Shown: positions 1 to 32,222 of the stretch, piece after piece
How positions within the stretch are numbered: the first letter of the stretch is position 1
How the letters are laid out: each line of letters begins with the position of its first letter
Assembly: GCA_036005065.1 (NCBI GenBank)
Contig: DASYQW010000028.1
Span: 1 to 32,222 of the forward strand
Source: Candidatus Methylomirabilota bacterium
Lineage (GTDB): Bacteria > Methylomirabilota > Methylomirabilia > Rokubacteriales > DASRDR01
Direction: 5' to 3'
Length of the DNA stretch: 32,222 bases
Position numbers and translations under genes: made by a program
The notes under the pieces: generated by a model
Told to the model about the DNA's origin: nothing
What the model saw: the letters and a program-made list of their open reading frames with translations, nothing else
Database searches by the model: none

Positions 1-299
1 GGCCCCCACAGCGCGGCGGTGCAGCCGCGTGAGGAGCGCCGTGATGTCGGCATCGGTCGGCGGCGGCAGGCGGTGGAAGATGGGCCGGGCGGTCGGGGTC
101 GTGCGCGTGTAGACGCCGTCGAAGACGAGCGAGTGGAGTGAGCTCCGCCGCGGGCGTCGACCACCCCCTGCCGGCTCGCATGCCGCCGCAGTCACCTGAA
201 GACGGTGCGCAGGAAGATGCGCAGCACCGCGCGCGTCAGCTCCGCGTCGAAGGCGAGCTGGTAGCGCACCGGCACCGGCACGGTGAAGACCGGCCCGGC
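1..299 (-). pseudogene. IS91-family (Y2) transposase remnant
   Basis: Read on the minus strand from 299 to 1, conceptual translation gives a piece resembling the conserved C-terminal half of IS91-type Y2 transposases: TVPVPVRYQLAFDAELTRAV, then RIFLRTVFR, an in-frame TGA at 194-192, and LRRHA...VDARGGA. After a change of frame near 136-142 it resumes as HSLVFDGVYT and FHRLPPPTDADITALL. The segment that normally links the GGA and HSLV motifs (about 17 residues around the VQRFG..LNLNVH motif) is missing, which explains the frame change. The copy is thus broken by a stop, a deletion and a frameshift, and runs off the left edge, where its C-terminus would lie. Family assignment rests on remembered motifs. 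I am fairly sure it is a transposase relic and less sure of the subfamily. Confidence 0.72.
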
Positions 300-328
300 T
301 TGACAGCGTCGGGGCGATTTAGTATTTA
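300..328 (+). promoter_or_regulatory. sigma70-type promoter of the hcr-box operon
   Basis: TTGACA at 300-305, a 17-base spacer and TATTTA at 323-328 make a near-consensus promoter in an AT-rich island (roughly 317-345) inside very GC-rich DNA. Transcription would begin near 335, about 40 bases before the hcrC start at 374, for which GGAG at 363-366 is the ribosome binding site. The promoter abuts the end of the transposase relic. Confidence 0.75.
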
Positions 329-373
329 TTAACTGTACTTCATCTAGGCTGAATCCCGGACCGGAGTGTGCCG

Positions 374-853
374 ATGCGGACCCTTCTGTCCCTCACGGTC
401 AACGGCGAGATCCACGAGGTCGCGGTCCCGGTGCACAAGACCTTGCTCGAGGTCTTGCGGGAGGACCTCGGCCTCATCGGGACCAAGCATGGCTGCGAGC
501 TCGGCGAGTGCGGGACCTGCACCGTGCTGGTCGACGGCGAGCCCGTGCTCTCCTGCCTGGCCCTGCCCGTCGAGTGCCAGGGGGCGGAGATCCTGACCGT
601 CGAGGGCATGGCCGGGCCGGATGGCCTCCACCCGCTCCAGCGCGCCTTCGCGGAGCTGGGGGCGGCCCAGTGCGGCTACTGCACGCCGGGGATCCTGCTC
701 ACCGCGATGGCGCTGCTCGAGGGGGAGCCCCGGCCGACGCGGGACGCGGTCAAGGCCGCGCTGGCCGGGAACCTCTGCCGCTGCACGGGCTACACGAAGA
801 TCCTGGATGCGGTGGAGCTGGCGGCCGGCCGCATCGCGGGAGCGCGCGCATGA
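374..853 (+). CDS. hcrC: 4-hydroxybenzoyl-CoA reductase, gamma subunit (2x[2Fe-2S])
   Basis: Small iron-sulfur subunit of a xanthine-oxidase-family enzyme, 159 aa, close to the roughly 160 aa of known HcrC. The plant-type [2Fe-2S] cluster is held by C41, C46, C49 and C61 (CELGECGTC). The second, all-helical cluster uses C100, C103, C135 and C137 (CGYC and CRC). The ATG at 374 is chosen over the GTG at 368 because GGAG at 363-366 is spaced seven bases from it. The gene leads an operon and its stop overlaps the start of hcrA (ATGA). Family knowledge: electrons from ferredoxin reach the molybdenum site through these clusters to remove the para-hydroxyl of 4-hydroxybenzoyl-CoA. The subunit alone could belong to any xanthine-dehydrogenase relative; the hcrB neighbour decides the name. 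Confidence 0.9.
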   Translation: MRTLLSLTVNGEIHEVAVPVHKTLLEVLREDLGLIGTKHGCELGECGTCTVLVDGEPVLSCLALPVECQGAEILTVEGMAGPDGLHPLQRAFAELGAAQCGYCTPGILLTAMALLEGEPRPTRDAVKAALAGNLCRCTGYTKILDAVELAAGRIAGARA

Positions 854-3297
854 GGGAGGGCCCGCTCTCGGTCGTCGGCCAGCCGCTGCCCAAGGTCGAC
901 GCCTGGGCCAAGGTCACCGGCGAGACCCGATTCGCCGACGACCTCGTCCTGCCGCGGATGGCCTACGCGAAGATCCTCCGCGCCCAGCACCCTCACGCCC
1001 TCGTCAAGCGCGTCGACGGACGCCGGGCCCGCGCGCTGCCCGGCGTCTATGCGGTCATCACGGGCCAGGACTTCCCGCCGGTGAAGTTCGGCATCATGCC
1101 GGTGAGCCAGGACGAGGAGCCGCTCTGCCGGGAGAAGGTCCGCTTCGTGGGCGACCCGGTGGCCGCCGTGGCCGCGGTCGACGAGGAGACGGCCGAGCGG
1201 GCCATGCACCTCATCGAGGTGGAGTACGAGCCGCTCCCGCCGCTCATGTCGATCGAGGAGGCCCTCCGCGACGGGAGCCACCGGATCCACGAGTACGGCG
1301 ACGGCCACAACATCCACAAGATGGTGTCCCTCGAGTTCGGCGATGTCGAGGAAGGCTTCCAGGGAGCCGACCTCGTCCGCGAGGACGTCTTCTTCTTCCA
1401 GGGGAACACGCACCTCCCGATGGAGCAGCACGCCGCCGTCGCCCAGTGGGGCGCCGACGCGAAGCTGACCCTGTGGTCCTCGACCCAGACGCCCCACTAC
1501 GTCCACCGGGCGCTCGGCCGGGTGCTCGGCCTTCCGATGAGCCACATCCGGGTCATCGCGACGCCGAACGGCGGCGCCTTCGGCGGCAAATCCGATCCCT
1601 TCAGCCACGAGATGGTGGTCTGTCGCCTGGCCCAGCTCACCGGGCGCCCCGTGAAGACGACGCTCACCCGGGAGGAGGTCTTCTACACGCACCGCGGCCG
1701 GCATCCCGTCCTCATGTGGATCAAGTCGGGCGTCACGCGCGACGGCCAGATCCGGGCGATCCACTTCCGGTCGTATCTCGACGGCGGAGCCTACGGCTCC
1801 TACGGCGTGGCCTCGACCTTCTACACGGGCGCGCTCCAGACCGTGACCTACAAGGTCGAGCGCTACAAGTTCGAGGGCTGCCGGGTCTTCACCAACAAGC
1901 CGCCATGCGGCCCCAAGCGTGGCCACGGAACGCCCCAGCCGCGCTTCGCGCTCGAGGTCCACCTCGACAAGATCGCCGAGGCGCTCGGCCTCGACCCCGC
2001 CGAGCTGCGCCGCCGGCACGCCGTCGACGAGCACACCAAGACCGTGAACCACCTGACCATCACCACCTCCGGGCTCCGGGAGTGCCTCGACCGGGTCGTG
2101 GCGGCCTCGGGCTGGCGGGAGAAGTTCCGGAAGCTCCCCTATGGCCGCGGCATCGGGATCGCCGCCTCCTCCTACATTTCCGGGGCCGGGCTGCCCATCT
2201 ACTGGAACGACATGCCGCACTCGGGCGTCATGGTGAAGATCGACCGGGGCGGCGGCGTGGCCGCCTTCTGCGGCTCGATCGACATCGGGCAGGGGTCCGA
2301 CTCGATCCTCGCCTACGTGGTGGCCGAGGTGCTGGGGATCCGCCCCGAGGACATCCGCGTGGTCACCGCCGATACCGACCTCACGCCGGTCGACCTCGGC
2401 TCCTACTCCTCGCGGGTGACGCTCATGAGCGGCAACGCCGCCAAGGAGGCGGCCGAGAAGCTCCGCGGCCTCCTGCTCGACGCCGCGGCCAAGAAGCTGG
2501 AGGTCTCCCCGGCCGACCTCGAGGCGCGCGACCGGCGGATCTTCCTGCGGCAGGAGCCGGCCCGGGGCCTCGCCTTCGACGAGGCGGCCCGCCTCGCCGA
2601 GGCGGCCTACGGGACTCTGGTCGCGGCCGGCTCCTACACGCCGCCCAAGCGCGCCGCCAAATTCAAGGGCGCCGGGGTGGGCCCGACACCGGCCTACTCC
2701 TACACGGCCTCGGTCGTCGAGCTCGAGGTGGACCCGGACACGGGCGAGATCCGGATCGACCGCGTCTGGGTCGCCCACGACGGCGGCACCGCGATCAATC
2801 CCCTGCTGGTCGAGGGCCAGGTCGAGGGCTCCATCTACATGGGGATCGGCGAGGCGCTCATGGAGGAGCAGGTCTTCCGCCACGGGCTCCACAAGATCCC
2901 CTCGATGCTGGAGTACAAGAGCCCGACGACGCTGGAGACGCCCGAGATCACGACGATCCTCGTCCAGACCCGCGACCCTGAGGGGCCGTTCGGGGCCAAG
3001 GAGGCCGGCCAGGGCCCGCTCCTTCCGGTCATCCCGGCCATCGCCAACGCCGTCTGGGACGCGGTGGGCGTGCGGATCGACGAGGTCCCGATCACGCCGG
3101 AGAAGATCCTGAAGGCCCTCGACGACCGGGCCAAGGGGCGGCCCGGCCGGTTCGGCCCCGAACGCCTGCCCCCCGTCGTCTTCCGGGACCCGACCCGGGT
3201 TCCGCCCCCGTGGGTCGATCCCGAGGGCCGAGCCTCCACGACGATCCACGGGAGCAACGACCGTCGGCCCCCTGTTGGACAAGAGCCGCGGCCATGA
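850..3297 (+). CDS. hcrA: 4-hydroxybenzoyl-CoA reductase, alpha subunit (molybdenum catalytic)
   Basis: Molybdopterin-binding catalytic subunit, 815 aa (known HcrA is near 770). Visible family features are the N-terminal VVGQPLPKVDAWAKVTGETRF segment, GGAFGGK (about residues 241-247), CGPKRGHGTPQPRF starting at C353, and GAKEAGQGP with the family's catalytic glutamate at E718. The start at 850 overlaps the hcrC stop; an open frame continues upstream to 508, but that stretch lies inside hcrC and is not coding. The protein would bind the cofactor and the CoA thioester and reductively dehydroxylate 4-hydroxybenzoyl-CoA to benzoyl-CoA in the cytoplasm. It shares a promoter with hcrC and hcrB, and its TGA overlaps the hcrB start. 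The specificity call depends mainly on hcrB and on the boxCB genes that follow. Confidence 0.9.
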   Translation: MREGPLSVVGQPLPKVDAWAKVTGETRFADDLVLPRMAYAKILRAQHPHALVKRVDGRRARALPGVYAVITGQDFPPVKFGIMPVSQDEEPLCREKVRFVGDPVAAVAAVDEETAERAMHLIEVEYEPLPPLMSIEEALRDGSHRIHEYGDGHNIHKMVSLEFGDVEEGFQGADLVREDVFFFQGNTHLPMEQHAAVAQWGADAKLTLWSSTQTPHYVHRALGRVLGLPMSHIRVIATPNGGAFGGKSDPFSHEMVVCRLAQLTGRPVKTTLTREEVFYTHRGRHPVLMWIKSGVTRDGQIRAIHFRSYLDGGAYGSYGVASTFYTGALQTVTYKVERYKFEGCRVFTNKPPCGPKRGHGTPQPRFALEVHLDKIAEALGLDPAELRRRHAVDEHTKTVNHLTITTSGLRECLDRVVAASGWREKFRKLPYGRGIGIAASSYISGAGLPIYWNDMPHSGVMVKIDRGGGVAAFCGSIDIGQGSDSILAYVVAEVLGIRPEDIRVVTADTDLTPVDLGSYSSRVTLMSGNAAKEAAEKLRGLLLDAAAKKLEVSPADLEARDRRIFLRQEPARGLAFDEAARLAEAAYGTLVAAGSYTPPKRAAKFKGAGVGPTPAYSYTASVVELEVDPDTGEIRIDRVWVAHDGGTAINPLLVEGQVEGSIYMGIGEALMEEQVFRHGLHKIPSMLEYKSPTTLETPEITTILVQTRDPEGPFGAKEAGQGPLLPVIPAIANAVWDAVGVRIDEVPITPEKILKALDDRAKGRPGRFGPERLPPVVFRDPTRVPPPWVDPEGRASTTIHGSNDRRPPVGQEPRP

Positions 3298-4379
3298 TGC
3301 GGCTCCCGCCGTTCACCTACCTCGCCCCGCGGCGGCTCGAGGAGGCGGCGCGACTCCTCGCCGAGCACGGTCCCGAGGCGATGGTCGTGGCGGGGGGAAC
3401 GGACCTCTATCCGAACATGAAGCGGCGGCAGTTCGAGCCGAGCGTGCTGGTGGGGCTGCGCGGGATCCGTGACCTCGCTCAGATCGCGGGGAGCGCCCGA
3501 GAGGGCATGCGGATCGGCGCCGGGGCGACGCTGACCCGCGTCGCCGAGCACCCCGAGGTGGCGACGCACTACACCGGGCTGGCCCGGGCCGCCGGGGTCG
3601 TCTCCACGCCCCAGCTCCGCAACATGGGGACCCTCGGGGGAAACGTCTGCGTCGACACGCGGTGTAACTACTACAACCAGTCCTACGAGTGGCGGAAGGC
3701 GATCGGCTTCTGCATGAAGAAGGACGGGGACATCTGCCTCGTGGCGCCGGGCAGCTCGCGCTGCTGGGCGGTCTCGTCGTCGGACACGGCCCCCGTCCTC
3801 TGGAGCCTCGGCGCCGAGCTCGTGCTGATCGGCCCGGCCGGCGAGCGGCGGATCCCGATGGCAGCCCTCTACCAGGACGACGGCATCCGCTACCTCCGGA
3901 AGGCGCCCGACGAGATCGTCGCCGAGATCCGGGTCCCGCCGGTGGACGGCTGGCGAGCCACCTACTGGAAGCTCCGGCGGCGCGGGGCGTTCGACTTTCC
4001 GGTGCTCGGCGTCGCCGCCGCCGTGCGGCTCGAGGGCGACGTCTGCCGGGAGGCCCGCATCGTGCTGGGCGCCGTCGCCTCCCAGCCCCGCGAGGCGCCC
4101 GCCGCCGCCCGGGTGCTGGTCGGCGAGCGCCTCACGCCCGAGGTGATCGAGCGTGCCGCCGGGGCGGCGGCCACGCCGTCGAAGCCTCTGGACAACACGG
4201 ATCTCGTTTACCACTACCGGAAGCGGATGACGCGCGTCTACGTGGCCCGGGCGCTGCGGGAGCTGGCGGGACTGCCGGTGGCGGGCGTCTGGCCCCTGGG
4301 CATGTCGGCCCGTCGCGGCGACGGGGAATGGCTACCTGACGAGGGACCGCATGGATCCGGAGAGAGCAGTCATGGCTGA
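3294..4379 (+). CDS. hcrB: 4-hydroxybenzoyl-CoA reductase, beta subunit (FAD, [4Fe-4S])
   Basis: FAD-binding subunit, 361 aa from ATG 3294 (ATG 3297 is also possible; both overlap the hcrA stop). VVAGGTDLYPNMKRRQ and TLGGNVCVDTRCN are typical of the FAD_binding_5 fold. The diagnostic feature is an insertion with C124, C140, C148 and C157. Spacings of 16, 8 and 9 equal those I recall for the [4Fe-4S] ligands C122/C138/C146/C155 of Thauera HcrB. Ordinary xanthine dehydrogenase FAD subunits lack this loop, so it separates a 4-hydroxybenzoyl-CoA reductase from other relatives. The protein is about 35 residues longer than Thauera HcrB. The extra tail (after LRELAGLPVAG) is low-complexity-like and its last codons overlap the boxC start. 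Confidence 0.92.
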   Translation: MMRLPPFTYLAPRRLEEAARLLAEHGPEAMVVAGGTDLYPNMKRRQFEPSVLVGLRGIRDLAQIAGSAREGMRIGAGATLTRVAEHPEVATHYTGLARAAGVVSTPQLRNMGTLGGNVCVDTRCNYYNQSYEWRKAIGFCMKKDGDICLVAPGSSRCWAVSSSDTAPVLWSLGAELVLIGPAGERRIPMAALYQDDGIRYLRKAPDEIVAEIRVPPVDGWRATYWKLRRRGAFDFPVLGVAAAVRLEGDVCREARIVLGAVASQPREAPAAARVLVGERLTPEVIERAAGAAATPSKPLDNTDLVYHYRKRMTRVYVARALRELAGLPVAGVWPLGMSARRGDGEWLPDEGPHGSGESSHG

Positions 4380-6042
4380 CGCCGACAAGCGCCTGGTGGA
4401 CTTCCGGACCGAGCCGGCCCGGTACCGGCACTGGAAGCTCGCCATCGACGGACGGGTAGCGACCCTGACGATGGACGTCCGGGAGGACGGCGGGATCCGC
4501 CCGGGATACGAGCTGAAGCTCAACTCCTACGACCTCGGGGTGGACATCGAGCTCTCCGACGCCATCCAGCGCCTGCGCTTCGAGCATCCCGAGGTCGGCG
4601 CCGTGGTGATCACCTCCGGCAAGGAGCGGGTGTTCTGTGCGGGCGCCAACATCCGGATGCTGGGCCAGTCGGGCCACGGCTGGAAGGTGAACTTCTGCAA
4701 GTTCACCAACGAGACCCGCAACGCGATCGAGGAGGCATCATCCGAGTCGCGCCAGTCCTACCTCGCCGCGGTGGCCGGCGCCTGCGCCGGCGGCGGCTAC
4801 GAGATCGCCCTGGCCACCGACTACATCATCATGGCGGATGACGGCAACACGGCCGTCTCCCTTCCCGAAGTGTCGCTGCTGGGGGTGCTGCCCGGCACCG
4901 GCGGCCTGACCCGGCTGGTCGACAAGCGGCGCGTGCGCCGCGACCGCGCCGACTTCTTCTGCACCACCGAGGAGGGGGTCAAGGGCCAGCGGGCGCTCGA
5001 CTGGGGGCTGGTCGACGAGCTCACGCCGCGCTCGCGCCTCGAGGAGACGGTGAGACAGCGGGCGGCCGAGGCCGCGTCCCGGACCGACCGGCCCGCGGGC
5101 GCCACCGGCGTCCGGCTGCTCTCCTTGCTCCGCACGATCGACGGCGACCGCATCCTGTACGGCCACGTCGCCTGTCAGCTCGACCGCGACCGGGGCCTGG
5201 CCGAGATCACGCTGCGGGCCCCCGAGGCGGCCCCGCCGGCCGACCTCGCGGGCCTCCACGCGGCCGGAAGCGGCTTCTGGCCGCTGGCGCTGGCCCGCGA
5301 GCTGGACGACCTGGTCCTGCACCTCCGCACCAACGAGGACGCGATCGGCCTGTGGGTGATCCGGACCGAGGGCCGCGCCGACCTTGTGGACGCGTACGAC
5401 CGGCTGCTGGTCCACCACCAGGCCGACTGGCTGGTCCGCGAGATCCGGCTCTATCTCCGGCGCACCCTCAAGCGCCTCGATGCGTCGTCGCGCTCGATCT
5501 TCGCGCTGATCGAGCCCGGCTCGTGCTTCACGGGGACCCTCCTCGAGCTGGCGCTGGCCGCCGACCGCGCCTACATGCTGGCCGGCACCCGCGAGGGCGA
5601 CGACCGGCCGGCGGCCACGGTGCGTCTCGGCGAGCCGAACTTCGGCGCCTACCCGATGCCGAACGGGCTCACGCGTCTTCAGAGCCGCTTCCTCGGCGAG
5701 CCCGGGCGCGTCGACGAGCTCCGGGGACGCATCGGGCAGGATCTGGACGCGGCCGCGGCCGACAAGGCCGGCCTCGTCACCTTCACGCCCGACGACATCG
5801 ACTGGGACGACGAGGTCCGGCTCGCCCTGGAGGAGCGGGTGGCGCTCTCGCCCGACGCCTTGACGGGCATGGAGGCGTCCCTGCGCTTCGGCGGGCCCGA
5901 GACCCTGGAAACCAAGGTCTTCGGTCGCCTGTCCGCCTGGCAGAACTGGATCTTCCAGCGCCCGAACGCGGTCGGGGCGAAGGGCGCGCTCTCGGTGTAC
6001 GGCACGGGCCAGCGCCCGGAGTTCGACCGGAGGAGGGCCTGA
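4372..6042 (+). CDS. boxC: benzoyl-CoA-dihydrodiol lyase (2,3-epoxybenzoyl-CoA dihydrolase)
   Basis: 556 aa, matching the usual 550-560 of BoxC. It is a double enoyl-CoA-hydratase-like protein: an N-terminal crotonase half with VVITSGKERVFCAGANIRML and AGACAGGGYEIALATDYI (oxyanion-hole region) and LLGVLPGTGGLTRL, then a long second half with FALIEPGSCFTGTLLELALA. Family function: opens 2,3-epoxybenzoyl-CoA hydrolytically to 3,4-dehydroadipyl-CoA semialdehyde, releasing formate. ATG 4372 is preferred over ATG 4351 because GGAGAG (4359-4364) precedes it by seven bases; the gene overlaps hcrB by eight bases. The stop TGA shares a base with the boxB start. No frameshift or missing block is seen. 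Confidence 0.93.
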   Translation: MADADKRLVDFRTEPARYRHWKLAIDGRVATLTMDVREDGGIRPGYELKLNSYDLGVDIELSDAIQRLRFEHPEVGAVVITSGKERVFCAGANIRMLGQSGHGWKVNFCKFTNETRNAIEEASSESRQSYLAAVAGACAGGGYEIALATDYIIMADDGNTAVSLPEVSLLGVLPGTGGLTRLVDKRRVRRDRADFFCTTEEGVKGQRALDWGLVDELTPRSRLEETVRQRAAEAASRTDRPAGATGVRLLSLLRTIDGDRILYGHVACQLDRDRGLAEITLRAPEAAPPADLAGLHAAGSGFWPLALARELDDLVLHLRTNEDAIGLWVIRTEGRADLVDAYDRLLVHHQADWLVREIRLYLRRTLKRLDASSRSIFALIEPGSCFTGTLLELALAADRAYMLAGTREGDDRPAATVRLGEPNFGAYPMPNGLTRLQSRFLGEPGRVDELRGRIGQDLDAAAADKAGLVTFTPDDIDWDDEVRLALEERVALSPDALTGMEASLRFGGPETLETKVFGRLSAWQNWIFQRPNAVGAKGALSVYGTGQRPEFDRRRA

Positions 6043-7460
6043 TGGCCGGCATCGACTACGGCGAGCGCATTCCGAACAATGTCGACCTCCACCAGAATCG
6101 GCGGCTGCTCCGCGCCCTGGAGGAGTGGCAGCCGAGGTTCCTCCAGTGGTGGTCTCAGATGGGGCCGGTCGGCTACCAGGCCAAGGAGGTCTATCTCCGG
6201 ACCGCCGTCAGCGTCGACTCGAAGGGATGGGCGCACTTCGACTACGTCAAGATGCCGGACTACCGCTGGGGCATCTTCCTGGCCGAGCCGGAGCCGGGCC
6301 GGACGATCCCGTTCGGGGCCCACCGGGGCCAGCCGGCCTGGCCGGACGTCCCCGGTGAACACCGGGGCGTGCTCCGCCGGCTCATCGTGACCCAGGGAGA
6401 CACGGAGCCGGCCTCGGTCGAGCAGCAGCGGCACCTCGGACGGACCTGCCCCTCCCTCTACGACCTGCGGAATCTCTTCCAGGTCAACGTGGAGGAGGGC
6501 CGCCACCTGTGGGCGATGGTCTACCTCCTCCACGCCCACTTCGGGCGCGACGGCCGCGAGGAGGCGGAAGCGCTCCTGCAGCGGCGCTCGGGGGATCAGG
6601 ACAAGCCCCGTATCCTGGGCGCCTTCAACGAGAAGACCCCCGACTGGCTCTCCTTCTTCATGTTCACCTACTTCACCGACCGCGACGGGAAGTACCAGCT
6701 CTGCAGCCTCGCCGAGAGCGGGTTCGACCCTCTCTCCCGGACCTGCCGGTTCATGCTGACCGAAGAAGCCCACCACATGTTCGTGGGCGAGACCGGCCTC
6801 GGGCGGATCGTCCAGCGGACCTGTGAGCTGATGCGGAAGCACAAGACCGACGACGTGCGGAAGCACGGTGGCATCGACCTGTCCACCATCCAGCGGTACC
6901 TGAACTTCCACTACTCGGTGTCGCTCGACCTCTTCGGCTCCGAGGTCTCCACCAACGCGGCGAACTTCTACACGTCCGGGCTGAAGGGCCGGTTCGAGGA
7001 GACCAAGAAGGACGACGACCACATCCTCACCGACGCGACCTACCCGGTCACCCGACTCGAAGGCGACCGCATCGTGGCTCGGGAGGAGCCGGCCCTCACG
7101 GCGCTCAACGAGCGGCTGCGCGACGACTACATCGCCGACTGCCAGCGGGGCCTCGACCGGTGGAACCAGATCATCAAGAAGGCCGGCATCGACTTCGAGT
7201 TCAGGCTGCCGCACCGCGGCTTCCACCGCGCCATCGGAAGCTTCGCCGGGGCGCGGGTGTCGCCGGAGGGCCGGGTCCTGAGCCAGGCCGAATGGGACGC
7301 CCGCCGGCTCGAGTGGATCCCCACCCGGGAGGACGAGACCTACGTGCAGAACCTGATGAAGCCCGTGATCGAGCCGGGCCGATTCGCCAGCTGGATCGCG
7401 CCGCCGCCGCGCGGGATCAACGGGCAGCCGATCGACTTCGAGTACGTGCGGCTGGACTGA
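6042..7460 (+). CDS. boxB: benzoyl-CoA 2,3-epoxidase, diiron oxygenase subunit BoxB
   Basis: 472 aa, the normal BoxB length. Candidate diiron ligands are all present: E122 (TEPASVEQQ), E152 and H155 (EEGRH), D213 (FTDRDG), E242 and H245 (EEAHH). Each is two residues past the ligand position I recall from the BoxB structure, so the active site looks intact. BoxB, with the ferredoxin/flavoprotein reductase BoxA, uses O2 to make 2,3-epoxybenzoyl-CoA from benzoyl-CoA. ATG 6042 has AGGAGG at 6031-6036 and overlaps the boxC stop by one base (TGATG). The boxA gene is not in this window, so electrons must come from a reductase encoded elsewhere. The product of the preceding hcr genes is the substrate of this enzyme. 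Confidence 0.94.
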   Translation: MAGIDYGERIPNNVDLHQNRRLLRALEEWQPRFLQWWSQMGPVGYQAKEVYLRTAVSVDSKGWAHFDYVKMPDYRWGIFLAEPEPGRTIPFGAHRGQPAWPDVPGEHRGVLRRLIVTQGDTEPASVEQQRHLGRTCPSLYDLRNLFQVNVEEGRHLWAMVYLLHAHFGRDGREEAEALLQRRSGDQDKPRILGAFNEKTPDWLSFFMFTYFTDRDGKYQLCSLAESGFDPLSRTCRFMLTEEAHHMFVGETGLGRIVQRTCELMRKHKTDDVRKHGGIDLSTIQRYLNFHYSVSLDLFGSEVSTNAANFYTSGLKGRFEETKKDDDHILTDATYPVTRLEGDRIVAREEPALTALNERLRDDYIADCQRGLDRWNQIIKKAGIDFEFRLPHRGFHRAIGSFAGARVSPEGRVLSQAEWDARRLEWIPTREDETYVQNLMKPVIEPGRFASWIAPPPRGINGQPIDFEYVRLD

Positions 7461-7463
7461 GGC

Positions 7464-8018
7464 ATGTCGCTCGGCGCGCGGATCAAGGGGCTGCGGTCGG
7501 AGCGAGGCATCCGGCAGAAGGAGCTCGCCCAGAAGGCCGGGCTGACCGCGAGCCTCGTGTCGCAGATCGAGTCCGACAAGCTGACGCCCTCTCTCCACAC
7601 GCTCGGCCGGCTGGCCGGCGCCCTCGGCGTGCCCATCGGGACGCTGTTCGAGCAGGCGCCCAACGGCCGGGTCCACATCGGGCGCAAGAAGGACTACGCG
7701 GTGGTGAGCTTCGACGGCTCGACCGAGCGCTGGGAAGTGCTGGCCGCCGGCCTCTTCCGGGGCAAGGTCCGAGCCGTGGTCTCCACGCTTCGCGGGCGGG
7801 GGACGAGCGTGCCTCCCGAGCGGGTCCTGATCGAGCCGGGCCAGATGAAGCTCATGTACGTCCTCCAGGGAAAGGTGGCCCTGCACGTGAACGGCGAGCG
7901 CCATCTCATGGAGGCGGGAGACTCGGCCCATCTGGACGGGGGAGTGCCGCACACCTGGGAGAACCTCGGGGCGGGCCAGGCGCGCACGCTCTGGGTGATC
8001 ACCGGCAAGGACGCGTGA
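7464..8018 (+). CDS. XRE-family regulator with C-terminal cupin sensor
   Basis: 184 aa. Residues 1-65 form a lambda-repressor-type helix-turn-helix (IKGLRSERGIRQKELAQKAG, then SLVSQIESDKLTPSLHTLGR). The C-terminal half is a cupin_2 barrel (EPGQMKLMYVLQGKVALHV ... GDSAHLDGGVPHTWEN) that could hold a metal or small effector. Such HTH-cupin proteins control catabolic or stress operons. Lying three bases after boxB and overlapping the next gene, it probably regulates this aromatic operon. Classical box clusters instead carry BoxR, an XRE domain fused to a shikimate-kinase-like CoA-thioester sensor. Here the sensing domain is different, so the effector cannot be inferred from BoxR. Confidence 0.85.
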   Translation: MSLGARIKGLRSERGIRQKELAQKAGLTASLVSQIESDKLTPSLHTLGRLAGALGVPIGTLFEQAPNGRVHIGRKKDYAVVSFDGSTERWEVLAAGLFRGKVRAVVSTLRGRGTSVPPERVLIEPGQMKLMYVLQGKVALHVNGERHLMEAGDSAHLDGGVPHTWENLGAGQARTLWVITGKDA

Positions 8019-9361
8019 GGGAGGTCACGTTCGTCGACCGGGCGGCGGAGACGGCGCCCGTCGAGCGGCTGCGCGCCCACCAGTGGGATCGCCTTCAGGC
8101 CGGGCTCGGGGACGTGTGGGCGTCGAACGCCTTCTGGCGGGCGCGCTTCGCGGCGGCCGGCCTCCGCGATCCGCGTGAGCTCGCCTCATGGGATGACTTC
8201 GCCGCGCTCCCGCGCCTCACCAAGCCCGACCTCGCCGCCGACCAGGCCGCGCATCCGCCCTTCGGCACCAACGTGACCTATCCCGCCGAGCGCTATGTCC
8301 GCGTGTTCCAGACCTCCGGCACCACCGGCGCGCCGATCCGCTGGCTCGAGACGGACGCCTCCTGGACCTGGTGGGCGCACTGCTGGACGTACGTCTTCCG
8401 CGCGGCCGGCCTGGGGCCCGGAGACCGTATCTTCTTTCCGTTCTCGTTCGGCCTCTTCGTCGGCTTCTGGGCCGGGCTCGAAGGGGCGCGGACGCTCGGC
8501 GCCCTGGCGATTCCGGGCGGCGGCCAGGACTCGCCCACGCGGCTCCACTGGATCCGCGAGCTGGGCGCGACGGCGCTCGTCTGCACGCCTTCCTACGGGC
8601 TCCACCTAGCCGAGATCGCGGCGAGCCAGGGCATCGACCCGGTCACGCTCGGGGTCCGCATCACGGTTCACGCCGGCGAGCCCGGCGCCGGGATCCCGGC
8701 CGTCCGCCAGCGCCTCGAGACCCTCTGGGGCGCCACGGCCTTCGATCACGCCGGGATGACCGAGGTGGGGGCCTACGGGTTCGAGTGCGCGGCGCAGGCG
8801 GGGCTCCACGTCAACGAGCGCGAGTTCATCGCCGAGGTGCTCGACCCGGAGAGCGGGCGGCTGGTCGGTCCCGGTGAGGTGGGCGAGCTCACGCTCACGA
8901 ACCTCGGGCGGTGGGGCTCGCCGGTCCTCCGATACCGCTCGGGGGACCGCGTGCGGCTCGATGCCCGGCCGTGCTCGTGCGGGCGGACGTTCCTTCGCCT
9001 CGACGGGGGGATTCTCGGGCGCGTCGACGACATGCTGATCGTCCGGGGCGTCAACGTGTTTCCGTCCGCCCTGGAGGGCATCGTGCGGCGCTTCGCGCGG
9101 GTCGACGAGTTCCAGATCGAGGTCTTCCGGCGAGGCCCCATGGACGAGGTCCGCCTCCTCCTGGAGATCGACGGGAACGCCTGCCCGCCGGAGACGCTGC
9201 GCGAGACGGTGCGAGACGTGACGGAGGCCGTCCGGCGGGACGTCGGCATCCGGGTGGACGTCGCGGCCGTGCCGGCCCGGAGCCTGCCGCGCTACGAGCT
9301 CAAGGCCCGGCGCGTCGTGCGTCGCCCGGGCCCGACCCCGGACGGCCCGGGAGGGAATTGA
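8015..9361 (+). CDS. phenylacetate-CoA-ligase-like aryl-CoA ligase (PaaK family)
   Basis: 448 aa from GTG 8015, which overlaps the TGA of the regulator gene. Adenylate-forming motifs: VFQTSGTTGAPIRW (about residue 98, phosphate-binding loop), AFDHAGMTEVGAYGFEC, YRSGDRV (about 307), and the Cys pair with RxxGRxDDM-type hinge CSCGRTFLRLDGGILGR. C-terminal VRGVNVFPSALEGIV is typical of PaaK proteins. It would make an aryl-CoA thioester from an aromatic acid, ATP and CoA. In this operon the likely substrate is 4-hydroxybenzoate or another acid entering through HcrCAB, but phenylacetate or 2-aminobenzoate-type acids are possible. The CoA ligase at 13.7 kb is from a different branch, so the two may divide the substrates. 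Confidence 0.82.
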   Translation: MREVTFVDRAAETAPVERLRAHQWDRLQAGLGDVWASNAFWRARFAAAGLRDPRELASWDDFAALPRLTKPDLAADQAAHPPFGTNVTYPAERYVRVFQTSGTTGAPIRWLETDASWTWWAHCWTYVFRAAGLGPGDRIFFPFSFGLFVGFWAGLEGARTLGALAIPGGGQDSPTRLHWIRELGATALVCTPSYGLHLAEIAASQGIDPVTLGVRITVHAGEPGAGIPAVRQRLETLWGATAFDHAGMTEVGAYGFECAAQAGLHVNEREFIAEVLDPESGRLVGPGEVGELTLTNLGRWGSPVLRYRSGDRVRLDARPCSCGRTFLRLDGGILGRVDDMLIVRGVNVFPSALEGIVRRFARVDEFQIEVFRRGPMDEVRLLLEIDGNACPPETLRETVRDVTEAVRRDVGIRVDVAAVPARSLPRYELKARRVVRRPGPTPDGPGGN

Positions 9362-9484
9362 CGGGCGCGGCCGCCCGGGCGAAGCTGATCGAGCGCAAGG
9401 ACCCGCCGCCGGACCTCATCGCCCCGATCGCCGGGTAGCCGGGGCGTACCGGCCGATCAACCGACCGCGCCAAGGAGGGCGACC

Positions 9485-9688
9485 ATGGCTGTCGCACGCG
9501 TCACCAAGATCACCGCGGCCTCGGCGAAGAGCTGGCAGGACGCCGTCGAGCAGGGCCTCAAGCGGGCCAGCAAGACGGTGCGGGGCATCACCGGCCTCCA
9601 CGTCGTGGAGCAGAAGGCCCACATCGAGAAGGGTCGAATCACCGAGTACCGGGTGACCATGGAGATCACCTTCATCCTGGAGGAGTGA
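9485..9688 (+). CDS. dodecin (flavin-binding small protein)
   Basis: 67 aa, the standard dodecin size. Family features are the N-terminal strand VARVTKITAASAKSWQDAVE, including the tryptophan that stacks on flavin in related proteins, the helix ending ASKTVRGITGLHV, and the C-terminal strand RITEYRVTMEITFILEE. Dodecins assemble into hollow dodecamers that store or buffer FMN, riboflavin or CoA-linked flavins. AAGGAGGG at 9472-9479, five bases before the ATG, is a strong binding site. The gene is 123 bp after the ligase and may be a separate or last member of the operon. Proximity to an FAD-dependent reductase is suggestive only. Confidence 0.92.
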   Translation: MAVARVTKITAASAKSWQDAVEQGLKRASKTVRGITGLHVVEQKAHIEKGRITEYRVTMEITFILEE

Positions 9689-9691
9689 CGG

Positions 9692-9712
9692 GGCGCCGGC
9701 CGGCTCGGCGCC
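9692..9712. terminator. GC hairpin between convergent genes
   Basis: GGCGCCG (9692-9698) pairs with CGGCGCC (9706-9712) across a seven-base loop, just after the dodecin stop and facing the minus-strand gene ending at 9750. There is no T-tract, so it may work as a weak bidirectional terminator or simply protect 3' ends. Confidence 0.4.
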
Positions 9713-9749
9713 GCATCACGCGAAGACCGAGGACGAGGGGCGGGCGCGG

Positions 9750-9989
9750 TCAGCCCGATGCTCGCTCTCTACGCAGGGCCCGGACGCGGCGCTCGACCCA
9801 CTCGTCGCGCTCTCGGTTGGCATCCTCGATCTGCCGGAACTTCCTGACGCCTCGCGGGATTCCCAGCGTCACCAGGCGGGACGAGAAGGACCACAGCCGC
9901 CGGATCCGTGCCGTCAGGCGCGGATCGCCGCGCGCCACCCACAGCGCCCGCCGCGCCTCGTCCAGGTCTCGGAAACGCTCGACCGGCAT
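9750..9989 (-). CDS. small basic protein paired with nucleotidyltransferase
   Basis: 79 aa if started at the ATG complementary to 9987-9989. The preceding gene stops (TAG) one base earlier, so the two are almost certainly co-transcribed and coupled. The protein opens MPVERFRDLDEARRALW and continues with helical, arginine-rich sequence (TARIRRLWSFSSRL, then DEWVERRVRALRRER). No signal peptide, membrane segment or catalytic motif is visible. I do not recognise a named family. The arrangement of a short basic protein directly after a DUF1814/AbiEii-like nucleotidyltransferase recalls two-gene toxin-antitoxin units, but which member would be toxic cannot be read from the sequence. Confidence 0.6.
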   Translation of the reverse strand: MPVERFRDLDEARRALWVARGDPRLTARIRRLWSFSSRLVTLGIPRGVRKFRQIEDANRERDEWVERRVRALRRERASG

Positions 9990-9990
9990 C

Positions 9991-10461
9991 CTACCCGTCC
10001 TGGAGGCCGAACTTTTCCTTGAGGGCGGCGGCATCCGCCCGATCGATCGGCCGCACCGTGTCTTTCTTCATCCGATAGAGCGTCGAGGGCGTCGCCACGC
10101 AGACATTTATTCCCTCGACCACCACGATCTCACTTTCGAGGTCGTCGAACCCGAACGCCGAGCCCAGGCGGGACAGGAGGTCGATGACGAAGTCCTCACC
10201 CGGCGGGCCATATCGGATCGTCGGGAAGTCCCCGGCGAGGTCCTCCAGCCTGATCTGGTCGATGTCGGGGTCGTCCCAGACGGATCGGAATGCTCGCCCG
10301 AGGCGCTCGACATTGTCGGCCGTCGGCCGGACGAACAGGTCGATGTCCTCCGTCGCGCGGATGATCCCGTGGAGACTGAGCGCGGTTGCGCCGATTAGCA
10401 CATATTCGACCCGCTCGCGTTCGAGGGCCCGCAGGACCGCCAGGAACCGCTCGAATTCCAT
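9991..10461 (-). CDS. nucleotidyltransferase (DUF1814/AbiEii-like)
   Basis: 156 aa from ATG 10461. The minimal nucleotidyltransferase signature is present: YVLIGATALSLHG followed by TEDIDLFV with D39 and D41 as the metal-binding pair, and a third acidic residue D94 in EDFVIDLLSRLG. Such enzymes transfer NMP groups to RNA or proteins and many act in toxin-antitoxin or abortive infection pairs. An in-frame upstream ATG at 10509 would add 16 residues (MARVPQLRATLHVEHD); neither start has a clear ribosome binding site, and the shorter form matches the usual beginning of the family. It is divergent from the FAD oxidoreductase at 10616 and coupled to the 79-residue gene downstream. Confidence 0.78.
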   Translation of the reverse strand: MEFERFLAVLRALERERVEYVLIGATALSLHGIIRATEDIDLFVRPTADNVERLGRAFRSVWDDPDIDQIRLEDLAGDFPTIRYGPPGEDFVIDLLSRLGSAFGFDDLESEIVVVEGINVCVATPSTLYRMKKDTVRPIDRADAAALKEKFGLQDG

Positions 10462-10615
10462 GTCGTGCTCGACGTGAAGGGTAGCACGAAGTTGGGGGAC
10501 CCTCGCCATCACGCCACCCAGGCGATCGCCGTGCCAGGCGTACCTGGCGGCTGGTGCTCGGCCTCCCGCGCGGCGGGATCGTGGGTAACTGTTGTAACAT
10601 AGCAGCCCTCCAGCC

Positions 10616-11815
10616 ATGGCAGAGACGGCCGATGTGGTGGTGGTCGGGGGCGGCGTCAACGGCGCCAGCATCGGCTACGCCCTGGCCGCCAAGGGGGCCC
10701 GCCGCGTCATCCTCGTCGAGCAAGGGGCGCTCGCCACCGGGGCCTCGGGGCGCTCCAGCGCGCTGGTCCGCATGCACTACACCAACGAGTGGGACGCCCG
10801 GCTGGCCTGGGCGAGTTATCCCGTCTTCCGGCACTGGGCCGAGATCATGGGCGGGCCGGCCGTGTTCACCCGCACCGGCTTTCTCAACCTCGTGGCCCCC
10901 GAGCACGCGGACCACCTGCGGAAGAACGTCGAGATCCTGCGGGGCATCGGGATCCCCACGGTCGCCCTGTCGGGCGACGAGGTGAAGGGACTCCAGCCCT
11001 TCATGAGCGTGGACGACGTCGGCGCCGCCGCCTACGAGCCCGAGAGCGGCTACGCGAGTCCCGCCGACGTGGTCGCGGGATTCGGGCGCCGGCTGCGCGA
11101 GCTGGGCGGGCGCGTCCTCGAGTGGACCGCGGTGAGCCGGGTCACCGTGCGGGACGGGCGGGTCGGCGGCGTGGAGACGAGTGCCGGTCCGATCGCGGCT
11201 CCCGTCGTGGTGGTGGCGGCGGGGGCCTGGGCCCTCCGGCTCTGTCGCGCGGTCGGCCTCGAGCTGCCCGCCCGGACCAAGGCCATCGACACGGTCCTCG
11301 TCAGGCGGCCGCCCGACCTCGGCGAGCCGCACATGACGGTCATCGACACGATCCAGGGCTCCTACTTCCGGTCCGAGAGCGGGATCCTCACCATCGTCGG
11401 CGTGCCGTGTCTCGACTACGACATCGACCCCGACACGGTCGGCGCCGGGCTTCCGCCGCAGGCCTCCACCGAGGGTGCGCGGATCCTGACGCGCCGCATC
11501 CCGGCCATGGAGCGCGCCACCCTGGCCCGCGGCTTCCGGGCCTTCGACCTCTACAGCGCCGACCGCCACGCCATCCTCGACCGCGCGCCCGGGATCGACG
11601 GGCTCTACCTGGCAACCGCCTTCAGCGGATCGGGGTTCAAGATCGCCCCTGCCGTGGGGACGTGCCTGGCGGAGCTGATCCTCGACGGCGAGGCCAAGAC
11701 CGTGGACATCCGGGCGTTCGGCCTCCGGCGTTTCGCGGAGGGCACGCCCTTGGAAGGTCCGTACCCCTACACGCCCCGCCCGGAGCGCGCCGGCGCCCCG
11801 GGTGTCGTGGTCTAG
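10616..11815 (+). CDS. DAO-family FAD-dependent oxidoreductase
   Basis: 399 aa. The N-terminus carries a Rossmann dinucleotide fold, VVVVGGGVNGASIGYALA (GxGxxG at G11, G13, G16), with EQG for the ribose, then GASGRSSALVRMHY, typical of the sarcosine/dimethylglycine/glycine-oxidase group. The C-terminal AFSGSGFKIAPAVG motif completes the FAD site. It would oxidise a secondary or tertiary amine or a 2-hydroxy acid; the substrate cannot be told. It stands alone: divergent from the nucleotidyltransferase and separated from the next gene by 164 bp with a double hairpin. TAACAT at 10595-10600 is a possible -10 element with no good -35. Confidence 0.85.
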   Translation: MAETADVVVVGGGVNGASIGYALAAKGARRVILVEQGALATGASGRSSALVRMHYTNEWDARLAWASYPVFRHWAEIMGGPAVFTRTGFLNLVAPEHADHLRKNVEILRGIGIPTVALSGDEVKGLQPFMSVDDVGAAAYEPESGYASPADVVAGFGRRLRELGGRVLEWTAVSRVTVRDGRVGGVETSAGPIAAPVVVVAAGAWALRLCRAVGLELPARTKAIDTVLVRRPPDLGEPHMTVIDTIQGSYFRSESGILTIVGVPCLDYDIDPDTVGAGLPPQASTEGARILTRRIPAMERATLARGFRAFDLYSADRHAILDRAPGIDGLYLATAFSGSGFKIAPAVGTCLAELILDGEAKTVDIRAFGLRRFAEGTPLEGPYPYTPRPERAGAPGVVV

Positions 11816-11879
11816 CGAATGCTGGGGCACGCCGATCCGTTCGCGAGCATCCACGCGTTTCCTGCCGAAGCGCTCCGAG

Positions 11880-11943
11880 CGCGGGCTTCGCCCGCGTACA
11901 ACTTCCGGGGGGAGGAATCGGAGGGGGCGTCAGCCCCCTCCGA
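11880..11943. repeat. double-hairpin intergenic element, copy 1
   Basis: Two stem-loops lie between the FAD oxidoreductase and the isochorismatase gene. The first is CGCGGGC (11880-11886), loop TTC, GCCCGCG (11890-11896). The second is a perfect 11-bp stem, TCGGAGGGGGC (11918-11928), loop GTCA, GCCCCCTCCGA (11933-11943), preceded by GGGGGGAGGAA. Nearly the same second stem, also preceded by GGGGAGG and followed by a GATCT-type sequence, occurs at 29170-29198. No T-run follows, so it is better described as a dispersed hairpin repeat that may also end transcription. Confidence 0.7.
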
Positions 11944-11979
11944 AGATCTGAGCTGGCCCCGCGGCGCGAGGAGGATTCC

Positions 11980-12531
11980 ATGGACAAGACGGCGCTGCTC
12001 ATCATCGACGCTCAGCAGGAGTACTTCGCGCCCGTCGGGAAGATCGTGCTGCCCGACGGGCCCCAGGCGATCACCCGGATCGCCCGGGCCCTCGAGTGGG
12101 CCCGGGCCCGCCAGATCCCGGTCTTCCACATCGTGCACGAGAGCCGGCGGCCGAACGCCACCACGTTCGTCCCCGGCAGCCCGGCGCTGGCGATCCATCC
12201 CGCGGTCACGCCGGCGGCCGGCGAGCCGGTGATCCAGAAGCACTTGCCCGGCTCGTTCACCAACACGCCGCTGGAGGACGAGCTCCGGAAGCACGGGGTC
12301 GAGCGCGTCATCGTCTCGGGCTTCATGACGCAGATGTGCTGCGACACCACGGCCCGCGAGGCCGCCCACCGCGGCTTCAAGGTCACCCTGCTCTCGGACG
12401 CCACGGCGGCCATGGACGTCCGCGGCCCGGACGGGGCCGTGATCCCGCACGACGTCGTGCACCGCACCCACCTCGGCAGCCTCAACGGGTTCCTGGCCGA
12501 GGTCAAGCGCACCGACGAGGTCACCACGTAG
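11980..12531 (+). CDS. isochorismatase-family cysteine hydrolase
   Basis: 183 aa, the usual size for the family. The catalytic triad is visible: D10 in LLIIDAQQEYF, K87 in IQKHLPGSF, and C120 in GFMTQMCCDTTAREAAHRGF. These proteins hydrolyse amides or vinyl ethers (nicotinamidase, N-carbamoylsarcosine amidase, isochorismatase and uncharacterised relatives). The substrate is not determined by the sequence. GAGGAGG at 11968-11974, five bases before the ATG, fixes the start. The gene follows the hairpin element and is probably transcribed on its own. Confidence 0.88.
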   Translation: MDKTALLIIDAQQEYFAPVGKIVLPDGPQAITRIARALEWARARQIPVFHIVHESRRPNATTFVPGSPALAIHPAVTPAAGEPVIQKHLPGSFTNTPLEDELRKHGVERVIVSGFMTQMCCDTTAREAAHRGFKVTLLSDATAAMDVRGPDGAVIPHDVVHRTHLGSLNGFLAEVKRTDEVTT

Positions 12532-12594
12532 GATCGCCGGAAGCGCTGAAGCGCAGCAGTGACGACGCCACCCACACACAAAGGGAGGCGAACC

Positions 12595-13053
12595 ATGCGA
12601 TTGCGATCCCTGGGTCTCTTCGCGCTCGCCGGCCTCCTGGCCGTGGCCATCGAGGCCTGCAACGTCAGCCCCCTCACGTACTCGTATCGCGGACTCTTCC
12701 CCGGCATCGCCCGCGACACCGAGCAAGCCCTCGAGACCCTCCGGGTCCGGCGGGCCACGACGTTCAATCGGGGCGTGCTTCAGATCAGCGGCCAGATCAG
12801 GCCGGCCGCCCCGGGGTCGGTCCCGTCGCGCCTGACCATGATCGTGCGGCGGAAGAGCGCGGGCGGGGCCACCCTGGCCACCTTTTCCTTCCCCATGGCG
12901 GTCCAGAGCAACGGCGTCATCGCGATCCAGCGCTTCGCGATTCCCGCCACTGTCCTCAACGCCAACGATGGGCTCGCCTTCTCGTTCAAGCCGATCGGGG
13001 CCAATCTCCCGCTGAGCAATTTCACGCTCAACCTGGCCTACCAGCGGAGCTGA
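12595..13053 (+). CDS. exported protein of unknown function, lipoprotein-like (paralog A)
   Basis: 152 aa. MRLRSLGLFALAGLLAVAIEAC is a signal peptide ending at a cysteine, though the residues before the cysteine (IEA) are a weak lipobox. The mature part has a region RRKSAGGATLATFSFPMAVQ followed by GVIAIQRFAIPATVL and a C-terminal FTLNLAYQRS. The next gene has the same blocks in the same order, so the two are tandem paralogs. No known domain is recognised. The pattern of alternating polar and hydrophobic residues suggests a beta-rich fold outside the cytoplasmic membrane. GGGAGG at 12583-12588 supports the ATG at 12595. Confidence 0.7.
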   Translation: MRLRSLGLFALAGLLAVAIEACNVSPLTYSYRGLFPGIARDTEQALETLRVRRATTFNRGVLQISGQIRPAAPGSVPSRLTMIVRRKSAGGATLATFSFPMAVQSNGVIAIQRFAIPATVLNANDGLAFSFKPIGANLPLSNFTLNLAYQRS

Positions 13054-13118
13054 TGATGCGGCGGGGGCGCTGGGCTCGAGGCATGAGCATGACGAACCAT
13101 ACGGGGAGGACGACAGCG

Positions 13119-13604
13119 ATGCGGGCCAAGTGGACGGGCGCGGTGGCGATGATCCTGGTGCTGGCGGTGCTGCTGGCGGGGTGCATCCCGGAGCTCGTGG
13201 CTCTGACCCTCGTCAAGGCCGGGCTGTTGTTGGTGATCTGCGATGACCTGACGCCGATCGAGGCGCTGGAGCTGCTGTTTCTCAAGACGCTCGTGGCCGG
13301 CACCCTCACGCTCAGCGGCCGGATGGCCTGGAGTGCCGCGAGCCCGGAGGATTCCCCCGAGCCCCAGGCGGTGCCCAGGACGGTCCGCTTCATCGTCCAG
13401 CGGAAGAGCGCGGGGGGACAGGTGCTGCAGTCGCAGGTGTTCCCGGTGTCGGTCCGACCGGACGGGACCATTCCGGCCCAGTCGTTCCGGGTGCCGGCCA
13501 CGTCGGTTCCGCCGGGACAGAGGCTCGAGCTGTTCCTGCAATCCGCGGGCGGGAGCGCCCTGCTGAGGGGGATCACGCTCAACGTCCGCTACAGCAAGCT
13601 CTGA
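13119..13604 (+). CDS. lipoprotein of unknown function (paralog B)
   Basis: 161 aa from ATG 13119, with GGGGAGGA at 13103-13110. A clear lipobox LLAGC ends the signal peptide (WTGAVAMILVLAVLLAGC). A second hydrophobic stretch (ALTLVKAGLLLVIC) follows directly, which is unusual after a lipobox. The C-terminal half repeats the blocks of the gene before it: QRKSAGGQVLQSQVFPVSV, TIPAQSFRVPATSV and GITLNVRYSKL. I know no named family for this. The pair probably arose by tandem duplication and is likely anchored at the membrane surface. Confidence 0.7.
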   Translation: MRAKWTGAVAMILVLAVLLAGCIPELVALTLVKAGLLLVICDDLTPIEALELLFLKTLVAGTLTLSGRMAWSAASPEDSPEPQAVPRTVRFIVQRKSAGGQVLQSQVFPVSVRPDGTIPAQSFRVPATSVPPGQRLELFLQSAGGSALLRGITLNVRYSKL

Positions 13605-13656
13605 GCCGGCGGGAAGACCCGAGCGAGAGCCGGCGCGCCGGGTCGGCCCGGTCGAT

Positions 13657-13686
13657 TTGACGGGTCTCCGGCGCGCCGACTAATGT
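13657..13686 (+). promoter_or_regulatory. promoter of the benzoate-CoA ligase/kinase unit
   Basis: TTGACG (13657-13662), 18 bases, then TAATGT (13681-13686), only six bases before the ATG at 13693. A start site the usual distance from the -10 would fall on the ATG, so the mRNA may be leaderless. The 11-mer CCGGCGCGCCG occurs at 13630-13640 and again at 13668-13678, the second copy between -35 and -10, a placement expected of a repressor site. The first copy also sits in a hairpin GACCCG (13616-13621)/CGGGTC (13639-13644) that may end the lipoprotein transcript. Confidence 0.55.
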
Positions 13687-13692
13687 AGCGGC

Positions 13693-15264
13693 ATGAGCGA
13701 GTTCGCCTGGCTCGAGGCGCCGCTCGCCTACGAGCGGGTGCCCGAGCGCTTCAACATGGTGCCGGTGCTGGTGGACCGGCATCTCGCCGCCGGCCGGGGC
13801 GAGCGGCGGGCCATCCTCACCCCCGACCGCGCCGTCACCTACGGCGAGCTGGCCGCGGGCGTGGCGCGGGCCGCCCACCTCTTCCAGCGTCTGGGTGTCC
13901 AGCTCGAGCAGCGGGTGGCCATCCTCCTTCCGGATTCGCCGGAGTTCGTGTACGCGTTCCTGGGCGCGATGAAGGCCGGGATGGTGCCGGTTCCGCTCTC
14001 CACGCTGGGCTCACCCGACGAATACGACTATGCCCTGCGGGACAGCCGCGCCGTCGCCCTCGTCACCCACGCGCGCCTCTACGGACAGGTCGAGCGAGTG
14101 TGGCCGGCGGTGCCCACGCTCCGCCACTGCCTCGTCGTCGCCGGCGACCCGCCGCGGACCGTCCCGTTCGAGGCCGCCCACGCCGCGGAGCCGTCGAGCT
14201 TCGACGCCGCCCTCACCCACCGCGACGACATGGCCTACTGGCTCTACTCGTCCGGCACCACGGGGCGGCCGAAGGCGATCATCCACCTCCACCACGACAT
14301 GCTCTTCTGCGTGGAGCCCTACGTCCGCCACGTCCTCGGCCTGGCCGCCGACGACCGGACGTTCGCCGTCCCCCGCCTCTTCTTCTCCTACGGGCTCACC
14401 TCCTGTGTCTACCTGCCGTTCTGGTGCGGCGCCTCCACGGTGCTGGTGGCCGACCGGCCCGATCCCCCGCGGGTGTTCGAGCTCTGCGCCAAGCTCCGCC
14501 CCACCGTGTTCTTCTCGGTCCCCACCTCGTTCGCCGCGCTCCTGCGCGAGGCGGAGACGGCGCCGCCGGACCTCTCCTCGCTGCGCCTCTGCGTCTCGGC
14601 CGGAGAACCGCTGCCCGCCCCGCTCTACGAGCGCTGGGTCCGCCGGACGGGGGTCGAGTGCCTGGACGGGCTCGGGGCGACCGAGGTCGGCTACATCTAC
14701 GTCTCGAACCGCCCCGGGGCCGTCCGGCCGGGCTCCTCCGGCCAGCTGCTCCCGGGCTATCGGGCGAAGATCGTGGACGAGGCGGGGCGCGAGGCGCCCC
14801 CGGACGCGGTCGGCGACCTCTGGATGTCGGGGGAGTCGCTGGCGGCGGGATACTGGAACAAGCACGAGAAGACCCGGGCCGCGTTCCACGGGGAGTGGTT
14901 CCGCACCGGCGACCGCTACCGGGTGGACGCCGACGGGTACTACGTCTACCAGGGACGGGCCGACGACCTCCTGCGGGTCGGGGGCAACTGGGTCTCCCCG
15001 CTCGAGGTCGAAGCGTGTCTGCTCGAGCATCCCGCCGTGGCGGAGTGCGCCGTGGTGGGCGGGCTCGACGCGGATGGGCTGCTGAAGCCCCGAGCGTACG
15101 TGGTCGTGCACCGTGGCACGGGGGCCGACGGGCTCGAGGACGCGCTCCGGGCCCATGCCCGGACGCGCCTTCCGCCCTTCAAAGTCCCCCGCTGGGTCAC
15201 CGTCGTGGACGAGCTGCCCAAGACCGCCACCGGCAAGGTGCAGCGCTTCCGCCTCCGGGCATGA
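13693..15264 (+). CDS. benzoate-/4-hydroxybenzoate-CoA ligase family protein
   Basis: 523 aa, typical of benzoate-CoA ligases. Adenylation motifs: YWLYSSGTTGRPKAIIH (about residue 181-197), RLFFSYGLTSCVYLPF (aryl-acid pocket region), LDGLGATEVGYIYVSN, GEWFRTGDRYRVD, and PKTATGKVQRF with the catalytic lysine K515. The opening NMVPVLVDRHLAAGRG and the LFFSYGL motif are what I associate with the benzoate-CoA ligase subgroup rather than acetyl-CoA synthetases. It makes benzoyl-CoA or 4-hydroxybenzoyl-CoA, substrates for HcrCAB and BoxB encoded upstream. Its TGA overlaps the start of a histidine kinase gene. Exact specificity needs assay. Confidence 0.87.
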   Translation: MSEFAWLEAPLAYERVPERFNMVPVLVDRHLAAGRGERRAILTPDRAVTYGELAAGVARAAHLFQRLGVQLEQRVAILLPDSPEFVYAFLGAMKAGMVPVPLSTLGSPDEYDYALRDSRAVALVTHARLYGQVERVWPAVPTLRHCLVVAGDPPRTVPFEAAHAAEPSSFDAALTHRDDMAYWLYSSGTTGRPKAIIHLHHDMLFCVEPYVRHVLGLAADDRTFAVPRLFFSYGLTSCVYLPFWCGASTVLVADRPDPPRVFELCAKLRPTVFFSVPTSFAALLREAETAPPDLSSLRLCVSAGEPLPAPLYERWVRRTGVECLDGLGATEVGYIYVSNRPGAVRPGSSGQLLPGYRAKIVDEAGREAPPDAVGDLWMSGESLAAGYWNKHEKTRAAFHGEWFRTGDRYRVDADGYYVYQGRADDLLRVGGNWVSPLEVEACLLEHPAVAECAVVGGLDADGLLKPRAYVVVHRGTGADGLEDALRAHARTRLPPFKVPRWVTVVDELPKTATGKVQRFRLRA

Positions 15265-18200
15265 GCCCAGTGAGCGACGCGCAGCCAGGCGCCTCGAAAG
15301 GGCGCCGCGGGAAGGACCTCGGCGGCGTGCTGGTCACGGCGGCGACCCTGGTCGCCGTCGAGCTCCTGGCCCGCACCCCCTTCGCGCTCCCCGACCCCGC
15401 GCCTCTCTACTTCACGGCCGTCGTGTACGCGGCCGTCACCGCGGGCATCCGATCCGGGCTGATCGCCACCGCCCTCACGCTGGCCTATGCCGTGTACGAC
15501 CTGGCCGACCCCGGCCGGCCCTTCCACTACGCGCCCGCCAACCTCCACCGCCTCGTGGTGCTCACCCTCACCATCCCCGCGATCGCGCTCATGGTCGGGT
15601 TCCTCAGGCACCGCGCCGGGCGCATCCTCGAGAGCGCGGCCGCGGACGCCCTGCTGCGAGCCGCGATCGACCAGCGCGTCCGGGTGGAGACCTCCCAGTG
15701 GGAGAGCCGGAGCAAGATCCGGGAAGCCCGCCTGGCGGCCGAGCACGCGGTGGCGCGCGTCCTGGCGGAGGCGCCGGCCCTCGGCGACGCCGCGCCCGTC
15801 ATTCTGCGCGCCGTCGGCGAGAGCCTCGGGTGGGAGTTCGGCGGCTTGTGGATCGTGGACCGCGCCGCCCAGGTGATCCGGTGCGTCGAGGTCTGGCACG
15901 TGCCGGAGGACGCGTTTCCCGAGTTCGAGGCGCTCAGTCGGCGGACGGCCCTCCCGTCAGGCGCAGGCCTGCCCGGCCGGGTCTGGGCGAGCGGCGAGCC
16001 GGCCTGGATCACCGACGTGGTCCAGGACCCCAACTTCCCGCGGCTGCCGGTCGCGGCCAAGGAGGGGCTGCACGCGGGGGTCGGCTTCCCGGTCCGGATG
16101 GGTCGCGACGTGCTCGGCGTGATCGAGTTCTTCAGCCGGGAGATCCGGCCGGCCGACGAGGACCTGCTGCAGATGATGGCCAGCATCGGGAGCCAGATCG
16201 GCCAGTTCGTCGAGCGGAAGGACGCCGAGACGGCGCTCCGCGAGAGCGAGGCCCGCACCCGGGCCATCCTGGAATCGGCTCTCGACTGCATCATCACGAT
16301 GGACCACGAAGGGCGGATCGTCGAGTTCAACCCGGCCGCCGAGGCGACGTTCGGGTATCAGCGCCGGGAAGTGATCGGGAAGCCACTGGCGGAGGCCATC
16401 ATCCCGCCGGCGCTCCGCGAGGAGCATCGGGGGGGCTTGGCCCGCTACCTCGCCACCGGGGAGGGCCCGGTGCTCGGCCGCCGGATCGAGATGCCGGGGA
16501 TGCGGGCCGACGGCAGCGAGCTTCCCGTCGAGCTGGCGATCACGCGGATCGCCTGGAGCGGACCGCCGATGTTCACGGCGTACCTCCGGGACATCACCGA
16601 GCGGAAGCGCGCGGAGGCTGAACGCGCCGAGCTGATGACCCGCGAGCGGACGGCGCGGGCCGAGGCGGAGGCCGCCCGGGCGCGCTTCGCGTTCCTGGCC
16701 GAGGCCAGCACCGTGCTCAACGCCTCGCTCGACTACCCCACGACCCTGGCCAGCCTGGCCCGGCTGGCGGTTCCGCATCTGGGCGACTGGTGCGCGGTGG
16801 ACGTCGTCGAGGCAGACCGAACGATCCGCCGGATGGCGGTGACCCATGCCGACCCGGCGAAGATGGACCTGGCCCGCGAGCTCCAGCGTCGCTACCCCCT
16901 GGACCCGCACCGCTCGCACCCCATCGTGCGCGTGATCCAGACCGGCGTCCCCGAGATGGTGCCCGAAGTGTCCGAGGCGGAGCTCCGCGCCGTCTCTCGG
17001 GACGCCGAGCACCTCGAGCTCCTCCGTCAGCTCGGCTTCCGGTCGTACATGGCCGTGCCGCTCGTCACCCGCGGCCGGAGGCTGGGTGCCATCTCGTTCG
17101 CGTCGATGGTCCCCCGACGCTTCGGGCCCGCCGAGCTGGCGCTCGCCGAGGACCTGGCGCGCCGGGCGGCCTCCGCAGTCGACAACGCCCGGCTCTACCG
17201 CGAAGGGGAGGAGGCGAACCGCGCCAAAGACGAATTCCTGGCCACCCTGTCCCACGAGCTCCGTACCCCGCTGACCGCCGTGCTGGGGTGGACCCAGCTC
17301 TTGCGGAGCGCCCAGCTCGATGACGCCATGCGGACCCGGGCGATCGAGACGATCGAGCGGAACGCCCGCACCCAGGCCCAGCTGATCAACGGCCTCCTCG
17401 AGATCTCACGGATCGTGACGGGGAAGCTGAGCCTCGAGGTCCGGCCGCTCGACCTGCGGTCGGTGATCGAGGCAGCCCTGGAAACCGTGCGGCCGGCGGC
17501 CGAGGCCAAGCGCGTATTGCTCGACGCGGCCCTTCCGGCCTGGGTCGGGCCGGTGTCGGGCGATCCGGATCGCCTGCAGCAGGTCGTGTGGAACCTCCTG
17601 TCGAACGCGATCAAGTTCACGCCGGCGGGCGGACGGGTCGAGGTGCGACTCGCCCAGGCCGACGGCCAGGCCGAGATCCAGGTGAGCGACACCGGGCAGG
17701 GCATCCGGCCGGAGTTCCTCCCGTTCGTCTTCGACCGCTTCCGCCAGGCCGACAGCACGACGACGCGGTCGTTCGGCGGACTCGGGCTCGGCCTGGCCAT
17801 CGTGCGGCATCTCGTGGAGCTCCATGGCGGGCGGGTCGAGGCGACGAGCGAGGGTGAAGGCCAGGGGGCGACGTTCCGGGTGTGGCTGCCCCTCCTGGCT
17901 CCCACGCCGTCGAGCCCCGCCGACCCGGCCGGCCGGACGCGGCCCATCGGAGGCCCGGCGGGACAGGCGGCGCTCGGCGGGGTCCGCGTGCTTCTCGTGG
18001 ACGACGAGGCCGACGCGCGCGACCTGATCACCATGCTCCTGGCCCAGCTCGGGGCCGAGGTGACGGCGGTCGGCGGTGCCGCCGAGGCGGTCCAGGCGCT
18101 CGACCGAGCGGCCTTCGACGTCCTGGTGTCGGACATCGGGATGCCGGGGGAGGACGGGTACGCGCTGATGCGATCGATCCGGGCGCGTCCGCCCGATCAC

Positions 18201-18371
18201 GGCGGCCGGATCCCCGCGGTGGCGCTGACGGCCTACGCGCGGGCCGAGGATCGCGTGCGGAGCCGCGCGGTCGGATTCGAGCGGCACGTGGCGAAGCCGG
18301 TCGACCCCGAGGAGCTGATCGCGGCCGTCGTCGGCGTGGTCGGCCATGCCGGTCGCGAGGCAGCCGAGTGA
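15261..18371 (+). CDS. hybrid histidine kinase (TM-GAF-PAS-GAF-HisKA-HATPase-REC)
   Basis: 1036 aa from ATG 15261, overlapping the ligase stop (ATGA). Order: several hydrophobic helices resembling the KdpD-type DUF4118 domain (about 15-120), GAF (about 157-318), PAS (about 331-453, with LDCIITMDHEGRIVEFNPAAE), second GAF (about 476-647), HisKA with phospho-acceptor H665 (LSHELRTPL), HATPase_c from about 769 (NLLSNAIKF, DTGQGI, GLGLGLAIV), and a C-terminal receiver with D958 (VSDIGMPGEDG) and K in HVAKPVD. It lacks an output domain, so its phosphate must pass on to another protein not seen here. The signal is unknown; coupling to an aryl-CoA ligase hints at an aromatic or redox cue. Confidence 0.92.
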   Translation: MSPVSDAQPGASKGRRGKDLGGVLVTAATLVAVELLARTPFALPDPAPLYFTAVVYAAVTAGIRSGLIATALTLAYAVYDLADPGRPFHYAPANLHRLVVLTLTIPAIALMVGFLRHRAGRILESAAADALLRAAIDQRVRVETSQWESRSKIREARLAAEHAVARVLAEAPALGDAAPVILRAVGESLGWEFGGLWIVDRAAQVIRCVEVWHVPEDAFPEFEALSRRTALPSGAGLPGRVWASGEPAWITDVVQDPNFPRLPVAAKEGLHAGVGFPVRMGRDVLGVIEFFSREIRPADEDLLQMMASIGSQIGQFVERKDAETALRESEARTRAILESALDCIITMDHEGRIVEFNPAAEATFGYQRREVIGKPLAEAIIPPALREEHRGGLARYLATGEGPVLGRRIEMPGMRADGSELPVELAITRIAWSGPPMFTAYLRDITERKRAEAERAELMTRERTARAEAEAARARFAFLAEASTVLNASLDYPTTLASLARLAVPHLGDWCAVDVVEADRTIRRMAVTHADPAKMDLARELQRRYPLDPHRSHPIVRVIQTGVPEMVPEVSEAELRAVSRDAEHLELLRQLGFRSYMAVPLVTRGRRLGAISFASMVPRRFGPAELALAEDLARRAASAVDNARLYREGEEANRAKDEFLATLSHELRTPLTAVLGWTQLLRSAQLDDAMRTRAIETIERNARTQAQLINGLLEISRIVTGKLSLEVRPLDLRSVIEAALETVRPAAEAKRVLLDAALPAWVGPVSGDPDRLQQVVWNLLSNAIKFTPAGGRVEVRLAQADGQAEIQVSDTGQGIRPEFLPFVFDRFRQADSTTTRSFGGLGLGLAIVRHLVELHGGRVEATSEGEGQGATFRVWLPLLAPTPSSPADPAGRTRPIGGPAGQAALGGVRVLLVDDEADARDLITMLLAQLGAEVTAVGGAAEAVQALDRAAFDVLVSDIGMPGEDGYALMRSIRARPPDHGGRIPAVALTAYARAEDRVRSRAVGFERHVAKPVDPEELIAAVVGVVGHAGREAAE

Positions 18372-18418
18372 GCGGCGCCACCCGGGACCCGGCCCTCCCC
18401 CTGGCGCTGAATGGTTGG

Positions 18419-18424
18419 TATAGT
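18419..18424 (+). promoter_or_regulatory. -10 element before the sulfur-carrier gene
   Basis: TATAGT lies seven bases before ATG 18432, so transcription would begin at or next to the start codon. No -35 match is seen at 16-18 bases. The upstream in-frame ATG at 18411 would lie before this element, which argues for 18432 as the true start. Confidence 0.45.
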
Positions 18425-18431
18425 GGGCAGG

Positions 18432-18632
18432 ATGAAAGTCATCCTGCGGAACCGGGGCCAGGAGCTCACGCTGACGGGGCGCCGGCGGGTCAAGGACCTG
18501 CTGACCGAGTTGGGGGTCCTGCCCGAGACGGTGCTGGTGATCCGCGGCCGTGAGCTCTTGACGGCGGACGAGGTGGTCCGGGAGGACGACGTCGTCGAGG
18601 TGCGCCCGGTCATCTCGGGGGGTCGCCGATGA
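18432..18632 (+). CDS. TtuB/MoaD/ThiS-like ubiquitin-fold sulfur carrier
   Basis: 66 aa, the size of TtuB and MoaD proteins. The sequence has the beta-grasp layout: MKVILRNRGQELTLTG, helix VKDLLTELGVL, strand ETVLVIRGREL, acidic turn and EVRPVISGG. The di-glycine that is adenylated and thiocarboxylated in this family is at 63-64 but is followed by two arginines, so either the tail is trimmed or the protein works differently. The stop overlaps the start of the TtuA-like gene, which is the expected partner. With the AOR-family enzyme 2 kb downstream it could alternatively donate sulfur to the tungsto-/molybdopterin. Confidence 0.8.
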   Translation: MKVILRNRGQELTLTGRRRVKDLLTELGVLPETVLVIRGRELLTADEVVREDDVVEVRPVISGGRR

Positions 18633-19633
18633 AGTGCAAGAAGTGCGGCGGCCGCGCGGTGCTCGAGCTCCGGCGCCACAACACCGCCTTTTGCGCCGAC
18701 GACTTCCTCGGCTTCTTCCGGCATCACACGCTCGAGACCGTCCGGCGCTGGAAGATGTTCGGGCGCGAGGAGTCGGTGCTGGTGGCCGTGTCCGGCGGCA
18801 AGGACTCGCTGGCGCTCTGGGATGTGCTCCACGCGGCCGGCTACAACACGGCCGGGCTGTACATCGACCTCGGGATCTTCGATTACTCGCGCGAATCGAA
18901 GGCGAAGTGTGAGGTCTTCGCGGCCGAGCGGGGCGCCCGGCTGATCGTCGTCGGGGTGGCCGACGCCGTCGGCGCCGGCATCCCTCAGGTCAAGGACGTG
19001 ACCCGACGCCCCACCTGTTCGGCCTGCGGCCTCTCCAAACGCTACATCATGAACCGCGCCGCCCTCGAGCACGGCTTCGCGGTGGTCGCGACCGGCCACA
19101 ACCTGGACGACGAGGCCGCCACCCTGTTCGGCTCGACCCTCCGCTGGGACGAGTCCTCGCTCGCGCGCCAGAGTCCCGTCCTGGAGGCGACGCACCCCAA
19201 GCTGGTCCGGCGGGTCAAGCCGCTGTTCCGGCTGAGCGAGCGGGAGACGGCGGCCTACGCCTTCCTGCGCGGCATCGACTACATCGTCGAGGAGTGCCCT
19301 TTCGCGCGGGGCGCCACGTCGCTCGCCCACAAGGAGGTCCTCAACCGACTGGAGGACGTCTCGCCCGGCGCCAAGGCGGCGTTTCTCACCAACTATCTCG
19401 ACCGCGCGCGCCACCGCTTCCAGGCCGGCGACCCGGTCGACCTGCGCGAGTGCCTGCGCTGCGGGCAGACGACCACCGGCGAGGTGTGCGCGTTCTGCAA
19501 GCTCTCGGACCAGGTCCGCCGCGCGGGCCGGCCGCCCGCCGGCCCCCCGGGGGCGGCGGTTCCGACCGACCCGGCCGAGTCGCGCGGCCTGATCTCGGAC
19601 CTCCAGGCGGCGTCCGAGATCCACGCTTCCTGA
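18629..19633 (+). CDS. ttuA: TtuA-family tRNA 2-thiolation enzyme (ATP pyrophosphatase, Fe-S)
   Basis: 334 aa. N-terminal zinc site C3/C6...C22, PP-loop SGGKDS at 55-60, [4Fe-4S] ligands C130 and C133 (TCSAC) and C223 (EECPFA), GHNLDDEA at 157-164, and a C-terminal zinc ribbon C275/C278...C287/C290. The cysteine positions agree closely with Thermus TtuA as I recall it (C130, C133, C222). Family role: activates a uridine in tRNA with ATP and inserts sulfur taken from the thiocarboxylate of TtuB, giving 2-thiouridine at position 54. Start ATG 18629 overlaps the stop of the carrier gene. The tail after the last zinc ribbon is proline/alanine-rich and probably disordered. A role in cofactor sulfuration instead is possible. 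Confidence 0.88.
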   Translation: MKCKKCGGRAVLELRRHNTAFCADDFLGFFRHHTLETVRRWKMFGREESVLVAVSGGKDSLALWDVLHAAGYNTAGLYIDLGIFDYSRESKAKCEVFAAERGARLIVVGVADAVGAGIPQVKDVTRRPTCSACGLSKRYIMNRAALEHGFAVVATGHNLDDEAATLFGSTLRWDESSLARQSPVLEATHPKLVRRVKPLFRLSERETAAYAFLRGIDYIVEECPFARGATSLAHKEVLNRLEDVSPGAKAAFLTNYLDRARHRFQAGDPVDLRECLRCGQTTTGEVCAFCKLSDQVRRAGRPPAGPPGAAVPTDPAESRGLISDLQAASEIHAS

Positions 19634-19651
19634 CGGGCGCCCCGCGCCCCC

Positions 19652-20452
19652 GTGGCTCGACTGGCCCCGCTCCCCCCGGACGCCGACCAGGTCATCTTCG
19701 TCGGGTCGGGCGGCGGTCGGATGACCACGGCCCTGCAGGCCCGGTCCACCGGAGGCCTGTGGGTCGTCCTCGACGGCGCCCGTCTCCACGTGGACCCGGG
19801 ACCCGGCGCCCTCGCGCACGTGCGAGCGCGGACCCTCGCCCTGGATCCCGCCCGCCTCGACGCCGTCGTGCTCACCCACAAGCACCTCGATCACTCGGGC
19901 GACGTCAACGCCATGATCGAGGCGATGACGGAGGGCGGGACCCGTCCCCGCGGCCTGGTCCTCGCCCCCCGGGACGCCTACGAGACCGACCCCGTGATCC
20001 TGCACTACGTCCGCGCCTACGCGGGCAAGACCGAGGTCCTCGAGGCCGGCGGACACTACCCGATCGGAGACATGGTGCTCGAGACGCCGCTTCGGCTGCG
20101 CCATCCGGTCGAGACGTACGGCCTCCGCCTCGTCGGCCGCCGCCACACGATCGGGCTCATCGCCTGCACGGGGTATTTCCCGGAGCTCGAGACGGTCTTC
20201 CGGACCGACCTCCTGATCCTCAACGTCGTGTTCCGCGAGCCGCGCGACGAGATCCACCTGGCCCTCCCGGACGCCCGCCGCCTGATCGACGCCATCCGGC
20301 CCCGGCTGGCCGTCATCACGCACTTCGGGCTCACGATGCTGCGGGCGCGCCCCTGGGAGCTGGCCGAGGCGCTCAGCCACGACACGGGCGTGCGCGTCCT
20401 GGCCGCCCGGGACCGCTGGCGCCTCGGCCTCGACGACGCGCTCGGCGAGTAG
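19652..20452 (+). CDS. metallo-beta-lactamase-fold hydrolase
   Basis: 266 aa from GTG 19652, 18 bp after ttuA. The dinuclear metal motif is THKHLDHSGD (H76, H78, D80, H81), with a later histidine in VITHFGLTML. The beginning IFVGSGGGRMTTALQ resembles the GTGG strand of RNase Z-like members. C-terminal ARDRWRLGLDD is unremarkable. It could be a nuclease, a phosphodiesterase or a cofactor-processing hydrolase. Gene order (carrier, TtuA-like, MBL, then AOR) suggests a link to sulfur or RNA metabolism, but nothing in the protein fixes the substrate. A better upstream start is not visible. Confidence 0.82.
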   Translation: MARLAPLPPDADQVIFVGSGGGRMTTALQARSTGGLWVVLDGARLHVDPGPGALAHVRARTLALDPARLDAVVLTHKHLDHSGDVNAMIEAMTEGGTRPRGLVLAPRDAYETDPVILHYVRAYAGKTEVLEAGGHYPIGDMVLETPLRLRHPVETYGLRLVGRRHTIGLIACTGYFPELETVFRTDLLILNVVFREPRDEIHLALPDARRLIDAIRPRLAVITHFGLTMLRARPWELAEALSHDTGVRVLAARDRWRLGLDDALGE

Positions 20453-20481
20453 TTGACCCTCCTGCCGCATTCCGGTAGCGT
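20453..20481 (+). promoter_or_regulatory. promoter of the AOR-family gene
   Basis: TTGACC (20453-20458), 17 bases, TAGCGT (20476-20481). It starts directly after the stop codon of the metallo-beta-lactamase gene and gives the AOR gene its own leader of about 60 bases, with GGGGAGGA at 20533-20540. Confidence 0.5.
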
Positions 20482-20547
20482 AGGCTCGTTGCCAGACATG
20501 CCATCATCGCCGGCCTGGCGCCGGCGCACCCCGGGGAGGAATCGCGC

Positions 20548-22428
20548 ATGCCATCGGGCGTCATCGGCAAGCTGCTCCACGTCGACCTGACCACCCGCGA
20601 GACCCGCGTCGAGGAGGTTCCCGAGACGGTGCTGCGCCAGCACCTCGGCGGTGGCGCCCTGGCCGCCTACGTCCTGCTCCGCGACCTCCCACCCGGCGTG
20701 GATCCGCTGGGGCCGGACAACGTGCTCGTGTTCACGACCAGCGTGGTCAACGGGCTCTCGCTGTCGGGGACCAACCGCTACACCGCCGCCGCCAAGTCGC
20801 CGCTGACCGGCGGCTACGGGGAGTCGGAGGCCGGGGGATGGTGGGGTCCCGAGCTGCGGTCGGCCGGCTACGATGGCCTCGTCATCCGCGGCCAGGCCGA
20901 GGCGCCCGTCTACCTCTGGATCAAGGACGGCCAGGTGGAGATTCGGAGCGCCGAGGCGTACTGGGGCAAGCTCTCCGGTGAAGTGCAGGACGGGCTCGAG
21001 CAGGAGGTGAAGGACAAGCGCATTCGGGTGCTTCAGACGGGAATCGCCGGCGAGCGCGGCGTCCGCTTCGCGGCCCTCGTGAACCAGCTCAAGCACTTCC
21101 ACGGTCGGTGCGGGCTCGGGGCGGTGATGGGCGCCAAGCGGCTCAAGGCCGTCGTGGTACGCGGCACCAAGCCGCCGGTCGCTGCGGACAAAGAGGGGGC
21201 CAAGGGCACGCTGGTCTGGTTCCGGGAGCACCACGACCGCTCCAAGGACCGGTTCCACGTCTACGGGACCGCCGGCGGCGTCCCCGCCCTCGAGGCCAGC
21301 GGCATCCTGCCGACGCGAAATTTCCGTGACGGCTCCTTCGAGCACTTCCGGGCCATCAGCGGCCAGACGATGGCGGACACCATCCTGGTCAACCGCGGGA
21401 CCTGCTATGCGTGCGCCGTGGCCTGCAAGCGCGAGGTGGCGGTGCCCGAGCTGGACGTCACGCCCAAGTACGGCGGTCCCGAATACGAGTCGCTGGCGGC
21501 CTCGGGCTCGCTCTGCGGCGTCGGCGACCTCAAGGCGCTGGCCAAGATCAACCAGCTCCTGGCCCAGTACGTCCTCGATTCGATCTCGACCGGCGCCGTC
21601 ATCGCCTTCGCCATGGAGTGCTACGAGCAGGGCATCCTCACTCCGGCCGACACCGGCGGGATCGAGCTCACCTGGGGGAACGCCGGCGCGGTCGAGCAGA
21701 TGGTGCACCTCATCGGCCGGCGGGAGGGGATCGGCCGGCTGCTCGGCGAGGGCGTGAAGCGCGCGGCGGCGGCCCTGGGACGCGGCGCCGAGCGGTTCGC
21801 GCTGCACGTCAAGGGGCAAGAGCTCCCCATGCACGACCCGCGGGGCAAGAAGGGGCTGTCACTCGCCTACGCGCTCTCCCCCACCGGGGCCGACCACATG
21901 GAGGCGCCTCACGATCCGCTCTACGAGGGCTTCCATCCCCAGGGCCACCCGCTCGGTCCGCTCGGGCTCATCGAGCCGGTCAAGATGCTGGACCTGGGCC
22001 CGCGCAAGGTGCGCGCATTCTACCTCACCCAGCAAGTCTGGAGCCTCTACAACTCCGTCGGCATGTGCGATTTCGTGGGCACGCCGCTCAACGCGCTCGA
22101 TCTCGAGAAGCTGGTGGGCTACGTCAACAGCGTCACCGGCTGGAACATGAGCCTCTACGAGATGCTCAAGGTCGGCGAGCGGGCGAACACCCTCATGCGG
22201 CTCTTCAACTGCCGGGAGGGATTCACGACCGACGACGACATCCTGCCCCAGCGGATGCACGAGGGGATCGGCAACGGGGCGCTGAAGGGCGAGCGCGTGG
22301 ATCCGGACCAGTTCGTGGCCGCTCGGCGCCTGTATTACGAGATGGCCGGCTGGGATCCGGAGACGGGCCGGCCGACCGCGGCCAAGCTCGCCGAGCTGGC
22401 GGTGGACGAGGCGACGATCCGAAGCTAA
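20548..22428 (+). CDS. aor: aldehyde:ferredoxin oxidoreductase family W/Mo enzyme
   Basis: 626 aa. The [4Fe-4S] ligands are C286, C289 and C293 (TCYACAVAC) and C507 (SVGMCDF), close to C288/C291/C295/C494 of Pyrococcus AOR. Other family segments: GGGALAAYVLL, TNRYTAAAKSPLTGGYGES, GPEYESLAASGSLCG, MHDPRGKKGLSLAYALSPTGADH and KVGERANTLMRLFN. It would hold a bis-pterin tungsten or molybdenum cofactor and oxidise aldehydes to acids (or the reverse) with ferredoxin. BamB, the benzoyl-CoA reductase subunit, belongs to the same family. None of the other bam genes is present, so I keep the general name. ATG 20548 has a good binding site seven bases upstream. Confidence 0.9.
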   Translation: MPSGVIGKLLHVDLTTRETRVEEVPETVLRQHLGGGALAAYVLLRDLPPGVDPLGPDNVLVFTTSVVNGLSLSGTNRYTAAAKSPLTGGYGESEAGGWWGPELRSAGYDGLVIRGQAEAPVYLWIKDGQVEIRSAEAYWGKLSGEVQDGLEQEVKDKRIRVLQTGIAGERGVRFAALVNQLKHFHGRCGLGAVMGAKRLKAVVVRGTKPPVAADKEGAKGTLVWFREHHDRSKDRFHVYGTAGGVPALEASGILPTRNFRDGSFEHFRAISGQTMADTILVNRGTCYACAVACKREVAVPELDVTPKYGGPEYESLAASGSLCGVGDLKALAKINQLLAQYVLDSISTGAVIAFAMECYEQGILTPADTGGIELTWGNAGAVEQMVHLIGRREGIGRLLGEGVKRAAAALGRGAERFALHVKGQELPMHDPRGKKGLSLAYALSPTGADHMEAPHDPLYEGFHPQGHPLGPLGLIEPVKMLDLGPRKVRAFYLTQQVWSLYNSVGMCDFVGTPLNALDLEKLVGYVNSVTGWNMSLYEMLKVGERANTLMRLFNCREGFTTDDDILPQRMHEGIGNGALKGERVDPDQFVAARRLYYEMAGWDPETGRPTAAKLAELAVDEATIRS

Positions 22429-22456
22429 GGGGTGGGCGAGCTCTGGAGCCTCGCCG

Positions 22457-23089
22457 TCACGCCGGCGGTCGGACGCCCAGCTCGGCCAGCATCGCCCGGA
22501 GATCGTGGCCGCGGTCCACCCGGAAGAAGACCCCGCGCATCCCCACCTGCTCGGCGGCGCGCACGTTCGGCTCGGAATCATCCACGAAGACGCACGCCTC
22601 GGGGGGGAGCCCGAGCCGCTCGGCCGCCAGCCGGTAGATGGCGGGGTCCGGCTTGGCCATTCCCACCTCGGCCGAGCAGACCACGGCGTCGAACAGCTCG
22701 TGGATGCCCAGCCCGTCGCGGAGCCGGGTCGGTAGGGTGGCGTCGGCGTTGGACAGGATCGCGATCCGATAGGCCGGACGGAGGGCGCGCACGAGAGCCA
22801 CGGTCTCCGGGATCACGTGCTGGGCGCGGCGCCAGGCCTCGTGGACGCGGGGCAGTGGCCGCCCGGCCCGGGCTTCCAGCAGGCGATGCGCCTCGTCCAA
22901 CCACGCCTGGCGATCGCCCCGTCCGCACTGGATGGCGTCCCAGGCGGGGGTTCGATAGAGGGTCTCGAAGATCGCGCCGCGCGGAAGCTGGTGGGCGTCC
23001 TCGAGCTCCCGCGCGACATCCCAGCGCATGTCGTGGACGACACCGCCGAAGTCGAGGACGACCCCGCGGATCCCGCCGGGCGCGGTCAT
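22457..23089 (-). CDS. HAD-superfamily hydrolase (subfamily IA)
   Basis: 210 aa starting at the ATG complementary to 23087-23089, with GAGGTGAG just upstream. Motif I is VVLDFGGVVHD (nucleophile D13; the second aspartate is replaced by glycine, as in YihX- and dehalogenase-like members). Motif II is ILSNAD, motif III MAKPDPAIY and motif IV FVDDSEPNV. The cap helices lie between residues 20 and 95. It probably dephosphorylates a small metabolite; the missing second acid means a phosphatase role is less certain. It converges on the AOR gene (28-bp gap) and diverges from the glycosyltransferase gene. Confidence 0.87.
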   Translation of the reverse strand: MTAPGGIRGVVLDFGGVVHDMRWDVARELEDAHQLPRGAIFETLYRTPAWDAIQCGRGDRQAWLDEAHRLLEARAGRPLPRVHEAWRRAQHVIPETVALVRALRPAYRIAILSNADATLPTRLRDGLGIHELFDAVVCSAEVGMAKPDPAIYRLAAERLGLPPEACVFVDDSEPNVRAAEQVGMRGVFFRVDRGHDLRAMLAELGVRPPA

Positions 23090-23154
23090 CGGCTCACCTC
23101 GCGAGAGATCGGCGTGATGCGGATCGGCGGCTCCGGACGCGCCACGCGGAGAGC

Positions 23155-23184
23155 TTATCAGAGCGCCGCCGACCGTGCTAGCGT
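23155..23184 (+). promoter_or_regulatory. possible promoter of the glycosyltransferase gene
   Basis: TTATCA (23155-23160), 18 bases, TAGCGT (23179-23184), 11 bases before ATG 23196. The -10 is the same hexamer as before the AOR gene. The match is moderate. Confidence 0.35.
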
Positions 23185-23195
23185 GGACGGCTGCC

Positions 23196-24725
23196 ATGCC
23201 GGAACCGTGGGCAACCCGGGCGGCGCTCGCCGGCTTGGGGCTTCTCAGCCTGGCCGGGTATCGGCTCGGCCTTCCGCGACTCGGCGGCCACGGCTTCCCC
23301 ATTCACGAAGCATACGTCGTCCTCTCCCTGGGCCTCTTCCTCGTCTACCTCGCGGCGGTGACCGTGGTGCTCCGGCGGCCCTCGGCGGATCGCGTCGTGC
23401 TGGCCACGATCCTCGGCTTCGGGCTGCTCTTCCGGCTGGCGGTCCTGCCGAGCCCGGTCTTCCTTTCCTCGGACCTCTACCGGTACCTCTGGGACGGGCG
23501 CGTGCAGCTTGCCGGCATCAATCCCTATCGTTCCGCGCCGGAGGCGCCGGAGCTCGCCCGCCTCCGCGACGCGGAGATCCATCCGCGCATCAACCGGCCG
23601 ACCGAGCGCACGGTGTACCCGCCGGCCGCCGAGGCGGTGTTCGCGCTCGTCGCCGCCGTCGCGCCGAACAGCGTCGTGGGGTGGCGTGTGGTCGTTCTCG
23701 GCTGCGAGGGCGCGACGGTGGCGCTGCTCCTCGGCCTGCTGCGGCGGATGAGGACGGCCCCGTCCGCGGTCCTCGTCTACGCCTGGGCGCCGCTGGCCGT
23801 CCTCGAGGGCGTACAGGCCGGCCACGTGGACTTCGTGATGTTCCCGCTGCTCCTCCTCGCGCTCGGCTGGCGGCAGGCGGGCCGGATGACCGGCGCGGGC
23901 TTGGCCCTCGGCCTCGCGATCCTGGTCAAGCTCTATCCGGCCGTGCTCCTCCTGGTCTGGCACCGCCGCGGCGAGCGTCGCCTTCCGGCGGCCTGCGCCG
24001 GCGTCGTGGCCACGGGCTACCTCGCCTATCTCGGCGGGGTCGGCCCGCGGGTCGCCGGGTTCCTGCCCCGGTATTTCGGGACCGCGGAAGACTTCAACGT
24101 GGGGCTCCGCGCGTTCCTGACCGCGCCGGTGGACGCCGCGCTGAACGCGTCCCACTGGGAGGCCCTGGGGCGGTGCGGCCTCCGATTCCTCGCGCGCTTC
24201 GGCTACGTGGACCCGCGGGTTCCGATCGAGGCCCTCCTCCCGGCCGACGCCGAGCCACCCCTTCGCCAGGCGCTCGGGATGCCGTCCGCGGACGTGGGGA
24301 CGCTCCTGCTGGTCCAGGTCGGCCACGAGGTGGTCCGGGGCGTCGCCATGTTCGTCCTGCTCGCCCTGCTGGGGGCCGTGCTCGTCCGGCTCGGCCGGCG
24401 GCGATCCGAAGGCGCTGCCGGCGTCCTCGCCGCCGGCAGGGGAGCGGTGGCCGCCTATCTCGTTCTGGTCCCGACCGCCATGCACGCGTGGTACGCCGCC
24501 TGGATGCTGCCGTTCCTGACCCTTCAGCCTTCGCTGGCGTGGCTCTGGTTCACCGGGGCGGTGTCGCTGTCCTACCTGAAGTACGCCTGGGGCGACCTGC
24601 CGGTCTGGCTGCGTCTGATCGAGTACCTCCCACTCTACGGCCTCCTCGTGTGGGAGTGGGTCGCGGTGGTCTCGACGCGCTGGGCTCTCCACCGCGGTTG
24701 CGGGTCGGGCGCGGCGCCGGTATAG
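23196..24725 (+). CDS. GT-C (GT87/mannosyltransferase-like) polytopic membrane glycosyltransferase
   Basis: 509 aa with roughly ten hydrophobic segments. The first extracytoplasmic loop has SSDLYRYLWDGRVQLAGINP (about 91-110), the acidic-loop signature of enzymes that use polyprenyl-phosphate-linked sugars, with D93 and D100 as candidate catalytic acids. YPPAAEAVFAL, LAILVKLYPAVLLL and PTAMHAWYAAWMLPFL are further matches to the mannosyltransferase group. It would add a hexose to a glycolipid or cell-surface polymer. A GTG at 23175 is also in frame, but the candidate -10 element lies after it, so ATG 23196 is preferred. The stop codon lies inside the promoter of the next gene. Confidence 0.82.
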   Translation: MPEPWATRAALAGLGLLSLAGYRLGLPRLGGHGFPIHEAYVVLSLGLFLVYLAAVTVVLRRPSADRVVLATILGFGLLFRLAVLPSPVFLSSDLYRYLWDGRVQLAGINPYRSAPEAPELARLRDAEIHPRINRPTERTVYPPAAEAVFALVAAVAPNSVVGWRVVVLGCEGATVALLLGLLRRMRTAPSAVLVYAWAPLAVLEGVQAGHVDFVMFPLLLLALGWRQAGRMTGAGLALGLAILVKLYPAVLLLVWHRRGERRLPAACAGVVATGYLAYLGGVGPRVAGFLPRYFGTAEDFNVGLRAFLTAPVDAALNASHWEALGRCGLRFLARFGYVDPRVPIEALLPADAEPPLRQALGMPSADVGTLLLVQVGHEVVRGVAMFVLLALLGAVLVRLGRRRSEGAAGVLAAGRGAVAAYLVLVPTAMHAWYAAWMLPFLTLQPSLAWLWFTGAVSLSYLKYAWGDLPVWLRLIEYLPLYGLLVWEWVAVVSTRWALHRGCGSGAAPV

Positions 24726-24726
24726 T
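24698..24726 (+). promoter_or_regulatory. promoter of the thiolase gene
   Basis: TTGCGG (24698-24703), exactly 17 bases, TATAGT (24721-24726). It overlaps the last codons and stop of the glycosyltransferase gene. The thiolase ATG is 57 bases further on, behind AAGGAGG (24772-24778). Confidence 0.6.
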
Positions 24727-24783
24727 AGCCGAGTAGCCGGGGCCGCGCGCGCCGCACTCCGCTCCGCTGCCAAGGAGGCTCCC

Positions 24784-25929
24784 ATGCCAGAGGCCGTCAT
24801 CGTCGAAGCCGTCCGCTCCGCAGTCGGGCGCAAGAACGGGACGCTCGCGGCGGTTCGCCCGGACGACCTGGCCGCCCACGTCCTCGCGGCCCTCGTCCGC
24901 CGGGCGGGGGTGGATCCGGTCCTCGTCGAGGACGTGATCTTCGGGTGCGTGGACCAGGTGGGGGAGCAGGGATTCAACATCGCGCGCAACTCCGCCCTGA
25001 TCGCCGGCCTGCCGCTCGACGTCTGCGGTGTCACGCTCGACCGCATGTGCGGCTCGGGGCAGCAGGCGGCGAACTTCGGCTTCGGCATGGTCGTCTCGGG
25101 GCAGCACGACTGCCTGATCGTGGGCGGGGTCGAGAACATGAGCCGCGTCCCCATGGGCTCGAACGCCCAGGGTCCCGGCGAGGGTCCCATCAGTCCCAAG
25201 CTGACCGAGCGCTACCAGATCGTGCCGCAGGGGATCTCGGCCGAGCTGATCGCCGAGAAGTGGGGGCTCGGCCGCGCCGAGCTCGACGAGTTCGCGGCCC
25301 AGAGCCACGAAAAGGCGGGCCGGGCGATCGCCGAGGGGCGGTTCAAGCGGGAGATCGTGCCGGTGCCGCTGCCGGACGGCTCCCTATTCGACACCGACGA
25401 GGGTGTGCGGGTGCCGGTGAACCGGGAGAAGATGGCCAGCCTCGCCCCCTCCTTCAAGCCGGACGGCGTCGTCACGGCCGCCAACTCGAGCCAGATCTCG
25501 GACGGGGCCGCGGCCCTCCTCCTGATGTCGCGGGAGCGGGCCCAGGCCCTCGGGCTCCGCCCTCGGGCGCGGTTCGTCGCCTCCGCGCTGGCCGGCGTGG
25601 ACCCGACGATCATGCTCACGGGCCCCATCCCGGCGACCCAGCGCGTCCTCGCCAAGGCCGGACTGGCGCTCGCCGACATCGACCGCATCGAGATCAACGA
25701 GGCGTTTGCCTCGGTGGTGCTCGCCTGGGAGCGGGAGCTGCGGCCCGACATGTCGAAGGTCAACGTGAACGGCGGGGCGATCGCGCTCGGGCACCCCCTC
25801 GGCTGCTCGGGGGCGAAGCTCCTCACCACGCTGCTCTGCGAGCTGGAGCGGTCGGGAGGCCGGTTCGGCCTTCAGACGATGTGCATCGGCTTCGGCCAGG
25901 GCATCGCGACGATCATCGAGCGGCTCTGA
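24784..25929 (+). CDS. acetyl-CoA C-acyltransferase (thiolase)
   Basis: 381 aa, normal thiolase length. The acyl-accepting cysteine is C89 in DRMCGSGQQA; the other catalytic motifs are NEAFA, GGAIALGHPLGCSGAK (histidine) and TMCIGFGQG (second cysteine; the more usual form is CIGGG). The loop ENMSRVPMGSNAQGPG resembles biosynthetic/degradative acetyl-CoA acetyltransferases. It could cleave 3-oxoadipyl-CoA at the end of the box pathway or 3-ketoacyl-CoA in fatty-acid oxidation; the sequence alone does not choose. It has its own promoter and is followed four bases later by a miniprotein gene. Confidence 0.92.
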   Translation: MPEAVIVEAVRSAVGRKNGTLAAVRPDDLAAHVLAALVRRAGVDPVLVEDVIFGCVDQVGEQGFNIARNSALIAGLPLDVCGVTLDRMCGSGQQAANFGFGMVVSGQHDCLIVGGVENMSRVPMGSNAQGPGEGPISPKLTERYQIVPQGISAELIAEKWGLGRAELDEFAAQSHEKAGRAIAEGRFKREIVPVPLPDGSLFDTDEGVRVPVNREKMASLAPSFKPDGVVTAANSSQISDGAAALLLMSRERAQALGLRPRARFVASALAGVDPTIMLTGPIPATQRVLAKAGLALADIDRIEINEAFASVVLAWERELRPDMSKVNVNGGAIALGHPLGCSGAKLLTTLLCELERSGGRFGLQTMCIGFGQGIATIIERL

Positions 25930-25933
25930 CGCC

Positions 25934-26017
25934 ATGGCCGGCTACTACTGCCCGAAGTGCAAGAAGACGGCGCCTGTCCAGAAGATGTGCTGTGGGCGCC
26001 CCATGAAGCGCGGCTAG
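25934..26017 (+). CDS. 27-residue desulforedoxin-like metal-ribbon miniprotein
   Basis: A 27-codon frame starts four bases after the thiolase stop. It has two cysteine pairs: CPKC at residues 6-9 and CC at 19-20 within MCCGRPM. The order CxxC ... CCGxPM is that of desulforedoxin and of the N-terminal domain of desulfoferrodoxin, which bind one iron by four cysteines, but the linker here is only nine residues and the whole protein is shorter than desulforedoxin (36 aa). It may bind zinc or iron, possibly as a dimer. The ribosome binding site is weak, so expression probably depends on coupling to the thiolase gene. Coding status rests on the motif alone. Confidence 0.6.
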   Translation: MAGYYCPKCKKTAPVQKMCCGRPMKRG

Positions 26018-26060
26018 GCCCCGGGCCGATGGCCGTCGCGCCGGGTCGTCCTCGGTCGTC

Positions 26061-26099
26061 GGCGGCCCTCAACGTATGCGGCATACGCCTCGGGCCGCC
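26061..26099. promoter_or_regulatory. nested palindrome upstream of the dehydrogenase operon
   Basis: An outer 8-bp stem GGCGGCCC (26061-26068)/GGGCCGCC (26092-26099) encloses a perfect 15-base palindrome CGTATGC-G-GCATACG (26073-26087), separated by four unpaired bases on each side. The inner palindrome is less GC-rich than its surroundings and has the form of a dimeric-repressor operator (GntR-like). The whole could also fold as an RNA hairpin after the thiolase unit. It lies 52 bases before the start at 26151. Confidence 0.5.
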
Positions 26100-26150
26100 T
26101 CCTTCCTGCGTCCTACCGGCGCTCGGCCCTCGGCCCGGGGCCTCCGCTTG

Positions 26151-27134
26151 ATGACGACGACGGCCGACCCGGGGTCGGCGCCGCTGGTCCTCATCTGCGG
26201 CCTCGATCATGCCACCTTCGTCGAGGAGGAGGCCGTGTTCGCCGCCGCGGGGGTGCGCTTCCGCCCCGTGCTCGCCCGCAGCGAGGCGGACTTCCTCGGC
26301 AAGTGCGCGGAGGCGGATGCCCTCCTCATCCAGTACGGCGATGTCACCCGGCGAGTCATCGAGAGCCTGCCGCGTATCCGCGTCCTCGTGCGCTACGGGG
26401 TCGGGGTCGACGGCATCGACGTCGAGGCCGCGACCGCGCGGGGCATCCCGGTGGTGAACGTCCCGGACTACGGCACCGACGAGGTGGCGAACCACGCGGT
26501 CGCGCTGCTCCTGGCTCTGGCCCGGAAGCTTCCCCAGCTCGATCGGCAGACCCGCGCCGGCCGCTGGAGCGTCTTCGAGGCGATCCCGATCACCCGCCTG
26601 ACCGGCCGGACGGTCGGAATCCTCGGGTGCGGCCGGATCGGGAGCCGCGTCGCCCGAAAGCTGGCGGGCTTCGACGTGTGCCTCCTGGCCTGTGATCCCT
26701 ACCTCCGGACGTTCCCCCCGGGCGTCGAGCCCGTCGCGTTCGAGCGTCTCCTGGCCGAGTCCGACTACCTGACCGTGCACGCTCCGCTCACGGCGGGGAC
26801 GCACCATCTCATCGGGCGGGCCGCGCTGGCCCGGATGAAGCCGACGGCCGTCCTGATCAACACCGCGCGCGGCGGGATCGTGGATACGGACGCCCTGGTC
26901 GACGCGCTTCGGGCCGGGCGTCTCGCGGGGGCGGGACTCGACGTCACCGAGCAGGAGCCGCTGCCTCCCGGAAGCCCGCTGCTGGCCATGGACCAGGTCA
27001 TCGTGACGCCCCACGCCGCCTGGTACTCGGAGGAGGGGCGGTCCGAGCTCAAGCGCCGCGTGGCGGAGGAGGCGGTGCGGGTCCTGCGTGGCCAGCGGCC
27101 GCAGAACTGCATCAATCCCCAAGTGTTCGGGTGA
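26151..27134 (+). CDS. D-isomer-specific 2-hydroxyacid dehydrogenase
   Basis: 327 aa from ATG 26151. Substrate-domain segment VRYGVGVDGIDVEAATARGI, NAD-binding GxGxxG as GCGRIG (159-164) with D182 a few residues further on for the adenosine ribose, and catalytic R240 (NTARGG), E269 (VTEQEP) and H288 (TPHAAWYSEEG). The WYSEEG ending after the histidine matches the C-terminal-binding-protein-like/phosphoglycerate dehydrogenase-like group. It would interconvert a 2-keto acid and a D-2-hydroxy acid with NAD(H). The stop overlaps the GTG of the kinase gene. An in-frame upstream ATG at 26076 lies inside the palindrome and is less likely. Confidence 0.88.
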   Translation: MTTTADPGSAPLVLICGLDHATFVEEEAVFAAAGVRFRPVLARSEADFLGKCAEADALLIQYGDVTRRVIESLPRIRVLVRYGVGVDGIDVEAATARGIPVVNVPDYGTDEVANHAVALLLALARKLPQLDRQTRAGRWSVFEAIPITRLTGRTVGILGCGRIGSRVARKLAGFDVCLLACDPYLRTFPPGVEPVAFERLLAESDYLTVHAPLTAGTHHLIGRAALARMKPTAVLINTARGGIVDTDALVDALRAGRLAGAGLDVTEQEPLPPGSPLLAMDQVIVTPHAAWYSEEGRSELKRRVAEEAVRVLRGQRPQNCINPQVFG

Positions 27135-28171
27135 CGGGCGGGCCGCTCGACGTCGCTGGTGGCGGCGCGGGACCGTCGCCTGAGCCGCGGCCGGTGAGCC
27201 CGGAGCCGTCGCTCTACGACGTGGTGGCGCTCGGGGAGGTGATGCTCCGGCTCGCCTGCAAGCCGCCGACGCGCCTCGAGCAGACGCGGGAACTGGATGT
27301 CTCCTTCGGCGGCACCGAGGCCAACGTCCTCTGCGCGCTGGCGCGCATCGGCCTCCGCACGGCCTGGATCTCCGCCCTGCCCTCGAACCCGTGGGGGGAA
27401 CGGGTCGGGCGCGAGCTTCGCGGGCACGACGTCGACGTCGCTCACATCGTCTGGCGGGTGCGCGGCCGGATCGGGCTCTACTTCCTCGAATACGGCGTCG
27501 GCCCCCGTCCCATCCGGGTGCTCTACGACCGCCAGGACTCGGCCTTCTCGACCCTCCACGAGGATGAGGTGGACTGGGCGGTGGTGCGCCGGAGCCGCCT
27601 GGTCCACGTGACCGGGATCACCCCGGCGCTCGGCGAGCAGCCGCGCGGGCTCACCGAGCGGGCCCTCGAAGAGGCGCACACGGGGGGCGCCTTCGTCTCG
27701 CTCGACGTGAACTATCGGGCCGCTCTCTGGTCGCCCGACGACGCCCGCATCTACTTCGAGAGCCTGTGCCCGCGGGTCGGGCTCCTGTTCGTGGGTCGCG
27801 AGGACGCTCGCCGGGTATTCGGGCTCGACGGGGACCCGGAGCTGGTCGCCGAGGGGCTCCGGCGGTGGGCGCCCAAGGCGATGATCGCGCTGACCCTGGG
27901 CGAGCAGGGCTCGGTCGTCCTGGCCGACCGCCTCTACCGCCCCACGCGCCTCTACCGCCTGGACATGGTCGCCGACCGCGTCGGGGCCGGCGACGCGTTC
28001 GCGGCCGGCTTCCTCTACGGGCTCCTCACGAGCCAGGACGTGCAGTACGCCCAGGACTGCGGCACCGCGCTGGCCGCCCTCAAGTGCACGATGTGGGGCG
28101 ACGTCGCGCTGGTTCGCCCCGGCGAGCTCGAGGAGCTGATGGCCCAACCCGACCCGCGCATCCGCCGCTGA
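27131..28171 (+). CDS. PfkB-family sugar kinase (2-keto-3-deoxygluconate kinase-like)
   Basis: 346 aa from GTG 27131 (GTGA overlap with the dehydrogenase stop). The first 25 or so residues are glycine/proline-rich and outside the fold; the domain begins at LYDVVALGEVMLRL. FGGTEANVLCALARIGLRT is PfkB signature 1, and DRVGAGDAFAAGF with catalytic D288 is signature 2. The LGEVMLRL opening and the VRGRIGLYFLEYGVGPRPIRVLYDR segment are typical of 2-keto-3-deoxygluconate kinases. It would phosphorylate a keto-sugar acid with ATP. Coupled to a 2-hydroxyacid dehydrogenase, it may belong to sugar-acid breakdown. Confidence 0.87.
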   Translation: MTGGPLDVAGGGAGPSPEPRPVSPEPSLYDVVALGEVMLRLACKPPTRLEQTRELDVSFGGTEANVLCALARIGLRTAWISALPSNPWGERVGRELRGHDVDVAHIVWRVRGRIGLYFLEYGVGPRPIRVLYDRQDSAFSTLHEDEVDWAVVRRSRLVHVTGITPALGEQPRGLTERALEEAHTGGAFVSLDVNYRAALWSPDDARIYFESLCPRVGLLFVGREDARRVFGLDGDPELVAEGLRRWAPKAMIALTLGEQGSVVLADRLYRPTRLYRLDMVADRVGAGDAFAAGFLYGLLTSQDVQYAQDCGTALAALKCTMWGDVALVRPGELEELMAQPDPRIRR

Positions 28172-28208
28172 CCCGACCCCACTCACCAGAGCAAAAGGAG
28201 GCTCCACC

Positions 28209-29126
28209 GTGCGACCGTCCCGCTACCTCTACCTGAACGGCCGGATCGTGCCCTACGGCGAGGCGCTCATCCACGTCCAGTCGGCGGCCGTCAAGTACGG
28301 CACGTCGGTCTTCGAGGGACTCCGGGCCTACTGGAACCCGCAGCAGGGCGAGCTGTACGTCTTCCGCCTCAAGGAGCACATCGACCGTCTCTACGACTCG
28401 CTCCGGCTCATGCGGATGGAGCACACCTTCAGCCGGGAGGAGCTGGCCAGCTCCATCCTCGAGGTCTTGCGGAAGAACGAGTATCGTGAGGACGTCCACG
28501 TCCGGCAGACCGCCTACCTCGAGGCCGACGCCGGCATGGAGGCGACGGAGCCGGTCGGATTGGCGGTGGACGCGTTGCCCCGCCGGCTCTCCCAGAAAGT
28601 CGGCATCACCGCCTGCATCTCCTCCTGGATGCGGATCGCCGACGGCAGCATGCCGCCCCGGATCAAGTGCTCGGCCAACTATCAGAACGGCCGGCTGGCC
28701 GCGCTGGAAGCCAAGCTCAACGGCTACGACGGCGCCCTCCTCCTGAATGCCCGGGGCAAGCTCGCCGAGGCGCCGGGCGCGTGCTGCTTCGTGGTGCGGC
28801 GCGGGGTCCCGATCACGCCGCCGGTGACGGCGGACATCCTGGAGTCGGTGACGCGGGCGACGCTCCTCGAGCTGAGCCAGAAGGAGCTGGGCCTCGCCCC
28901 CGAGGTGCGCGAGATCGATCGGACGGAGCTGTACGTGGCCGAGGAGGCCTTCCTGTGCGGGAGCGGCTGGGAGATCACCCCCGTCCTGTCGGTCGACAAG
29001 CTGCCGCTCGGCGATGGCATCCAGCCGGGCCCGGTGACGCGCGCGATCCAGGCCTGCTACTTCGACGTGGTCCGCGGCGAGAAGCCGGCCTATCGGGACT
29101 GGCTCACCCCGGTGTACGGCAAGTAG
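28209..29126 (+). CDS. branched-chain-amino-acid-type class IV aminotransferase
   Basis: 305 aa from GTG 28209, behind AAAAGGAGG (28194-28202). Fold IV PLP features: YLNGRIVPYGEALIHVQSAA, GTSVFEGLRAYW, the Schiff-base lysine K153 in RIKCSANYQNGRLAALEA, and E187 in KLAEAPGA. It would move amino groups between branched-chain amino acids and 2-oxoglutarate. The stretch after E187 reads APGACCFVV, where IlvE proteins usually have the EGSGENIF type sequence, so the asparagine and isoleucine are replaced and specificity may differ. It is 37 bp after the kinase gene and may be co-transcribed. Confidence 0.85.
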   Translation: MRPSRYLYLNGRIVPYGEALIHVQSAAVKYGTSVFEGLRAYWNPQQGELYVFRLKEHIDRLYDSLRLMRMEHTFSREELASSILEVLRKNEYREDVHVRQTAYLEADAGMEATEPVGLAVDALPRRLSQKVGITACISSWMRIADGSMPPRIKCSANYQNGRLAALEAKLNGYDGALLLNARGKLAEAPGACCFVVRRGVPITPPVTADILESVTRATLLELSQKELGLAPEVREIDRTELYVAEEAFLCGSGWEITPVLSVDKLPLGDGIQPGPVTRAIQACYFDVVRGEKPAYRDWLTPVYGK

Positions 29127-29144
29127 GGCGGCCGCGCCCACCCA

Positions 29145-29198
29145 CCCAGCCCGAGAGGCTGGGGAGGTTTCGGAGGGGGCCGTTGAGGCCCCCTCCGA
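29145..29198. repeat. double-hairpin intergenic element, copy 2 (terminator-like)
   Basis: CCCAGCC (29145-29151)/GGCTGGG (29157-29163) with loop CGAGA is followed by a perfect 12-bp stem, TCGGAGGGGGCC (29170-29181), loop GTTGA, GGCCCCCTCCGA (29187-29198). The second stem is the same as at 11918-11943 apart from one extra pair and the loop, and again follows GGGGAGG. It lies between the convergent aminotransferase and BON genes, where it could terminate both. Confidence 0.7.
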
Positions 29199-29202
29199 TG
29201 AT

Positions 29203-29823
29203 CTACCGGCACACCTCGGTCGGCCCATCCTGGGCGAGCCGACCGTTCTGGTAGATCCGCTCCTGGACCTGACGGCACCCGGTGGGGCCGACCGCGGCCA
29301 GCGGGTAGGCTTCGACGCGCTGGAACCCGTCGACCGACTCGTAGGCGACGGCGCGGTTCTGAAGCGCGGCCTCGCGCGTGGCCCGGCGCCGGATGTCGCT
29401 GAGCGTGCCGTCGAGGGTCGCATCGGCCGCTCGCCAGCGGTTGTCCCGGTCCAGGACGGCGGGCGTCGCCGGCGTCACCGGTGGGCTGTACACCGGAGCG
29501 GGTGGGGCGGTCGGAGCGGCCGCCTGCACTCGCAGGTTGTTGACGACTCCGCGGACGCCACCGACCTGACGGGCCGCCTCGCCCGCCCGATATCGAACGT
29601 CCTCGTTCTCGACCACGCCGTTCAGGCTCACGATTCCCTGGTTGGTGTCCACGTCGATCCGGGTCAGCGTCGACAGCTTCTCGCGAGCCAGCCGCGTCTT
29701 GACGGCGGCCGTGGTCAGGGCGTCGTCGACGGTCGCGCCGGCCGACTTCTCCGGCGCCGAGGCGCAGCCGGCGACGGATCCGAGCAGGGCCATGACGAGC
29801 GCGAGTCTCAGTATGGTATGCAT
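29203..29823 (-). CDS. BON-domain lipoprotein
   Basis: 206 aa from the ATG complementary to 29821-29823; GAGAGGAG lies a few bases upstream. Signal peptide with lipobox SVAGC (lipidated C20). Residues about 33-105 are a BON domain: DDALTTAAVKTRLAREKL, then TNQGIVSLNGVVENEDVRYR and GVRGVVNNLRV, as in OsmY-type proteins. A proline-rich linker (about 110-130) joins it to a C-terminal region with a cysteine pair (GCRQVQ...EVCR) that may be disulfide-bonded in the periplasm. BON proteins bind phospholipid and protect the envelope. A 19-codon frame precedes it by 14 bases. Confidence 0.87.
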   Translation of the reverse strand: MHTILRLALVMALLGSVAGCASAPEKSAGATVDDALTTAAVKTRLAREKLSTLTRIDVDTNQGIVSLNGVVENEDVRYRAGEAARQVGGVRGVVNNLRVQAAAPTAPPAPVYSPPVTPATPAVLDRDNRWRAADATLDGTLSDIRRRATREAALQNRAVAYESVDGFQRVEAYPLAAVGPTGCRQVQERIYQNGRLAQDGPTEVCR

Positions 29824-29837
29824 CGCCGATCTCCTCT

Positions 29838-29897
29838 CTACGAGCACACTTCGCGGGTCGTGATGACGAGCAGGAGAGAAACGAACAGTCGCTGCAT
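29838..29897 (-). CDS. 19-residue hydrophobic peptide upstream of the BON gene
   Basis: ATG complementary to 29895-29897 with AGGAGGT (complement of 29903-29909) five bases before it, one of the best ribosome binding sites in the window. The peptide MQRLFVSLLLVITTREVCS ends at a TAG, followed after 14 bases by the BON gene. It could be a leader peptide, a small membrane peptide, or the beginning of a signal peptide cut off by a mutation. No arginine, histidine or other amino-acid run suggests classical attenuation. Confidence 0.45.
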   Translation of the reverse strand: MQRLFVSLLLVITTREVCS

Positions 29898-29933
29898 GGC
29901 GAACCTCCTGGACAGAGAACCAGATATCGTCCC

Positions 29934-29946
29934 GATTGCAGCAATC
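29934..29946. promoter_or_regulatory. palindrome upstream of the BON unit
   Basis: GATTGC-A-GCAATC is a perfect 13-base palindrome in the AT-richer stretch 37-49 bases before the small peptide start. The region 29898-30052 otherwise holds no gene. A repressor or activator site is plausible. Confidence 0.35.
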
Positions 29947-30052
29947 CCGATACCAGGCGTCGTCTGTCGCGCTGGCGACAGAGGAGGCGGGGGCGTCGGC
30001 AGCCCGTCCGCAGCCAGGCTGAGCCCGGGGCCCCTCGCCGCGACGCAGCGGG

Positions 30053-30730
30053 TCAGTTCTTCCGGAAGAGGATGGGCCCCACGAAGGACTCGGCGGTGCT
30101 CTTGGTGTCGTCGGAGTCGATCCCGACGGAGACGATGGCTGGCTCCTCGGGCTCCTCCCCGTAGATCCGCTTGAAGTCCTCGCGGACGTTGCGGCGCTCC
30201 GTGAGCCACTTCCCGAGGTCAGCGGGACCCGAGCGGACGACGACGTAGGTGACGGTGCCGGTCTTCTGGCTCTTCACCGTTGATCCGGCCGGCACGGTCG
30301 TGTCCCAGATGTATCCGATGACGCGGGAGCGGACGGCCTCCGGAAATCGCGGCCAGGTCACGTAGATCTGGCCGGCCTGGTCGTCGGTCTCGGCGCGGCG
30401 AGAGTCCCCGCCCTTCGGGAGCGTGACGACCTTCCAGCTCCACTCCAGGACCGGAGTCTCCTTCAGGTTGACCTTTCCCTTGATCTCCTTGCTGATATTC
30501 GAGCTGTCGCCGGCGCTCTTCAGGTGGAGGACCTTCCGCCCTCCGTCCTCGACGACGACGAACTCGTAATTGGGACTGCCCCATCGCTGCTTCTGCCACG
30601 GTGGCGGGATGCCCTTGGTGCCGACCGGCTGGGACGACCAGTCCTCGACCACCACCGGGTCGGCCGCCAGCGCGGTCACGACGAGCGCCAGCAGCAGGAT
30701 CGGGACCAGAGGCCGGGATCGCAGGGTCAT
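30053..30730 (-). CDS. DUF3047-type exported protein
   Basis: 225 aa. MTLRSRPLVPILLLALVVTALA is a cleavable signal peptide. The mature part reads VVEDWSSQPVGTKGIPPPWQ, VLHLKSAGDSSNISKEI, PVLEWSWKVVTLPKGGD, DQAGQIYVTWPRFP, IGYIWDTT and a C-terminal VSVGIDSDDTKSTAESFVGP, which is the pattern of the DUF3047 family (a jelly-roll-like extracytoplasmic domain of unknown function). The start ATG overlaps the stop of the mini-carboxyltransferase gene, so it is the last gene of a three-gene operon. No enzymatic motif is known to me. Confidence 0.82.
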   Translation of the reverse strand: MTLRSRPLVPILLLALVVTALAADPVVVEDWSSQPVGTKGIPPPWQKQRWGSPNYEFVVVEDGGRKVLHLKSAGDSSNISKEIKGKVNLKETPVLEWSWKVVTLPKGGDSRRAETDDQAGQIYVTWPRFPEAVRSRVIGYIWDTTVPAGSTVKSQKTGTVTYVVVRSGPADLGKWLTERRNVREDFKRIYGEEPEEPAIVSVGIDSDDTKSTAESFVGPILFRKN

Positions 30731-30960
30731 GACGGTCTCCTGGTGTCGGATCCCCCGTCAGGGCGCATGCCCCGAGCCTTCGGGCCGAGGCGGGTGGCCT
30801 CGTGCGCGTAAGCCAGGGGCACCCAGTCCGTGAGGAGGGGACGGGTATCGCGTGGGTCGATGATCTCCTCGATGCCGAAGGCCTCTGCCGTCCGGAACGG
30901 GCTGCGCAGGGCGCCCAGACGGGCCTCGATCTCGCGCAGGAGCGCGGGGTCCCAGCTCAC
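30727..30960 (-). CDS. stand-alone C-terminal piece of an acyl-CoA carboxyltransferase
   Basis: 77 aa from GTG 30960, whose last two bases overlap the FIST stop; its own TGA overlaps the DUF3047 start. The sequence SPFRTAEAFGIEEIIDPRDT followed by RPLLTDWVPLAY is the conserved C-terminal end of biotin-dependent acyl-CoA carboxylase beta subunits (PccB/MccB type), where the usual form is FxxAxxxxxDDVIDPxxTR. The catalytic crotonase cores are absent, so it cannot carboxylate by itself. The frame is intact and coupled on both sides, which suggests a real small gene and not random debris. It may be an assembly or regulatory fragment, or a domesticated remnant. Confidence 0.65.
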   Translation of the reverse strand: MSWDPALLREIEARLGALRSPFRTAEAFGIEEIIDPRDTRPLLTDWVPLAYAHEATRLGPKARGMRPDGGSDTRRPS

Positions 30961-32126
30961 GATTGGGGGAAGACGATCAGGACGCCGGTGTAGTTGTGGA
31001 AGAAGCTCGTCGGCCCGACCGGGGCGAACTCGCCGTTGCCGAAGAAGCCGACGAGCGGCCACTCACCGAGCCGCCGGCGGATCGCCGTGACGTCGTGATC
31101 GGGGACGCCGAACAGGCCTCGCCCGCGGCCGGCGCAGTTGACGTAGATCCCGAAGGCGGGCCGCCGCCCCGCCAGCTCGGCCTCCACGCGCCCCAGCATG
31201 GCCTCGAGGTCGTCGCGGGCGGCCTCGGCGTCCCGGATGTGGAACTGGATCGTCTGTCCCGGCCGGATCGGCTCGGCCACGGCCAGGGCCCCGCTCTCGC
31301 GGTCGACGCCGGCCAGGTTTCGGACGAGGAAGTCGCCCCGCGCCAGCGGCGACTTGGCGGGATTCATGGCGAGGCCCGCGAAGACGCCGGCCTGGGGCAG
31401 CCGCTGCTCGTAGTCGGGCACCGCGTGGATCGCTTCCTGGAGGACCTCGAGGGGCGAGCGCCCCGCGATCGCCCGGACCACGTTCCCCTCGCCCCGGGTC
31501 ACCACGTAGGCTTCGCCGATCGGCTGGCAGCCCTGGGCGACTCCGACGACCGGCGCGTGGCCGGAGAGGGCCAGTCCCGGGAGCGCGCCCTGCGCGACCT
31601 CGGTGTTGTACAGCTCGAAGATCGGCGTGCCCGCCGCGGCCCCGCCGAGCACCGGCACCGGCCCGAGACCCTCGGCGAGCCCGTGGAGAAGGCCGCGCGG
31701 ATCGAGGTTGGTCGCGTCGGGCAGGATGAAGAGCGCGCCGCCCTCCGCCACCGCTGGGCCCGCCTGCTCGGCCAGCTCCGTGCCCGCCCGGGCGTCGAGC
31801 CGCGCGTGGTCGGCCACCATGACCGGGCACGCGAGGACGGCGCCGTCGCTCCGGGTGACCAGGACGGCCACCGCCGGGATCTGCTCGATCTCGCCCCGCT
31901 CGGTCAGGACGCCGGCCCCGCTCACGCCGACGACGGCCCGGGCCCCGGTGACGCGCCGCACGGCGTGGAGCAGCGCGCCGGCGAACGGGAGCGCGTCGCC
32001 GGTCGTGAAGACGAGGGCCACCTCCGCCCGCTCGGCCCCGCTGGCGGCCATGGCGGCCAGCGACGCGTCGAGCGCCGCCTCGTCGGCTTGCTTGCCCGTC
32101 ACGAGCCCCGATCCCGCGAGGATCAC
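30957..32126 (-). CDS. FIST N/C-domain sensory protein
   Basis: 389 aa from GTG 32126. The N-terminal FIST domain has RAEVALVFTTGDALPF, VVGVSGAGVLTERGEIEQ and VAVLVTRSDG; the FIST_C part has PVLGGAAAGTP, VVTRGEGNVVRAIAGRSPLE and, at the end, YVNCAGRGRGLFGVPDHDV and PLVGFFGNGEFAPVG. FIST proteins are thought to bind small ligands such as amino acids and pass signals to kinases or cyclases; this one has no fused output domain. It heads a coupled operon with the mini-carboxyltransferase and DUF3047 genes. No ribosome binding site is seen and the promoter lies just upstream, so it may be translated from a leaderless mRNA. Confidence 0.85.
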   Translation of the reverse strand: MILAGSGLVTGKQADEAALDASLAAMAASGAERAEVALVFTTGDALPFAGALLHAVRRVTGARAVVGVSGAGVLTERGEIEQIPAVAVLVTRSDGAVLACPVMVADHARLDARAGTELAEQAGPAVAEGGALFILPDATNLDPRGLLHGLAEGLGPVPVLGGAAAGTPIFELYNTEVAQGALPGLALSGHAPVVGVAQGCQPIGEAYVVTRGEGNVVRAIAGRSPLEVLQEAIHAVPDYEQRLPQAGVFAGLAMNPAKSPLARGDFLVRNLAGVDRESGALAVAEPIRPGQTIQFHIRDAEAARDDLEAMLGRVEAELAGRRPAFGIYVNCAGRGRGLFGVPDHDVTAIRRRLGEWPLVGFFGNGEFAPVGPTSFFHNYTGVLIVFPQS

Positions 32127-32134
32127 GTGGGAGA

Positions 32135-32163
32135 CCGTAACAGAATCCAGGCCACCACCGCAA
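32135..32163 (-). promoter_or_regulatory. promoter of the FIST operon
   Basis: On the minus strand TTGCGG (32163-32158), 17 bases, TTACGG (32140-32135), then eight bases to the GTG at 32126. The -35 equals that of the thiolase promoter. The -10 is poor, so confidence is limited. Confidence 0.35.
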
Positions 32164-32222
32164 CCGCGGCGGCGCCCGGCGCCTTCGTCTATGGATGTCT
32201 AGCGATACCTGCCGAGGCGGAC

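Follow-up and report, generated by a model that had tools for sequence, protein, structure and literature searches.

The closest described relative of the locus analyzed here is the TtuA/TtuB system of Thermus thermophilus, which is connected to m5s2U54 in tRNA and whose TtuA has the same catalytic and zinc-binding residues as the protein encoded in our locus. In the Thermus loci L024 and L028, the carrier gene is located directly upstream of the TtuA gene, as it is here; the differences from the T. thermophilus system are carrier residues past the Gly-Gly, an extra metallo-beta-lactamase-fold (MBL) gene, and the lack of a detected TrmFO. A second type of neighborhood concerns the aldehyde ferredoxin oxidoreductase (AOR) family, i.e., AOR-type MoaD genes that adjoin AOR genes, as described in the accessible portion of Iyer, Burroughs, and Aravind (2006; PMC1779556). 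In our locus, too, a ubiquitin-fold carrier is encoded near an AOR gene, at a distance of about 2 kb, whereas the carrier is strictly adjacent in the clusters of that excerpt; here, TtuA and MBL lie in between, and a TtuB-like carrier is paired with TtuA.

The window, i.e., the complete analyzed stretch of 32,222 nucleotides, is contig C28 of a 5.6-Mb Rokubacteriales genome (419 contigs). The four genes reported in an earlier note on this DNA are present with the given place, strand, and order according to domain matches and coordinates (Table 1). The designation of TtuA as a "thiolase" in the title of that note is a misnomer: the protein is a sulfurtransferase, and the true thiolase is encoded further downstream. 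In our reading, to which we assign a probability of roughly 80%, TtuB, TtuA, and MBL form a tRNA thiolation unit, the AOR gene was inserted beside it, and AOR receives its sulfur from MoaD/MoaE. As a finding about AOR, this is ordinary, and TtuA/TtuB belongs to a known kind; the loose ends are the carrier tails, the MBL partner, and the presence outside known thermophiles.

Table 1. Coordinates of the features discussed in the text
Feature	Position	Strand	Support
TtuB-like ubiquitin-fold sulfur carrier, ending ...VISGG-RR-stop	18432..18632	+	PF02597 ThiS, 23.4 bits (cut-off 22.5)
Arg-Arg tail after carrier Gly-Gly	18624..18629	+	read from sequence
TtuA-type tRNA 2-thiouridine sulfurtransferase	18629..19633	+	phmmer match to 5b4e (T. 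thermophilus TtuA), 3.9e-98; catalytic and zinc-binding cysteines conserved
MBL-fold protein	19652..20452	+	PF12706, 72.3 bits
AOR family enzyme, neighbor outside the unit	20548..22428	+	PF02730, 240 bits; PF01314, 411 bits
HAD-family hydrolase, between MBL and thiolase	22457..23302	-	PF00702, 85.2 bits
GT87-like glycosyltransferase, between MBL and thiolase	23175..24725	+	PF09594, 35.6 bits
Acetyl-CoA acetyltransferase-type thiolase, follows MBL or TtuA in relatives	24784..25929	+	

The TtuB-TtuA-MBL unit

The match to the Thermus protein covers residues 1 to 301 of the window's TtuA, followed by matches to Pyrococcus TtuA 3vrh (4.3e-74) and, much weaker, to the U34 thiolase 6scy (3.6e-28), and the domains PF01171 (40 bits) and PF22082 TtuA_LIM_N (38.1 bits) were both found above their cut-off of 27. 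The PP-loop SGGKDS, Cys130, Cys133, Cys223, and Lys137, whose roles we assign as in the excerpts available of PMC3980101 and PMC7138817, are invariant in all 80 TtuA homologues from many phyla. The zinc-finger ligands of the window protein (C3, C6, H17, C22, and four C-terminal cysteines) are all present; the seven cysteines among them are invariant in 80/80 homologues and His17 is kept in 75/80. The protein misses the cut-off of the NCBIfam TtuA equivalog NF049949, a model named after Pyrococcus (282.8 versus 450 bits), and reaches that of TIGR00269 (63 versus 62.75). Judged by residues and homology, it is of the TtuA type, though not an NCBI equivalog, and since all TtuA catalytic residues are kept, thiolation of tRNA U54 is the best reading.

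The carrier frame overlaps that of TtuA by 4 bases (ATGA). In whole-genome scoring, the carrier obtained a ThiS score of 22.3 bits, just below the cut-off of 22.5. Its closest counterparts are the carriers encoded next to Thermus TtuA (7e-17 and 3e-16), whereas none of the other 8 ThiS-fold proteins in its genome matches it better than 2e-4. A carrier gene directly upstream of TtuA was detected in 65 of 80 loci and none was detected in the remaining 15.

The MBL gene follows TtuA after 18 bases. Full-length MBL occurs in 8 of the 95 genomes of the phylum, in each case directly after TtuA and on the same strand; one further fragment is located at a contig edge of G020, and G072 has a broken remnant at the same place after TtuA (L099). 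Among the 80 TtuA loci, the MBL profile recovered only L007 and L008 and a weak match in L058; L007 and L008 match G094:C253 and G093:C122, so that the 80-locus and 95-genome surveys partly overlap. The carrier, TtuA, and MBL genes (18432-20452) are a conserved unit, in which MBL is the third gene in a part of the order, and AOR is a neighbor outside this unit. A benzoate-CoA-ligase-like gene lies upstream of it in the window and in L194 and L195 from sister families.

The predicted MBL structure has a mean pLDDT of 79.3, with values below 50 at residues 1-5, 20-31, and 52-58; no metal geometry is claimed because of these stretches. The predicted fold matches the YhfI/ELAC-like protein 6kns (Z 20.7, rmsd 3.0 over 226), tied with RNase Z 4gcw (Z 20.5, rmsd 2.8 over 225). 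The HxHxDH motif (H76, H78, D80, H81) is invariant in 8/8 proteins, as in RNase Z, whereas the motif-4 Asp of YhfI/RNase Z-type proteins, which in 1zkp we take to be the metal-bridging ligand, is replaced by Cys172 in 8/8 proteins aligned against 1zkp. An assignment as RNase Z was rejected, as this Asp is missing. Class B1 beta-lactamases have a Cys at the matching metal-site position, and by analogy a zinc site with Cys is possible in MBL. Candidates for its substrate are tRNA, conjugates of the carrier, and small metabolites.

The thiolated base and the proposed mechanism

In Thermus, TrmFO supplies m5U54, and in Thermococcales m5s2U54 is made with a SAM-dependent methylase. TrmFO was over the cut-off in 0/60 genomes of the order, including that of the window (in most, 16 candidates were scored). 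The usual m5U54 substrate may hence be lacking, which lends some weight to the alternative that TtuA thiolates the wobble U34 or another RNA site, like archaeal NcsA. We regard this as unlikely: MnmA is over the cut-off in 53 of the 60 genomes, again including that of the window, and position 34 is therefore served; the window's TtuA scores far higher with the TtuA model than with the NcsA model (118.2 bits); and a COG2265-type methyltransferase (PF05958), which could make m5U54, is over the cut-off in 55/60 genomes. Moreover, s2U54 without methylation has been reported for Sulfolobus acidocaldarius, as stated in the available part of PMC7912444. By analogy with these systems, the product of the window's TtuA may be m5s2U54 formed via a SAM-dependent methylase, or s2U54.

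For the preferred reading, thiolation at U54, the course of the reaction would be as follows. The carrier would be trimmed to its Gly-Gly. Following the established TtuA/TtuB chemistry, an E1-like enzyme encoded at another site would then adenylate it, and it would be thiocarboxylated; the window's genome has three ThiF/E1-like matches. The thiocarboxylated carrier would dock on the [4Fe-4S] cluster of TtuA (Cys130, Cys133, Cys223), which would adenylate the T-loop uridine of the tRNA, presumably at position 54, and swap in the sulfur. MBL would act as an accessory hydrolase.

The neighboring AOR gene

The AOR of the window matches 1aor over its full length (7.9e-106) and contains the AFOR_N and AFOR_C domains. 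Its CxxCxxxC motif (CYACAVAC) and the Cys aligned with the distal Cys of 1aor are kept; these residues are presumably the cluster ligands. Searches with three AOR queries detected no AOR in 80 TtuA loci from many phyla, of which 52 extend 3 kb or more to both sides and 74 extend 1 kb or more downstream, and likewise none in 20 Rokubacteriales loci. The survey of TtuA-AOR co-occurrence proposed in the earlier note thus places the carrier-TtuA pair away from AOR in all surveyed loci (80/80 and 20/20), the window itself excepted, which agrees with the genomic half of the refutation that the note set out for its sulfur route. Among the matches listed for the 95 genomes of the phylum, 59 genomes contain TtuA and 78 contain AOR, and the two are unassociated (both 50, TtuA only 9, AOR only 28, neither 8; Fisher P = 0.42). 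Orthologues of the window's AOR (at least 70% identity) occur in 33 genomes, 28 of them with TtuA, and in 27/27 other genomes the AOR orthologue and TtuA are located on different contigs (all among the matches listed; compared by hand in fragmented assemblies). In 20 orthologous loci plus the window, with antisense shadow frames left out, no recurrent neighbor of AOR was found in more than 4 of 21.

The gene order of relatives is indicative of how AOR came to its place. A thiolase with 67 to 82% identity to that of the window is located downstream of TtuA in 13 of 20 Rokubacteriales loci; 7 of the 20 have an MBL gene. The thiolase directly follows MBL in 6/6 testable relatives, separated from it by roughly 40 to 620 bases, and in the seventh locus the contig ends about 250 bases past MBL. 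In the window, the AOR, HAD, and GT87 genes fill the place between MBL and thiolase, and because the two adjoin directly in all six relatives, AOR looks inserted. An insertion of these three genes in the window looks simpler than repeated loss elsewhere and would be the probable direction of the change.

AOR lies on the same strand, 95 bases after MBL, and neither a sigma-70-like promoter nor a terminator was found within 18100-22600; co-transcription of carrier, TtuA, MBL, and AOR may therefore occur. On these grounds it is conceivable, albeit improbable, that the four genes are transcribed together and AOR is coregulated with tRNA thiolation, e.g., as both are oxygen-sensitive iron-sulfur systems. 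Against this, the arrangement TtuB-TtuA-MBL-AOR was seen in the window's genome only, and the AOR start is preceded by its own purine-rich stretch.

The genome has other candidates for the supply of AOR sulfur. MoaE is encoded at G000:C338:8387-8725, with a MoaD-like match 16 bases before it (C338:8146-8370), and a second AOR (G000:C33:25623-27118, in L222) has genes for a pyridine nucleotide-disulfide oxidoreductase and for a ThiS-fold carrier next to it, which matches the AOR-linked MoaD arrangement in the excerpted part of PMC1779556. The notion of a dedicated route, in which TtuB and TtuA deliver dithiolene sulfur for the tungstopterin cofactor of the window's AOR, draws on their adjacency in this one genome and on AOR genes that, in the same excerpt, adjoin a distinct type of MoaD, but it can be dismissed as highly improbable: TtuA adjoins AOR in no other surveyed locus, the presence of the two is unassociated across the phylum, the carrier is TtuB-like and thus other than the AOR-linked kind, TtuB-TtuA-MBL occurs without any AOR among the matches listed in G093 and G094 from sister families (genome completeness 73 and 84%), 28 genomes have AOR without a TtuA match among those listed, and the same genome holds both MoaD-MoaE and a separate MoaD-linked AOR. 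The other option of the earlier note, in which these genes modify tRNA and just happen to lie close to AOR, is supported by the separation of AOR and TtuA in the surveyed loci and by the kept TtuA residues. AOR would obtain its pterin sulfur from the ordinary MoaD/MoaE system of the genome, and the seemingly attractive connection of tRNA thiolation to the maturation of tungsten enzymes turns out to be wrong.

Carrier tails and occurrence outside known thermophiles

In the carrier of the window, the Gly-Gly is followed by Arg-Arg and would be exposed only upon trimming. Such extensions are frequent: of the 65 carrier homologues, 44 continue for 1 to 21 residues past Gly-Gly, 3 are fused to TtuA, and 18 stop at Gly-Gly. 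The fusions, with TtuB-TtuA as one open frame, are from Actinomycetota (L015, L063, and L076); a junction Met is absent in L063 and L076, and in L015 it could restart TtuA. A tail after Gly-Gly as a TtuB-specific trait was rejected, as 7 of the remaining 8 ThiS-fold proteins encoded in the window's genome are tailed (loci L155-L162), including a MoaD-like one adjoining MoaE. The frequent tails suggest a general trimming of ThiS-fold carriers in this genome. A JAMM protease as a TtuA-specific partner was likewise rejected, since PF14464 matches occur in 92/95 genomes and are uninformative; no PF14464 match was found in the tailed-carrier genomes G093 and G094, which are 73 and 84% complete. At G000:C253:3088-3787 (in L224), a ThiS-fold carrier match and a JAMM (Prok-JAB) match (3398-3787) lie in succession, about 50 bases apart.

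To our knowledge, the host order of the window is not a known thermophile group. TtuB-TtuA was frequently found outside known thermophile groups, in lineages from groundwater and soil and in those of Nitrospira. According to the accessible portion of a 2018 review (PMC6313347), m5s2U54 is not found in mesophiles, and our literature search, as far as the texts were available, brought up no recognized report of a mesophilic TtuA or a tailed TtuB. If position 54 is thiolated in these lineages, its role would exceed heat protection alone. A tentative extension, which we consider possible at best, is an apparently mesophilic and widespread T-loop thiolation, in which the carrier would be synthesized in an inactive form (with a tail or fused to TtuA), proteolysis would gate sulfur loading, and, in a part of the Rokubacteriales, an MBL hydrolase with a Cys in its metal site would have become a dedicated component. 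If true, this mesophilic version would break the rule of a thermophile-specific thiolated position 54. The TtuB-TtuA of L062 and L079, which are titled as a Bifidobacterium breve MAG, resembles that of other Actinomycetota MAGs, and these titles may be wrong.
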